A DNA stretch of 64,000 bases from Gemmatimonas sp. GTDB lineage: Bacteria; Gemmatimonadota; Gemmatimonadetes; Gemmatimonadales; Gemmatimonadaceae. Below, piece by piece: positions 1-64,000 of this stretch (position 1 is the stretch's first letter; each line of letters starts with the position of its first letter). The notes under the pieces were generated by a model, which was not told the origin of the DNA, did no database searches, and was given only the letters and a program-made list of their open reading frames with translations. The translations under genes and the position numbers were made by a program. The stretch is taken from the NCBI GenBank assembly GCA_021154325.1, contig JAJKIR010000118.1, positions 1 to 64,000 on the forward strand. The letters run 5' to 3'.

Positions 1-2
1 AC

Positions 3-263
3 GGCGAGGACCTCGACGAGATCGAGCTCACCCAGATCGACCAGCCAACGCTCATCGTCTGGGGCGAGCAGGATCACTTTCTCGCGCATCGCGGCCGTGA
101 CAGAGCCGCACCGGAACGCCTCGCGGAGGAAATACCCGGCTGCCGGATCGCGCGCCTGCCGAATGTCGGTCGTTTAGTCCCCGAGGAGTCCCCGGAAACG
201 CTCATCAATCTCGTCCTCGAGTTCGACGGCGCGAGTGCCGCGCGAGAAGTGCCGGGCTCGTGA
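3..263 (+). CDS. alpha/beta hydrolase, C-terminal fragment (5' truncated by window edge)
   Basis: Frame open from window start: ...QIDQPTLIVWGEQDHFLA...RLPNVGRLVPEESPETLINLVLEF; typical C-terminal 'PTLIVWGEQD' strand of alpha/beta hydrolases; TGA at 261-263. Confidence 0.6.
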   Translation, partial: GEDLDEIELTQIDQPTLIVWGEQDHFLAHRGRDRAAPERLAEEIPGCRIARLPNVGRLVPEESPETLINLVLEFDGASAAREVPGS

Positions 264-481
264 AACTCTGTCGTCGCGCTGGTTTATCACTCTGAGAACG
301 AATCCTCCGGAACGACTCGTGCACGTGTTCAACGTGTCATGATGTCCTCGAGATTTCACGCCTGACTCGTCCGACCCTTCGCCCGCGCCGATGATTCAAC
401 GAATCGTCTCGCGAGCGCGTCTGTAGGATGAGGGCAAGCTTTGTTAAGTTTCTCTCGCCATTTCACCCTCTAGACTCGTAC

Positions 482-754
482 ATGGCCAAACAGAAGAACC
501 GAAGCAGGACTCCGACAGCTGCCCCGACCGCGTTCGAGGAGGCCCGGGACGAGCTGTTTCAACACATCATGCGATGCGGCGTGGTCGATTCCGCCGCTGA
601 GCATCAGGTCGAGTGGTTCAGCGAGACCATGCAGTACATGACGGAACGCTTTCCCGAGCTCACCACCGATCAGCTCGGCGAGCTCCGCAAGCTGGGTGAG
701 CGCTTCGCTCAGCCGCCCAAGAAGCACGACGCCGCCGACGTCTCCGCGGCCTGA
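482..754 (+). CDS. hypothetical protein (about 90 aa)
   Basis: ORF MAKQKNRSRTPTAAPTAFEEARDELFQHIMRCGV...; ATG at 482 preferred to 428; followed by a strong terminator. Confidence 0.6.
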   Translation: MAKQKNRSRTPTAAPTAFEEARDELFQHIMRCGVVDSAAEHQVEWFSETMQYMTERFPELTTDQLGELRKLGERFAQPPKKHDAADVSAA

Positions 755-769
755 CGACAGACGATGTAC

Positions 770-804
770 GCCTCCACCGCAGTTGCGGTGGAGGCGTTTT
801 TCGT
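770..804 (+). terminator. Rho-independent terminator
   Basis: GCCTCCACCGCA-GT-TGCGGTGGAGGC followed by GTTTTTC. Confidence 0.8.
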
Positions 805-809
805 TACGC

Positions 810-1340
810 CTAACGGCGGCCGCGCCGATAGGCGCGCGCCACGAGTCCGACCCGCACGCCGCCGCCGAGGCCAACCTGCAGCGCCGGCACGATCCCGCCC
901 ACGCGCGGTGCTTCCACGTCCGCCACGACGACCAGATACTCGCGCGTCCTCGCGCCCTCGGCAAAGAGTGCGCTCATCCCGCCGCCAATCGACAGCCCCC
1001 ACGACGATTCCGCGAATGGATCCAGCAGAAATCGCACGAGCGCGTCTCCCCGCCCACTGTGATGGTCCATTGCCGCGCGACGCGTGACGCCACCGGCTCC
1101 ATCGAGCTCGAGGCGCACGTAGGAGCCGAGCGGGAGGTTGACACCGAGGCCCACCTGCAGCGTCCCGTTTTTTGAGGAGCGCGGATCGATCACATCGGCG
1201 CGCAGCTCGAGCGGCGGAAGCGCTCTCCGCGCGGCTTGTTGCGCGTGCACGCGCGGCGCGAGCGCGAGCAGTGCGAACGCGGCAGCGAATCTCTCGCGAC
1301 CAATGCGAGCATGCGCGAAGCGCGAGAGCGGCCAGTGCAT
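810..1340 (-). CDS. hypothetical secreted/outer-membrane-like protein
   Basis: 176 aa ORF with hydrophobic N-terminus and Gly-rich alternating segments (LGVNLPLGSYVRLELDGAGGV...); stop TAG lies inside CGTTAGGC. Confidence 0.5.
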   Translation of the reverse strand: MHWPLSRFAHARIGRERFAAAFALLALAPRVHAQQAARRALPPLELRADVIDPRSSKNGTLQVGLGVNLPLGSYVRLELDGAGGVTRRAAMDHHSGRGDALVRFLLDPFAESSWGLSIGGGMSALFAEGARTREYLVVVADVEAPRVGGIVPALQVGLGGGVRVGLVARAYRRGRR

Positions 1341-1360
1341 GGAGCACGAAAGCTAGTGGC

Positions 1361-1395
1361 GCAACCCGCGTCCCGCGTCCCGCCACCCGCGTCCC
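1361..1395. repeat. 7-bp-period degenerate tandem repeat
   Basis: GCAACCC GCGTCCC GCGTCCC GCCACCC GCGTCCC. Confidence 0.6.
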
Positions 1396-1445
1396 ACTGC
1401 TTGCTACTCCATCGCACCCGGTCTAGCTTGGCGAGCAGCGACACG

Positions 1446-1823
1446 GTGATTCGTCCCTCCTTCGTCGGTGCTCTGACGCGCTTGTCTCGCCAGTATCAGC
1501 ACCTCACCGCTGACTTTCTCGGCGTACCGGCGAACCAGCTGGCCGACCGCGCCCTCATCAGCGGCTTGCTCGTCGCCGCCGCGAGCGCCGCGGGAATCAA
1601 CGCCGGCGGCATACCAACGATGCGTGACCGACGCGCCGGCGGCCTCACCGCGGTGCTCTTGCACGACGATTGCCACATTACCGTGCATGCCGTTCCCGAA
1701 CGCGAGCTCCTGCTCGTCGACGTGCTCGCGCCGCGTACCATCGACGCGTCCCGCGCCGTCGACGTCTTCGCGCGCCGCCTCACCGCGCGCAACGTCCATC
1801 GCGACGCCCGCGACCGCGCCTAA
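1446..1823 (+). CDS. S-adenosylmethionine decarboxylase-like protein (divergent active site)
   Basis: ...HLTADFLGVPANQL...LLHDDCHITVHAVPERELLLVDVLAP... resembles the SpeD ESHxxIHTWPE...VDVFTCG region; GTG start at 1446 proposed. Confidence 0.55.
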   Translation: MIRPSFVGALTRLSRQYQHLTADFLGVPANQLADRALISGLLVAAASAAGINAGGIPTMRDRRAGGLTAVLLHDDCHITVHAVPERELLLVDVLAPRTIDASRAVDVFARRLTARNVHRDARDRA

Positions 1824-1841
1824 CGACTCGAGATCGATCGT

Positions 1842-3377
1842 GTGCTGACGAGCGTCTGGCTCCCCCCCGCGCACCTCGCGCTCTGCCTCGTCATCGTCGT
1901 CTGGGACATCGTCCTTGCCGGGCGCATAGCGCGCGTGCCACAGGCGCCGCGCGGATTCGCCGCCTTGTCCGGACTCGCGGGCCTGCTCGTGCTGCCCGCG
2001 CTCGTCGTCGCGCTTGCCTCCACGACAGTCATCACCGGACGCGCCATCCTCTACGTCGATTGGATCTGGCCAGCGGTGCTCGTCATCTTCGCTGCGCAGG
2101 CCGTCTACGCGCTCGCCCGCCGCGTCGTCAACCCCGCATGGGGAATTCCCATCGCCATCTACGACGTCGTGATCGCCGGGGCGGGCGTCGTGCGGTATAT
2201 GGCGTCTCGTGGACTCGAGCCGGCGCAGCCGTTCCTGCTTCTGCTCACCGCCCAGACGGCGGCGCTGTCGCTTGCCACGACGCAGGCGGCAATCGCGAAT
2301 CCGCTCTACCTCAACGTGCCGATGATCGCGCCCGCCTTTCCCGCGTTGCGCGCCGTCACCGCAAGCTTTCGTGCTCTCCTCTCGGCCGTCGCGTTAGGCT
2401 GGTCCGTCGGTATCGCGTTCCAGCTGCCCGTCGCCATCAAGGCGGTTCGCAGCTACCGCGCGCACGCCTCGGATCGGCTCACCGAACGTCCCGAGGGCGA
2501 TTTCGCGATCGGCGTCAAGCTCTTTCCCGACGTCGGCAGCCCACCGCCACCACCGGCGGTCGCGGGAGACCTTGCTCTCGCCGACACTCTCACGGCGGAC
2601 GTCGTTGGCATCGTCGTCGTCCCCGACGTCACGAACGCTGTGCTCGACTCACTTGCGCGCGCCCTCGATCAGCTTCAGCGCGACAGCACGATTCTCATCG
2701 TCACCCTCGGCTATCGCGGCAAGCTCCTGCCGGAGCTGCGCCACGTCCCGCTCGACACGCGCGCCCGCCTCGCCGCCATTCGGCGCATCGTTAGGCGGCT
2801 GCATCCCGACATCCTCCTGCCGGCAGAGGATCCTTATGGGGTTGGCGAGCGGCTCGTCGGCCGGCTGCAGCTGCCGGCATGGGAGGAGTACTTCACGGAC
2901 GCCGCCCAGGCCGCGAAATCGGTCGATCGCCGAATCCGGATCGGCCTCGCCGCATCCGCGTTCGACTCCCGCGACAGCGCGCTCTACGCCTGGGCCGCGG
3001 GCCCCGCGTCACCGATAGACATCCTCGGCTTCTCGTTCTTTCCTGACCGACGAGGCGCGGAGGCGCTCGACGCATACACCCGCACCGCCGATCGGTGGAT
3101 GGCCGTCGTACCGCCCGCGAAGCAACACTGGGTCTTCGCCGCCGGCGGCTACCCGCTCGCCCATGGTGAAGCGAGCCAGGCACAGGCGATCTGGGACATC
3201 CTGGCCTGGGCCACCGCGCATCCGGCGATCAAGGGAATGCTCGTCTACGAGGCCGGCGACTATGGCCAGGCGCGCGGTCTCCGCTCCCCCAGCGGCCGCC
3301 TCCGCGAGGCGACGATCTACGTGATGGGCGCCATGCGCGCTCTCCGCGAAGCCACCATCACCACGCCGACGCCGTAG
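1842..3377 (+). CDS. membrane protein with extracytoplasmic glycosidase-like (TIM-barrel type) domain
   Basis: 511 aa; about 6 hydrophobic N-terminal segments then DILLPAEDPYGVGERL...WEEYFTDAA...DILGFSFFPDRRG...AIKGMLVYEAGDYGQ. Confidence 0.55.
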   Translation: MLTSVWLPPAHLALCLVIVVWDIVLAGRIARVPQAPRGFAALSGLAGLLVLPALVVALASTTVITGRAILYVDWIWPAVLVIFAAQAVYALARRVVNPAWGIPIAIYDVVIAGAGVVRYMASRGLEPAQPFLLLLTAQTAALSLATTQAAIANPLYLNVPMIAPAFPALRAVTASFRALLSAVALGWSVGIAFQLPVAIKAVRSYRAHASDRLTERPEGDFAIGVKLFPDVGSPPPPPAVAGDLALADTLTADVVGIVVVPDVTNAVLDSLARALDQLQRDSTILIVTLGYRGKLLPELRHVPLDTRARLAAIRRIVRRLHPDILLPAEDPYGVGERLVGRLQLPAWEEYFTDAAQAAKSVDRRIRIGLAASAFDSRDSALYAWAAGPASPIDILGFSFFPDRRGAEALDAYTRTADRWMAVVPPAKQHWVFAAGGYPLAHGEASQAQAIWDILAWATAHPAIKGMLVYEAGDYGQARGLRSPSGRLREATIYVMGAMRALREATITTPTP

Positions 3378-3395
3378 GCGCGCGGGGCACGTCCG

Positions 3396-6038
3396 CTAAA
3401 CAGCGCGCCCCACTCCGCGGACGACTCCCTCCACGCGCCGACTCGGATCGAAATAGCGCTGCGCCAGCCGCTGCATGCGCTCCGCCGTCACCCCCCGCAC
3501 GCTCCGCTCGAATGTTTCGAGATCGCTCAACTGCCCGAAGAGCCACGCGTCGATGACGTCCCCCAGCACCGCGCTCCCGCTCTGCTGCTGGATCGCGTGT
3601 ACTCCAATGGCGTACGTCTGCGCCCGCTCGAGCTCTTCGGCCGTCACCGGCTCGGTGCGCAGCCGTTCGAATTCCGCCAGCAAGCCGTTCCGCGCCGCCT
3701 CCTCCTTATCCGGCGACGTCGCGATGTACGCGCCGAATGTGCCGGCCGCGCGCCGCGTCGAGCTGAACGCCGTCACCGTGTAGCATAACGACTGCTTGTC
3801 GCGCAACTCGTCGAAGAAGCGCCCACCCAGACCGCTCGCCACGCTCGCGATCATCGACGCGGCGAAGCGATCCGGGTCCGTGCGGGTCGGTCCGGGAAAG
3901 AGCAGCCCCATTGCTGTCTGCGCCTTGTCTCGGCGCTCCGCGCTCGTCACGGCACTCGCCGGCCATTCCGGTGTCGTCAGACGCGACGGCTCGGCGCGAC
4001 CCAGCTCGGCGAACTCCCGCGCCGCGATCGCCGCGAGTGCGTCCGGGTCGCCGTCGGCCACGATCACCACTACGGGACTGGCCTCGGGACCGAGCAGCTG
4101 CTCGCGGTGCCACACCGCGACGTGCGTGTGCTCGATTGCGCGCAGCGATTCTTCCGTTCCCGTTGCCGGTACGCCATACGGGTGCCCTCGAAACGCCGCC
4201 TGCGTCGCCAGTCGCATCGGATAGCGAAACATGTCGTCCCGTGACGCGATGACGTCGGCGATCGCGACCGCGCGTTCCGTCTCCAGTGCTTCGGGTTCGA
4301 ACGTCGGGTGCTGCGCGACGTCCGCGAGCAGCGCCATCGCTGCGCTCACGTAGCTTGTCGGCACCGAGATGGTCCACCCGAAGCTGTCCGATCCGACCGA
4401 TCCCCCGACGCTCCCCCCGAGCATCTCCGCCTCCTCCGCAATCTGGAGCGCCGTGCGCGTCGTTGTCCCCTTCTGCGCGCTCCGCACCATCAACGTCGTG
4501 AGTCCGGCGCTCGCCTCCGTCTCCGCCGTCGCGCCCCCGAGCGCGAACACTCCGACGTGGACGAGCGGTGCACCAGCCTTCAGCCTGACGAGAATCGGCA
4601 GACCCGACGCCACCCGATACACGATCACTCCAGCCTGCTCGCGCTCGCGCCGCACTATCGGCTCGTTAGGCGACGCTGACGGCGGCCGGTACGGCGCGCT
4701 CGGCGGCAAAGCGTCGGCGCGGCGGCCTTCGAGTAGCGCCAGCATCGCGCCCCCGTCCGCGGCCACGGGAGCGCTCTCGTTGGGCCGGTAGACGATGATT
4801 CCCGCCTGTTCCGGGGCGAGGTACCGATTCGCGATCTCGAGCAGCTGCTCACTCGTTGCCGTCAGGAGCCGCTCGATGTACCAGTCGCCCAGCTTCCAGT
4901 CGCCGAGTGCCTCCCACTCCGCGAGGTGGTTGGCCTGACCTTCCATGTCCTCGAATCGCCTCACCCACCGCGACTCGTACAGCCGCTTCGCGCGCGTCAG
5001 CTCGTATTCGCCGACTCCTTCCTCGCGAACCCGTCGCAGCTGATCCCACGTCGCGATCGCCGCATCCTGCGTCGTCGAGGGCTGCGTCTCGGCGTGCACC
5101 ACGAAGACCCCCAACTCCGTCGGGGTGTAATCGTACGCGCTCACCGCGGCGGCGAGCTTGCGCTCCCGCACCGCACGATAGAGTCGTGACGCGCGGCCGG
5201 CGCCCAGCACCATTGCGAGGAGATCGAGCGCGGGCGTGTCGACGTGCAGCGTGCCCGGCGTGCGCCATCCCATCGTGAGCTGCGTCTGTCCGATGTCGCC
5301 GGCGAGCTCGCGGTATCGGAAACCGCCCGTTCCTTCCTCTGTCGGCCCGGGTGATCGCGTCGGTGTTCCGCCCGGCAACCCACCATACAATCGCTCCACT
5401 TCCTGCATCGCGGCGTCAGGGTCCACGGCGCCGACGATCGAGAGGACGGTATTCCCGGGATGATAGAAGTTGCGATAGAAGCGCAGCATCGCATCACGCG
5501 TCAGTGCCCGCAAACCCGGCTCGCGCCCGATACGCCAGCGACGAATGCGATGCTTGTCGTGCAGCAGCTCGTACAGAGTTTCTGTCGCAACGGCGGCCGG
5601 ATTGTCCGCCTTCCGCTTCGCTTCCTGAATGATGACCTCGAGCTCTCGCGCCAGCTCCTCGGAATCGATCAGCGAGTTGGCGTACGCGTCCGCCTGCACC
5701 TCGAGTCCCTGGCGGAAACCAGTGGACGGAAGAACCGTGTAGTAGCTCGTGTGATCGTAGATCGTCGCGGCGTTGAGGTAGCCGCCAACGGCTTTCGTCT
5801 GTTTGGCGATCTCTCCGACACCACGGGTCGGCGTCCCCTTGAAGTACATGTGCTCGAGGACGTGAGCGATGCCGACGACGTCGTCGGTCTCGTCGAAGTA
5901 GCCCGCGCTCACGTACGTCACGATGGCGACGACGGGCGCGGAGAAGTCGGGCTTGATCAGAACCTTGAGTCCGTTCGGCAGCACGGTGCGGTTCACGGTC
6001 GCCGAATCAATGCCGAATAGCGGGGTGGTGGTGGTCAT
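3396..6038 (-). CDS. M16 family (pitrilysin-like) zinc metallopeptidase, two M16 domains
   Basis: HVLEHM (HxxEH zinc motif) near N-terminus, 880 aa, second M16-like half. Confidence 0.9.
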   Translation of the reverse strand: MTTTTPLFGIDSATVNRTVLPNGLKVLIKPDFSAPVVAIVTYVSAGYFDETDDVVGIAHVLEHMYFKGTPTRGVGEIAKQTKAVGGYLNAATIYDHTSYYTVLPSTGFRQGLEVQADAYANSLIDSEELARELEVIIQEAKRKADNPAAVATETLYELLHDKHRIRRWRIGREPGLRALTRDAMLRFYRNFYHPGNTVLSIVGAVDPDAAMQEVERLYGGLPGGTPTRSPGPTEEGTGGFRYRELAGDIGQTQLTMGWRTPGTLHVDTPALDLLAMVLGAGRASRLYRAVRERKLAAAVSAYDYTPTELGVFVVHAETQPSTTQDAAIATWDQLRRVREEGVGEYELTRAKRLYESRWVRRFEDMEGQANHLAEWEALGDWKLGDWYIERLLTATSEQLLEIANRYLAPEQAGIIVYRPNESAPVAADGGAMLALLEGRRADALPPSAPYRPPSASPNEPIVRREREQAGVIVYRVASGLPILVRLKAGAPLVHVGVFALGGATAETEASAGLTTLMVRSAQKGTTTRTALQIAEEAEMLGGSVGGSVGSDSFGWTISVPTSYVSAAMALLADVAQHPTFEPEALETERAVAIADVIASRDDMFRYPMRLATQAAFRGHPYGVPATGTEESLRAIEHTHVAVWHREQLLGPEASPVVVIVADGDPDALAAIAAREFAELGRAEPSRLTTPEWPASAVTSAERRDKAQTAMGLLFPGPTRTDPDRFAASMIASVASGLGGRFFDELRDKQSLCYTVTAFSSTRRAAGTFGAYIATSPDKEEAARNGLLAEFERLRTEPVTAEELERAQTYAIGVHAIQQQSGSAVLGDVIDAWLFGQLSDLETFERSVRGVTAERMQRLAQRYFDPSRRVEGVVRGVGRAV

Positions 6039-6098
6039 GCAAACAAGCTAATCACGCGCCCCACACCGCTCGATGACCAGCTCCGCCTCGCGGACTCG

Positions 6099-7148
6099 TT
6101 AGGGTCGCGGCGCTCCAGTGCCCGGCATCGCCGCGCCCGGTGTCAACGGCTGTCCGGGCAATGGCATCCCGGCGGGTCCCATCGCGCACCGGCTCCAGTC
6201 GCCCTGCCCCGCTCGATTGTACCAGACCTGCGCCTCGGTCGGTCGGCCTAGTCGAGTCAGCGTGCAGCCGAGATAGCCCATCGCCATGCGATCGTTCGTA
6301 TCCGCCTGCACCGCGCGCACGAGGAATCGTCGCGACAGATCATAGTTTCCGGCGCTGAGCAGATAGAGCCCGAGCTCGCGAAGCGCGACCGCGTTGTCCG
6401 GTCCCAGTTTTACCGCGGTCTGCGCCTCCTGGCCCGCGATGGTCATGTTGCCCACCTCGCGCGCCATCCGCGACAGGTAGACGTGCGGCATAGGATCGTT
6501 CGGATCATCGCGCGACGCCTTGGTGAACTCGCCAACCGCTGCCTCGCGCTGCCCCCGCCGATAGTCGTCGATGCCGCGCTGTAACGCATCGTCTCGCCTG
6601 CTGAACCAGCCCTGAGAATAGGCGGCGAAGCCGAGACCCACGATGACCAGCACCACGACCGCCGCCAGCAGGCCTTTCACCCACGGCTCGAGTCCATCTC
6701 GCGGTGGCGGCACGGGCTCGGGGGCGCCGAGCGGAGAGCTCCGCATTCCTTCGGTATTCAGCCTGATCGGCGCCGGCGCAACCGCGCCGACCTGGTCGGA
6801 CATCAACCCCGTTTCGAACTTGAGAAATGCGTCGCGCGCGGCGTTGATGTCCGCCGGCGTCGGCTCGTAGTCAGTGGCCTGCGCGCGCTCGTTTGCCGCG
6901 TGGAACTCGGCGAGTGCGTTCGCCTGCTCGAACGAGAGCAGCTGCCGTTGGCGCGCCTCGCGAATGAGTGGCTGCCCAGCCAGCGTCGTGCCACCCACGA
7001 GCGAACGGAGCGCGGTTTCCACCGCGCTCCAACTTTCCATCAGGTCTGCCGCGAGCTCCTCGAAATGCCGGGACTGGTCCAGCCGCGCGATCGCCGGCCG
7101 GGCACGATCGAGCGCGGACAGCGCGCTCCGGCGCGCGATCTCGTTCAC
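6099..7148 (-). CDS. tetratricopeptide repeat membrane protein
   Basis: TM segment VKGLLAAVVVLVIVGLGFAAYSQGW followed by TPR-like DDALQRGIDDYRRGQREAAVGEFTKASRDDPNDP. Confidence 0.75.
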   Translation of the reverse strand: MNEIARRSALSALDRARPAIARLDQSRHFEELAADLMESWSAVETALRSLVGGTTLAGQPLIREARQRQLLSFEQANALAEFHAANERAQATDYEPTPADINAARDAFLKFETGLMSDQVGAVAPAPIRLNTEGMRSSPLGAPEPVPPPRDGLEPWVKGLLAAVVVLVIVGLGFAAYSQGWFSRRDDALQRGIDDYRRGQREAAVGEFTKASRDDPNDPMPHVYLSRMAREVGNMTIAGQEAQTAVKLGPDNAVALRELGLYLLSAGNYDLSRRFLVRAVQADTNDRMAMGYLGCTLTRLGRPTEAQVWYNRAGQGDWSRCAMGPAGMPLPGQPLTPGAAMPGTGAPRP

Positions 7149-8299
7149 CGTACGATTCTGAGCAATCCTGCGTCCGCGCTGCCCTTGATGAAGCTCTCCG
7201 CGTCATGTGTCGGAATCTGCACGCCCGTCTCGCGGAAGCCGCGCCGCGCCGCGCGACGCATGAAGTCTTCCATCGTGTGCGTGGGATCGCCTACCGTGTC
7301 TCGCATTCGCATCACGATCTCTTCCCACGAACCGACGAACTTCGTTCCATCGCGCGCGACGATCTGATGGGCGGCTCCCGAGTCCTCCTTCTGTTCGGCC
7401 AGGCCGCTGAGCAACGTGCCGAAAAGCTCGAGCTGGCCGCGCGCGATCTGCGCCTCGCGCGTCGCCTCGTCCACCACGTGCCGCGGATCAAGCTCCATCA
7501 AGAGCTCGTCGACGTCGTCGAGATCGCCCGCGAGCTCGTTGAGACGATCGTCCCACGGCTTCAGCTCGGGATCCTGCTCAGTCACCTTGTACAAGGTTCG
7601 CTTCAGCTCGATCAGGCGCCAGATTCCGAGCTCGTCCCAGTGGTCTTCGGGGGTCGTCTGCTCGAGATGATAGAGCGCCGCCTCGTACTCGCCGCGATCG
7701 TAGAGGATGTTCGCGAGGTAGATGCGCGCTTCAGCATGATCGTTGTCCAGCTGGAGCGAGCGTCGTAGCGAGACGATCGCGCCGTCGTCGTCACCCAGGC
7801 GGTGCTGCGTGTACCCTACGCACGACACCGCTTCCGCCGACTCCGGTGCCTGCTGCACCGCCTGCTCGAAAAATTCCTTCGCCTGATCGAAGAAGTCCGC
7901 ACGCTCCCGAATCGAGCCCTCGCGGAACAGCGCGCGGCCGATCTGGAGCATGAGATCGATGTCGTCGCCGTAGCCCAGCTCGAGCGTGCGATTGAAGCAC
8001 CGAAGCGCCGCGTCGTCCTGACCCAGCTTCAAAACCGACTCACCGAGCCCCGCCAGACCATCCTCGTGCTCGGGCTCGAGGACCAACGCATCCTCGAAGC
8101 TCCGTCGAGCCCAGGCGAACTCTTCACGGGCCAACTGGGCGTACCCCACTCCTATGTGCAGCTCTACCGCATTGGGATAGAGTGCGAGTCCCTCTCGGAG
8201 CACACGGAGCGCCTCATCATACTGGCCTTCATTGTAAAGCTGATGGGCGCGCTCGTCGTACTCTTCCGAACTCAGGAACGGAGTGGGCATCGTGAGCAA
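7145..8299 (-). CDS. tetratricopeptide repeat protein
   Basis: Repeated TPR units: AHQLYNEGQYDEALRVLREGLALYPNAVELHIGVGYAQLAREEFAWARRSFEDALVLEPEHEDGLAGLG. Confidence 0.85.
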   Translation of the reverse strand: MLTMPTPFLSSEEYDERAHQLYNEGQYDEALRVLREGLALYPNAVELHIGVGYAQLAREEFAWARRSFEDALVLEPEHEDGLAGLGESVLKLGQDDAALRCFNRTLELGYGDDIDLMLQIGRALFREGSIRERADFFDQAKEFFEQAVQQAPESAEAVSCVGYTQHRLGDDDGAIVSLRRSLQLDNDHAEARIYLANILYDRGEYEAALYHLEQTTPEDHWDELGIWRLIELKRTLYKVTEQDPELKPWDDRLNELAGDLDDVDELLMELDPRHVVDEATREAQIARGQLELFGTLLSGLAEQKEDSGAAHQIVARDGTKFVGSWEEIVMRMRDTVGDPTHTMEDFMRRAARRGFRETGVQIPTHDAESFIKGSADAGLLRIVR

Positions 8300-8473
8300 G
8301 CCTCCAGCTCAGAGGGGTGTTACTTGCCTATAGTACCCGACGCTTCTGCGAAGTTCAATGGCATTTCATGGTGCCAGAGACGCGCTCGGGACGACGTCCA
8401 TGAGGCGCGCAAAATCGACATCGTCGCGCTCATTTCGGTCGCGATTTTTCGTCCTCTACGAGAGTTCAAGAAC

Positions 8474-9439
8474 TCAGCTTTGTGATCCCTCCGCGCCATC
8501 GATTTCTCGCGTGAGTGCGCTCGCGATTTCGGCCGCCAGCGCTGCATTGCTCTCGAGGAGCGCGAGATTGACATCGAGAGACTGTCCCTTAGTCAAACGA
8601 CTGACGGCGGCAAGGAGAAACGGCGTCGTCATTGGTCCTTCGATTCCCTTGCGTTCGGCCTCCACGAGCGCGGCATCGATGACCTCTTGCATCTCGTCAC
8701 CCGGCATCGCGCAATCAGATGGCGGCGGTTGAACGACGAGGACGCTCTGCCCGTTGCCCACCGACCAGTGGCTCCGCGCGATTGCAGCGATGCCGGAGGC
8801 TGTATCGCAGCGCACCTGAAGCGAGATTCCGGTCTGGGCGGTAAAGAAGCCCGGCAGCTCGTCGGTGCGGTAGCCAATGACTGGAATACCGAGCGTCTCG
8901 AGGCGCTCCCAAGTCGCCGGGAGATCGAGAATCGACTTCGCGCCGGCGCAAACGACAATCACGCGTGAGCGCGCCAGCTCGGGAAGGTCCGCCGACTCGT
9001 CGCGGAGTTGACGGCTTCGCTCGAGGTCCCGCGACGTTCTTCGATGGACGCCGCCGATCCCGCCAGTTGCGAAAACCTCGATCCCGGCCGCTCGCGCGAG
9101 CACCAGCGTGGCCGCCACCGTCGTCGCGCCGTCCGCCCCTTCCGCGATCGCAACGCCCAGATCTCTGCTCGAGACCTTTCGCACGCCCTCTCGGCAGAGA
9201 AAACGCTCGAGATCCGCGCCATCGAGCCCCAGGGTCCCTCTTCCACGCACGATCGCGGCGATGGCAGGGGTAGCACCGCCCGATTGCACTGCTCGCTGCA
9301 TGCGCTCCGCCGCGTGACGGTTCTCGGGGATCGGAAGCCCTTGCGCGAGCACCGAGCTCTCGAGCGCGACCACAGGCCGCTTGCGGGCGAGTGCCTCGCG
9401 AACGGCCGGAGACAGCACGGGAGTGACGAAAGGGGCCAC
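8474..9439 (-). CDS. psuG: pseudouridine-5'-phosphate glycosidase
   Basis: VALESSVLAQGLPIPENRHAAERM... FATGGIGGVHR... VVCAGAKSILDLPATWERLETLGIPVIGYRTDELPGFF; PsuG/IndA family. Confidence 0.9.
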   Translation of the reverse strand: MAPFVTPVLSPAVREALARKRPVVALESSVLAQGLPIPENRHAAERMQRAVQSGGATPAIAAIVRGRGTLGLDGADLERFLCREGVRKVSSRDLGVAIAEGADGATTVAATLVLARAAGIEVFATGGIGGVHRRTSRDLERSRQLRDESADLPELARSRVIVVCAGAKSILDLPATWERLETLGIPVIGYRTDELPGFFTAQTGISLQVRCDTASGIAAIARSHWSVGNGQSVLVVQPPPSDCAMPGDEMQEVIDAALVEAERKGIEGPMTTPFLLAAVSRLTKGQSLDVNLALLESNAALAAEIASALTREIDGAEGSQS

Positions 9440-9469
9440 GGCGATAAGCTAAAGCCGCCGGCCAGGGAA

Positions 9470-10111
9470 TCAGGTCGTTCCGAGCGAGCCTCGAGAACTT
9501 CCCGCTGGCGCGTTCACTGGCTTCGCCGTGAGGATCAGGCGGTCGGGCGCACTGCCGAAGTACCGCACCGGCCAGCAGGTTGTGAGCGTCAGGAGGGGTT
9601 CGGAGCTCTGGAAAAGGGCTGGCGAGTTTCGATCAACGATCCGCCGACCCACAATCACCCAAATCCCGCTCGACTGTCCCGTTTCCGTGCGGATGGTGTC
9701 GCCAAGCTGTAGAGCATCCAGGTGGCTGAAGTGCCGATCCCGGTGTGCCGAGATCACGGCGTTACCCGGCATGCCGGGCAGCGCACTGCCGGGCAAATGA
9801 CCCGGGCCGGCGTTCAGCTCATCGTCCCCGACACCTTCGAGCACGATTTCGTCGAGGCGGATCCGCGGAATGCTGAGCCTCGCCACCGGCGCGCCAACGG
9901 CAACACTCCGGCTGGCAAACGCGACGCTGTTGGCGACGCGCTCGCGTGCCGCGCCAACAGCGCTCCGCGCCTGCTGCTCCTCCCACTGCTGCCGGACGAG
10001 ATCCGCCCGATACGCGCCTCTTGCGTACTGCACACCGGCATGGCCCACGAGCACCGCTCCCGCGATGCACAGGCCGAGGCCGGCGAGCCGCTTTACCCGA
10101 TCAGCCGTCAC
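9470..10111 (-). CDS. class D-type sortase
   Basis: RLSIPRIRLDEIVLEGVGDDELNAGPGHLPGSALPGMPGNAVISAHRDRHF...LLTLTTCWP...DRLILTAKP: His, TLTTC and Arg catalytic residues. Confidence 0.85.
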   Translation of the reverse strand: MTADRVKRLAGLGLCIAGAVLVGHAGVQYARGAYRADLVRQQWEEQQARSAVGAARERVANSVAFASRSVAVGAPVARLSIPRIRLDEIVLEGVGDDELNAGPGHLPGSALPGMPGNAVISAHRDRHFSHLDALQLGDTIRTETGQSSGIWVIVGRRIVDRNSPALFQSSEPLLTLTTCWPVRYFGSAPDRLILTAKPVNAPAGSSRGSLGTT

Positions 10112-10583
10112 GACGGGCAGTCACCACCGCCCGACGGCGGCGTCGAAGCAGGAACAGTCCCACCGAGAGCGACGCCAGGCCAGCCGCCAGATACGCCGGC
10201 AGCGGGCTCGCTGTATTCGGCGCGATCGCGCCATTCGAGAAGGTGGTCGTAGTCTGCGGGTTCCCGCTGGGCACCTGCGGCGACGGCGCCGCGGCATTCG
10301 CTGCCGCCATCGTCGTGTCGTTGGCGCTCGCGACCTGTGTGCTCGTCCCAGCGGCGGAGTCCACCCACGTCTTCATGTCAGTGAGGCTCATCCGCGCCAC
10401 GCTGTCCGCGCGGGACTTCGCCGCCGCGACCGTCGCCGGCGCCGAGTCGACCGCGGCTTTGCGCGGCGGGGCCACAAAAGTCGTGAACTGAGCCGACAAT
10501 GCCGCCGGCGTCAGCAGCGTCGCCGCGGTGAGAAGGATGGCCGTCGTTGTCTTGCGAAGCTCCACGGTAAACCTCCGAGTCAT
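10101..10583 (-). CDS. secreted protein with C-terminal sorting-signal-like tail; candidate sortase substrate
   Basis: Signal peptide MTRRFTVELRKTTTAILLTAATLLTPAALSAQ; tail NGAIAPNTASPLPAYLAAGLASLSVGLFLLRRRRR; overlaps sortase start. Confidence 0.6.
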   Translation of the reverse strand: MTRRFTVELRKTTTAILLTAATLLTPAALSAQFTTFVAPPRKAAVDSAPATVAAAKSRADSVARMSLTDMKTWVDSAAGTSTQVASANDTTMAAANAAAPSPQVPSGNPQTTTTFSNGAIAPNTASPLPAYLAAGLASLSVGLFLLRRRRRAVVTARRDG

Positions 10584-10621
10584 TACATCCTTTCGAGGCA
10601 TAGCTCGTGCCCGGCGGCGCA

Positions 10622-11584
10622 TCAGCGCGAATCGTCCGCCCGCTCCTGCTTCTTCGGCCACGTGCGCATGATCGCTTCTCCGATCTTGCCCAGCGCCAGC
10701 TGCGCCTCGTTATCCACCACCCAGCGCGTGTCGGTGTTCTGCTTGGTAAGCGCGCATGCAACCACCCGGCTCTGGAGCCGGAAGAGCGCACACTCCGTGC
10801 GCACCGAGTCGGTCGCACCCGTTTTGTGCGGTACCGCCAGCCCTGAGACGGTGCGCTGCATCAGCTCCATGTCCAGGTTGTCACCCAGGATTCCGAGCAT
10901 CGCCGAGTCCGCCTTCTCGTTCACGGCTTTGCCACTCGCCAGCATCTCGAACAGTCGCGCCATCTCGTTCGGCGTGGTGACGCCAAGGCCGTACTTCGTG
11001 GAGCTGTCGGGAGCCACGCTCGCCAGTCGCAGAAAAACCTTCGAGTGCACCTTCGTGTGCGGCAGGCCGAGCGCCTCCATTTTCTGCCACACGCGCCGAA
11101 TTGCCACTTTGTCGAGGAGCAGATTGGTCGCGGTGTTGTCACTCAGAATGCTCATCAGCACGGCCGCGTCGCGCACGCTGAGATTCATCCCCGGGTGCAT
11201 GAACTGGAGAATGCCGGAACCCGGTACCTGATCGATCTTGAGCAGGGTGAGTTGATCGTCGAGAGAGATCATCCCCTTGTCCGCGAGATCGAACAGCGTA
11301 ACCAGGATCGGAACCTTGATCAGGCTCGCCGTCGGGAAGGTCTCGTCACCCCGTAGTGTCAGCCGCTCGCCCGTGTCCAGATTGTGGATCGAGTAGCCGA
11401 GCACGCCATGATAGTGCTTTACCAGGGAATCGAGCGTGCGGTGCAGGCCGAGAGTGTCGGCGCGGAAAGTGGACGCGTGCGTCGATGCGAGCGGCGGACT
11501 GTCCAGCGACGAGGGCTGGGCACCGGCGGCGAGCAGCGGCGCGACGGCCGCGACGAGAACCGTTAGGCAAGCACGAAACGTCAT
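10622..11584 (-). CDS. class A beta-lactamase-fold serine hydrolase
   Basis: SLIK (SxxK), SDN (ILSDNTATN), KTG (PHKTGATDSVRTE). Confidence 0.8.
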   Translation of the reverse strand: MTFRACLTVLVAAVAPLLAAGAQPSSLDSPPLASTHASTFRADTLGLHRTLDSLVKHYHGVLGYSIHNLDTGERLTLRGDETFPTASLIKVPILVTLFDLADKGMISLDDQLTLLKIDQVPGSGILQFMHPGMNLSVRDAAVLMSILSDNTATNLLLDKVAIRRVWQKMEALGLPHTKVHSKVFLRLASVAPDSSTKYGLGVTTPNEMARLFEMLASGKAVNEKADSAMLGILGDNLDMELMQRTVSGLAVPHKTGATDSVRTECALFRLQSRVVACALTKQNTDTRWVVDNEAQLALGKIGEAIMRTWPKKQERADDSR

Positions 11585-11663
11585 TCGGACCTCGAGGGAA
11601 GAAAGCCACCCGATTGTGTCACCGATTCGCCACGGCCACAACCGTCGCGCCGTAAGTCGGCGC

Positions 11664-12860
11664 TCAGCCACGACGAGCCGCGGCGCCGCGCCCGGCATGC
11701 GCCTGCCAGCCGCCACTCGCGAGAATGTCGTCGATCATCGCCACGACGCGCTCGAGCTCCTCGTCCGTCGTGTAGAAGTGTGGCGCCACGCGAATCCCGG
11801 CGTTCGGCCGGTAGTCTACGAGCACGTCGTTCGCCAGCAGCGCCTCCGAGACCTCGTAACCGTGCGGTACGTCGAAGGCGATGGTGCCGCCGCGCTGCTC
11901 CGGGTTCCGCGGCGCTGTGACGCGGTAGCCACGAGCGTCCGCCAACTCGATCAGTCGCGCCGTCTGGCGCATGCTTTTGGCGCGGATCCGCTCGATGCCC
12001 GCCCGCTTCACAAGCCTTGGGCCCTCCACCGCCGCGTAGAGCGCCGGGATCACGGGCGTACCAGTGAGCCACCGGAACGCATCGTCGGCGTACGCCATCT
12101 CCGGCTCGAACGCGAATGGTCGCGCATGTGCCTGCCAGCCAGTCAGCGCTGGCGTTAGGCGGTGTGCCACCTCCGGCGCGACATACAGGAAGCAACCCCC
12201 GGGGCCACCGCACAGCCACTTCAACACGCCTCCGGTGAGGAAATCCACCCCGAGCTGCTTCACGTCGACCGGAATCACGCCGACGGAATGGAACGCATCC
12301 ACCGACACGAGCGCGCCGACCTCGCGGGCGCGGCGGCACACTGCCGCGACGTCCATGATGAACGCGGACCGGAAGAGCACATGCGAGATCGCGACGAGAC
12401 GCGTCCGCTCGTCGATCGCCGCGATCAGACGTTCGGTGTCGATGCTGATGCTATCCTCGCTCGGCACCACGACGACACGCGCACCGAGGCGGGTCGCGAG
12501 CGCGTCGTAGACATACCGGACCGACGGAAAGTCGAGCGCGGTCATGACGATCGTATCGCGCGGTGCCGTGTAGTCGAGCGCCGACAGCACACTCGCCTGT
12601 CCGATCGTCACGTTAGGCACCATCACCACCTCGCCCGGGCTCGCCCCGATCAGTGGCGCGATCTCGTCCCCAACCTCCACCGGTTTCCGCCACCACCCCT
12701 TCCCCCACGCACGCACCCCGAGCTCCGCCCACTCGTCGACGTACTCGGCCAGCCGATCGGGCACCCCACGCGGCATCGCACCTAACGAGTTGGAGACGAG
12801 GTAGGTGGTGCGCTCGAGGATCGGAAATTCGCCGCGGAACGCGAGAAGCGGATCCGGCAT
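11664..12860 (-). CDS. class V aminotransferase / kynureninase-like PLP enzyme
   Basis: FPILERTTYLVSNSLGAMP...VSVDAFHSVGVIPVDVKQLGVDFLTGGVLKWLCGGPGGCFLYV. Confidence 0.8.
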   Translation of the reverse strand: MPDPLLAFRGEFPILERTTYLVSNSLGAMPRGVPDRLAEYVDEWAELGVRAWGKGWWRKPVEVGDEIAPLIGASPGEVVMVPNVTIGQASVLSALDYTAPRDTIVMTALDFPSVRYVYDALATRLGARVVVVPSEDSISIDTERLIAAIDERTRLVAISHVLFRSAFIMDVAAVCRRAREVGALVSVDAFHSVGVIPVDVKQLGVDFLTGGVLKWLCGGPGGCFLYVAPEVAHRLTPALTGWQAHARPFAFEPEMAYADDAFRWLTGTPVIPALYAAVEGPRLVKRAGIERIRAKSMRQTARLIELADARGYRVTAPRNPEQRGGTIAFDVPHGYEVSEALLANDVLVDYRPNAGIRVAPHFYTTDEELERVVAMIDDILASGGWQAHAGRGAAARRG

Positions 12861-14206
12861 CAGTCGCCCGCCGCTGCCGCGGCCGGTGTACGCCGGCGCG
12901 CGCGCGTGAGCGCGTACACCGGCACGGCCGCCACGAGCACCGCCAGGACGGCGAGCCACTCGCCCAGCTGCAGGGTGGCGAGCAGCGACACGATTACGGC
13001 GAGAGCGAGCCATGGAACCACTGCCGCTCCCGGCACCCGGAACGGCGCGCCGCCGCCGCGAATGTCGCGACGGCGCAATTCCAGCGTCGCGAAACAGCAC
13101 GCGGCGTACACCAGCAGCACCGACCCGTTGGCGATGATGGCGAGCCACTCGAACGTTCCCGTCGCCGCCAGCACGGCCACGAGCACCGTCTGGATCCCGA
13201 TCGCCCAATACGGTGTCCGGAACCTCGGATGAACCGACCCGACCGCTCGAGGCAGAAAGCCATCGCGCGCGAACGCGAACAACATGCGAGGCACCGCGAG
13301 CGTCATTCCGCTCACGTAACCAAACATGCTTACCGCCGAGCCGACGAGAATCAACTTTTGCCCCCACGTCCCCAGCACTGCGCCTCCCGCATCGGCAACC
13401 GGTGTCTTCGAGCCAACGAGGCCGGCACCGAGAACTCCCTGCGAGACGACCTGCACGCTCACGTAGAGCACGGCCACAACTCCAATGGACAGGAGGACCG
13501 CGCGCGGCACGGTCCGCGCCGGATCCTTCACTTCACCGCTCGGCACCAGCGCCGCCTCGACGCCGAGAAACGCGAAGATCAACACCGCGGACGCTCGACC
13601 AAGGCTCGCAATGGAGGGGGTCTGTTGCCACCGGAGATTCACTCCGTGCACCGCAAATGCGCCCACGATCACGATGACCCCGAGCGGCAGCAGTTTGGCC
13701 ACCGTCATCACCGCGTTGAAGCGGCTCGCATCGCGCACGCCGCGGACGTTCAGCAGCGCCAGCGCCGCCAGCACGACGAGCATCACTGACACCTTCGCAC
13801 CCGCCGACGTGAGCGCCGGCTCGAGAGCGGCGAGTGAATCCGCGAAGAAGCTCGTCACTGCGGCGAGCGCCGCCGTGAGTCCGGCCCAGAGCAGCGCGCC
13901 GCTCAGGAATCCAACGAAGGGACCGAACGCCACCTCCACGTACGCGTAAGGTCCGCCCGTCAGCGAGACGCGGCTTCCCGCCTCCGCGAAGCAGAGAACG
14001 ATGAGACCCATGGCCAGTGCGCAGAGGAGATACGCAGCCGGCGCCGCCGGTCCGAGCGTCGCCGCTACACTCGCCGGCAAACGAAAGATGCCGGCGCCGA
14101 TCGTCACGTTCACGATCGCGGCTGTCAAACCCCAGGTGCCCAGCGCGCGGATGAGCGAGCCATCTTGCCCTACCTCTCGCGCGGCGTCCCTCTGCTGGTC
14201 GATCAT
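12860..14206 (-). CDS. APC family amino acid permease
   Basis: VNVTIGAGIFRLPASVAATLGPAAP...; about 12 hydrophobic segments; ATGA overlap with downstream kynureninase-like gene. Confidence 0.85.
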   Translation of the reverse strand: MIDQQRDAAREVGQDGSLIRALGTWGLTAAIVNVTIGAGIFRLPASVAATLGPAAPAAYLLCALAMGLIVLCFAEAGSRVSLTGGPYAYVEVAFGPFVGFLSGALLWAGLTAALAAVTSFFADSLAALEPALTSAGAKVSVMLVVLAALALLNVRGVRDASRFNAVMTVAKLLPLGVIVIVGAFAVHGVNLRWQQTPSIASLGRASAVLIFAFLGVEAALVPSGEVKDPARTVPRAVLLSIGVVAVLYVSVQVVSQGVLGAGLVGSKTPVADAGGAVLGTWGQKLILVGSAVSMFGYVSGMTLAVPRMLFAFARDGFLPRAVGSVHPRFRTPYWAIGIQTVLVAVLAATGTFEWLAIIANGSVLLVYAACCFATLELRRRDIRGGGAPFRVPGAAVVPWLALAVIVSLLATLQLGEWLAVLAVLVAAVPVYALTRARRRTPAAAAAGD

Positions 14207-14374
14207 CGCCTCAACACTAGATCCGGCCTCGGGCGTGCGCCACCATGTGATCCGTCGCGCAATTCCTGACGTGCCCGTTGACGCGAGGAGCGGGTCGGGC
14301 GTCATCTTTCAGGGCAGATTCGCGGAATGGCGCGGATCTTTCGCCGTTTCACGAGACCTCGAAAGGAGAAAGCG

Positions 14375-14746
14375 ATGAACGTACGCTCTCGTGCTGCCCT
14401 CATTCTGATGTCCGCACTCATTCTCGTGCTGCGCGCACCCCAGGGCGCGGCACAGTCACTTACCGCAACTCCGATCGCACCGAATCTCGCCCCAACGCAG
14501 GTAGAGAAGCCGCAGGTGGGTCCCACCGTAGCTGCCCTGACCGTGGGCGTACGAAACGTTGTCCCCACGACGACGACGCAGCCGCAGCAGCGCGGCGGCG
14601 CCGGACTCGGTCAAAGCGAGGCGCTGATGATCGTGGGTGGCGCGGCGCTTCTCGTGGGAGCCGTCGTTGGCGGCGACGCGGGCGACATTTTCATGATCGG
14701 CGGTGCGATCGTTGGGCTCTATGGACTGTATAAGTACTTGCAGTGA
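14375..14746 (+). CDS. hypothetical secreted/membrane protein
   Basis: Signal peptide MNVRSRAALILMSALILVLRAPQGAAQ; C-terminal glycine-rich hydrophobic segment; upstream GGAG. Confidence 0.6.
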   Translation: MNVRSRAALILMSALILVLRAPQGAAQSLTATPIAPNLAPTQVEKPQVGPTVAALTVGVRNVVPTTTTQPQQRGGAGLGQSEALMIVGGAALLVGAVVGGDAGDIFMIGGAIVGLYGLYKYLQ

Positions 14747-14785
14747 CATCGAGCTGAACGTGTTGATGGAGCTTGGCAATCGACG

Positions 14786-15910
14786 ATGGTAAAGCAGACC
14801 GGCGGCAGTGCTGGCAAGCGCGTCGCGCTCGTTCTGGGCGGCGGCGGAATGAAAGGCTTCGCCCACATTGGTGTTCTCCGCGCGCTCGAAGAGCATCGCA
14901 TCAAACCGAGCGTCTACGCGGGCACGAGCATCGGCGCGCTCATCGCCGCCGCTGCCGTCGGACGCATGCCCGTCGAGGAGATGGCGCGCCGCGCCGAGAG
15001 TCTTCGGCGGCGCGATCTCTTCCGCATCAATCACTTCGGCATGCTCCTCGAGCGCATGCGCTCGCCGTCGATCTATCTCGAGGAGCCGCTCCGCGATCTT
15101 TGCCGGAGCATCGTCCCCGCCCTGCGCTTCAGCGATCTCGCCGCGCCGTTGCTCGTCAACACCGTCGACATCACGCGTGGCACGCAGCTCGTCTGGGGTC
15201 TTCCCGGGCTGCGCGACGTCTGGGTGCAGGATGCCGTCTATGCCTCCTGCGCCCTTCCCGGGTTCTTCCCACCGGGCGACGTAGGCGGGCGTCTCTGCGT
15301 CGACGGCGGTGTCATCGACAACCTGCCGGTGGGCGCCGCATCGCTCGACGCGGACGTCGTTATCGCGGTTGACGTGGGCAGCTCGGATCTCGCCCCCACC
15401 AATGACGTCGTGACGCAGGGTTTCGCGTCCATCTACATGCGCGCCGCGACCACGATGATGCACGCGCTCCAGCAGTATCCGCTCGTGAGGTGGGACACGC
15501 CGCCTATGCTCCTCATTAGACCGAAGCTCGGACAGGACTGGCTGAGCTTCAGCAATGCGGCCGCGAGCATCGACGAGGGATATCGGAAGGCGAACCTTGC
15601 GCTGCAAGACTGGGAAGGCGTCCTCGAGCAGCCAGGCGGAGTCTACCCACGCCGACGCGTCACAATCCAGGTCGACAAGGACAAATGCATCGGCTGTGGC
15701 TTGTGCGTCGCCCTGGCGCCCGCGGTGATGGGGCTGGACGCATCGGGGAAGGCCTTCGCGCGCACGCGCACCGCGGACTGGTCCACGGCGGACGGCGATT
15801 TCGTGCACCACTGTCCTACCTGCGCAATCGAAGTCGAGAAGATCGAGCGGCTCACACCGTCCTCTTCGAATCCGGCGCAGCGCGGTCCCACCGAAGCCGA
15901 CGCCGCCTGA
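14786..15910 (+). CDS. patatin-like phospholipase fused to C-terminal single-cluster ferredoxin domain
   Basis: GGGGMKGFAHIGVLRAL, GTSIG (GxSxG), DGG(V); then VDKDKCIGCGLCVALAPAVM...HHCPTCAIEVEKIE. Confidence 0.85.
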   Translation: MVKQTGGSAGKRVALVLGGGGMKGFAHIGVLRALEEHRIKPSVYAGTSIGALIAAAAVGRMPVEEMARRAESLRRRDLFRINHFGMLLERMRSPSIYLEEPLRDLCRSIVPALRFSDLAAPLLVNTVDITRGTQLVWGLPGLRDVWVQDAVYASCALPGFFPPGDVGGRLCVDGGVIDNLPVGAASLDADVVIAVDVGSSDLAPTNDVVTQGFASIYMRAATTMMHALQQYPLVRWDTPPMLLIRPKLGQDWLSFSNAAASIDEGYRKANLALQDWEGVLEQPGGVYPRRRVTIQVDKDKCIGCGLCVALAPAVMGLDASGKAFARTRTADWSTADGDFVHHCPTCAIEVEKIERLTPSSSNPAQRGPTEADAA

Positions 15911-15916
15911 CCCGCT

Positions 15917-16954
15917 TCAGCGGTCGAGCGCGGCCAAGGCGAGCCGCTCGTAGGCATCGACGGCCGCGCGCAGCTCGGTGATTCGCACATGCTCATCGTC
16001 ACGATGCGCCACGTGCACCGATCCTGGTCCGAACAGGTGCGGCCGGCCCCACTGGCTCAACTCGGGGATGTCCGTCGCGAACGCTGCGACTGACGTCGGA
16101 AAACCAGGCAGCACTCCGAGGCGCACGGGTGGCACCGTCGGCCCCCGCTCCACCGTGGCGCGGCCGAACGCCCAGCGTTCCACCACCCGCCACACCTCGG
16201 TGGCTGGTGTCACGAGGCGAATCATCAGCCGCGCTTCTGCCTCCGGCGCCATGACGTTGTCCGCCACCCCGCCCGACAGATGGCCGATGTTCACCGTCGT
16301 ATCACCAAGAAGCTCGTCGCGAGGCCAGTCGACGCGATCGAGGTCGGCCAGCAGATGCACCAGATCCCGAGTCGCCGAGCGACCGAGGTGGGGATACGCC
16401 GAATGCGCCGCCTCGCCCGCCACTCGAACCAAGACGCGCATGGCGCCTTTCGTGCCGAGCGCGAGCGTGCTCTCGGTCGGCTCGCCGTTGATGAGTGTTC
16501 TCGAATCCGGCGTATCGCGAAAGTAGTCACGCGCGAACTCGTTGGCCGCATGCGCTCCATCATGCGTGACCTCCTCGCCGACGACGAACAAGAGACCCAC
16601 CGGCGCGCCTCTGTCCCGCAGCCGCTCCGCCGCGCAGATCATCGCCGCCGCGATTCCCTTGGCGTCGCAGGCGCCCCGCCCCCGCAACAGCTCACCGTCG
16701 ATGCTCGGCGGAATGAACGGGGGCACCGTATCCAGGTGCGTCGAAAGGATGACCCGCGGCCTCTCGTCATCGCCGATCGTCGCCAGCATGTCGTCTCGAC
16801 CGGGCGAAACGGGAATTCTCCGCGTGCTCCAGTCGCGTCCGGCGAGAAAGCCGTGCACCCAGTCGGTGACGGCACCTTCGCGTCCACTCGTGGAATCGAT
16901 TTCCATGAGTCGAGCCGCGAGATCCACTGGATCGATGACCTCGAAATCTGGCAC
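15917..16954 (-). CDS. M20 family metallopeptidase (ArgE/DapE-like)
   Basis: VILSTHLDTVPPFIPPSIDGELLRGRGACDAKGIAAAMICAAERL...FVVGEEVTHDGA. Confidence 0.85.
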   Translation of the reverse strand: MPDFEVIDPVDLAARLMEIDSTSGREGAVTDWVHGFLAGRDWSTRRIPVSPGRDDMLATIGDDERPRVILSTHLDTVPPFIPPSIDGELLRGRGACDAKGIAAAMICAAERLRDRGAPVGLLFVVGEEVTHDGAHAANEFARDYFRDTPDSRTLINGEPTESTLALGTKGAMRVLVRVAGEAAHSAYPHLGRSATRDLVHLLADLDRVDWPRDELLGDTTVNIGHLSGGVADNVMAPEAEARLMIRLVTPATEVWRVVERWAFGRATVERGPTVPPVRLGVLPGFPTSVAAFATDIPELSQWGRPHLFGPGSVHVAHRDDEHVRITELRAAVDAYERLALAALDR

Positions 16955-17160
16955 TGTCGATAGAGCGCTCGGGATGAAGGATCCTCCGGTGAACTGCGGC
17001 TGCGAATCCTAGCGCGCTCGAACTTCGCCGAACAGCGCACGTCGTCGCTCGTTGCTTCCAACTAGATTGCGAGCAGCCTGTCGTCTGGCCGCGCGCCGAC
17101 GGCAGTGGCTCCGTCCGAAACCTCGAAGCGGCCGCGATGGGCCGTTAGCGAGAGACCGAA

Positions 17161-19938
17161 ATGCCCTCCACCAATTCCTTTGGCAGCCGCGCGACGCTCG
17201 ACGTCGACGGCCAGCGATTCACCGTCTATCGCCTCGACGCCCTGCGCCAGCTGCGCGGCAGCACCGCGGAAACACTCCCTTACAGTCTCAAGATCCTCCT
17301 CGAGAACCTCCTCCGGAACGAAGACGACGCTTTCGTGAAGCGCGGCGACATCGAAGCGATGGCGACCTGGAACGTGAAGGGTCGAGCCGAGAAGGAGATT
17401 GCGTTCCGCACCAGTCGCGTCCTCCTGCAGGATTTCACTGGAGTTCCCGCGGTCGTCGATCTCGCCGCGATGCGTGACGCGATCGTCAAGCTCGGCGGCG
17501 ACGCGCAGCGCATCAACCCGCTGCAGCCCGTGGACCTCGTCATCGATCACTCCGTGCAGGTGGATGAGTACGGGAGCGACGCCGCGTATCTCATCAACAC
17601 TGGCCTCGAGGTCGATCGCAACAAGGAGCGGTACGTCTTTCTTCGCTGGGGTCAGGACGCCTTCCGCAACTTCCGCGTCGTGCCGCCGGGAACCGGCATC
17701 TGTCACCAGGTCAATCTCGAGTACCTCGCCAAGACGGTCTTCACATCGACGGAAAAGGGCGAGACCACAGCGTATCCCGATTCGCTCGTCGGCACCGACT
17801 CGCACACGACGATGGTGAACGGGCTCGGCGTCCTCGGATGGGGCGTCGGCGGCATCGAGGCTGAAGCGGCCATGCTCGGTCAGCCGGTGTCCATGCTTAT
17901 CCCCGAGGTCGTCGGGTTCAAGCTCCATGGCCGCCTCCCCGCCGGCGCGACGGCGACGGATCTCGTCCTCACTGTCACGCAGATGCTGCGACAGAAGAAG
18001 GTCGTCGGCAAGTTCGTCGAATTCTACGGAACGGGCCTCACCGGATTGCCGCTCGCCGATCGCGCGACGATCGCCAACATGGCGCCCGAGTACGGTGCGA
18101 CGATGGGCTTCTTCCCCGTCGATGAGGAAACGCTCAAGTATCTCCGCATGACCGGGCGTCCCGAGTCGCACGTGCGGCTCGTCGAGAAATACACGAAGGA
18201 GCAGGGCCTCTTCCGCACCGACGCGACGCCCGATCCAGACTTCACCGATACCCTCGAGCTGGACCTCTCCACCGTCGAGCCGAGTCTCGCCGGACCGAAA
18301 CGGCCGCAGGACCGCGTCCCGCTACGGAGCGCGAAGCAGATGTACCGGGAGGCGCTCGAAACCGACCTCGCAAAGCTCGGTGGGCCGAGTGGCGGTGGTG
18401 ACGCACGTCTCGCCTCGCAGCAAGGCAGCTCCGTCGGCGCTTCGGCTACGGCGGTGCTCGACGAGCCCGCGGCCGAGCAGGGCGGCGTGAAGGTGCAGTA
18501 CAAGGGAGAGACGTTCACGCTCCGACACGGAGCCGTCGTCATTGCTGCGATCACCAGCTGCACCAACACGTCGAACCCCGCGGTGATGCTTGCCGCGGGC
18601 ATGCTCGCGCGGAACGCCGTCAAGCGCGGCCTCACGGTGAAGCCCTGGGTGAAGACCTCCACCGCGCCGGGCTCACGCGTCGTGACCGAGTACTACAAGG
18701 CGTCGGGGTTGCTTGAGTATCTCGACAAACTCGGCTTCCAGATCGTCGGTTACGGCTGCACGACCTGCATCGGTAACTCGGGACCACTCCCCGAGCCCAT
18801 CGCCAAGGCTATCGAGGAGAACAAGCTCGTCACGTGCGCCGTGCTGTCCGGGAATCGCAACTTCGAGGGACGCGTCAATCCGCTCACCCGCTTCAACTAT
18901 CTCGCCTCTCCGCCGCTCGTCGTCGCGTACGCTCTGGCGGGCCGCATGGACATCGACCTCACCAAGGAGCCGTTAGGCATCGGCAGCGACGGGCCGGTCT
19001 TTCTCCGCGACATCTGGCCGTCGCCACAGGAAGTGCAGGGCGAGATCAACCGCAGCGTGAAGAGCGAGTTCTTCAAGACGCAGTACGCGGATGTCTTCCG
19101 TGGCGAGGAGTTTTGGCAGAAGCTCGAGGTGCCGAGCGGTGAGACCTTCGCGTGGGACGAGGAATCGACCTACGTGAAGAATCCGCCGTATTTCGCCGAA
19201 ATGGGCATGAAGGCGCCCGGGATTCGGCCGATCACCGGCGCGCGCGCGCTCGCACTCCTCGGTGATTCCATCACCACCGATCACATCTCGCCCGCCGGCA
19301 ACATTCCGGGCGCCAGCCCCGCGGGCGAGTGGCTCATTGCGCACGGCGTGCAACGCAAGGACTTCAACTCCTACGGTGCGCGACGCGGCAATCACGAGGT
19401 GATGATGCGCGGCACCTTTGCCAACATCCGGCTCCGGAACGAGATGGTGCCGGGCACCGAGGGCGGGTACACGACCATGCAGCCCGGTGGCGCGCCGACG
19501 TTCATCTACGACGCGGCGATGGAGTACCAGCAGAGCGGTACTCCCCTGGTCGTCATCGCCGGAAAGGAGTACGGCACGGGCTCGTCGCGCGACTGGGCCG
19601 CCAAAGGAACGATTCTCCTCGGCGTCCGCGCCGTCATCGCCGAGTCGTTCGAGCGCATCCATCGGTCGAACCTCGTCGGCATGGGTGTTCTCCCGCTCGA
19701 ATTCACGAATGGTGAGACGCGAACGTCGCTTGGCCTCAGCGGATTCGAGAGCTTCGATATCGTCGGGCTCGACGAGTCGTTGCGCCCGCGTGCCACGCTC
19801 GTCGTGCGCGCGAAGGGTTCCGGGGGCACGAAGGAATTCAAGGTCACCACACGCATCGACACCCCAGAGGAAATGCAGTATTACCGACACGGCGGCATCC
19901 TGCCCTACGTCCTGCGTCAACTGGTCGGAGGGCGATGA
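17161..19938 (+). CDS. acnA: aconitate hydratase
   Basis: 925 aa; [77 protein letters not shown]. Confidence 0.97.
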
Positions 19939-20927
19939 TCGCGCAGAAGCTCCAGCGCCCGCGCGGCGACGCTCGAACCGCTAGCCCGCGCCGATCGTCG
20001 GCGCGGCGGCGTGCCGCCGCGATCGCCGCGCTCTGCTGCCTAACGGTGGCACTCGATGGCTGCTTCCTCAGGAAGTACGTCTATCGGCCCGTGCTCGTCG
20101 CGAATGCGATCGGCGATTCGACGACGACGCTCGCGGCAACGCGACTGCACGTCTATCGCACCGACGAGTACGAGATTTACGGGCCGAGCGCCGTCTCGGT
20201 GGGGACCGCCGAGCGCCAAGTCGATCGCGCGTACCGGGAGTTCGTGAAGCATTTCGGCGTGCAGGCGCCACCGATGGCGATCGTCGTTGTCGACAGTGAG
20301 TTCGCGATCTCGCCGAGCGACGCCGGTTCCTTCGCCAAGCGACGGATTCACACCTTCGTGTACGTGCGCCCGCACAACCTGCGCGACATCGAAGGCGTCA
20401 CCCCTGATACGCCGGAGGACGAGATCTGGCCGGTGTCCGGACGTGTCGCTCGCGAGCTCTTCTCGGCGTATATCGAGCAGCGCCGCAACGTCCCACCGGA
20501 GGTCGAGTCGCATTCGCACCCCGGCGACTACCACCTCGACCCATTCCCGAGCTGGTACGTCGATGCCGTCGTTGCCCTTCTCGGAGATCCGGGCACGCCC
20601 GATCGCATCATGGACTTTCTCCGTGATCGGCTGTCCGACGTAGCGCCCGTCGCCACGCTCCTCGACATGCATCCCCCCAATCCGGGCGTTGCCGATACGA
20701 TTGCCGCATCCCGTGAGCGACGCGCGCTCATCGGTGCCGAGGGCGTGGCGCTCACGCTCTTTCTCGCCGAGCGTGAAGGCCCGCGCGTGGTGGGACGCCT
20801 TGCTGACGCGTTCCTCACCGGCGGAACCGCGCGCGACGTCGTCTCCCAGTCGCATCACGTGCCGCAGAACGATAGAGACTTCGAGCGCGTCTGGCGCAAC
20901 TGGGTCCGCGAAGAGTACGGCCGCTAG
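19935..20927 (+). CDS. hypothetical lipoprotein-like protein
   Basis: ATGA overlap with acnA; N-terminal hydrophobic segment ending LDGC; 330 aa ORF with no family I recognise. Confidence 0.6.
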
Positions 20928-21000
20928 CCCGGCGAGGAGCGGGAGCGCGCGCGAGCAGCGCGCGCGACTCCAAATAGAAACAGGAAGTAGCGAGCTACTT

Positions 21001-21420
21001 CTAGCCCGCGGCTCTCTTCAACGCCGTCCGTGCCTTCTCGCGCTCACCCCAGCTGGGCGAGAGCTCCTTCGCCGCAGGAACACATCGAGACTGCGTGCTC
21101 GCCGCATTGGGCGCGCCCATAGGAAGCCATCCCATGATGCAGCGCGTGATCGCGGCGATCTCGTCAGCCTGGAGCAGCGCCGCGTTCCCACCCGAGCCGC
21201 CGCCTAACGCGCCGAGCGTCGAGCCGGGCCGCGGCGTCATCGATCCACCGAGCATCGAGAATAACGCGTCCCGCGCCACCTTCCGAAACTGATCGCTCTT
21301 CACCTGATTGGTGTTCTGCTTGTGATCGCCGCGGTAGAAGGCGTGCACCGAGCTCTCGACATTCTTGACGAGTGAATCGAGGATCTCATCCAGCTGTTGC
21401 GCGACTTGCGGCGGAATCAT
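21001..21420 (-). CDS. hypothetical protein
   Basis: 139 aa ORF MIPPQVAQQLDEILDSLVKNVESSVHAFYRGDHKQNTNQ... Confidence 0.55.
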   Translation of the reverse strand: MIPPQVAQQLDEILDSLVKNVESSVHAFYRGDHKQNTNQVKSDQFRKVARDALFSMLGGSMTPRPGSTLGALGGGSGGNAALLQADEIAAITRCIMGWLPMGAPNAASTQSRCVPAAKELSPSWGEREKARTALKRAAG

Positions 21421-21499
21421 TCGGTTGCTCTCCTGTCACGGCGGGCCGGCACCATTCCTCTGAGGACGGCCCAGCGGTAGCGAGCGTCACCCAATGAGA

Positions 21500-21526
21500 A
21501 AGGCCCGCCGCAATGCGGCGGGCCTT
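21500..21526 (-). terminator. palindromic stem-loop (bidirectional terminator candidate)
   Basis: AAGGCCCGCCGCA-ATGCGGCGGGCCTT, lies just downstream of the minus-strand gene 21549-22097. Confidence 0.65.
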
Positions 21527-21548
21527 CCCTCGGACTCGAGCACGTCTG

Positions 21549-22097
21549 CTAAGGATTCTTTACATCGACCGTGTGGCCAATGATGCCACCCAGAATCCCG
21601 CCCGCGGCCGCACCGATAATCGCTCCCTTGAGCTTGTCACGGCTCGTGGTTGCGCCGAGCACCGCGCCGGCCGCGGCACCGATGACCGCGTCACGCTTCG
21701 TGTTACGGACCGGCTCCGCCGGCTGCCGCGAGTACGTCCCCGACGAACCCGATGAGCGCGAGACGCCACTCGAGCTCCGACGGGCGGTCGTGGTCGCCGG
21801 ATACGGCGAGCGCGCCACCGTCTGGATCTGCTGAGGATAACCGTACGGCTGCGGATACCCGTATGGGGCGTTCGCCGCCGGGTAGCCATAAGGGTTCGCG
21901 TACGGGTTCATCCCCTGTTCGGCGGGGGACATGAACTGCTGCGGCTGGTACGCTTGCGCTTGAGACGCGAGCGCGAGGTCGTTGCGAAGCGCATCATCCG
22001 GCGCGCTCCTATTGCCGCGTCCGCATGCGCCAAGGCCGATTGCCAGCGCCGACGCCGACAGCAGCAACACTCTCTTGTACGACTGATTGCTGAGCAT
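21549..22097 (-). CDS. glycine-zipper lipoprotein
   Basis: Lipobox ALAIGLGACG; DAVIGAAAGAVLGATTSRDKLKGAIIGAAAGGILGGIIGHTVD. Confidence 0.75.
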   Translation of the reverse strand: MLSNQSYKRVLLLSASALAIGLGACGRGNRSAPDDALRNDLALASQAQAYQPQQFMSPAEQGMNPYANPYGYPAANAPYGYPQPYGYPQQIQTVARSPYPATTTARRSSSGVSRSSGSSGTYSRQPAEPVRNTKRDAVIGAAAGAVLGATTSRDKLKGAIIGAAAGGILGGIIGHTVDVKNP

Positions 22098-22334
22098 ATC
22101 TCCCCCAATAGTTCGCCGCGCGACAATGAGCAATCGTCGCCTGCTGCGCGGTCGCTGCTCTGAGGGCACGCTGCATTCCCGACCTTAAGCGCCGTTTGTC
22201 GCAGTTAACGGGGGGCGCTGTCCCACTCGAGGACGTCACGGTGTCCACCAGCTGAGATGACTCGATATCGAGTCTCGATTGCTCTCTAGAGGCGGGCTGC
22301 TCTATTTTCCGTGCACTTCTCCCCGGGGGCAGCA

Positions 22335-22946
22335 ATGCACCGAAATGCACGTCCACCGGCGGTCGCGATGCTCGCGCTGGCACTCTCATTCGCGTCCGCT
22401 CACAGCTTGTTTGCTCAACAGCCCGCGGCACCCGTCACGCCGACGCCCGAGGTCGGTTCGATGGCGCCCGACTTCACGATCTCCGGAGCGACTCGATATG
22501 GCCTTTTGCGCGACTCCGTGCGGCTCTCGGATTTCCGTGGACAGACCGTTGTGCTTGCCTTCTTCTTCCAGGCAAGGACCAAGGGCTGAACGATCCAAAT
22601 GGAGGCGTACCGTGATCAGTACGCCACGCTCTTCAACAACGGAAAGAAGGTCGTCGTCCTCGGCGTGAGCGTCGATGCCGACACGATGCTCGCCAACTGG
22701 GCCCGTGAATCGAGCTTCCCGGTGCTCTTCGGTAGTGATCCCGATCAGAAGGTCGGGAAGCTGTATGGATCCACCCGGGGCAAGTTGGACAGCCGCAACC
22801 TTTTCGTTATCGGCCCCGACGGACGCATCACCTTCAAGCAGATTCCCGTCAACGTGCTCTCCCAACAAGAGTACGCCGAGCTGGCCAAAGCAGTCGCCCG
22901 CACCGTGGGAGGCACGGCCGCCAGCAGCTCCGGCGGACCGGATTAG
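22335..22946 (+). CDS. candidate selenocysteine-containing secreted peroxiredoxin (AhpC/TSA-Bcp-like), read through in-frame TGA at 22587-22589
   Basis: Track ORFs 22311..22589 and 22599..22946 share frame and join as ...GQTVVLAFFFQARTKG[TGA]TIQMEAYRDQYATLF...; TGA replaces the peroxidatic Cys of the G-C-T-x-Q motif. Confidence 0.75.
22604..22625 (+). promoter_or_regulatory. candidate bacterial SECIS stem-loop
   Basis: GGCGTAC-CGTGATCA-GTACGCC: perfect 7-bp stem, 8-nt loop with G as second loop base, starting 14 nt after the TGA. Confidence 0.6.
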
Positions 22947-22975
22947 CTGGAAGTCGGTCGGACATTGCGTGCGCA

Positions 22976-23003
22976 GGGGGGCGTTGCTGATGCAACGCCC
23001 CCT
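22976..23003 (+). terminator. GC-rich stem-loop downstream of peroxiredoxin gene
   Basis: GGGGGGCGTTGC-TGAT-GCAACGCCCCCT. Confidence 0.6.
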
Positions 23004-23051
23004 CGTCTCATACCGGCGCTTTTGAATTTTCATCATTCTCCGACACCCTCA

Positions 23052-24413
23052 GTGCCGATTACCCGCGTCTTGCTCACGCAGATGTACGAGGCCGCGGTCG
23101 CCGGCGCCGCCACCGGCCCGGTAACGACTCGCGGTGTCGAGGCGCTTGGTATCCCGCGCGACCGGCGCGTCTGGCTCTTCTCGTTCGGCAAGGCCGCCCA
23201 CGCCATGGCCGGTGCCGCCGTCGCCTCTCTTCAGCGTTCGCTCAACCAGATCGCCGGCGGACTGATCGTCGCGCCTAACGACGATCGCTCCCCCTACGGC
23301 ACCGTCGCCGTCCTCACGGGTGACCATCCCGTTCCCGGTCCTCGATCGTTCGCGGCGGCACAGCGCATTGGCGAAGTCGCAGCGCGGATGAAGAGCGGCG
23401 ACGTCGGGCTCGTGCTCGTCAGCGGCGGCGCGACGAGCCTCATTGCCGCGCCGCTTCGCGGAATGACCGAAGCCGAGCTCACGAACGTCTTCGAGCTGCT
23501 CCTCGCGTCGGGACTCGACATCGGAGCCGTCAACGCCGTGCGACGTCGCTTCACCCGCTGGGGCGGCGGGCGACTCGCGCTCGCGATCTCCCCTGCCGCC
23601 GCGCACTGCCTCGCTGTCTCCGATGTGCCCGGCGATGACCTCGCGACCATCGGCTCCGGACCGAGCGTGCCCGATCAGTCCACGGCCGACGACGTCATCG
23701 AGATTCTCGAGGATGCGAAGCTCATCGACCGTCTGCCCAAGTCGTTTCATCGCTACCTCCTCGACGTCTCCCGTGGCGCGGAGCCCGAAACGCCAAAGGC
23801 CGGCCATCCTGCGTTCGCCCACGGCACCGCTCGCGTCATCGCCAACAATCGCGGCGCGCTCGACGCTGCTGCCGAGCGCGCCCGCGCGTTAGGCGCGGGC
23901 GCCGTCTACGTCGTGGACGCGCCGCTCGTCGGCGAGGCGGTTGCGGCCGGTGAGGCGATCGCGCGATGGCTCATCGAGCTGCGCGATCGGAGTCCCGCCC
24001 CTGGTGCACTACCCGCGCCGCGCGTCGCCATCTGGGGCGGCGAGACGACCGTCACCTTGCGATCGTTCGGTTCGCGGAAGAGCGCCACACCCGCTCCGGC
24101 TCCGCCCGGTGGGCGCTGTCAGGAGCTCGCCCTCGCCGCCGCACGCACATTGTTCGAGGCTGGCGAGCGCGGCAAAGGTATCTCGCTGCTGGCGGCCGGC
24201 ACCGATGGGCGTGACGGTACGACTGATGCCGCTGGTGCGTTCGTCGACACGCTCACCTGGAGTTCAATTCAGAGAGCGGGCCTCGATCCGGCGGTGGCGC
24301 TCGCGCAGCACGCATCGAACGGCGCGCTTGGCGCGGTGAACGCGCTCTTCTCGCCCGGCTCGACGGGAACGAACGTCATGGACGTCATCATCGGCATCGT
24401 CGACAGCGAATAG
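23052..24413 (+). CDS. glycerate 2-kinase (MOFRL family)
   Basis: SFGKAAHAMAGAAV...LTGDHPVPGPRSFAAA...VLVSGGATSLIAAPL...AAGTDGRDGTTDAAGAFVD; GTG start proposed. Confidence 0.85.
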   Translation: MPITRVLLTQMYEAAVAGAATGPVTTRGVEALGIPRDRRVWLFSFGKAAHAMAGAAVASLQRSLNQIAGGLIVAPNDDRSPYGTVAVLTGDHPVPGPRSFAAAQRIGEVAARMKSGDVGLVLVSGGATSLIAAPLRGMTEAELTNVFELLLASGLDIGAVNAVRRRFTRWGGGRLALAISPAAAHCLAVSDVPGDDLATIGSGPSVPDQSTADDVIEILEDAKLIDRLPKSFHRYLLDVSRGAEPETPKAGHPAFAHGTARVIANNRGALDAAAERARALGAGAVYVVDAPLVGEAVAAGEAIARWLIELRDRSPAPGALPAPRVAIWGGETTVTLRSFGSRKSATPAPAPPGGRCQELALAAARTLFEAGERGKGISLLAAGTDGRDGTTDAAGAFVDTLTWSSIQRAGLDPAVALAQHASNGALGAVNALFSPGSTGTNVMDVIIGIVDSE

Positions 24414-24463
24414 GCGCTGGCCACTACCTGCTCGGCGCCAAACCGGTCAGCTTTCACGGCGTC

Positions 24464-25402
24464 ATGAGAACCGAGCCATTCACCGTCGGCATCATCCAGG
24501 ATGCGGCGACGGACGACCAGAAGGCGACGATCGAGGCCACCATTCCGCGCATTCGTGAAGCCGCCGACCGCGGGGCGCAGGTCGTCTGCCTGAAGGAGCT
24601 CTTCAACGCGCCATACTTCTGCAAGTCGCAACGCTGTGAGCGTTTCGATATCGCCGAGTCAATTCCCGGCCCGACGACGGAAGTGATGCAGAAGATCGCG
24701 CGTGAGCTCGCGATCGTGCTCGTTGTGCCGCTCTTCGAGCGCCAGGCGCGTGGGGTGTACCGCAACTCGGCCGCGATCATCGACGCGGACGGCTCGCTCC
24801 TCGGCATCTACCGCAAGATGCACATCCCCGACGATCCGCTCTTCAACGAGAAGTATTACTTCACGCCGGGGGACGCTGCGAAGGACGACCATATCGACCG
24901 CATCGGCGAGGCGGCGAAGCAGGCGAGCGGATTCCGCGTCTGGCATACTCGTTATGCGGACATCGGCGTGCTGATCTGCTGGGACCAGTGGTATCCCGAG
25001 GCGGCACGCATAACGAGTCTGCTCGGCGCAGAGGTCCTTCTCTACCCCACGGCGATTGGTTGGCATCCGGCCGAGAAGTCGGAGTTCGGCCAGGCCCAGG
25101 TGGAAGCGTGGCGCACGATCCAGCGCTCGCACGCCATCGCCAACGGCGTCTTCGTCGCGTCTCCCAATCGCGTTGGATTCGAGGCGGAAGAGGGCACGAA
25201 CGGACTGGAGTTCTTCGGCCACTCCTTCATCTGCGATCCGTTCGGCCGAATCCTTGCCGAGGCCGGGACCGATCCCGCGGTGCTCGTCGCCCGCTGCGAT
25301 CCGCGGCTCATCGAGGAGACGCGCCGAAACTGGCCCTTCCTCCGCGATCGTCGCATCGATGCCTACGCCCCGATCCTCAGTCGCTATCTCGGCGCCGCCT
25401 AA
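24464..25402 (+). CDS. aguB: N-carbamoylputrescine amidase (carbon-nitrogen hydrolase)
   Basis: VCLKELFNAPYFC (Glu/Cys context), YRKMHIPDDPLFNEKYYFTPGD, GVLICWDQWYPEAAR catalytic Cys; adjacent to aguA. Confidence 0.9.
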   Translation: MRTEPFTVGIIQDAATDDQKATIEATIPRIREAADRGAQVVCLKELFNAPYFCKSQRCERFDIAESIPGPTTEVMQKIARELAIVLVVPLFERQARGVYRNSAAIIDADGSLLGIYRKMHIPDDPLFNEKYYFTPGDAAKDDHIDRIGEAAKQASGFRVWHTRYADIGVLICWDQWYPEAARITSLLGAEVLLYPTAIGWHPAEKSEFGQAQVEAWRTIQRSHAIANGVFVASPNRVGFEAEEGTNGLEFFGHSFICDPFGRILAEAGTDPAVLVARCDPRLIEETRRNWPFLRDRRIDAYAPILSRYLGAA

Positions 25403-25430
25403 CGGCTCCATCGGCCCGTCACGGCTCCGT

Positions 25431-26459
25431 ATGCCCGCCGAGTGGGAATCCCACGAGGCAACGTGGATCGCGTGGCCACATCACGAGCCGGACTGGCCAG
25501 GCAAGCTCGAGCCTATCCCGTGGGTCTACGCCGAGATCGTGCGCGTTCTCCACGCCTTCGAGCGCGTCGAGATCCTCTGTCACGACGACGAGGTCCGCGC
25601 CGCGGCCGAGCACCATCTGAACGCGCACGGCGTCCGGAGCAATTTTCGGCTGCATCTCGTGCCTAACGACCGAGTCTGGCTCCGCGACTCGGCGCCGACG
25701 GCCGTGCTCGGCGAGGACGGCGGGGTCAGTCTCGTGAACTGGTGTTTCAACGCGTGGGCGAAATACGACAACTTTGCGCGAGACGCTCGCGTCGGTGAAG
25801 CCGTTGCCCGAATCACGACGCTGCCCCGCATCCAGCCGCTTCGCCCGGATACGGGTGAGCCCGTCGTCCTCGAGGGCGGCGCGATCGATGCAGACGGCGA
25901 GGGAACCCTGCTGGTCACCGAGGAGTGCCTGCTCTCCACGATCCAGCAGCGCAACCCCGGCCTTTCGCGGGAGGGCTACGAGCGTGTCTTTCACGAGTAT
26001 CTCGGCATTCGCCAGACGATCTGGCTCGGCGAAGGGTGTGTCGGGGACGACACGCATGGGCACGTCGATGATGTCGCGCGCTTCGTCGCGCCGGGAGTCA
26101 TCGTCCTCGCGTACGAGGAGGATCCCGCCGACGATGAGAACCACCGCCGCTCCGTTGACAACATGGAGCGGCTCGAGCTCGCGGGCGCGGCGGATGGCGC
26201 ATTCAAAGTCGTGAAACTTCCCTTTCCGCGCGCAGTGACAATGCGCGACGAGCGACTCCCCGCCAGTTACGCGAACTTCTACATCGCGAACCGCGTCGTG
26301 CTCGTCCCGACCTTCAACGACCCGAACGATCGGATCGCCCTCAATACGCTCGCCGAGCTCCTTCCCGATCGCCGCGTCATCGGGGTCCACGCCGTCGATC
26401 TCGTGTGGGGATTCGGCACGCTCCACTGTCTCACCCAGCAGCAGCCGCGCGCCCGCTGA
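25431..26459 (+). CDS. aguA: agmatine deiminase
   Basis: MPAEWESHEATWIAWPHHEPDWPGK...NDRVWLRDSAPT...LEGGAIDADGEGTLL...GDDTHGHVDDVARF. Confidence 0.92.
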   Translation: MPAEWESHEATWIAWPHHEPDWPGKLEPIPWVYAEIVRVLHAFERVEILCHDDEVRAAAEHHLNAHGVRSNFRLHLVPNDRVWLRDSAPTAVLGEDGGVSLVNWCFNAWAKYDNFARDARVGEAVARITTLPRIQPLRPDTGEPVVLEGGAIDADGEGTLLVTEECLLSTIQQRNPGLSREGYERVFHEYLGIRQTIWLGEGCVGDDTHGHVDDVARFVAPGVIVLAYEEDPADDENHRRSVDNMERLELAGAADGAFKVVKLPFPRAVTMRDERLPASYANFYIANRVVLVPTFNDPNDRIALNTLAELLPDRRVIGVHAVDLVWGFGTLHCLTQQQPRAR

Positions 26460-26494
26460 CGCGGCGCACCACCGCCTAACGGGAGCAGCAGCAA

Positions 26495-27211
26495 ATGCCA
26501 GGTACGATGATCGAGTTCAAGGCCAATGGACGCACCGCCTCCGGCTACCTCGCGCGCCCGACCGCTCCCCGGGGCCGCGGCATTCTCGTCATCCAGGAGT
26601 ATTGGGGCCTCGTCGACCACATCAAGGACGTGGCGGACCGGTTCGCGGCCGAAGGCTTCTTCGCGCTCGCTCCGGATCTCTATCACGGCGAGCAGGCAAA
26701 GAGTCCCGACGACGCGGGAAAGCTGATGATGGCGCTCAATATCGCCGACACCGCCAAGGATTTGCGCGGGGCCGCCGATGCACTCATCGCGCTCGAAGGT
26801 GTTTCCCCGAAGCAGGTCGGCATCGTTGGATTCTGCATGGGCGGCCAGCTCGCGCTCTACGGCGCTTGCGAATTCCCGGAGCGGATTGCCGCCGCCGTCG
26901 ATTTCTACGGCATTCATCCCAAGGTGAAGCTTCGCATCGAGAATCTCGACGCTCCCGTCCTCGCGCATTTCGCGCTCAAGGACAAGAGCACCCCCGAGGA
27001 CAGGGCGCGCGAGCTCGTTCGACAGTTCGAGCAAGCTGGGAAGCACGTCGAGGCGCACTTCTACAACGCCGATCACGCCTTCTTCAACGACACGCGCCCG
27101 AACGTCTACAGCCGAGCCGACGCGCACGACGCCTGGAAGCGCACGATCGAGTTCTTCAATCGGAGCCTGGGCTTCGACAAGGAGCTCCCCGGAGGACGAA
27201 AGATCGGCTAA
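26495..27211 (+). CDS. dienelactone hydrolase family protein
   Basis: GILVIQEYWGLVDHIKDVADRFAAEGFFALAPDLYHG...VGIVGFCMGGQLALY...NADHAFFND: Cys/Asp/His DLH triad context. Confidence 0.9.
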   Translation: MPGTMIEFKANGRTASGYLARPTAPRGRGILVIQEYWGLVDHIKDVADRFAAEGFFALAPDLYHGEQAKSPDDAGKLMMALNIADTAKDLRGAADALIALEGVSPKQVGIVGFCMGGQLALYGACEFPERIAAAVDFYGIHPKVKLRIENLDAPVLAHFALKDKSTPEDRARELVRQFEQAGKHVEAHFYNADHAFFNDTRPNVYSRADAHDAWKRTIEFFNRSLGFDKELPGGRKIG

Positions 27212-27214
27212 GCC

Positions 27215-27247
27215 CGGAGGCGGCGGCAGGTTGCGCCGCCTCCCCTT
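27215..27247 (+). terminator. Rho-independent terminator
   Basis: GGAGGCGGCG-GCAGGTTG-CGCCGCCTCC then CCTTTTTCG. Confidence 0.75.
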
Positions 27248-27299
27248 TTTCGTCTTCCAGAGCGGCGACGACGCTGCTTCTCCTCGAGCTCTGGAAGTG

Positions 27300-28394
27300 A
27301 TGTTCACGCGCTCGCTCGCCGCCTGCATTCTCGCGTCGCTCGTCCTCGCTTGCCGCGCGATGACCAGTGGACCGATCGTGCTTGGCGCCGCCGGCCCCTG
27401 GAACGAAGAGTACGGCGCGATGAATCGGCGCGGCATCGAGCTCGCGCTCGAGGAGCTGAACGCCAGCGTGCCCGACCAGGGCCCTCGCGTACAGGTTCTC
27501 TTTCGCGATGACGGCGGCGATGGGATGCGCGCCGCCGCGATCGCCCAGGAGTTCATCAGTCGACGCGACGTCGTGGGCGTCATCGGACACGTCAACTCCG
27601 GAGCCATGGTCGCGGCGGCGCGCGTTTACGACGGACACCTGCCCGCCGTCGCGACTACCGCTTCGTCGCCGGCACTCACTGGCATCTCTCCCTGGACCTT
27701 CCGCGTCATCTCGAGCGACTCGGCGAACGGGCTCGAGATCGCACGTTTCGTCATGCGGCGGGGACGTCGTCGCGCCGCGATCCTCTACGAGAACAACGCA
27801 TATGGGCGCGGGCTCGCCGATGCTTTCGTCCGCGGCTTCAAGGGCGAGATCGTGAGCAACGATCCGATCGCCGAAGGTGCGTCGCAGGACTTCGAGCCCT
27901 TCGTCACCTACTTCAATCGCCGCCAGCCGGAAGTGGTGTTTGTTGCCGGCACCGGCGCCAGTGGGCTTGCGTTCCTTCGCGAGGCGCGTCGTCAGGCGCT
28001 CCGTGCCGATCTCGTTGGCGGCGACGGATGGACCGTCCTCACCTCCGACACAACCCTGGCAGACGGGGTGTACGTCGGTGCGCCCTTCACGACCGACGAC
28101 AAACGCGCCGACGCTCGGGCCTTTGTCCAGCGGTTCCGGAAGCGCTACGGCATAAGCCCCGACGGCAACGCGGCCCTCGCGTACGACGCAACGATGCTCC
28201 TCGCCGAAGCCGCGCGCCGCGTCGGTCCCAACAGAGCGCGTCTACGCCAGTACCTCGCACAGCTGGCGGAGCATGGTGGGTATGCAGGAGTCACCGGCAA
28301 GATCGCGTTCTCACCGGACGGCGATCCCCTCGGGAAGGTGATCGTCATGACGCGTATTCACGATGGCGCTCTCACACTCGAGGACGCGCGGTGA
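27300..28394 (+). CDS. branched-chain-amino-acid-type periplasmic binding lipoprotein
   Basis: Lipobox [34 protein letters not shown]...[20 protein letters not shown]...; type I periplasmic binding fold. Confidence 0.8.
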
Positions 28395-30169
28395 ACTTCG
28401 CTCCCTTTTCGAGTGCGTCGCGCTTCGCTCCCTTCTCCGGTACGTCACGGCTGGCCGCGGTTGCAAGGTTCGTCGCGATGGCACGTACGATTCGGGGACG
28501 ACTCTGGATCGGGTCGCTTGTCGTCGTGTCGCTGCTCATCGTTGCCGGCACGGTCGCGTGGCGAACACTGGGCACGATGTCGCGTGAGATCACGACTACG
28601 CTGCGCGACGTTCAGACCGAATCGCGACTCGCCTCGCAGCTCTCCAGCGACGCCGCAAAGGCTCTCGAGGCAGGTGGTCGCTACCTCGACACGCGCGACC
28701 CCGACGCCGAAGCCGCTTTCCGCCAGCACGGCTGGAACGCGCACGACATTCAGCGCGCGATCAATGCCCGCCCCGACCGCACCGCTGATGAAGTCGCGAC
28801 GGTGGCGCTCATCGACGCGAAGCTCTCCGACATGGAGATCCGCTATGCCCGCGCCCACCGCCTCGCCGACCTCGGTCGCCTCGACGAGGCGCGCCGTACC
28901 GCCAACAGCGCCCAGCACGACGTGGACGACCTGCTCGCGAACATCGACAAGCTCGGACTGGTCAAGGCACAGCGCGTCACCGCGGCGTCCCAGCGTCTCG
29001 CCGACGAAACCCACCAGCGCGCCGCCGCATTGCTCGGTCTCATCGTTGGCGCCGTGATCATCGCGTTAGGCATCGTCGGCGTCACGGTGTTCTCCATCGG
29101 TCAGCCGCTCGCGCTTCTGGTGGATCAGGCGCGACGTCTCAGCGAAGGCGATCTCACGGTGCGCAGCAGCGGCGACCTACCCGCCGAGTTCGAGATCCTC
29201 GCCAACGCCATGGACCAGACCGGGGACTCTCTGTCGCGCATTGTTACCGTCGCCGCCGAAACAGCCCAGAGCGTCGCCGAGTCGGCCCACGACCTCGCCT
29301 CGGTCTCCGAGCAGATCTCGCTCTCCGCCGGTCAGATGGCGGATGCGATGACGGACGTCTCGCATGGCGCGGAGACGCAGGTCCAGCAGCTGCGCGCGAT
29401 CGATGCAACGCTCGGCGAGATCCGTCAGTCCGCCGACGGTGTTCGATACAGCTCGGCGGAGGTCAACGATCTCGCGCGTGAGATCGAGACCTCTGCGGAG
29501 GCGAAGCGACAGGAGGTTCAACGCGCGGTCGGGATGCTGCGCGACGTGAAGGCGAGTGTCGAGAACGCCGCGGCCGAGGTCATCGCGCTCGACGACACGA
29601 CTGCAGAGATCCACCGATTCGTGGCGATCGTCGGGAAGATTGCCGATCAGACGAATCTTCTCGCACTGAACGCGGCTATCGAAGCCGCGCGCGCCGGCAA
29701 GCACGGGCGTGGCTTCGGCGTCGTGGCTGACGAGGTTCGCAAGCTCGCGCTCCAGGCGCAGGCCGCCGCCGACGACATCATGCAGGTCACGAGCGTCGTT
29801 ACCGCGCGCGTCACGGCAAGCACGCGTGCGATGGAGACCGGCGCCGCGCGCGTCGTCGAGATCGAGCATCTCTCGGAAACCATCGAGGGCGCGCTCCGCA
29901 GCATCACCACCGCGGCCGAGCGCACGCGCATCGCCGCCGAGGGTGTTGCCGCTGCCGCCGCGACGAATCTCCGCGCTGTGCACTCCGCCGCCGCGAGCAT
30001 CGACACCATCGCACGCACCGCCGAAGGCCACGCCGCGGCCGCGCAACAGGTCAACGCATCGACGGAAGAGCAGAGCGCCGCCTGCGAACAGATGACCTCC
30101 GCGAGCAACGTTCTCCTCGAGGGCTCCACCCAGCTCAAGAAGGTCGTCGGGATCCTGAGAGTAGCTTAA
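28391..30169 (+). CDS. methyl-accepting chemotaxis protein
   Basis: TM-helical segments, HAMP-like linker, signalling tip [42 protein letters not shown] overlap with upstream binding protein. Confidence 0.9.
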
Positions 30170-30175
30170 CCACAG

Positions 30176-30283
30176 TTATCAGTTATCAGTCCATAGTTAT
30201 CAGGGGATTCGGAACGAAGCGTTCATCCAATCAACGCTTCGTTCCGAACTCCCTGATAACTATGGACTGATAACTATGGACTG
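30176..30283. repeat. heptamer-periodic inverted repeat / bidirectional terminator candidate
   Basis: Arms 30183-30223 and 30233-30273 (41 bp, 2 mismatches by eye), 9-nt loop; outer arms made of GTTATCA/GTCCATA heptamers. Confidence 0.8.
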
Positions 30284-30309
30284 ACGAGCAACTCGACCCC
30301 GGTAGTAGC

Positions 30310-32028
30310 CTACTGTTGGCATCTTCCGTTAGGGTCCGGCTTCGGCTTGTCCACGAGCGGCCGATGATCGAGATTCGCGACCGTCGTCGCGACATCGTGC
30401 ACGAGCTGGCCGATGCGCGCCATGTGCGGATAGTCGATGTACTGCGGCTCGTCCGTCACTTGGTGATAGTCGCCATGTAGACCCGTCGTGAAGAACACCA
30501 CCGGGATCCCAAGCCGCGCATAGTTGTAATGGTCACTGCGGCAATAAATGTTCTCGGGATCGCCATTCGCGTCGAACTGATAATCGAATTGGAATGGCAT
30601 TGGCTCGGTCTTGTTCACCTGCTCCACGATGTCACCGAGCTCCGTCGACAATCGGTGTGAGCCGACGAGCTGCACGTACGTGGGACCACCGCCGGGAATG
30701 TCCAGCGCCGAGCCGCGGCCGACCATGTCCATGTTCAGCTGTGCGACGATCGAATCGGCCGGCACTGGCAGGTGATCCGTCACCCACCGCGAGCCAAGCA
30801 GCCCCTTCTCCTCGCCGGTGTGCCAGACGAAGAGCAGCGAGCGCTTTGGCTTCGTCGGTGCCTTTGCGAATGCCTCCGCGATCTCGAGCAGCGTCACCGA
30901 TCCCGAGCCGTCGTCATCCGCTCCATTCCGGATCGAGTCCAGCCTGACGGGGCGCTCTCGGCGCAGGCTGTCAAAGTCCACGTGCAGCGCGGCGAGCTGC
31001 GACTGCTGCTCCGCGGTCGCCTGCTGTCCTCGCCTAACGAGGCCGTTGATCGCGAACTGCGCCTGTCGGAAGACGTGCAGCGAATCGTGGTTCTGCGGTG
31101 CCGTCGTGAGATACCCGATGTGATCGTTGTGCGCGCCAAGCGCCACGTACTCGCCACGAAGGCTCGGGTCGGAGCCGGGAATGATCGCCACGACGTTCCG
31201 CGCCGGCGCCGGCTGCTCGTCGAAGACGAGATGCAGCGCTGCCGACTTCCCCGCCTGTCCCTTGCTGGCGGTCGGCGGATCGACGCCCAGGAGTTCCTGC
31301 GCCGCGGCTGGCGTCACCGTTAGCGTGACGAGCCCTGGCTGGCTCCCGGTCGGGACAACTCTGAGTGTCACCTGCCCTTCCCGCGGATGCGTTGCCTGCT
31401 GGAGCGCCGCCGGTGTGATCTCCTCGATCGTCGCGATCGCCGCTGCTCCGCCGCCACCACGCCCGCCACGACCCCCGAATCCACCGCGGCCCGAGCCACG
31501 CTGCGCCGGGTAAACCAGCAACAATTTTCCCCGCACCTGATCGGGCGAGAGCGCCGCGGTGCTGTCGCCAAGGCGCCCTCCGAAAACGACCTCCAGCGTG
31601 CCGAGCGAAGGCAGTACTCCGGTTGGCGCGCTGGCGATGAAGTCCTTGCCGGCTCGCAGAGTCTTACCGCCGAGTGTGATCGTCGAGCGCTCGCTGAACG
31701 CTCGGCGAATCATCGGCACATTCTGGAAGAACGTTCCGTTGTCTCCGGCGGGCTTCAGCCCCAGCCGTCGCAATTCAGACGCGATGTAGGCTGTCGACAT
31801 GAGATGCCCGCGAGTGCCGGTCTCACGGCCCATCATCGAGTCGTCGGCAAAGATGTAGAGTCTCGTCATCAGATCGGCCGCGGAGATGTCCGCCGACGTG
31901 GCCTGGGGCCCGTGCTTCAACGGAAGCGAAGCCGCTGTCGCTCCATCCTGCGCGCGGGCTGGGGCGGTCAGCGCGGCCGCGAATGCCGCTCCAACGATGA
32001 CGCTGCGTTTTTTAATCATGGGCTGCAC
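30310..32028 (-). CDS. M28 family zinc aminopeptidase
   Basis: VALGAHNDHIGY...NGADDDGSGSVTLLEIAEAF...LLFVWHTGEEKGLLGSRW...RSDHYNYARLGIPVVFF. Confidence 0.9.
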   Translation of the reverse strand: MQPMIKKRSVIVGAAFAAALTAPARAQDGATAASLPLKHGPQATSADISAADLMTRLYIFADDSMMGRETGTRGHLMSTAYIASELRRLGLKPAGDNGTFFQNVPMIRRAFSERSTITLGGKTLRAGKDFIASAPTGVLPSLGTLEVVFGGRLGDSTAALSPDQVRGKLLLVYPAQRGSGRGGFGGRGGRGGGGAAAIATIEEITPAALQQATHPREGQVTLRVVPTGSQPGLVTLTVTPAAAQELLGVDPPTASKGQAGKSAALHLVFDEQPAPARNVVAIIPGSDPSLRGEYVALGAHNDHIGYLTTAPQNHDSLHVFRQAQFAINGLVRRGQQATAEQQSQLAALHVDFDSLRRERPVRLDSIRNGADDDGSGSVTLLEIAEAFAKAPTKPKRSLLFVWHTGEEKGLLGSRWVTDHLPVPADSIVAQLNMDMVGRGSALDIPGGGPTYVQLVGSHRLSTELGDIVEQVNKTEPMPFQFDYQFDANGDPENIYCRSDHYNYARLGIPVVFFTTGLHGDYHQVTDEPQYIDYPHMARIGQLVHDVATTVANLDHRPLVDKPKPDPNGRCQQ

Positions 32029-32184
32029 GACTGGATACTGGTTGGTCTAGGTTATCTGTCGAAAGACGCGAGCCTCGGCGGCTCACGAGCACGCGGACCA
32101 CGCTTGCTCAACGCTCGTCACGACCAAAGCGCTGATCGCCACACCATGGTGGCGCTTGGCCTCGCCCGTTTGCTCACCGCACAC

Positions 32185-33303
32185 ATGCGCATCGAAACGC
32201 TCGCCGTTCATGCCGGCCACGCTCCCGACCCCTCGACGGGCGCGGTCACCCCACCAATCCATCTCTCGACGACCTTCGAGCGCGAGGCAGACGGCCAGTA
32301 TCGCGCCGGTCTCGTTTATTCCCGCTACGCAAACCCGAATCGGACCGCGCTCGAGGAATGCCTCGCGACGCTCGAGGGCGGTGCCGGCGCGGCGTGCTTC
32401 GCGTCGGGCTCGGCCGCGACCGCGACCATACTCCAGTCACTCGAGGCAGGGGCGCATGTCATTGCACCCGACGACGCGTACTTCGGCACGACGAAGCTGA
32501 TGCACGACATTTTTGGACCGTGGAAGCTCGAGGTCTCGCTCGCCGACATGACCGATCTGCGTTCCGTCGAGCGGGCGCTCCGTGCGTCAACGCGGCTCAT
32601 CTGGATCGAGACGCCGTCAAATCCGCTACTGCGCGTTGTCGACATCGCGAGCCTAGCAGAGATCGCGCACGCTCACTCGGCGCTCTGCGTCGTCGACAAC
32701 ACCTGGGCCACGCCAGTCCTCCAACAGCCTCTCTCGTTAGGCGCCGACGTGGCGATGCACGCCACGACGAAGTATCTCGGCGGTCACAGCGACGTCCTCG
32801 GCGGCGCGCTCGTCTGGCGCACCGACGGCCCGGTCGCGCAGCGTATCCGCGCCATCCAGACGTCGGTGGGCGCCGTCCCTTCGCCGTTCGAATGCTGGCT
32901 CACGATGCGCGGCGTTCGCACGTTGCCCTGGCGCGTGCGCGCGCACTCCGCGAATGCGCTGGCGCTTGCGACATATCTGACGAATCACCGCCGCATCGAG
33001 CGGGTGCACTATCCGGGATTGCTGGATCACTCAGGCCACGAGATCGCTTCGCGCCAGATGTCCGGATTCGGCGGCATGCTGTCGCTGCAGGTATGCGGCG
33101 GACGCGAGGCCGCGATGGAGGCCGCCGCGCGGCTCCGCATCGTGACACGCGCGACCAGCCTCGGTGGCACTGAAAGCCTCATCGAGCACAGGGCATCCGT
33201 CGAGGGCCCGGGTACGCGCGCTCCCGAGAACCTCCTTCGCCTGTCCGTCGGTCTCGAGCACGTGGACGACTTGATCGAGGACTTCGATCAGGCGCTCCGG
33301 TGA
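32185..33303 (+). CDS. cystathionine gamma-synthase/lyase family PLP enzyme
   Basis: [31 protein letters not shown]...[14 protein letters not shown]...[37 protein letters not shown]. Confidence 0.92.
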
Positions 33304-34010
33304 TGGACGCGACCGCCACCGCGCACGGCCAGTCGGCTGTCGTTCTGCTCAGCGGCGGACTCGACTCGACGACGCTCCTCGCCTATGCGGTGAATGCGGG
33401 CTTCACCACCCATGCGATGACTTTTCGTTACGGCCAGCGGCACGCTGTCGAGGTGGACGCCGCGCGACGTATCGCGCGGCAGTTCGGCGCGCGCGAGCAC
33501 ATCATCGTCGACATCGATCTTCGCACCTTCGGCGGCTCGGCCCTCACGAGCGACGAGGCCGTGCCAAAGGATCGCTCACACGACGAGATGCGTTTGGGGA
33601 TTCCGATCACCTACGTCCCTGCCCGGAATACGATCTTTCTCTCCTATGCCCTCGCCTGGTCCGAGGTGCTCGGCGCGTCGGAGATCTTTATCGGCGTGAA
33701 CGCCATCGATTACTCCGGGTACCCCGACTGCCGGCCCGAGTACATCGCCGCCTACGAGCGCATGGCGAATCTCGCAACGCGACGCGCCGTTGAAGGAGCG
33801 ACACCGGTCCACATTCGCGCGCCGCTCCTCCATCTGGCCAAGCCCGAGATCATTCGGCTCGGCCTCGAGCTCGGCGTCGACTACGCCATGACCTCGAGCT
33901 GCTACGATCCGACAACGGATGGGAAGGCCTGCGGCCGCTGCGATGCATGTCAGTTACGTCTGGATGCTTTTGCCCGGCTCGGAACGAAGGACCCTGCGCG
34001 ATATGCCTAG
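33303..34010 (+). CDS. queC: 7-cyano-7-deazaguanine synthase
   Basis: [17 protein letters not shown]...[18 protein letters not shown]...[16 protein letters not shown]...[21 protein letters not shown]. Confidence 0.95.
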
Positions 34011-34641
34011 CTACGCCGTGAAGGAGATCTTTTTTACCCTCCAGGGAGAGGGCTTTCACAGCGGCCGCGCGGCTGTTTTCTGTCGATTCGCTGGATGCAA
34101 TCTGTGGTCGGGGCGCGAAGCCGATCGCGCGAAGGCGATCTGCTCCTTCTGCGACACCGACTTTGTTGGCATCGGTCCCGACGGTGGCCGATTTCGGAGC
34201 TCGGCCGAATTGGCCGATGCCGTCGCTGCCAAGTGGCCGGGCGAAGCCGGTCGCGCTCGTCGATTCGTGGTGTGCACAGGCGGCGAGCCCCTCTTGCAAC
34301 TCGACACCGAGCTGGTGGATTCGTTGCACGGTCGGGGTTTCCAGGTGGCGATTGAAACCAACGGCACACTGCTTCCACCTGCCGGGGTCGATTGGATCTG
34401 TGTAAGCCCAAAGGCCAACGCCGATCTAGTGGTCGCAAACGGAAACGAGCTCAAACTTGTCTATCCACAGGTGGGCGCCGAACCCGAGCGTTACGAGGCT
34501 CTAGCGTTCGAGCATTTTTTCTTGCAGCCTATGGACGGGCCTGATTTGGTCGAGAATACAAGAGCGGCCGTTTGGTACTGTCAGCAGCATCCGCGTTGGC
34601 GGCTGAGCCTGCAGACGCATAAGATTCTTGGTATTCGTTGA
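34003..34641 (+). CDS. queE: 7-carboxy-7-deazaguanine synthase (radical SAM, CX14CX2C form)
   Basis: [51 protein letters not shown]; overlaps queC stop. Confidence 0.93.
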
Positions 34642-34835
34642 TCGTACGCCGACGTAAGGCGTTTTGGCATAAGATGTTGAAGCATTCGAGGCGGCTGATG
34701 GTCTAGCAGCACCCCGGCGCTTTTGTGCGGCCGGTCACATCCTGTTGAGCTCGCTGTTGGCAGCTTGGGGCCTCGTTCCGCTGTCCCTTGTGATTCGTCA
34801 TACAGCACAGGCCGGTCTCACGCTCGAGGTGACGC

Positions 34836-35423
34836 ATGGATCAATGCAGAGTGCGCCGCATGTCGGTTAGACGCCCCAGGCGCCAAATCGCCGTGCTCAT
34901 TGCGCTCATGTGCCTCACTCTTCCGGCGGTCGGGAGCGCTCAATCGCCCATTCCGGTTTTGGCCGGGATGAGTGCCTCCGCGAGCTCACTGCGGGATTCG
35001 ATCGTCTCGCTCGCCCGCGCCCAGATCGGCACCCGGTACAAGCACGGTGGCGCATCGCCGCAGCGAGGCTTCGACTGCAGCGGCCTCGTTCAGTACGTCA
35101 TGGCGCGGTTTGCGATGATCGTTCCGCGTACGGCGCGACAGCAGGCGGCTGTTGGCGTCCCAGTGGATCGCGACACGTCGCTCCTCCGCCCCGGTGACCT
35201 ACTCACCTTCGCCTCGAACGCGAAGGCGAACGTCAGCCACATCGGGATTTATATCGGCAACGGGCGCTTCGTTCATGCGAGCAGCGTCGCCGGTCGTGTC
35301 ATCGAGAGTCCCTTGAACCGCGCGCCGGCACCGAAGATCAAGATCTGGCGCGGCGTGGCAAGAATCCCCTGGGCTCCCGATCCCCCAACATCGATTGGAC
35401 TCCTCGCCACTCCCGAGCGGTGA
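34836..35423 (+). CDS. NlpC/P60 family peptidoglycan hydrolase
   Basis: GTRYKHGGASPQRGFDCSGLVQYV...LRPGDLLTFASNAKANVSHIGIYIGNGRFVHAS. Confidence 0.9.
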   Translation: MDQCRVRRMSVRRPRRQIAVLIALMCLTLPAVGSAQSPIPVLAGMSASASSLRDSIVSLARAQIGTRYKHGGASPQRGFDCSGLVQYVMARFAMIVPRTARQQAAVGVPVDRDTSLLRPGDLLTFASNAKANVSHIGIYIGNGRFVHASSVAGRVIESPLNRAPAPKIKIWRGVARIPWAPDPPTSIGLLATPER

Positions 35424-35436
35424 GTGTAGTGACCGG

Positions 35437-35466
35437 GCGGCGCCGCGAAAGCGGCGCCGTTTTCGT
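35437..35466 (+). terminator. Rho-independent terminator
   Basis: GGCGGCGCCGC-GAAA-GCGGCGCCG then TTTTCG; directly followed by CGTTAGGC. Confidence 0.7.
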
Positions 35467-35472
35467 TAGGCG

Positions 35473-36699
35473 CTAATCACGCCGGCGGCCGCGCGGCCGG
35501 GGAGGCACTGGCGGGGCGGGAACCGAATCCGCCGTAGCGCGTCGTCGCAGTACGCCGTCCGCTCCCACGAGCACGCCCGTCACCGGGAAGTCGAGAGCAC
35601 TCAGCGAGTCGACGAGAACGGCCGCGCGCCCCGTGCTGTCGGGTCGCAGCACCCCCGGCGCGAGCTGCATTGTGGGTCGCAGCCACGCCCCGCGTACGTG
35701 CCGCGCCGAGTCGATCTCGGCGCACGCCACCACGCCCCGGTTCATCGGCTCGGCGAGACGAAAGGGACCATACGTCAGCAGATTGCCTAACGAATACAGC
35801 ACGAGCCGGTCATCGCGCCACTCCGCGGCTCGGAGCACGTGGGGTCCGTGGCCGATCACGAGCGTCGCACCGCTCTCCAGCGCGGCGTTGGCGAATGCCA
35901 CCGGATTACCACGATCGATCGTGCCGAGAAATACCTCTGTCGAGTCGCGGGTGCGCTGCGCGCCCGCGCCCTCGGCGCCGAGATGCATCGTGACGACGAC
36001 GGTTCCCCAACGCGCCACGGCCCGCGCCACATGACGGCGCACGGCGTCCAGGTCGCGCGCGTCCGGGCTATCACTCGACGTGTAGAACCCGAGTACCGCA
36101 ATCGTATCGCCGCGTCTCGTCACCACGGGCGTCGCGAGGGTGTCCGCTCCGGTGACGAGAATTCCAGCCCGCGTGAGATGCGACAGGGAGACGAGAAAAC
36201 CATCGTCGCCGGCATCGCGCGCATGGTTGTTCGCGACATTTCCGACGACCGCGGCACTGTCACCGAGCCGTCGAAGGGCAGCTGCTGTCGCCACGGGTTG
36301 GCGAAATGCGAAGCAGTTCAACGCCTTCTTTCCACACTTGCGCGCAGCGAGCCCGTCGCCGATCGCGCCCTCGACGTTCACGAGCACGACGTCGGCGTCC
36401 CCGAAGAGCGGCTTGAGTGCAGCGAGGAGTGCATCCGGAGTGTCGCTGAGCTGGAAATCGGCGCGAAGTCTTCGCGCCGCCGTCTTTGCCCAGAGCGTGT
36501 CCAGGTTGGTGCCTAACGTGACATCGCCGCCCGCGCAGAGCCTGATCGGAGGACGAGCCGTGTCGACCCGAGGCATGACGACGGAATCGGTCCGGACGAG
36601 CGAATCCTTCCGGAGCGAATCCTTCGCCTGCGCGCCGGTGGCGTGGAACGCAACGAGAAGTGAGAGCGCCGGCGCCACCGCGCCGAGCAGCACTCGCAC
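35473..36699 (-). CDS. CapA family protein
   Basis: ICAGGDVTLGTNLD...VLVNVEGAIGDG...VVGNVANNHARDAGDDG...VTMHLGAEG...VIGHGPHVLRAAEWRDDRLVLYSLGNLL. Confidence 0.8.
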   Translation of the reverse strand: MRVLLGAVAPALSLLVAFHATGAQAKDSLRKDSLVRTDSVVMPRVDTARPPIRLCAGGDVTLGTNLDTLWAKTAARRLRADFQLSDTPDALLAALKPLFGDADVVLVNVEGAIGDGLAARKCGKKALNCFAFRQPVATAAALRRLGDSAAVVGNVANNHARDAGDDGFLVSLSHLTRAGILVTGADTLATPVVTRRGDTIAVLGFYTSSDSPDARDLDAVRRHVARAVARWGTVVVTMHLGAEGAGAQRTRDSTEVFLGTIDRGNPVAFANAALESGATLVIGHGPHVLRAAEWRDDRLVLYSLGNLLTYGPFRLAEPMNRGVVACAEIDSARHVRGAWLRPTMQLAPGVLRPDSTGRAAVLVDSLSALDFPVTGVLVGADGVLRRRATADSVPAPPVPPRPRGRRRD

Positions 36700-36740
36700 T
36701 CTCGCTAGGCTGCCTCGGCCTCGTCGACGCCGAGCGTCGT

Positions 36741-37403
36741 TTAGCGGCGCACGCGGGGCGTGAGGACCGCTGCAGCGGGTGGGCGACGAGTTGCCGGCGC
36801 CGCACGCACGGCACCTGCCGCAGGCATCGCTGCTGGCGCTACAGGCGCTCTGTACGGATCGACGCACGGTGGGTAGCTGCCGGTCGGTACGTAGCCCGGA
36901 GGACAGCCGCCGTAGCTCGGCGCTCCGTAGCTCGGCGGATAGTACGGTGAGTAGCCAGGGGGCGCGTAGTTGCCATAGCCGCCCGCCGGATAGCTCGGCG
37001 TTGGGTAATACGGGGCACCGTAGGCCGGGGGTGCATAACGAGGCGGGACATACGTCGGCGGCGCGAGTTCCGAGAAGAGCGGCGTCTGGGGCGCGATTGG
37101 ATATCCGTAGCTCTGGCACGCATAGCCATACGCGTAAGGACAGGTGCGGGCAACCTGCTCGTACCCATTGCCGAGGTCGACCAGTACCCGACCGTCGGGC
37201 AAGACGATGACTGGATAATTCTCGAAAACCGTCTGGCCAAAAGTCGTGGGTGTGTGCGGAGGGGGCGGCGGAGCGATGGTGGCGATTCTCGCGCGCCCCT
37301 GCGGGGCGACGAACACATGCGCATGCGTCGACTGCGCCTGCAACCAGGCGGCACCCAGCCCAACGAGCGCGAACGACCGCACAACCATCCGGAGGAATGC
37401 CAT
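36741..37403 (-). CDS. secreted Pro/Tyr/Gly-rich low-complexity protein
   Basis: Signal-peptide-like N-terminus; repeated YxPPxY/YGAPSYGG elements. Confidence 0.6.
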   Translation of the reverse strand: MAFLRMVVRSFALVGLGAAWLQAQSTHAHVFVAPQGRARIATIAPPPPPHTPTTFGQTVFENYPVIVLPDGRVLVDLGNGYEQVARTCPYAYGYACQSYGYPIAPQTPLFSELAPPTYVPPRYAPPAYGAPYYPTPSYPAGGYGNYAPPGYSPYYPPSYGAPSYGGCPPGYVPTGSYPPCVDPYRAPVAPAAMPAAGAVRAAPATRRPPAAAVLTPRVRR

Positions 37404-37808
37404 CGGCGGAACCCTCCCCAGCGCGCGAGCCAGCGCGCATCACATGAGACCGTTTCAGGATGGCCTAACACACCCTGAAACCCAGAGAATCAATTGTCCG
37501 AAAGACTGGTCGTTATCGAGGAGCCCTCGGCGACCTCCAACAACCTATTGTCGAATCCGATTGTCAAACAGAGGTCTTGGGATCGAAAATGCCGCGACGC
37601 AGCGGCGGTGTGGAACCGCATCCCTGTTCGGTTGTGGGACACAAAATCCCATAGCCGGCCAAGGGAGGCGTAGAAGCCAAGTCTGGAGTGGCGTAAAGAC
37701 TATGCCGCGAAAGTAGTTAGGCACATATTGCAAGCGGGCATGGTCCTTCCCTTACGTACTGTTAGCTTCACGCCCACACCACTCGCTTCCCAGCACCAGA
37801 GGACTCCG

Positions 37809-39065
37809 TTGGATATCAAGCGCGAGCCACCCAAAAAGACGAAGAAGTACGTCGCCGGCGGCGTTGCTATCGTTGGCGTGCTCGTCATCTCCGCATTCAT
37901 CAGTCGGCTCAAGCCGGCAGCGCCGCCCGTCGAGCGCGCCACGCTCTGGATCGACACGGTGAAGAAGGGCGACATGACGATCTCGGTGAACGCGCCGGGA
38001 ACGCTCGTTCCCGAACACGTCCGGATCATCGTCGCCACGACCAGCGGACGCGTGGAGACCTTGCCGGTGCGCCCCGGTGTCAGTGTCACACCCGACGAGA
38101 CGATTCTCACGCTGAGCAATCCAGACATCGATCTGCAGACGCTGCAGTATCAGCAGCAGCTCACGCAGTCGTATTCTGCTCTCGCTCAGTTGAAGACCTC
38201 GCTGCAGCAAGGCATGATGTCGCAGGAAGGGGCCGTCGCGCAGCTCGTGACACAATATCAGAACGCGCTCCGCGTCGCGGCGGTCGCCGACTCGCTGGCC
38301 AAGAAGGACCTCGCAAGCAAGAACGAGGTCGCGGCTGCGCACGATCAGGTCACCGAGCTGAAGCGCCGCCTCGATCTCGAGCGTCAACGCTACGCCGACA
38401 TGCAGGCTGCGCAGAAACAGCAGCTCGATCTCCAGGCGGATCAGATCACTGGGCTCAAGCGGATTCTGCAGGAGCAGCGCAATCGCGTGTCGGCGATGCG
38501 CGTGACGGCCGGCGAGGCTGGTCAGCTCTTATCGTTAGGCAATCCGCAGCTCGAGCTCGGCCAGTGGGTCAACTCTGGTATCGAGCTCGCGCGGGTGGCG
38601 CAGCCGGGCCGCCTCAAGGCCGTGTTGCGCGTTCCCGAGACGCAGGCCAAGGATGTCGCCGTCGGTCAGCGCGCCGTGATCGACCTGCACAACAACGGCA
38701 CGGTCGAGGGGCACGTCATTCGCGCCGATCCGTCGTCGCAAGCTGGAACCGTCACGGTCGAGGTCGCGCTCGATGGCGCACTGCCCAACGGCGCCCGCTC
38801 GGACCTCAGCGTCGACGGCACGATCGAGATCGAGAAGCTCAAGGATGTCACCTTCGTCGGCCGCCCAGCGTATGGCCAGGCCGAGAGCACTGTTGGCCTG
38901 TTCAAGGTCGAGAAGGGCTCCGGCTATGCGAGCCGGGTGAACGTGAAGCTCGGACGCGCCTCCGTGAACACCATCGTCGTCAACGGCGGTCTCGCAGTTG
39001 GCGACAGCGTCATCATCTCCGACATGTCGACGTGGGACAACACCTCTCGCGTCAGACTCAAGTAA
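37809..39065 (+). CDS. HlyD/MacA-type efflux periplasmic adaptor subunit
   Basis: N-terminal TM VAGGVAIVGVLVISAFISRL, lipoyl-type GRVETLPVRPGVSVTPDETILTLSNPDID, long coiled-coil; start uncertain (TTG 37809 or upstream). Confidence 0.85.
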   Translation: MDIKREPPKKTKKYVAGGVAIVGVLVISAFISRLKPAAPPVERATLWIDTVKKGDMTISVNAPGTLVPEHVRIIVATTSGRVETLPVRPGVSVTPDETILTLSNPDIDLQTLQYQQQLTQSYSALAQLKTSLQQGMMSQEGAVAQLVTQYQNALRVAAVADSLAKKDLASKNEVAAAHDQVTELKRRLDLERQRYADMQAAQKQQLDLQADQITGLKRILQEQRNRVSAMRVTAGEAGQLLSLGNPQLELGQWVNSGIELARVAQPGRLKAVLRVPETQAKDVAVGQRAVIDLHNNGTVEGHVIRADPSSQAGTVTVEVALDGALPNGARSDLSVDGTIEIEKLKDVTFVGRPAYGQAESTVGLFKVEKGSGYASRVNVKLGRASVNTIVVNGGLAVGDSVIISDMSTWDNTSRVRLK

Positions 39066-39107
39066 GTCCCTCGCCCCTCCTCCCTAGGCCCAAACCCCTA
39101 GCCCCTC
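39066..39107. repeat. 7-bp-period degenerate tandem repeat
   Basis: GTCCCTC GCCCCTC CTCCCTA GGCCCAA ACCCCTA GCCCCTC. Confidence 0.65.
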
Positions 39108-39112
39108 CCACA

Positions 39113-39877
<765 letters not shown>

Positions 39878-39889
39878 CGCATGGAGCGT

Positions 39890-39935
39890 CGAGGGGCGGG
39901 TGTTTAGCGCTTGCTAAACACCCGCCCTTTCGTTG
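39890..39935 (+). terminator. Rho-independent terminator
   Basis: GGGGCGGGTGTTTAGC-GCTT-GCTAAACACCCGCCC then TTTCG. Confidence 0.8.
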
Positions 39936-40016
39936 TCCCGCCATCGCATCACAGCTACTTTTCGGCAACCGGAGCCGGCTCGATCCGGCTCCGCCCTCGC
40001 CCCTCTGGAGCTTTCA

Positions 40017-40769
40017 ATGGGTCTGTTCTCTTCGTCGACGCAATCGCGGCTTGCCGCCGCCGAGCCCGCGCCCATCACTGGCCCGCTCATCGCCATGCGG
40101 AATCTCGAGAAGGTGTTCGAGACGCCGGCCGGGCGTATGTATGTCCTGCGTCGCATCACCTTCGACGTGCAGCCCGGCGAGTTCATCTCGATCATGGGGC
40201 CGTCGGGTGCCGGCAAGTCGACGCTCCTCTCGATCCTCGGCATGCTCGATAGCGCATGGACCGGTGAGTTCTATTTCGTCGGCCATCCCGTTCACGCGAT
40301 GAGTCACAAGCAGCGCGTCGCGCTCAACAAGGAGCACATCGGCTTCGTTTTCCAGCAGTACCATCTGATCGACGACCTCACCGTTGCCGAGAATCTGGAC
40401 ATCCCGCTTTCGTATCGAAACGTCAAGAAATCGGAGCGTGAAGCGATCGTCGGCGATACGCTCGACCGCTTTGGCATGGTCGGCAAGAAGGATCTCTATC
40501 CCCGGCAGCTCTCTGGCGGTCAGCAGCAGCTTGTCGGCGTCGCGCGCGCCGTCATAGCCAAGCCGAAGCTCATTCTCGCCGACGAGCCCACCGGCAACCT
40601 GCACTCGAGCCAGGGCCGCGAGATCATGGAGCTCTTCAAGCGTCTCAACTCCGAGGGAACCACGATCATTCAGGTCACGCACTCCGAGGAGAACGCGCGT
40701 TTTGGCAATCGAATCGTGGAGCTCAAGGACGGCTGGATCACTGGCACCGAAGGCGCCATCGCCCGCTGA
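40017..40769 (+). CDS. second ABC transporter ATP-binding protein
   Basis: Walker A GPSGAGKST, signature LSGGQQQLVGVARA, Walker B LILADEPTGNLHS. Confidence 0.92.
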   Translation: MGLFSSSTQSRLAAAEPAPITGPLIAMRNLEKVFETPAGRMYVLRRITFDVQPGEFISIMGPSGAGKSTLLSILGMLDSAWTGEFYFVGHPVHAMSHKQRVALNKEHIGFVFQQYHLIDDLTVAENLDIPLSYRNVKKSEREAIVGDTLDRFGMVGKKDLYPRQLSGGQQQLVGVARAVIAKPKLILADEPTGNLHSSQGREIMELFKRLNSEGTTIIQVTHSEENARFGNRIVELKDGWITGTEGAIAR

Positions 40770-40790
40770 TTCTCGGCGCGGCCACCAGGA

Positions 40791-40829
40791 AGGGGAGCGG
40801 AACGAGCATCTCGTTTCGCTCCCTTTTTG
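40791..40829 (+). terminator. Rho-independent terminator
   Basis: GGGAGCGGAACGAG-CAT-CTCGTTTCGCTCCC then TTTTTG. Confidence 0.85.
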
Positions 40830-40920
40830 TGTGCGCTTGTAGGACTCTCGATCCCATCGTCGCGCGTCGCGCTCGCGAGGGCTGGCATATGGACCCTCGT
40901 TTGTTCCAGCTTTCCACTAC

Positions 40921-42294
40921 ATGCCCTTACACGACCTCCAGTCTCGACCGCACGTCCTCGTCGCCGACGATCAGGCCGACGTTCTCGAGGCGCTCCGGCT
41001 CCTCCTCAAGACGCACGGCTACGACATCGATACGGCCACCTCGCCGTCGGCCGTCCTGTCGGCGCTCGAGAAGCGCGACTACGACGCGCTCTTGCTCGAC
41101 ATGAACTACACGCGCGACACGACGTCGGGTAAGGAGGGTCTCGACTTGCTGCAGCAACTGGGCGGCCTCGAACCCGACCTGCCGATCATCGTGATGACGG
41201 CGTGGGGAAGCGTGGAAGGCGCGGTCGAGGCGATGCGCCGCGGCGCTCGCGATTACATCGAAAAACCGTGGGACAACGCACGCCTGATGACGATTCTCGG
41301 AACTCAGGTCGAGCTGGGGCGCGCGCTCCGGCGCGCCCGCCGTCTCGAGAGCGAGAATCGACTCCTGCGACGCGACAACCTTCCGCGCCTCATCGCCGAC
41401 TCGCCGAAGATGAAGCCGATTCTCCAGCTCATGGAGCGGGTCGGGCCGTCGGATGCGAATGTACTCATCACCGGTGAGCACGGCACCGGCAAAGAGCTGG
41501 TGGCGCAGTGGCTGCACGCATCGTCGGCAAGGGCGCAGAAGCCGTTCATTCCCGTGAACATGGGCGGCCTGTCGGAAGGGCTATTCGAGAGTGAGCTCTT
41601 TGGTCACGTGAAGGGCTCGTTCACGGATGCGAAGACCGATCGTGTTGGCCGTTTCGAGCTCGCCGACACCGGGACGATCTTTCTCGACGAGATCGGGAAC
41701 GTACCCTTCGCGCTCCAGGCGAAGCTCCTCCGCGTGCTGCAAACGGGGGACGTCGAGCGCGTCGGCTCGTCGAAGGCACGCCATGTGGATGTGCGCGTGA
41801 TCTCGGCGACGAACGCGCGGCTGAACGATGAGGTGGCGGCGGGGCGGTTCCGCGAGGATCTGCTCTTCCGGATCAATACCATCGAGCTGCATCTGCCTCC
41901 ACTCCGAGAGCGGCGCGAGGACGTTCCGCCGCTGGCGATGCATTTCCTGAGGCGTCATGCGGCGCGTTACCGCAAGCACCTCACCGGATTCGATCCAGGG
42001 GCAATGCAGCTGCTGCTCGAACACGCCTGGCCGGGAAACATCCGCGAGCTCGATCATGCCGTCGAGCGCGCCGTGCTGCTCGCCCAGAGTGAGCAGGTTC
42101 GGGGCGCCGATCTCGCCCTCCGCGGCGCGTCGACGGCCGCGCCGCGGCTGGAAGAGCTGACGCTCGAGGAGGTCGAGCGCCTCCTCATTCAGAAAGCGCT
42201 GAGCCGATACGACGGTAACGTCAGCCGCGCCGCGCAAGCGCTCGGGCTCTCGCGAAGCGCGCTCTATCGCCGGATCGCCGCCTACGAACTGTGA
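40921..42294 (+). CDS. NtrC-family response regulator with AAA+ and Fis-type HTH
   Basis: Receiver VLVADDQADVLEAL...LLLDMNYTRD; AAA+ GEHGTGKELVAQ, FESELFGHVKGSFTDA; C-terminal ALSRYDGNVSRAAQALGLSRSALYRRI. Confidence 0.93.
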   Translation: MPLHDLQSRPHVLVADDQADVLEALRLLLKTHGYDIDTATSPSAVLSALEKRDYDALLLDMNYTRDTTSGKEGLDLLQQLGGLEPDLPIIVMTAWGSVEGAVEAMRRGARDYIEKPWDNARLMTILGTQVELGRALRRARRLESENRLLRRDNLPRLIADSPKMKPILQLMERVGPSDANVLITGEHGTGKELVAQWLHASSARAQKPFIPVNMGGLSEGLFESELFGHVKGSFTDAKTDRVGRFELADTGTIFLDEIGNVPFALQAKLLRVLQTGDVERVGSSKARHVDVRVISATNARLNDEVAAGRFREDLLFRINTIELHLPPLRERREDVPPLAMHFLRRHAARYRKHLTGFDPGAMQLLLEHAWPGNIRELDHAVERAVLLAQSEQVRGADLALRGASTAAPRLEELTLEEVERLLIQKALSRYDGNVSRAAQALGLSRSALYRRIAAYEL

Positions 42295-42296
42295 TG

Positions 42297-42394
42297 GGTT
42301 GACGGTGGTCGGTGAACCGTGAACTGTGATTGCGGAGCACCGATCACGACTCACCGATCACCGTTCACCCAGTACCATCGTCAACCGACCACCG
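42297..42394. repeat. heptamer-periodic repeats in two opposed orientations
   Basis: GGTTGAC GGTGGTC GGTGAAC CGTGAAC TGTGATT GCGGAGC | ACCGATC ACGACTC ACCGATC ACCGTTC ACCCAGT ACCATCG TCAACCG ACCACCG. Confidence 0.75.
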
Positions 42395-43750
42395 ATGGCT
42401 GACCGCCGAGAGAAGCCCCTGGCGCCTCACGAGCGACGCGTGCTGCAACTCGCGTTGGTCGCCGGCTTGCCCGGCATCATCGTCTCGCTCGTCCTGCTCT
42501 GGCGCGACGATTACAGCGCGAAGGTGCAATGGACGCTCGGCATCTTCGTCCTCGGCTCATGGCTCATTACGGCATTCGTGCTGCGCGAACGTGTCGTTAG
42601 GCCTCTGCAGACGCTATCGAACATGCTGGCGGCGCTGCGCGAAGGGGACTACTCCATCCGGGCGCGGGGCGCCGAGCGTGACGACGCGTTGGGGCTCGCG
42701 TACCTCGAGGCGAACCTGCTTGGCGAGACGTTGCGCACGCAGCGACTCGGCGCGATGGAAGCCACCGCGCTCCTTCGCACAGTCATGGCCGACATCGACG
42801 TCGCCGTGTTCGCCTTCGATGACGATGAGCGCCTGCGACTCGTGAACAGCGCTGGCGAACGACTGCTCGGACATGTCGCGGAACGGCTGCTCGGACGATC
42901 GGCCGAACAAGTGGGCCTAGCGGATTGTCTCGTTGGTGAGTCGCCGCGGACCATGGACGTGACGTTTCCCGGCGGCGCGGGACGATGGGAGGTACGGCGC
43001 GGCTCGTTCCGTCAGAATGGTCGTCCGCACACGTTGCTCGTGCTCGCCGACGTCACGAAGGCGTTGCGCGAGGAAGAGCTGCAGGCGTGGCGGCGGCTGG
43101 TGCGCGTACTCAGCCATGAGATCAACAATTCGCTCGCGCCAATCAAATCAATCGCGGGCAGTCTGCAGACGTTGCTCGATCGGCCCGTTCGCGCGAGCGA
43201 CGTCGACAATGACATCAGACGCGGGCTATCAGTGATAGGCGGGCGCTCGGAAGCGTTGATCCGCTTCATGTCGGCCTACGCGCGGCTGGCTCGGCTCCCT
43301 GCACCACATCGTCTTCCACTCGATGTCGGCACGTGGGTTCGTCGCGTTGCCGCGCTCGAGACCCGGTTGCCCGTTCGTGTCGAAGCCGGACCTCCGACCG
43401 TGATTCGCGCCGATGGCGATCAGCTCGATCAGCTTCTTATAAACTTGCTACGCAATGCGGTCGATGCATCGCTCGAGACCGACGGTGCAGTCTGTATCCG
43501 ATGGACACGCCAAAACGGCACGGTAGCAATCCTCGTGGAGGATGATGGCCCTGGGTTGCCGAGCAGCGCGAATTTGTTCGTGCCGTTCTTCACGACAAAG
43601 CCTCAAGGTTCAGGCATTGGGCTGGTACTCTCGCGCCAGATTGCCGAAGCGCACGGCGGCTCATTGTCGCTGGAGAACAGGAAGAATGCTCGCGGATGCG
43701 TCGCAACTTTCCGGCTCGCCGTTGATGATGCCGCGCGCAGCGCTGGCTGA
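42395..43750 (+). CDS. NtrY-like sensor histidine kinase
   Basis: Two TM, HAMP, PAS-like region, H-box LSHEINNSLAPIKSIAGSL, N-box NLLRNAVDAS, G-box VEDDGPGL...GSGIGLVLSRQIAEAHGG. Confidence 0.92.
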   Translation: MADRREKPLAPHERRVLQLALVAGLPGIIVSLVLLWRDDYSAKVQWTLGIFVLGSWLITAFVLRERVVRPLQTLSNMLAALREGDYSIRARGAERDDALGLAYLEANLLGETLRTQRLGAMEATALLRTVMADIDVAVFAFDDDERLRLVNSAGERLLGHVAERLLGRSAEQVGLADCLVGESPRTMDVTFPGGAGRWEVRRGSFRQNGRPHTLLVLADVTKALREEELQAWRRLVRVLSHEINNSLAPIKSIAGSLQTLLDRPVRASDVDNDIRRGLSVIGGRSEALIRFMSAYARLARLPAPHRLPLDVGTWVRRVAALETRLPVRVEAGPPTVIRADGDQLDQLLINLLRNAVDASLETDGAVCIRWTRQNGTVAILVEDDGPGLPSSANLFVPFFTTKPQGSGIGLVLSRQIAEAHGGSLSLENRKNARGCVATFRLAVDDAARSAG

Positions 43751-43979
43751 GTGCGTACGCCCTGATGTTTAGACGTCTTTGATGGAGGCGAGCACGTCAA
43801 TCGGGTGATCTGTGTCACCGACGGACAGGCACCGCAGATCACCAGAAATTTGCCTCGAAGCTGTCAGCGATTCAGGGACGCGGCGGCACGCAGGATGCCT
43901 CTGTCCCGAGTGCCGCGACGATGGTCGTCGCTCGGAGCGCGACCGGCATCGGCGGACCACCCCATCAATTGGGGCGGCC

Positions 43980-44148
43980 GCAGAACGAAGTGGGTCGCAA
44001 GGATGTCCCGCGATGAAGCGGGGCAATCGAAGGTGAGCCCCACCTTCGTCGAGTCGGAAGGGAGAAGTCGCCGACTGGATCCGATGCTCCGCCCGCAAGG
44101 TCGCCCGCGGGGGCTTGAACGCGGAGGGCGGCATAGTGGGAGGAGACA
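43980..44148 (+). ncRNA. possible structured leader upstream of 44149 (tentative)
   Basis: Several nested hairpins (GTCCCGC-GATGAA-GCGGGGC; CGAAGGTG-AGCCC-CACCTTCG; AGTCGG...CCGACT) and no convincing CDS. Confidence 0.25.
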
Positions 44149-45183
44149 ATGCGAATTGGGTTTTCGAGTAGCTGTGCGATCGGCCTCGCGATCGCCCTGA
44201 CGTTGGGAGGCGTGTCGACTGTGAAGGCGCAGCAGACGGACTCGACTCGCCGCACCACCACCACCCGACGCAATTCAGCGCGTCGTACGGCACGTTCGTC
44301 GCAGCGCATTCCGATCAGCAAGGATCGGAACACCTCGACAGGTGAAGTCGCTGCGCAGCCGGCACCAACCCCGACCGTGAATCAGGATTCGATCGCGGCG
44401 GCGGAGCGTGCACGGCAGGATTCGATTGCAGCAGCAGAGCGGGCCCGGCAGGATTCCGTCGCGCGTGTCGAGCAGATGCGTCGTGACTCGATCGCTGCTG
44501 CGGAACGTCGTCGGCAGGATTCGGTTGCAGCGGCGGAGCGGGCACGGCAGGACTCGATAGCACGCGCAGATTCGATCGCTCGTGCCGAGGCTTTGGCGCT
44601 TCGGTTGCGTCGTTGGGGAGGTGGGGCGTACATCGGTATCGGTGGTGGCGCCACGCTGACGCAGGGCGACATCTCCAGTTCGATGAACATCGGCGGGACC
44701 AACCCGAGCGGTGGATATGGCACGGGCTGGCACGTCACGGTACCGATCGGCGTGGATTTCACAGGCAACCCCTTCGGCCTTCGGGTCGATGGAACCTACG
44801 GCCGGCTGGCGGCGAATAACTTCACGAGCGGCGCGACACAGTACCATCCGTCTGACGTGACCGTTGCGCAACTCAACGGCGACATCAAGCTCCGTGTTCC
44901 GCTCGGTCGCAGCTGGAGCCGTTTCTACGTCCTCGGCGGTGGCGGCGCGAGCCGGCTCTTCGGCTACTCCACCACCCCAGTCACCGGCGGCAACACGGTC
45001 TCGTTCGGTGATGCCGATACCGAGTGGGGCTGGAACGCTGGCGCAGGCTTCAACTTCAACTTCGGCCGGATGACGGGCCTGTTCCTCGAGACGCGGTATA
45101 TGAGCTTCTCGCCGTCCTCGAACAACGGTTTCCCGTACACGAAGGCGAACACGATTCCGATCACGTTGGGAATCCAGTTCTAA
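44149..45183 (+). CDS. outer-membrane beta-barrel protein with N-terminal 11-residue repeat stalk
   Basis: Signal-type N-terminus; (D-S-I-A-A-A-E-R-A-R-Q)n; C-terminal aromatic beta-strand pattern ending NTIPITLGIQF. Confidence 0.75.
   Translation: MRIGFSSSCAIGLAIALTLGGVSTVKAQQTDSTRRTTTTRRNSARRTARSSQRIPISKDRNTSTGEVAAQPAPTPTVNQDSIAAAERARQDSIAAAERARQDSVARVEQMRRDSIAAAERRRQDSVAAAERARQDSIARADSIARAEALALRLRRWGGGAYIGIGGGATLTQGDISSSMNIGGTNPSGGYGTGWHVTVPIGVDFTGNPFGLRVDGTYGRLAANNFTSGATQYHPSDVTVAQLNGDIKLRVPLGRSWSRFYVLGGGGASRLFGYSTTPVTGGNTVSFGDADTEWGWNAGAGFNFNFGRMTGLFLETRYMSFSPSSNNGFPYTKANTIPITLGIQF
44386..44550 (+). repeat. five 33-bp in-frame tandem repeats
   Basis: GATTCGATCGCGGCGGCGGAGCGTGCACGGCAG and variants = DSIAAAERARQ, degenerate at codon third positions. 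Confidence 0.8.
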
Positions 45184-45203
45184 GCGAGCGGGGCTAGTGT
45201 TTC

Positions 45204-45239
45204 ATCGTGCCGCCCCGCGACGAAGCGGGGCGGCACGAT
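45204..45239 (+). terminator. stem-loop terminator candidate
   Basis: ATCGTGCCGCCCCGC-GACGAA-GCGGGGCGGCACGAT. Confidence 0.7.
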
Positions 45240-45283
45240 TATCTTCTACTGTTATGGCGACCACGCAACCACAGCGCGAATCG

Positions 45284-46120
45284 ATGAAAAAGCTGTCACT
45301 GTTCGTCCTGGCTTTCCTGCCGTCCTGCGCCTCTGCCCAGCATTCGGGTGCTCGCGCGGATGACGAGTCGCCGCGGCGCACGGTGACGCTGGCCTCGCAG
45401 GACACGACGCCGGTGCCCAATTCGCAGCCAATGGTCGTGGCCGCTTCTTCCGAGCGTCGTTTTCGCTCTCGAACCGATAGCCTGGAGTGGGTCTCGGCGA
45501 AGAACGTTGCCGACAAGTCCAAGGGTTTTCGTCTGATCGTCTCCCTACAGGAAAAGCGGCTATGGGCCATCGTCGGTGAGGACACCGTCTTGGACACGCC
45601 GGTAGCTACGGCCAAGGGGACCACCCTGAAGTACGGAAGGCGCGCCTGGACCTTCCGCACCCCGCGTGGGATTCGAACGGTCCTCCGCAAGGAAGCCGAC
45701 CCGGTCTGGATTCCGCCCGATTGGCTCTACGCGGAGGTCGCGAGCGAGTACGATCTCAAGCTCCGGAAGATCGAGCGGGGGCAGCCGATCAAGCTGTCGG
45801 ATGGCCGTTCGCTCGTGGTGCGCGACACGCTGGTCGGGGTGATTGGGAAGGACTCGCACTTCTACCAGCTTCCGGTAGACGAGCATATCGTATTCGACAG
45901 CACGCTCTACGTTCCTCCGACGGGTACGGCAAACCGTCGCGTGGAAGGCGAGTTGGGGAAATACCGGTTGGATCTCGGTGACGGATATTTGCTGCACGGC
46001 ACTCCCGACAAGGAGTCGATTGGTCTCGCGGCGACGCACGGCTGCATCCGGCTTCGCGACGAGGACATCGAGTGGCTGTACACGTACGTGCCTGTCGGGA
46101 CGAAGGTGTACATCTACTGA
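45284..46120 (+). CDS. L,D-transpeptidase (YkuD family)
   Basis: YLLHGTPDKESIGLAATHGCIRLRDEDIEWLY. Confidence 0.92.
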   Translation: MKKLSLFVLAFLPSCASAQHSGARADDESPRRTVTLASQDTTPVPNSQPMVVAASSERRFRSRTDSLEWVSAKNVADKSKGFRLIVSLQEKRLWAIVGEDTVLDTPVATAKGTTLKYGRRAWTFRTPRGIRTVLRKEADPVWIPPDWLYAEVASEYDLKLRKIERGQPIKLSDGRSLVVRDTLVGVIGKDSHFYQLPVDEHIVFDSTLYVPPTGTANRRVEGELGKYRLDLGDGYLLHGTPDKESIGLAATHGCIRLRDEDIEWLYTYVPVGTKVYIY

Positions 46121-46143
46121 GGCGCTTGGTGCTAGGTGCTAGA

Positions 46144-46175
46144 AGGGCCGCGGCGAGTTGCCGCGGCCCTTTTCG
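46144..46175 (+). terminator. Rho-independent terminator
   Basis: GGGCCGCGGC-GAGTT-GCCGCGGCCC then TTTTCG; directly followed by CGTTAGGC. Confidence 0.75.
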
Positions 46176-46191
46176 TTAGGCAACCGGGCAA

Positions 46192-46710
46192 CTATTGCTT
46201 GTGGATCTGGCCTCGAATCTCGCCGCCGCCGAAACTCGGGGTGCTGTGGACGTTCACATATGCCATGCCTGCATCCATCGCTTTTCGGAGCGAATCGCCA
46301 GTGATTGTGAGGCCGGCGACCGTACCGCCCGCCATGTTCACGGTGCCGGCAGCCGTGCCGGAGGTGTTCCCGGTCGTGAACGCGGTGGTCGCGCCAGCGA
46401 AGGTCGCGAAGTTCAGCACCACGTTCGCCGTCCCGCTTGCATCGGACTGTGCGTGAATGTGCGCCCCGCTGCTGCTCGGGGTGAGCCCGGAGTACGTCAA
46501 CGTGTAGGTCATGACGTTCGTCGTCGGGTTCAGCACACCCGTCCAACTCCCTGTTGCCGTCGACGTGTTGGAATTTGGTTTCTCGTTCGCGCCGCTGAGA
46601 GTGGCCACATAGGTGATGTTGCTCGGTTGGGTCGGCTTGTCGCTTCCGCAAGCCGTGAGAACTCCGACGCCAAGTAGTGCCGTCGCCAGCGTCAACGCGT
46701 GCTTCTGCAT
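46192..46710 (-). CDS. CHRD domain lipoprotein
   Basis: Lipobox VLTAC; TATGSWTGVLNPTTNVMTYTLTYSGL...AHIHAQSDASGTANVVLNF...YVNVHSTPSFGGGEIRGQI. Confidence 0.85.
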   Translation of the reverse strand: MQKHALTLATALLGVGVLTACGSDKPTQPSNITYVATLSGANEKPNSNTSTATGSWTGVLNPTTNVMTYTLTYSGLTPSSSGAHIHAQSDASGTANVVLNFATFAGATTAFTTGNTSGTAAGTVNMAGGTVAGLTITGDSLRKAMDAGMAYVNVHSTPSFGGGEIRGQIHKQ

Positions 46711-46882
46711 TGGTACTCTCCCTCGTCTCAGGTGTGGCAGTGAGGAACAGATCGTGTCGAGCGGCATGCGCCCTCGTTGCTCCTCGGGGCATCCGGACGT
46801 ATCCGGCCTTTTCAGACGTAGTTCCAGCCGCCATCATGGGTGCGTTGACCATCTCGCGTGCTGTCTTGACGAGAGCCACTAC

Positions 46883-48622
46883 ATGAGCTCCTACACATTC
46901 CCATACTCGCGTCGAACCAGTGCACTGTGTGCGCTGATGATCGTGACGCGCGCCGCGAGCGCGCAGACGATCGCTGGTAGAGTGGTGGGAAAGGGTGACG
47001 GCGCTCCGGTGGTGGGCGCGATCGTCACCCTCCTGGATTCGGTGGGCCACCCGCTGACGACGAAGCTCGCCGAGGACGGCGGCGGCTTCGAGTTTCGCGC
47101 TCCATTCGCCGGACCGTACGCGGTCCGCGTCGAGCGGGTCGGCTTCCGATCATCGACCACGCCTCCCTTTCTCGTCAGGCAGGGAGAAAAGCTCGACGTA
47201 CCGATCACGATCGTCAGCGAAGCGGTTTCCCTTCGTGCGCTGACGGTGACCGCCGATCGGCGCTGCGTGGTGCGTCCGCAGGAGGGAGTCGCGACCGCCG
47301 AGCTATGGAATGAGGCGCGAAAGGCGCTCAATGCCACCCAGCTGACGCAGATGGCGCAAGCCGCGGCGCGAACGCGACGCAATCCGCATCGATTCGCCGT
47401 GCGCTGGCGCAAGTTCGACCGCGATCTCGAACCGCGAAGCCTGGCCGTTCGATCCGAGGAACAGGTCGAGATGGAGGGTGAAGCAGTCACTCCGTTCGTG
47501 AGCGCGGATCCGGAACAGCTCGCACGCGTCGGCTACGCCGACGGCGACGTCATGAAGGGCAGCACGCTGTTCGCGCCGGACGCTGGCGTTCTGCTCTCCG
47601 ATCGCTTTCTCGATACGCATTGCTTCCGCGTCCAGATGCCCGACAAAGGTCGTCGCGACGATCTCATCGGGCTCGCGTTCGATCCGTTGCGCCTAACGAG
47701 CGATGGGCCCGAACGTCGTGTCGAGGTGCGCGGCGTACTCTGGCTCGATCGCGCGAGTGCGGAGCTGCGGTATCTGGAGTACGGCTATGTGAACTTGCCT
47801 TTCGACGCCGACCCGAATCGCGCTGGCGGTCGTGTCGAGTTCCGTCCTCTTCCCGACGGGCGGTGGATCGTGTGGCGGTGGTACATTCGGACTCCGGCGC
47901 TCGAGCGGCACCAGGGCGCCTTCAGCGCGCAACCGAGCGAATGGCAAACGACGGTGGTTCGGGTTCGAGAGCAGGGTGCCGAGCTCCTCGAGGTGATGCC
48001 GGCGGGAACCGCACGTGTGAGTGGTGCTGCGCTCAGCGGCACGGTCTTCGACAGCTTGCGCGGAACGCCTATGGTGGGAGCACGCGTCTTTCTCTCCGGC
48101 ACAACGCTCGCCGCTGTGACGGGCGCGGACGGCAGCTACACCATCGATTCGATTCCGCCGGGAAAGTATATGGTGAGTGTTCTCGCACCTCGCCTCGATT
48201 CACTTCTTCTCGAGCCTCCCACTCGCGACGCCGTGCTCAGTGCGGGAGACTCGAAGGAGCTCGATCTCGCACTGCCCACGCCGCGCACACTGGCGGCGCA
48301 GCTATGCGGCGAGATGATGGCGGATACCTCGTCTATCATCCTCGGCTTCGTGCGTGACACGGCCGAAACCAGAGCGTCTGGCGCGACAGTGCGGGCGGAG
48401 TGGACGACGATCTCGCGACAAGGCACCGCGGGGTTGCGCACAGAGCCGACACGGATCGAGAGCACGGCATCCAGCCGCGGGCGTTACGCGCTCTGCGGTA
48501 TTCCGGCTGGTGTGCGTTACACGCTTCGCGCGCACCGCGGCCGAAATGGCGCGAGTCTCGTCCAGTCGCCGATGACCCAGCGCGAGGTACGGCGGCTCGA
48601 CCTCACGCTCCACATTCCCTGA
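46883..48622 (+). CDS. carboxypeptidase-regulatory-like domain protein
   Basis: IAGRVVGKGDGAPVVGAIVTLLDSVGHPLTTKLAEDGGGFEFRAPFAGPYAVRVERVGF and a second similar module GTVFDSLRGTPMVGARVFLSG. Confidence 0.8.
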   Translation: MSSYTFPYSRRTSALCALMIVTRAASAQTIAGRVVGKGDGAPVVGAIVTLLDSVGHPLTTKLAEDGGGFEFRAPFAGPYAVRVERVGFRSSTTPPFLVRQGEKLDVPITIVSEAVSLRALTVTADRRCVVRPQEGVATAELWNEARKALNATQLTQMAQAAARTRRNPHRFAVRWRKFDRDLEPRSLAVRSEEQVEMEGEAVTPFVSADPEQLARVGYADGDVMKGSTLFAPDAGVLLSDRFLDTHCFRVQMPDKGRRDDLIGLAFDPLRLTSDGPERRVEVRGVLWLDRASAELRYLEYGYVNLPFDADPNRAGGRVEFRPLPDGRWIVWRWYIRTPALERHQGAFSAQPSEWQTTVVRVREQGAELLEVMPAGTARVSGAALSGTVFDSLRGTPMVGARVFLSGTTLAAVTGADGSYTIDSIPPGKYMVSVLAPRLDSLLLEPPTRDAVLSAGDSKELDLALPTPRTLAAQLCGEMMADTSSIILGFVRDTAETRASGATVRAEWTTISRQGTAGLRTEPTRIESTASSRGRYALCGIPAGVRYTLRAHRGRNGASLVQSPMTQREVRRLDLTLHIP

Positions 48623-48633
48623 AGGTCAAGTCG

Positions 48634-48912
48634 ATGCCCATCCCGAAACGCTATTACGACGAGCTGCAGCAGAAGCGCAAAGAGGAGTACCGTCAGGCGG
48701 AGCGGGATCGGTCACGAGATCTGTTCCGCACCGGCGTCTTGTGCGTCGTCTGGTGCGTGGCGGGCCTCGTGGTGTTCGCCTTCGCGTTCCACACGACCGA
48801 TCCGGTTTTCGCGGAAGTCTTTCGCTGGGGAGCGTACATCGTGACCTACGGTGGAATCTTCGCGACGCTGGCGCGCGCCTATCTCCGCGGCGAGCGCCGC
48901 GGCGACTGGTGA
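48634..48912 (+). CDS. small membrane protein, hypothetical
   Basis: 92 aa with two hydrophobic segments. Confidence 0.6.
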   Translation: MPIPKRYYDELQQKRKEEYRQAERDRSRDLFRTGVLCVVWCVAGLVVFAFAFHTTDPVFAEVFRWGAYIVTYGGIFATLARAYLRGERRGDW

Positions 48913-48927
48913 GTCGCCGGACGGAGC

Positions 48928-49932
48928 CTAACGATTCGGAGTTGGGCTCGTATTACCCCCATCGACGACGAAGCGCCACTCGCCGCCAACCTGCTTCTTC
49001 CAGACGGTGAGGTATTTTCCGAAGCGTTGAACGACGGTACTCGTCGTCCCGCGACCTGTGAAGACATACTCACCGACGGTGAAGCCGAGATCGCCCGATT
49101 CCGCCGCGTCGGCATAGACGGGACGCCAGTTGAGGGTGCCGCCCGCACGCTGTTGTTCGTCGAAGAGGGCGCCGACGGCTTCCGTCCCGATCACGATCTC
49201 CGATCCGGAGAAGACCACACCCTGCGGCGCGACATACTGCGCGAAGGCTAAGCCGGTGCCTTGAAGATCTGCCGCGAGAGCGAACGCGCTGTCCGCCTGG
49301 CGGACTTGCCGTACCGCGTCGGCGCGGCGCCCTCGTGGCACCGACATCATCGGCGGCAATTCCGCCGATGGCACGGATGCATTCGCCGACAGCGGTGGGC
49401 CGCCGACATCGGCATAAGCGACGATACGCCAACCGCCATTCCCGGCGCGGCGCCAGAAGGCGATGTATCGGTCGGAGCGGATCGTCGGCGGCCCCTCGCC
49501 GTTAGGCGCGGCGATGGTGGCGATACCGAAGGTGTAGCCCTCGCGCGCGTCACGGGAGACGCCGCCGCCGAGTGGCCGCCACTGAAAGGTGGCGCGCTCC
49601 TGGACGCCATCGCCCAGGAGCGACAGCGCCTCGCTCCGACCATAAACGATCGGTGCGCCAGCTCGCAGATAGACGACGGCGCTGTCGAGCCAAGAGGTTG
49701 CCGCCGTCGCGTAGCCCTGTCGCGCCACCGCGTCGCCGCGGGATCCATCCACGGCGATGAGCGAATCGCGCACCGGCGAGCGAAGCGGCGCCGGTGGCTC
49801 TTCACTGTGGTGCACAAAGCATCCCGTGGAGGCCAGGAGAGCCAGGAGAAGGAGCGGCCGGGCTCTCGAGGTGCGTCCAGCGTATCTCGGATGGACTGGG
49901 GGATGCGGCATGTTCGCGTTCTTGAATCGCAT
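48928..49932 (-). CDS. lipoprotein with two SnoaL-like/DUF4440-like domains
   Basis: Lipobox LLASTGC; two copies of RGDAVARQGYATAATSWLDSAVVYLRAGAPIVYGRSEALSLL / QADSAFALAADLQGTGLAFAQYVAPQGVVFSGSEIVIGTEAVGALF. Confidence 0.65.
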   Translation of the reverse strand: MRFKNANMPHPPVHPRYAGRTSRARPLLLLALLASTGCFVHHSEEPPAPLRSPVRDSLIAVDGSRGDAVARQGYATAATSWLDSAVVYLRAGAPIVYGRSEALSLLGDGVQERATFQWRPLGGGVSRDAREGYTFGIATIAAPNGEGPPTIRSDRYIAFWRRAGNGGWRIVAYADVGGPPLSANASVPSAELPPMMSVPRGRRADAVRQVRQADSAFALAADLQGTGLAFAQYVAPQGVVFSGSEIVIGTEAVGALFDEQQRAGGTLNWRPVYADAAESGDLGFTVGEYVFTGRGTTSTVVQRFGKYLTVWKKQVGGEWRFVVDGGNTSPTPNR

Positions 49933-49936
49933 CGCC

Positions 49937-51508
49937 CTAGCGCAGCGGCGGTGTCGTGGATGGGGGGTGGCGATAGTGCGACGCCTGCTCGTAGCCGTAC
50001 GCGAGGCGGATGAGGAGCGGTTCGCTCCACGCCCGACCGAAGATGGTCATACCGGCGGGAAGCGTGCCGCGCGTGTACCCCATCGGCACGGTGATCGCCG
50101 GCCAGCCCGTGCTCGGCGAAAAGAGCTGGCTGTTGTCGCCGGCCGGGGTGTTGAGATCACCAATCAACCGTGGCGGATTGCTCCATGTCGGATAGACCAA
50201 CGCGTCGAGCTTGAGCGCATCCATCGCGTGCAACACTGTGGTGCGAAGATCTTCGCGGAATTGCTCGCGATCCTTGCACCCCGGATTTTGCTCGGGCGAT
50301 TGATCGACGGCCTGCGCGAGCTCGAGCCGCTTCTGAATAGACGGGTGATAGCGGTTCGACCGGATGATCTCGTCGAGAGTCTTCACTGGTGTGCGCCCGC
50401 CGGTGCTCGCGATCCAGCGCTCGAGGTCGTACTTGAACGGATTGCACTGTCCGCGATGGACGCGGAAGAGCGAGTCGAGCTCGGGCATGGGCACGCTGTC
50501 GACGACCGTGGCTCCCGCGAGCCGCAGCTCACCGATGGCGCGGGCGAAGACGTCGCGGATCTCAGCGTCGACGCTCGGCCGATCGTAGGCCTGGTGGAGG
50601 ACGCCGATCCGCGCGCCGCGAAGACCGTCACGGACGAGTGACGCCGAGTAGTTAGGCAGCGGACGGCCGCGCGCGGCGAGGGTGAGGGAATCGGCCGGAT
50701 CATAGCCGACGATCACCTGGAACACGGCGACGGCGTCGGCGACCGTTCGCGCCATCGGGCCCGCGACGTCCGCCGAGAGGTTGAGAGGTACGACGCCCGC
50801 GCGACTCGTTAGGCCCATCGTGGAGCGGATACCGACGAGCGCCTGGTGCGCCGACGGGCCGCGGATGGAGTTGCCAGTGTCGGTGCCGAGACCGACCTCG
50901 CCGAGATTCGCCGCGACAGAAGCGGCCGTTCCGCCGCTCGAACCCGCCGTGACGCGGTCCAGCGCATACGGATTCTTCGTGTAGCCGGGAAGGATCGAGT
51001 TGACCGTCTCGTACGGACTGAATGCGAACTCCGCCATGTTGGACTTCGCAAGCACGATCGCGCCAGCTTCGCGAATGCGCCGCACCTGGAAGGCGTCCTT
51101 GTTGGAGACGAAGCCTTGCAGCGAGAGCGAACCAGCGGTGGTGGGCAGATCCACCGTCTCGAAGTTGTCCTTGACGATGACCGGGATGCAATGCAGCGGT
51201 CCAATCAACCCCTCGCGCCGGAATCGCTGATCGAGCGAATCGGCGACGCGCAGGGCCGCCGGATTCACGACGACGAGCGCGTTGATCGCCGGCCCGTTCT
51301 TGTCATACGCCTCGATGCGCCGCAGGTATTGCTCGACGAGCGCCTGGCAGCTCAGCGTCCCCGCGCGCATGGCCGCGTGAATGTCGGCGATCGTCGTTTC
51401 CTCCACCCGGAAGGGCGCGGGCGTAGGCGCCTGCGCGATGAGCATTCGCGACAGGAGCGAGAAAAAGACCGCGGAGCGAACAGATTGGCGCATCGGTGCG
51501 GGGGTCAA
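49937..51508 (-). CDS. amidase signature family protein
   Basis: GPLHCIPVIVKDNFETVDLPTTAGSLSL...SNMAEFAFS...GSSGGTAASVAANLGEVGLGTDTGNSIRGPSA. Confidence 0.93.
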   Translation of the reverse strand: MTPAPMRQSVRSAVFFSLLSRMLIAQAPTPAPFRVEETTIADIHAAMRAGTLSCQALVEQYLRRIEAYDKNGPAINALVVVNPAALRVADSLDQRFRREGLIGPLHCIPVIVKDNFETVDLPTTAGSLSLQGFVSNKDAFQVRRIREAGAIVLAKSNMAEFAFSPYETVNSILPGYTKNPYALDRVTAGSSGGTAASVAANLGEVGLGTDTGNSIRGPSAHQALVGIRSTMGLTSRAGVVPLNLSADVAGPMARTVADAVAVFQVIVGYDPADSLTLAARGRPLPNYSASLVRDGLRGARIGVLHQAYDRPSVDAEIRDVFARAIGELRLAGATVVDSVPMPELDSLFRVHRGQCNPFKYDLERWIASTGGRTPVKTLDEIIRSNRYHPSIQKRLELAQAVDQSPEQNPGCKDREQFREDLRTTVLHAMDALKLDALVYPTWSNPPRLIGDLNTPAGDNSQLFSPSTGWPAITVPMGYTRGTLPAGMTIFGRAWSEPLLIRLAYGYEQASHYRHPPSTTPPLR

Positions 51509-52716
51509 CGAAGTAGGGCGAGCGCCGCCTCGTACATGCGCGCATACGCCGCGCGTGCGGGCGAGGCCTCATTCGTCGTGTTGAAGGCGGCGATGACCGT
51601 AGCGCTCGTGGCCGGATTGAAGAAGAGAAACGATCGGAATCCGGCCTGGCTGCCGGTGTGTCCGATGATTGTTGCCGGCCCGCGATGAACGACGAAGAAC
51701 GAGAGCGCCATCGAATCGGGAGCGGCGGCGCTCTCGCTCATCGGATGCAGGGGGCGCCACATGCTCGTGAGCGACGTGCGCGGAAGGACCACATCGTATC
51801 GGCGCCTCGTCGAATCGTCCTGGGAGGCACCGGTGAGAAACGCTGCGTAGGTCGCGAGATCCGAGAGCGGCGCATTCCAGCCGCCGTTCGGAATGGTGAT
51901 GCCCGGCTCGAAGTCACGGCCGTTCGTGGTCTCGACGATCGCACCGGTCGAGTCGCGCTGGACGGTGTAGTTGTTGGAGCGATCCGCCGCGAGATAGTAC
52001 GGCGTCGCGCCGAAGTAGCTGTGACCCAGGCCGAGCGGCGCGAAGATGTTCTTCTGCACGTACGCTTCCCACGGATCACCGCTCAACTGCTCGATGACGC
52101 GCGCGAGGTAAATGAAGCCAGGGTTCGAGTACGAGTAGCGGGAACCGGGACGAAAATGGAGCTCCTGGTACGGCATCATCGCGACGAGCTGGTTCCACGT
52201 CGTTGGCTCGAATGGCTCCCACGACTTGCCGCTCGTGTAGGGCCAGGTGGGATTCTGGAATCCGGCCGAGTGGGACAGCAGCATGCGGAGGGTGATGCTG
52301 TCGATCATGCCGTAGGGATCGTGCACCTGACGGAGCTCCGGCACATAACGAGTGATCGTCTCGTCGAGCGAGAGACCGCGGCGCTCGTGCAATTGCATGA
52401 TGGAGATCGCGGTGAGCGTTTTGGTAATCGATCCCCAGTGAAAGAGCGTGCGCCCATCGACGCGCTGGCGGGCGGCACGGTCGGCCCAGCCGTAGTCGTG
52501 CCGGTCGATCACCCGACCCTCGCGCATGACGAGGACGCTGGCGCCGACGATGCGGTCGCTATCGGCGTACGCGTCGAAGAGGCGAAGGAAGCCGCGCCAA
52601 TCGTCAGCGGCAGGTCGGGAGGCTGTCGGGGGAGCAGCGTGTGCCGGCGCGGGTTGCGCGGCCGCCAGGGAAGGCAGGAGCATCGCGCAGGCGGCACGAA
52701 TGAGTATCGATCGCAT
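51505..52716 (-). CDS. beta-lactamase class C-like serine hydrolase
   Basis: HWGSITKTLTAISIMQL (SxxK), YSYSNPGFIYLARVIE (YxN), HTGSQAGF. Confidence 0.9.
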   Translation of the reverse strand: MRSILIRAACAMLLPSLAAAQPAPAHAAPPTASRPAADDWRGFLRLFDAYADSDRIVGASVLVMREGRVIDRHDYGWADRAARQRVDGRTLFHWGSITKTLTAISIMQLHERRGLSLDETITRYVPELRQVHDPYGMIDSITLRMLLSHSAGFQNPTWPYTSGKSWEPFEPTTWNQLVAMMPYQELHFRPGSRYSYSNPGFIYLARVIEQLSGDPWEAYVQKNIFAPLGLGHSYFGATPYYLAADRSNNYTVQRDSTGAIVETTNGRDFEPGITIPNGGWNAPLSDLATYAAFLTGASQDDSTRRRYDVVLPRTSLTSMWRPLHPMSESAAAPDSMALSFFVVHRGPATIIGHTGSQAGFRSFLFFNPATSATVIAAFNTTNEASPARAAYARMYEAALALLR

Positions 52717-52782
52717 CCCCGGATTGTCGGCCGTCGGCGCGATCCCTGCAAGATCTCGCGCGGAATTCGTCGGAGACGAACA

Positions 52783-53757
52783 ATGCGTCGCGAGACAGCC
52801 AGCCGCCGCTCCGGAGCCATCCTTATGGCCGGCGGCGTTCTGATCACGAGCCTCGTCGCCATCGGTTGTGGCGATCAGTGGGAGGCCTCCGCTCGCCAGA
52901 CCGACGCACGGTCGACGCGCGTTGGCGCGATCATCGATTTCCACGAGCCGGAGTCGGTGAAGTACGATGCCGATCAGGACGTGTACTTCGTCAGCAACAT
53001 GAACGGCTTCGGCTCGGTCAAGGATAACAACGGCTACATCAGCCGGGTACGCGCGTCGAACATCAACGACATTCAGACGCTCGTGCAGGGGGGAACGCGC
53101 GGAGTCACGTTGCACGCGCCCAAGGGGATGGCGATACACGGCGACACGCTCTGGGTCTGCGACATCGACGCACTACGCGGCTTCGACCGGCATGGCGGCG
53201 GGGCCCTCGCCACGATCGACTTCGCGCCCTACGGCGCTGTACTGCTCAACGACGTCGCCGTCGGCCCGGATGGATCGCTGCACGTCACGGACACCGGCAT
53301 TCAGATGACGGACAAGGGCGTCATCTTCTCGGGGGGGGACAAGCTATTCGTGGTGGGACCGAATCACGCGGTGCGCGTGGCGGCGTCCGGCGCGCAGCTG
53401 ATGAAGCCTAACGGGATCACATGGGACGCGGCCGCGAAGCGCTGGCTGTATGTGTCGTTCGATCCCTTCAACAGCAAACTGTTCACCTTTCACGAGGGTG
53501 ACTCAGCGCGCGCGGTGCTCGACAGCGGCCATGGGAAGTGGGACGGAGTCGAGGGCCTCGCCGATGGCCGGATTCTTCTCTCGAGCTGGACGGATTCCAG
53601 CGTGCACCTGATCGCGAACGGCCGCGATGAGCGCCTCGTTCGGAACGTGCCCGCTCCCGCTGATATTGGCGTCGACACGAAGCGTCGACTCGTGCTGATC
53701 CCGCTCGGCGTGCTCAGTCGCGTCGAGCTGTGGTCGATCCCGAGCGCAGATCGTTAG
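52783..53757 (+). CDS. SMP-30/NHL-type beta-propeller lipoprotein
   Basis: Lipobox SLVAIGC; FHEPESVKYDADQDVYFVSNMNG...PKGMAIHGDTLWVCDIDALRGFD...LLNDVAVGPDGSLHVTDTGI. Confidence 0.8.
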   Translation: MRRETASRRSGAILMAGGVLITSLVAIGCGDQWEASARQTDARSTRVGAIIDFHEPESVKYDADQDVYFVSNMNGFGSVKDNNGYISRVRASNINDIQTLVQGGTRGVTLHAPKGMAIHGDTLWVCDIDALRGFDRHGGGALATIDFAPYGAVLLNDVAVGPDGSLHVTDTGIQMTDKGVIFSGGDKLFVVGPNHAVRVAASGAQLMKPNGITWDAAAKRWLYVSFDPFNSKLFTFHEGDSARAVLDSGHGKWDGVEGLADGRILLSSWTDSSVHLIANGRDERLVRNVPAPADIGVDTKRRLVLIPLGVLSRVELWSIPSADR

Positions 53758-53772
53758 GCGTAACGCCTAACG
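53752..53772. repeat. inverted pair of the CGTTAGGC motif
   Basis: CGTTAGGCG-TAA-CGCCTAACG; left copy contains the TAG stop of 52783-53757. Confidence 0.85.
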
Positions 53773-53876
53773 ATTGGACGAGGTGCAGCGCACAGACCGC
53801 GAGTGATCCAGATCACAATCGCGATCGATCGAGCGATCTGCGTGCGGCTGGAATCAGGTTTGCTCTCGTGCCCGGC

Positions 53877-54167
53877 ATGGCTTACCGGGAGTTCGTCGAT
53901 AGCTCAGGACAGTCGTGGCGCGTGTGGAGCACCATGCCGTCGGCAGGGTCGCGGCTGCGGGGTGGCTTCGACCAGGGCTGGCTCACCTTCGAACGAACCA
54001 ATTCGGACGGCAGCCTGCCGCTGCGGCGGCTGGTGCCGATACCCGCGGACTGGGAGTCGGCTCCGGACGATGGGCTCGAGCTCATGTGTCGCTCCGCGGA
54101 CGAGGTTGCCCGGCCACGAACCAGTCGCGACCGAAGCGATTCGGCGGAAACGGCACCCCAGGAGTAG
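53877..54167 (+). CDS. small hypothetical protein
   Basis: MAYREFVDSSGQSWRVWSTMPSAGSRLRGGFDQGWLTFERTNSDGSLPLRRLVPIPADWESAPDDGLELMC. Confidence 0.6.
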   Translation: MAYREFVDSSGQSWRVWSTMPSAGSRLRGGFDQGWLTFERTNSDGSLPLRRLVPIPADWESAPDDGLELMCRSADEVARPRTSRDRSDSAETAPQE

Positions 54168-54327
54168 CGGGAATACTTTCCGGGCTGGAGCGCTCTACCT
54201 ACAATAGGTCCGCTCTCCACGGGATAAAGCCATCAGCTCCTCGCTCTCCGAACGGCACGCGCGCTTCGATGCGCTCGTCCTCCCACATCTGGATCGTCTT
54301 CTGGCTTTCGCCGCGCGGCGCACAGAG

Positions 54328-54852
54328 ATGCGTGCCGACGCGGAGGACGCCGTTCAGGAGGCGTGTGGTCGTGCCTGGCTCGGTCTGGACGAGCTGCGGG
54401 ACGCCGCCAAGGTCCGGGCGTGGCTGTATCGAATCCTGCGGAGCGTCCTCAGCGAGACTGAGGAGCGGAGCACCAGGCGGCGGCAGCTGGTCTCGATCAC
54501 GCGGCTCGAGGAGGCGCATGACGAACTAGTCGCCATCGACGGGGATATTGTCTTCGACGAGGTAGCGGCGAGGCTGACGGGTGAGGAGGTGCGGGCCGCG
54601 CTCGAGCAACTACCCGACGACTTCGCCACGGTGGTCGAGCTGCATGACATTGACGGGTTCAAGTACCACGAAATCGCCGAGATCGTCGGCGTACCGATCG
54701 GCACGGTGATGAGCCGAATATCACGCGGGAGACGTTTGCTGGCTGGCGCGGTGCTGGCCGCCCGGACCGCCACGACGAAAGAGCCGAGCGCGCAGGAGCG
54801 CCGTTCGGCACGTTGGGGCGGGTCGGGTACGACTGGTGGAGGCATTCGATGA
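54328..54852 (+). CDS. ECF-type RNA polymerase sigma factor (homology extends 5' of annotated ATG)
   Basis: ADAEDAVQEACGRAWLGLDEL...LPDDFATVVELHDIDGFKYHEIAEIVGVPIGTVMSRISRGRRLL. Confidence 0.88.
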   Translation: MRADAEDAVQEACGRAWLGLDELRDAAKVRAWLYRILRSVLSETEERSTRRRQLVSITRLEEAHDELVAIDGDIVFDEVAARLTGEEVRAALEQLPDDFATVVELHDIDGFKYHEIAEIVGVPIGTVMSRISRGRRLLAGAVLAARTATTKEPSAQERRSARWGGSGTTGGGIR

Positions 54853-55745
54853 CGGATTGGACTCCCCTCGCACCCGGGTCGACCGAAGATCCGGCCGAAC
54901 GCGCGGCGCGCGAGAGTCAGCATCAGGTTCTGATCGACCTGCTCGGCGCGTACGCGGATCGCGAGCTTCCGCCCGAGACGACGTCGCAGATCGACGCGCA
55001 CCTCATCGGGTGCGTGCGCTGCCGGCGCGAGCTGGCCGTGCATCACGCGATGCGCCGGCGGCTTGGCGTCGAGCCACCGATCGCGGCTCCTCCGGCGCTC
55101 CGGGAGCGGATCGCGGCGGCGATCGCGGCGACGCCGGTTCCGATCTCGACGCCGGCATCGCGCCGCATGACGCTACTCCGCCGGCCGATGGTCCTCGCGG
55201 CGCTGGCCGTTGCCGTCGCGACGGGGGGTGTCGCGTCCACGGTGCTCGTTAGGCCTAGGGCCGAGCCGGCGGCAGTCGCGGCGCTGTCCACGAGTCCGAG
55301 CGCCGTGCCGCTGCTTCGCGATGTATTGGCGGATTATCGACGGGTCATGGCCAGCGATCTCCCCGGGCGCGCGCGGGATCTCGACGCCGTGCGGAGCGCG
55401 GTTCCCTTCCCGATCGAGCCGCTCAGTGGCACCGCCGTTAGGCTGCTCGCCGCGTGGACGACGAATCTCGCTGGAGAGCCGGCCGTGGTGCTCGCATATC
55501 GGTGGGACGACCGAATCCTGCTCCAGTACGTCGTGTCGGAGGAGCGGTTCTTCCAGCATTCGGCGCTGCGGCAAGCGGTCGCCGACGGTGGGCTACTCGC
55601 CGCGCGGGACGGTGCACAGGGAATCGTCGCGTGGCCGACGGCGTCCGCGGGGACGTTGCTGATCGCGGACCTTCCGCCCGAGCGCCTTCGCGTGATTGGC
55701 GGCGCGGCGCTACTGGCCCGAAAGGCGGCGCACGGTGCACCTTAG
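54849..55745 (+). CDS. anti-sigma factor with HX3CX2C zinc motif
   Basis: IDAHLIGCVRCRREL near N-terminus, one TM (PMVLAALAVAVATGGVASTVLV); ATGA overlap with sigma gene. Confidence 0.85.
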   Translation: MTDWTPLAPGSTEDPAERAARESQHQVLIDLLGAYADRELPPETTSQIDAHLIGCVRCRRELAVHHAMRRRLGVEPPIAAPPALRERIAAAIAATPVPISTPASRRMTLLRRPMVLAALAVAVATGGVASTVLVRPRAEPAAVAALSTSPSAVPLLRDVLADYRRVMASDLPGRARDLDAVRSAVPFPIEPLSGTAVRLLAAWTTNLAGEPAVVLAYRWDDRILLQYVVSEERFFQHSALRQAVADGGLLAARDGAQGIVAWPTASAGTLLIADLPPERLRVIGGAALLARKAAHGAP

Positions 55746-55807
55746 AGCCGGGGTGGCGCGCCGCGCGATCCCGCTCTCCGAGCGCATTCGCGCCGCGTCC
55801 CCGTCTC

Positions 55808-57187
55808 GTGAGTCTTCGCACCGCCCTTCTCTTCGCGCTTTCGCTTGTCATGGCCCGGTCCGTTGCCGGGCAGGGTCCGCCGCCGGATTCGGCGCGCCGC
55901 ACCACGGACACCCTCTCGCTCGATTCGCTGGTGGCTCGACTCGCTCGCGCCGAAGCGGCAATCGCGATCTTGCGCCAGCAAATCGCTGACGAGTCGGAGA
56001 GTGCCGTGCACACGCGATCGCGCTTTCATGTCGAGCTGTCGGCCCAGATGCTCACGAATGCTTTCGTGACGTCCGGGCGTGTCAACAACACGGACGTCCC
56101 GCAGACCGCGTTGCCGCCCGCGGCACCGGCAGCAACGCCACCTACGAATTCGGCGCTCGGGGTCACGCTGCGGCAGAGCCGTCTCGGCGCCGCAACGTCG
56201 ATCGACAATGTCGCCGGGGCCACGTTTGCCGGGGACATCGACGTCGACTTTTTCGGCGGCGTGCAGACCGGCTCCGGTGATCGGCGGCTCTTTCCCGAGC
56301 CACGGCTCCGAACGGCCCGCGCTCGCCTCATCTGGGCGACGACGGAGCTGATGCTCGGCTCGGATACGCCGTTGATCTCGGATCTGAATCCGTTGAGCCT
56401 GGCCTCCGTCGGCACCCCCGACTTTTCCGGTGCGGGGAATCTCTGGAATTGGCTCGGCCAGGTGCGGCTGACGCAGAGCCTCGGCTCGTTAGGCAGCGGA
56501 GCCGGTCGACTGCGATGGGCGATTCAGGGCGCAGTGATGACGCCGTTCGCGGCGCAGACCGCGCCCGGCGAACCCGATCTCGTCGACGCCGGCGAGCGGT
56601 CGACACGACCGGCGTTCGAGGCCCGGCTCCGCACGCAATGGGGCGACGATGCGGCAGGCGCGGCGACGGTCTCCGGCGCGCTGATCGGCAGCCGTGGCGG
56701 GGAGATCGGCATCGGGATGCATCGCGGATGGGTGGCGACGACCACCGGTGAGCTCAAGGAAAGTCACGCCGTCTCGATCGACGGCCACTTCATCATCGCG
56801 CCCAAGGTCGAGCTGCGCGGCGAAGGCTACATCGGCCGCCTGCTGCGCGGACTCGGCGGAGGCGCCATCGCGCAGAACTTCGGCGCGGCTCCGGCCGGTG
56901 CCCCACCCAACTCGTTAGGTCCGCCGATCCGGGACGCGGCGGGCTGGGCACAGGTCAATGTTCAACCCCTGCAGCCGGTGATTGCCGGCGTGGGCTGCGG
57001 CATCGACGCAACGCGCGCCGAAGACGCCGCAACGCGCCTCCAGAACACCGTCTGCGCCGCGCACGTGGACTGGCGTCCCGTACAGCCGCTCGTCTTCGGC
57101 ATCGAGTACCGGCAGTTCGGTACGCGGTACTCGACTGGCACCTACAGCGCGCGTCACCTCAATCTCATCTTCGGTTTCGAGCTTTAG
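55808..57187 (+). CDS. porin-like outer membrane beta-barrel protein
   Basis: Signal peptide, short coiled coil LDSLVARLARAEAAIAILRQQIADES, then alternating beta-strand pattern ending HLNLIFGFEL; GTG start proposed. Confidence 0.65.
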   Translation: MSLRTALLFALSLVMARSVAGQGPPPDSARRTTDTLSLDSLVARLARAEAAIAILRQQIADESESAVHTRSRFHVELSAQMLTNAFVTSGRVNNTDVPQTALPPAAPAATPPTNSALGVTLRQSRLGAATSIDNVAGATFAGDIDVDFFGGVQTGSGDRRLFPEPRLRTARARLIWATTELMLGSDTPLISDLNPLSLASVGTPDFSGAGNLWNWLGQVRLTQSLGSLGSGAGRLRWAIQGAVMTPFAAQTAPGEPDLVDAGERSTRPAFEARLRTQWGDDAAGAATVSGALIGSRGGEIGIGMHRGWVATTTGELKESHAVSIDGHFIIAPKVELRGEGYIGRLLRGLGGGAIAQNFGAAPAGAPPNSLGPPIRDAAGWAQVNVQPLQPVIAGVGCGIDATRAEDAATRLQNTVCAAHVDWRPVQPLVFGIEYRQFGTRYSTGTYSARHLNLIFGFEL

Positions 57188-57190
57188 CAG

Positions 57191-57886
57191 ATGCATATCG
57201 CAGTGAAATCGCTTGCCGCCGCCGGCATGTTGTCCCTCGCCGCATCGATCGCGGCAGCCCAGGGGACCGTCTCAGGAACGCTCTCGCTGGAAGAACGGGC
57301 AGGAGCCGATCGCGGGGACATCCGCAGCGCCGTCATCTACCTGGAGCCGCGCGAGCGCGCGATCCCGGTGAACGACGTGCCCTCGATGCGTTCGCGAGTG
57401 ATCGCGATGCACGGCCGCGAGTTTCGGCCCCACGTCACTATCGTGCTGGCCGGAGGGAGCGTCGCCTTTCCGAACGACGATCCCTTCAGCCACAACGTCT
57501 TCTCCAACGTCGATCTCGGACCGTTCGATCTCGGGCTGTATCGGCGCGGAGCGACGCGCACCGCGACATTCGCGCGGCCCGGTGTGTATCCCATCTACTG
57601 CAACATCCACTCGATGATGGTGAGCTTCGTCGTCGCGGTGCCCTCACCCTGGGCAACGGAGCCGGATGACGCGGGCCACTTCACGTTGCGCGGCGTGCCC
57701 GCCGGGCGGTACGTGATCCATGCATGGCACGAGCACGGTGCGCGTGAGGTCACCCGCGACCTCCTCGTCACGGACTCGGGCGCGGATGGCGTGCAGCTCG
57801 CGATCGATGCGCGAACGTATGTCGAGGCGCCGCATCTGAACAAGTTCGGTCGTCCGTACTCGCTCATTCGGGATGACCGATACTGA
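57191..57886 (+). CDS. cupredoxin (plastocyanin-like) domain protein
   Basis: Signal peptide; VAFPNDDPFSHNVFSN...GVYPIYCNIHSMMVSFVVV: His, Cys-x2-His-x2-Met type 1 copper ligands. Confidence 0.85.
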   Translation: MHIAVKSLAAAGMLSLAASIAAAQGTVSGTLSLEERAGADRGDIRSAVIYLEPRERAIPVNDVPSMRSRVIAMHGREFRPHVTIVLAGGSVAFPNDDPFSHNVFSNVDLGPFDLGLYRRGATRTATFARPGVYPIYCNIHSMMVSFVVAVPSPWATEPDDAGHFTLRGVPAGRYVIHAWHEHGAREVTRDLLVTDSGADGVQLAIDARTYVEAPHLNKFGRPYSLIRDDRY

Positions 57887-60110
57887 ACGCGCAGCGCGCC
57901 TCACGGCGCGTGACCTGTGGCCGGCACGCAGCATGGCCGGCCGTGTCTTTCTCAGCACGGCGGCAATCGTCTGCGCGGTACTCGTCGCGGCGCTGGTCGT
58001 CGCATCGTACTCGGCACGGCGTGCCACTCGTGAGGCGGAGCGACGGGGACTCGAGCAGGCCGCGGACCTCACCGCGCAGCTGCTCGCCGGCCGCGGGCGC
58101 AGTCTCGCCGGGGGGGCGCGGGTATTCGTGCAGGGCCCATCGTTTCGATCTCTCGTGGCCCAACGACGACACGACGACATCCTCGATCAGGCGATCGAGG
58201 CCGCGGCGCAGCTGGAGGCCGATTGGGTCTTCATCACCGACGAGCATGGGGTGCTGCTCGCGAAGAGCGACGAGCCGGGCGTAGAGGGTGTCGCGATGGG
58301 TGCGATCCCGCTCGTCGAAGGAGCGCTCGAGGGGCGGACGACGTTCGGCTACGGCATCTCGCGCGACACCTTGCTCTTCCAAACGGTCGCGGTCCCGATT
58401 GTCGTACCGGGCTTCGCGCCGTTCGGCGTCCTGGTGGCAACGAAGCTCGTGGACCGGCAGATGGCGCTCGACGTCCGCGCCGCAACCGCGGCGGAAATCA
58501 TCTTCTACTCGCTCGACACGCGGGGAAAATCGCATCTCGTCGCGACGTCGCTCGACAGCGCGTCCGATGCCTCCACAGCCATTCCCGCGGCGGCGACGAC
58601 AGGCACCGACGCGCCGGCGCAGCCTAACGAGGATACGCTCCTGACAGCGACTCCGCGAGCGGCGCGAACGGCGGTGATCGCGGGCGCATCGTACGCGCTG
58701 CAGGGCGCGGCGCTCACGACGGCAGGCGGCGAGATCGTCGGCGGCTTTGTGGTGGCTCGCCCGGAGAGCGCGACGTCTGCGCAGCTCGCTGGCATTCGGC
58801 GGTCGCTTGTCCTTGCCGGCCTGTTCGGGCTCCTGCTGGCGCTCGGCGCCGCGTGGAGCTCGGCCGCCCGCGTCACTCGACCCGCGCGCGCGCTCGCCGC
58901 CGCAGCCGCGCGCGCGCTCGACGGCGAGTACGATGACGCTGCTCGCGTCGCCGAGGAAGCGACGACCCGCGCACCGTCCGCCGAAGTGAAAGCGCTGGGC
59001 GCGGCACTCACGGCCTTTCTGCGGGAGCTACGGGAGAAGCAAGCCCTCGGCGCGCTGGTCGAGCGCGTCGGCACCAATGAGGTATCACCTAACGAGTCAC
59101 GCGCGGACGCGGGCGACGAGCGGGTTCGTGCTGGGCGCGCGCGGACCATGGGCCGTCCCCGGACGTCGCTCGCGCCGCAGCTCACCGCCCTCGCCGGTTC
59201 GTTGACACTTCCCGCCGGGGTGCAGGCGCCCGGGGCGTTGATCGCCGACCGGTACGAGATTCAGGACGTGGTCGGGGTCGGCGGTACGGGGATCGTCTAC
59301 CGCGCGCTCGACCGCACGCTGGACGAAGCGATCGCGATCAAGGTGCTCCGCCCCGAGCTGCTCGCCGACGATCCACGGGCGCGCGAGGAGCTGAAGCAGG
59401 AGCTCCGGCTGACCAGACGCGTCTCGCACCGAAACATCGTCCGCACGCACGACTTTGGCGTGAGCCGGGGAATGCCCTACCTGACGATGGAGTACGTGGA
59501 GGGGACGTCGCTCGCGGCCGTGCTCGCGCGGCGCGGTCCTCTACCTTCCTCGGTGGTGCTGGCGCTGGCGAAGCAGCTGATGCGAGCGCTCGACGCGGCC
59601 CACGAACAAGGCGTGATGCACGGGGACGTGAAGCCCGCCAACCTGCTCCTCGCCACGGACGGCCTGCTCAAGGTCACGGACTTCGGGGTCGCCTCACTCA
59701 TACGACGCCCTGGCTCCGCCGCGACGGTGGAAACAGCGGCCGAAGAGTCGGCCGGGCCGCCGCGACTCGCGGGCGCGGTGGTCGGGACCCCCGAATACAT
59801 GGCCCCCGAGCTCCTGATCGGGGGTCAGCCCGACGTGAGCTCGGACCTGTACGCGGCAGGGATGGTTCTGCACGAGTGCCTCACGGGCAGCACCCCCTTC
59901 CAGGGTGATACGCCACGCGGCTTCCTCGCCCAGAAGCTGGACACGCCGAGGGAGACGCCGATTCCAGCGATCCCGACGGCCCGCACCGGACCCCGGCCCA
60001 CGCCGCGCCGGACACTCTCGGCCGTGATCGCGGCGATGATTGCGCCGGAACCGGCCGATCGCCCCGAGTCGGCGGCCTCGGTCTCAGCGCTCCTATCCCG
60101 GATCACCTGA
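57873..60110 (+). CDS. membrane sensor Ser/Thr protein kinase (N-terminal sensor, C-terminal kinase)
   Basis: N-terminal TM and Cache-like extracytoplasmic region, second TM and HAMP-like linker, then GVGGTGIVYRA, AIKVL, HGDVKPANLLL, DFG, APE. Confidence 0.88.
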   Translation: MTDTERAARLTARDLWPARSMAGRVFLSTAAIVCAVLVAALVVASYSARRATREAERRGLEQAADLTAQLLAGRGRSLAGGARVFVQGPSFRSLVAQRRHDDILDQAIEAAAQLEADWVFITDEHGVLLAKSDEPGVEGVAMGAIPLVEGALEGRTTFGYGISRDTLLFQTVAVPIVVPGFAPFGVLVATKLVDRQMALDVRAATAAEIIFYSLDTRGKSHLVATSLDSASDASTAIPAAATTGTDAPAQPNEDTLLTATPRAARTAVIAGASYALQGAALTTAGGEIVGGFVVARPESATSAQLAGIRRSLVLAGLFGLLLALGAAWSSAARVTRPARALAAAAARALDGEYDDAARVAEEATTRAPSAEVKALGAALTAFLRELREKQALGALVERVGTNEVSPNESRADAGDERVRAGRARTMGRPRTSLAPQLTALAGSLTLPAGVQAPGALIADRYEIQDVVGVGGTGIVYRALDRTLDEAIAIKVLRPELLADDPRAREELKQELRLTRRVSHRNIVRTHDFGVSRGMPYLTMEYVEGTSLAAVLARRGPLPSSVVLALAKQLMRALDAAHEQGVMHGDVKPANLLLATDGLLKVTDFGVASLIRRPGSAATVETAAEESAGPPRLAGAVVGTPEYMAPELLIGGQPDVSSDLYAAGMVLHECLTGSTPFQGDTPRGFLAQKLDTPRETPIPAIPTARTGPRPTPRRTLSAVIAAMIAPEPADRPESAASVSALLSRIT

Positions 60111-60212
60111 GGATCTGAACGAACCAGTTTACGGGCGGGAATAGTTCCGCCGCTCATGCCGTCAGCGAAGTCAGGGTGTGCTTCTCTTACCGAGGCTACC
60201 GTGACCGATTTG

Positions 60213-60773
60213 ATGCATCCGGAGAAAGCTGCTCGCGACCGCGAATTCGACCGCGAAGCGCTGCCGTGGCTGGACGATGTTTACCGATTCGCCCTCTCGC
60301 TGACGCGGGATTCCGTCGACGCCGAAGACGTCGTGCAGGACACCTTTCTTCGCGCCTACAAGTCCTGGCACACATACGTGCCGGGGAGCGACTGCCGCCG
60401 CTGGCTGTTCACGATCTGTCGGAACGTCTTCCTGCGCTCCCTCGAGCGGCGATCACCGACGGTCGACTTCGGCGACAGTGAGGGTGACGCGCTTGCGAAT
60501 GGCGCAACCTTTCGCGAAGCGTCGCACGACACGAGCGACGATCTCTACGCGCGGCTCGACCTCGGACCAGCGATCGAGCGCGCTCTCGCCAAGTTGCCGG
60601 AGCCGTTCCAGTCGACGCTGATGCTCGTGGACGTCGAGGACCAGCCCTACGAAGCCGCGGCGACGATCCTCGGTATTCCGGTGGGCACGGTACGGTCGCG
60701 GCTGTTCCGCGGCCGCCGGCTGATGCAGGAGATGTTGATGACGCAGGCCCGCGACATGGGATACGCGAGTTGA
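60213..60773 (+). CDS. ECF RNA polymerase sigma factor
   Basis: DVYRFALSLTRDSVDAEDVVQDTFLRAYKSWHTYVPGSDCRRWLFTICRNVFL...LPEPFQSTLMLVDVEDQPYEAAATILGIPVGTVRSRLFRGRRL. Confidence 0.93.
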   Translation: MHPEKAARDREFDREALPWLDDVYRFALSLTRDSVDAEDVVQDTFLRAYKSWHTYVPGSDCRRWLFTICRNVFLRSLERRSPTVDFGDSEGDALANGATFREASHDTSDDLYARLDLGPAIERALAKLPEPFQSTLMLVDVEDQPYEAAATILGIPVGTVRSRLFRGRRLMQEMLMTQARDMGYAS

Positions 60774-60808
60774 GGGTTGAGAGTAGAGAGTTGAGAGTAG
60801 AGAGTGAA
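60767..60808. repeat. 7-bp-period tandem repeat starting at sigma-factor stop codon
   Basis: GAGTTGA GGGTTGA GAGTAGA GAGTTGA GAGTAGA GAGTGAA. Confidence 0.8.
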
Positions 60809-60843
60809 CTGCACACATTTACTCTTGGCACTTTCCGCTCTGC

Positions 60844-60871
60844 CCCCAACCCGCAACCCGCAACCCGGTCA
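60844..60871. repeat. 7-bp-period tandem repeat ending at stop codon of minus-strand gene
   Basis: CCCCAAC CCGCAAC CCGCAAC CCGGTCA. Confidence 0.7.
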
Positions 60872-63748
60872 CGCACCGCGCGGATCGGGCCGAACGGTGA
60901 ACGACTGCGTGTAGCTCTTTCCGCCGACCGTTAGGCGAGCAGTGAATGTGCCGGTGAGGGGAGCCCCCTGATTGCCGCGGCCGCCGGCGCGGCCGGCGGC
61001 GTTAGGCGGCGGCGCTACGGGATTCCAGACGAGACGATGCATTCCGGCTTTGGTCGAGAATGGCTCAGGCGTCGAGCGCCAAAGCGCGGAGACGTTCGGA
61101 ATTCCTCCCCCGCGCCCTCCCCGCCCGCCGCGACCACCCGGTTGCGGACCTTCGGCGCCGCTCTCGGCTGAAAAGGTGTGCAGCACCTCGCCATTCGCGC
61201 CGAGGATCTCGACGGTGACTGGGCCGGCGGCGTCCGACTTCAGGTAGTAGTCGATCACTGCGCCGTTAGGCGGATTGGTCGCCTGCGGCTCGTCCTTCTG
61301 GAGCGGCGTTCCATTGTCGCCGCCCTGCTGCACGTTGATCGCGTCGCCAGGCTTGAAGAGGTAAGCATCGGCGGCGAGGACGGCGGGCGTCACCTGGCGC
61401 AGGGAGCTGATGTCGTCGATCACCCAGAAGCCACGGCCGTGGGTCGCGACGATGAGATCGTTGCCGTAGATCTCGAAGTCGCGCACCGAGGTCACCGGCA
61501 GGTTGAGCTGTAGCGGCTCCCAGCTGTCGCCATCGTCGAGTGACATGAACGCGCCGCGCTCCGTGCCGGCGAAGAGCAAGCCGCGGCGCTGTGGGTCCTC
61601 CTTCACCGTGTGGACGTAGACGGCGGCGGGGAGGCCGCGGGTGATCTTCTGCCAGCTCTTGCCGCGATCTCTGGTGCGATAGATGTACGGTTCAAAGTCC
61701 TGAAGCTGATGTCGGTCGACGCTCGCGTACGCCGAGTTCACGTCAAAGTGCGACGCTTCCATCATCGTTATGCGACTCCACGCCGTCACCGCCGCTGGTG
61801 TCACGTTCTGCCAGGTCGCTCCGTCGTCCGCGGTGAGGTGTATCAGCCCGTCGTCGGTGCCGGCCCAGATCACGGGCGCCTGGAGCGGCGAAGGCGCGAT
61901 CGTGTAGATGACACCGCGCTTGCCGTTGCGGTCGATCCGGGCGGCGGCGGCGGCATCCAGGTTCGACGGGATGCCCGGATCCGCTCTGGTCAGGTCGGGA
62001 CTGATGCGTCTCCAGCTCTTCGCGCCGTCAACGGTCTTGAACAAATACTGATTGGCGTAGTACAGCGAGCGGGGATCGGCTCGCGAGAAGACGAGCGGCT
62101 GCGTCCAGTCAGCGCGCGCCGTTTCGCCATCTGGAACGGCCGGCTCCGCCGTGCCGCGGATGGCAATGTTCTTCTCGAGGTCCCAGTGCTGCCCAGTGCC
62201 GCCGAAGATGATTCCCGGATGCAGCGGGTCGCCAGCGGTGTAGCCGCTCTCGCCGCCGGCGCCGATCGGCTCCCAGTCGCGCATCGAGATCTCGGCGAAC
62301 TTGCCGCGCGACCGCACCGCGACCGCGCCGGAGTCCTGCTGAGCGCCGGTCACCCAGTAGGGAAAGCGATAGTCGACGGAGAGATGGTAGATCTGCGCGG
62401 TCGGCTGGTTCAGCCATGAGCTCCACGTGACATCGCGCGGATCCGGGGTGCGTGCGTTGCGGGTTACGATCGCACCCTGGTCGCTGGCGACGATCATCGT
62501 GTTGGGATCGTCCGGAGACACCCACACCTGGTGGTAGTCGTCGCCGCCAGGTGAGCCGCGGAGCGCGACCCAGGTGCGGCCGCCGTCCATCGAGCGATTC
62601 ACCGCCACGTTAGGCACATAGACGATCTCCGCGTTCTGTGGATCGACCGTCACCTTCTCGAAATACCAGCCCCGACCCCAGAGCGCCGGATCCGACGATA
62701 GGCGCGTCCATGTCTCCCCCGCGTCGTCCGAGCGAAAGAATCCGCCCTGCATGGGCGGCGCAGGCGGGGCACCACCACGCCCGGCACCAGCCGTGCCGTT
62801 AGGCGCGGCCGTCGCGGAGCCGGCTTCTGGGACGAGACAATCCACCACGGCGTACACCCGACGCGGATTGGTCGGCGCCACGGCAATGCCAGTGCGGCCG
62901 ATTCCCTCACCGGGCAGGCCCTTGGTCAGCTGCGTCCAGGTATCCCCACCATCGGTGGACTTGAAGATGCCGCCACCGGGTCCGTTGGTCGGCGCGTAGC
63001 TGTACCAGGGCGGCCGGCGTGTATTCCAGAGACCTGCGTAGACGACGTTCGGATTGCCCGGATCGATCACGACCTCGACCGCGCCGACGTCAGCGTTCCT
63101 GAACAACACCTTCTGCCAACTTTGTCCACCGTCGCGCGATCTGAAGACACCGCGCTCCGCGTTCGACGCGTAGAGGTGTCCGATTGCCGCCACAAAGAGC
63201 ACGGAGGGATTGCGCGGATCGACGGCGATCTTGCCGATGTGCTGGGTGTCGGCGAGACCAATGTGCGTCCACGTGGCGCCGGCGTCGGTGGACTTGTACA
63301 TCCCGTTCCCGAAGCCCGCGGAGTCGCGGAGTGTCGATTCGCCGCTGCCGACGTAAATCGTTTCCGGCGATGACGGTGCGACGGCGATCGCACCGACCGA
63401 CGCGATCGGCTGCGAGTCGAAGACAGGCGTCCAGATGCGCCCCGCGTCGATCGACTTCCAGACGCCGCCGTTCACGGCACCGAAGTAGAACTCGTTAGGC
63501 TTGCCCGGGACACCCGTCGCGGCGGCGACGCGTCCTCCGCGAAACGGACCGAGCATCCGCCAGTGCAAGCCGGGGTAGAGCGCCGCAACCTGTTGAGCCC
63601 CTGGGGCTGCCGCGTAGCGGTCGAGGCTGTGAATGATGCCGGGTCCCAAAGCTGTGACAGCGCCAAGCTGTCCGGCGCGAACGAGAAAATCGCGACGCGA
63701 GAGCGCGTCTCGTGCTGCTTTCGACTCGGTCATGAGATCACCAAACAC
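60869..63748 (-). CDS. Tat-exported BNR/VPS10-like beta-propeller protein
   Basis: SRRDFLVRAGQLGAVTALGPG Tat-type signal; repeated GxVWKSxDxGxTW motifs (GVWKSIDAGRIWTPVFD, MYKSTDAGATWTHIG, VFRSRDGGQSWQKV, IFKSTDGGDTWTQL). Confidence 0.9.
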   Translation of the reverse strand: MFGDLMTESKAARDALSRRDFLVRAGQLGAVTALGPGIIHSLDRYAAAPGAQQVAALYPGLHWRMLGPFRGGRVAAATGVPGKPNEFYFGAVNGGVWKSIDAGRIWTPVFDSQPIASVGAIAVAPSSPETIYVGSGESTLRDSAGFGNGMYKSTDAGATWTHIGLADTQHIGKIAVDPRNPSVLFVAAIGHLYASNAERGVFRSRDGGQSWQKVLFRNADVGAVEVVIDPGNPNVVYAGLWNTRRPPWYSYAPTNGPGGGIFKSTDGGDTWTQLTKGLPGEGIGRTGIAVAPTNPRRVYAVVDCLVPEAGSATAAPNGTAGAGRGGAPPAPPMQGGFFRSDDAGETWTRLSSDPALWGRGWYFEKVTVDPQNAEIVYVPNVAVNRSMDGGRTWVALRGSPGGDDYHQVWVSPDDPNTMIVASDQGAIVTRNARTPDPRDVTWSSWLNQPTAQIYHLSVDYRFPYWVTGAQQDSGAVAVRSRGKFAEISMRDWEPIGAGGESGYTAGDPLHPGIIFGGTGQHWDLEKNIAIRGTAEPAVPDGETARADWTQPLVFSRADPRSLYYANQYLFKTVDGAKSWRRISPDLTRADPGIPSNLDAAAAARIDRNGKRGVIYTIAPSPLQAPVIWAGTDDGLIHLTADDGATWQNVTPAAVTAWSRITMMEASHFDVNSAYASVDRHQLQDFEPYIYRTRDRGKSWQKITRGLPAAVYVHTVKEDPQRRGLLFAGTERGAFMSLDDGDSWEPLQLNLPVTSVRDFEIYGNDLIVATHGRGFWVIDDISSLRQVTPAVLAADAYLFKPGDAINVQQGGDNGTPLQKDEPQATNPPNGAVIDYYLKSDAAGPVTVEILGANGEVLHTFSAESGAEGPQPGGRGGRGGRGGGIPNVSALWRSTPEPFSTKAGMHRLVWNPVAPPPNAAGRAGGRGNQGAPLTGTFTARLTVGGKSYTQSFTVRPDPRGA

Positions 63749-63879
63749 ATCGCGTCAGGGGTCTGTCAATGATCGACACGCGCATTGCGCTTCTCAAGGC
63801 GTATTATTCGGAAGCGTTGTGAGCCTTCGAGCCGGAGCGCAGTCAAATACCAGAACGTGCCGACGGAGGACGGACGGGC

Positions 63880-64000
63880 ATGAACGAGGTTGGCCTGTGC
63901 TCCGATTGTGTGCATTGCCGTGTGATCACGGCCCGCCGCTCGCGCTTCTATCTCTGCGAGCTCTCGGCGACAGATCCGGCCTTCCCTCGTTATCCACGAC
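63880..64000 (+). CDS. small Cys-motif protein (3' truncated by window edge)
   Basis: MNEVGLCSDCVHCRVITARRSRFYLCELSATDPAFPRYPR. Confidence 0.6.
   Translation, partial: MNEVGLCSDCVHCRVITARRSRFYLCELSATDPAFPRYPR

Follow-up and report, generated by a model that had tools for sequence, protein, structure and literature searches.

A Candidate Exported Selenocysteine Peroxiredoxin Encoded Across an In-Frame UGA Codon in Gemmatimonas sp.

The Locus

The window analyzed here is a stretch of 64,000 nucleotides of Gemmatimonas sp. DNA (contig JAJKIR010000118.1, positions 1 to 64,000). Within it a single reading frame runs from ATG 22335 to TAG 22944–22946 and is interrupted only by TGA 22587–22589 (Table 1). 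An earlier note, made from the letters alone, had described two open reading frames in one frame split by this TGA and nothing else; re-reading confirmed it, the second listed frame starting at ATG 22599 in the same phase as the first. As the note also stated, the joined protein of 203 amino acids is free of cysteine; the TGA stands in the context ...FFFQARTKG-U-TIQMEAYRDQY... and the AhpC-TSA match (PF00578, residues 51–178 of P0001, E = 1.1e-22) crosses it, in keeping with the proposed redoxin fold on both sides. The gene is accompanied by a divergent gene for a glycine-zipper protein and, downstream, by a DUF4147/MOFRL (glycerate-kinase-like) gene. A promoter and terminator scan found nothing.

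Table 1. Features of the candidate selenoprotein gene (window coordinates)
Feature	Position	Strand	Basis or detail
CDS, predicted exported Sec-peroxiredoxin	22335–22946	+	203 aa including Sec; one TGA read through; Pfam match and homologs with TGA
Predicted Sec-type signal peptide	22335–22415	+	MHRNARPPAVAMLALALSFASAHSLFA followed by QQ; cleavage site placed by eye; conserved hydrophobic stretch, low-pLDDT N-terminus
Phe codon at -7, in place of Prx-motif Pro	22566–22568	+	Non-Pro in 60/74 Sec forms; Pro in 25/25 Cys forms
Catalytic Thr codon (-3 from Sec), TxxU motif	22578–22580	+	T/S in nearly all homologs
UGA, putative selenocysteine codon, peroxidatic position (residue 85)	22587–22589	+	Cys in 25 homologs, TGA in 74
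bSECIS hairpin	22604–22625	+	Stem of 7 bp, GGCGUAC/GUACGCC (22604–22610, 22619–22625); loop of 8 nt, CGUGAUCA (22611–22618)
Active-site Arg codon (residue 154)	22794–22796	+	Arg invariant in Sec and Cys forms

Homologs and the TGA Column

Homologs were sought first in 60 relatives and then in 395 genomes of the phylum, and about 90 loci were fetched and aligned. They occur in all 60 relatives (E ≤ 0.001) and in 305 of the 395 Gemmatimonadota genomes (E ≤ 1e-30). Among 99 aligned Gemmatimonadota homologs the column of the window's TGA holds TGA in 74, a recurrence well beyond what chance would give, and Cys (TGC or TGT) in 25, as expected if U occupies the place of the peroxidatic Cys, and the Sec forms are spread over seven family-level groups of the class (f1, f2, f3, f4, f5, f7, and f9). 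The earlier note had regarded a random residue at this column, decay in sister genomes or a TGA confined to one set of reads as evidence against recoding. The close family carries only Cys or TGA there, the sister genomes show conservation and no decay, and dozens of independent genomes share the TGA, which excludes sequencing error. The sole other residues seen, Asp or Ala, belong to two remote paralogs (L059, L071), which are probably not peroxidases because these residues occupy the peroxidatic column. A single-protein search of genome contigs returned one close relative only, and a search of a plasmid collection returned distant peroxiredoxins only (<60% identity).

Selenocysteine Machinery and Sec/Cys Switching

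All four genes that the earlier note had proposed to look for (selA, selB, selC, and selD) are present in the window's own genome, an assembly of 241 contigs that is 79% complete. The selA and selB matches score 544 and 357 bits, and tRNA-Sec scores 77 bits, with the anticodon tca (UCA) according to ARAGORN. The selD gene itself contains an in-frame UGA (L061:3490–4540, contig C27 of G000) and tRNA-Sec follows it immediately (4605–4701).

Across the 60 relatives, 37 of the 45 that have Sec genes carry the TGA form of the peroxiredoxin gene, compared with 0 of the 15 that lack them (Fisher p = 9e-9). All 37 have at least two components of the Sec system above the curated cut-off, and the components missing from them fit incomplete assemblies. 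Thirteen of the 15 relatives lacking all four components were inspected and have the Cys form, the other two (G009, G012) showing remote stop-free matches only; eight of the 60 relatives have at least partial machinery and no TGA form of the gene.

Sec and Cys have been interchanged repeatedly, as a tree built with the Sec column masked needs at least seven changes, four of them forced by well-supported branches. Three genomes (G021, G090, and G107; L042, L114, and L115) hold two copies of the gene in tandem, one with Cys and one with Sec. In G033 (L039:1702–1749) the Sec system is absent and the Cys copy is nested in a Sec clade with support 93; the loop letters CGTGAT are kept, which suggests a Sec-to-Cys reversion, and may be a fossil of the hairpin.

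The bSECIS Hairpin

The hairpin begins 14 nt downstream of the UGA (28 nt, -11.8 kcal/mol, z = -3.4). Published constraints on bSECIS elements are a loop of 3–9 nt with a stem of 4–16 bp, a G among the first two loop nucleotides, a spacing of 16–37 nt and an MFE ≤ -7.5 (PMC13188914); the window hairpin lies within all four (8-nt loop starting with CGU, 7-bp stem, 21-nt spacing, MFE -13.7).

The codons of the hairpin are nearly fixed in the 74 Sec genes: Ala GCG in 73/73, Tyr TAC in 74/74, Arg CGT in 69/74, Asp GAT in 72/74, and Gln CAG in 74/74. Their mean codon entropy is 0.29 bits, against 1.20 bits for equally conserved amino acids elsewhere (p = 5e-4). The Cys genes mostly have CGC GAC at these codons, and the bSECIS hairpin is absent from them. 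At the outermost stem pair, which joins two wobble positions, 59 distinct sequences show GC in 29, CG in 12, and UA in 8, while pairing fails in 10, eight of these being A-A; none of 500 shuffles reached a covariation as high (RNAalifold and pair counts). The covariation is confined to this one pair, as most inner pairs never vary. In a divergent branch, two Sec forms (L056, L057) have His for Met at +4 from Sec and a loop starting with CGG instead of CGU.

A covariance model of the hairpin region (R1) has the window's peroxiredoxin gene as its sole match in the own genome, which means that any further selenoproteins encoded there must rely on hairpins of another kind. The model was rejected as a means of separating Sec from Cys forms, since it also matches Cys homologs (17–48 bits versus 77), and it is no independent test of the structure because the coding sequence is homologous in the Cys forms.

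Interpretation of the Locus

The locus very probably forms a single gene, whose product would be an exported peroxiredoxin with the AhpC/TSA fold and one selenocysteine, UGA being decoded as Sec through a bSECIS element. The recoding proposed in the earlier note is supported by Cys at the aligned column, Sec genes in the genome, the conserved bSECIS, and the recurrence of the TGA. In the proposed mechanism UGA 22587 would be decoded by SelA, SelB, tRNA-Sec, and SelD of the own genome, the hairpin directing the insertion; the selenol of residue 85 would then be oxidized by a peroxide, the putative substrate. Reduction would have to come from outside because the protein has no resolving Cys, most likely from a periplasmic TlpA-like thioredoxin that could in turn be fed by a membrane electron carrier of the CcdA/DsbD type.

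The AlphaFold model (pLDDT 88, low at the N-terminus) predicts a peroxiredoxin fold and its closest structures by Foldseek are those of Bcp and Prx1 (E 1e-13 to 1e-11). The TxxU motif is present in the AhpC-TSA domain (TKGU; PF00578) and the G-U-T-x-Q motif is conserved. Judged by their sequences, the members appear to be essentially single-chalcogen (1-Sec) proteins, most having no other Cys. The textbook active-site motif of peroxiredoxins is PxxxTxxC, of which the window protein has the T and, for C, the U, with Phe in place of Pro. Of the 74 Sec forms, 60 have Phe, Tyr, Ile, or Val at residue -7; the other 14, like all 25 Cys forms, have Pro. By raw counts Pro loss goes with the Sec form (p = 8e-14); after phylogeny the association is not significant, since well-supported branches provide only four independent pairs, of which about three go the expected way and none the opposite way. 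The peroxidatic placement read in the earlier note calls for one qualification: the active site departs from the textbook form, and the protein also falls short of the PrxU model (NF040737), with 46.9 bits, below its cut-off of 270.

With the proline missing, classical peroxidase activity is not to be assumed. The alternative that a selenoprotein is made here but acts as a Sec-dependent thiol-disulfide or other redox enzyme of the envelope, sharing only the peroxiredoxin fold, is unlikely but has some points in its favor: the Pro of PxxxTxxC has been lost in most Sec forms and kept in every Cys form, the protein passes no curated peroxiredoxin family of NCBIfam, and the CcdA-thioredoxin genes found near many homologs could also serve other thiol enzymes. 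Against it stand the conservation of Thr, Arg, and the G-U-T-x-Q motif and the absence of a CxxC or UxxC motif; a single chalcogen fits peroxide reduction better than disulfide exchange. A more speculative idea is that Sec made the canonical proline dispensable, giving rise to an exported, lineage-wide selenoenzyme with a remodeled active site (an aromatic residue for Pro) and a chemistry or substrate unlike those of classical peroxiredoxins, with Pro retained or restored in those members that use Cys for catalysis; we consider this doubtful.

Bacterial readthrough of UGA exists and Sec insertion at this codon is itself deduced, so that the UGA might be misread as Trp or Cys, be reassigned in the code, or act as a regulated stop with a short product. 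Such a reading is very improbable, as the TGA form tracks the Sec machinery, a tRNA-Sec with UCA anticodon is present and the alternative residue in the close family is always Cys. Code reassignment in particular was rejected: many of these peroxiredoxin genes themselves terminate in TGA, and Sec genes are present. A pseudogene or a sequencing or assembly error, with the TGA as a recent disabling mutation or artifact, is hardly credible and was rejected, for although a standard annotation would report the gene as split and the assembly is fragmented (241 contigs, 79% complete), the identical TGA is shared by 74 homologs that belong to several families of the class, protein conservation extends to either side of it, and synonymous sites are frozen just downstream.

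Predicted Export and Candidate Reductant

The proposed one-selenocysteine peroxiredoxin would work outside the cytoplasm. Its N-terminus resembles a signal peptide, as the earlier note had described, and a simple hydropathy rule detects an N-terminal hydrophobic segment accompanied by a basic residue in all 74 Sec homologs, from which we infer that the family is exported, presumably to the periplasm.

A gene for a periplasmic TlpA-like thioredoxin lies tail-to-tail after the peroxiredoxin gene at 34 of the 74 Sec loci (families f1–f5, f7, and f9), and at 31 of these a gene for a CcdA/DsbD-type membrane protein is also in view (PF02683, E = 7e-44 in L062). Members of the window's own genus do not have the ccdA-trx genes next to the peroxiredoxin gene; the own genome has ccdA and trx elsewhere, apparently split at two contig ends. 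That these genes neighbor a peroxiredoxin without a resolving Cys suggests a CcdA-thioredoxin relay, with the TlpA-like thioredoxin as the likely reductant. At two loci of the more distant Cys form (L072, L058) ccdA, trx, and prx are consecutive on one strand, an arrangement that resembles an envelope reducing operon.

A precedent for pairing an envelope peroxiredoxin with a DsbD-like carrier is the ScsB-reduced cell-envelope peroxiredoxin, which is among the substrates of that carrier (Cho et al., 2012, doi 10.1128/mBio.00291-11, as cited in PMC4491210). In the window's relatives it is a Sec protein that has CcdA and TlpA-like thioredoxin genes as neighbors. The envelope peroxiredoxin of the precedent is not known to be a Sec protein.

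Relation to Known Selenoproteins

Peroxiredoxins with Sec in a TxxU motif form an established family (PMC9312934, PMC13188914), with 91 proteins in 78 organisms (PMC5029168). The window protein shares with this family (COG1225 Bcp; PrxU of Eubacterium acidaminophilum; PMC9312934, Table 1) the AhpC/TSA fold, TxxU, Sec for the peroxidatic Cys, and a bSECIS; it differs in its predicted export, in the lack of other Cys in most members, and in the usual loss of the PxxxTxxU proline. Among solved structures, the closest in sequence are thioredoxin-dependent thiol peroxidases of the BCP/PrxQ type (2ywn, 2cx3, and 3drn), which also rank with the best fold matches, but the window protein reaches only 52 bits against NF006960 (cut-off 140), has a signal peptide, and lacks a resolving Cys. 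The UxxC Prx-like thiol:disulfide oxidoreductases and the UGC Prx-like selenoproteins (PMC9312934, Table 1) have PF00578 and Sec in common with it, whereas their motif is UxxC or UGC and that of the window protein is TxxU with no partner Cys.

The literature searched, limited to accessible papers, holds no earlier report of a Sec peroxiredoxin in Gemmatimonadota, and this subfamily, which is spread through the lineage, is predicted to be exported and falls outside the curated PrxU model, is apparently undescribed. Gemmatimonadota are largely soil-dwelling; about three quarters of the sampled genomes hold the subfamily and most inspected close relatives have it as a Sec protein, so annotation of UGA as a stop would truncate it across the phylum. 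The natural Sec/Cys switches, among them the tandem pairs and the Cys gene nested in the Sec clade, lend themselves to comparative work on the reasons for using Sec, on whether it relaxes the need for the peroxiredoxin proline, and on the recycling of an exported enzyme with one Sec.

The own genome encodes a second selenoprotein candidate, of the Bcp/PrxQ type (G000:C64:6255–6638; L053:1720–2163, - strand). A simple rule detected no hairpin in this gene; its TGA lies at the peroxidatic position in the motif TPGUTVEAC, a resolving Cys is present, and it scores 152.9 bits against NF006960, over the cut-off.
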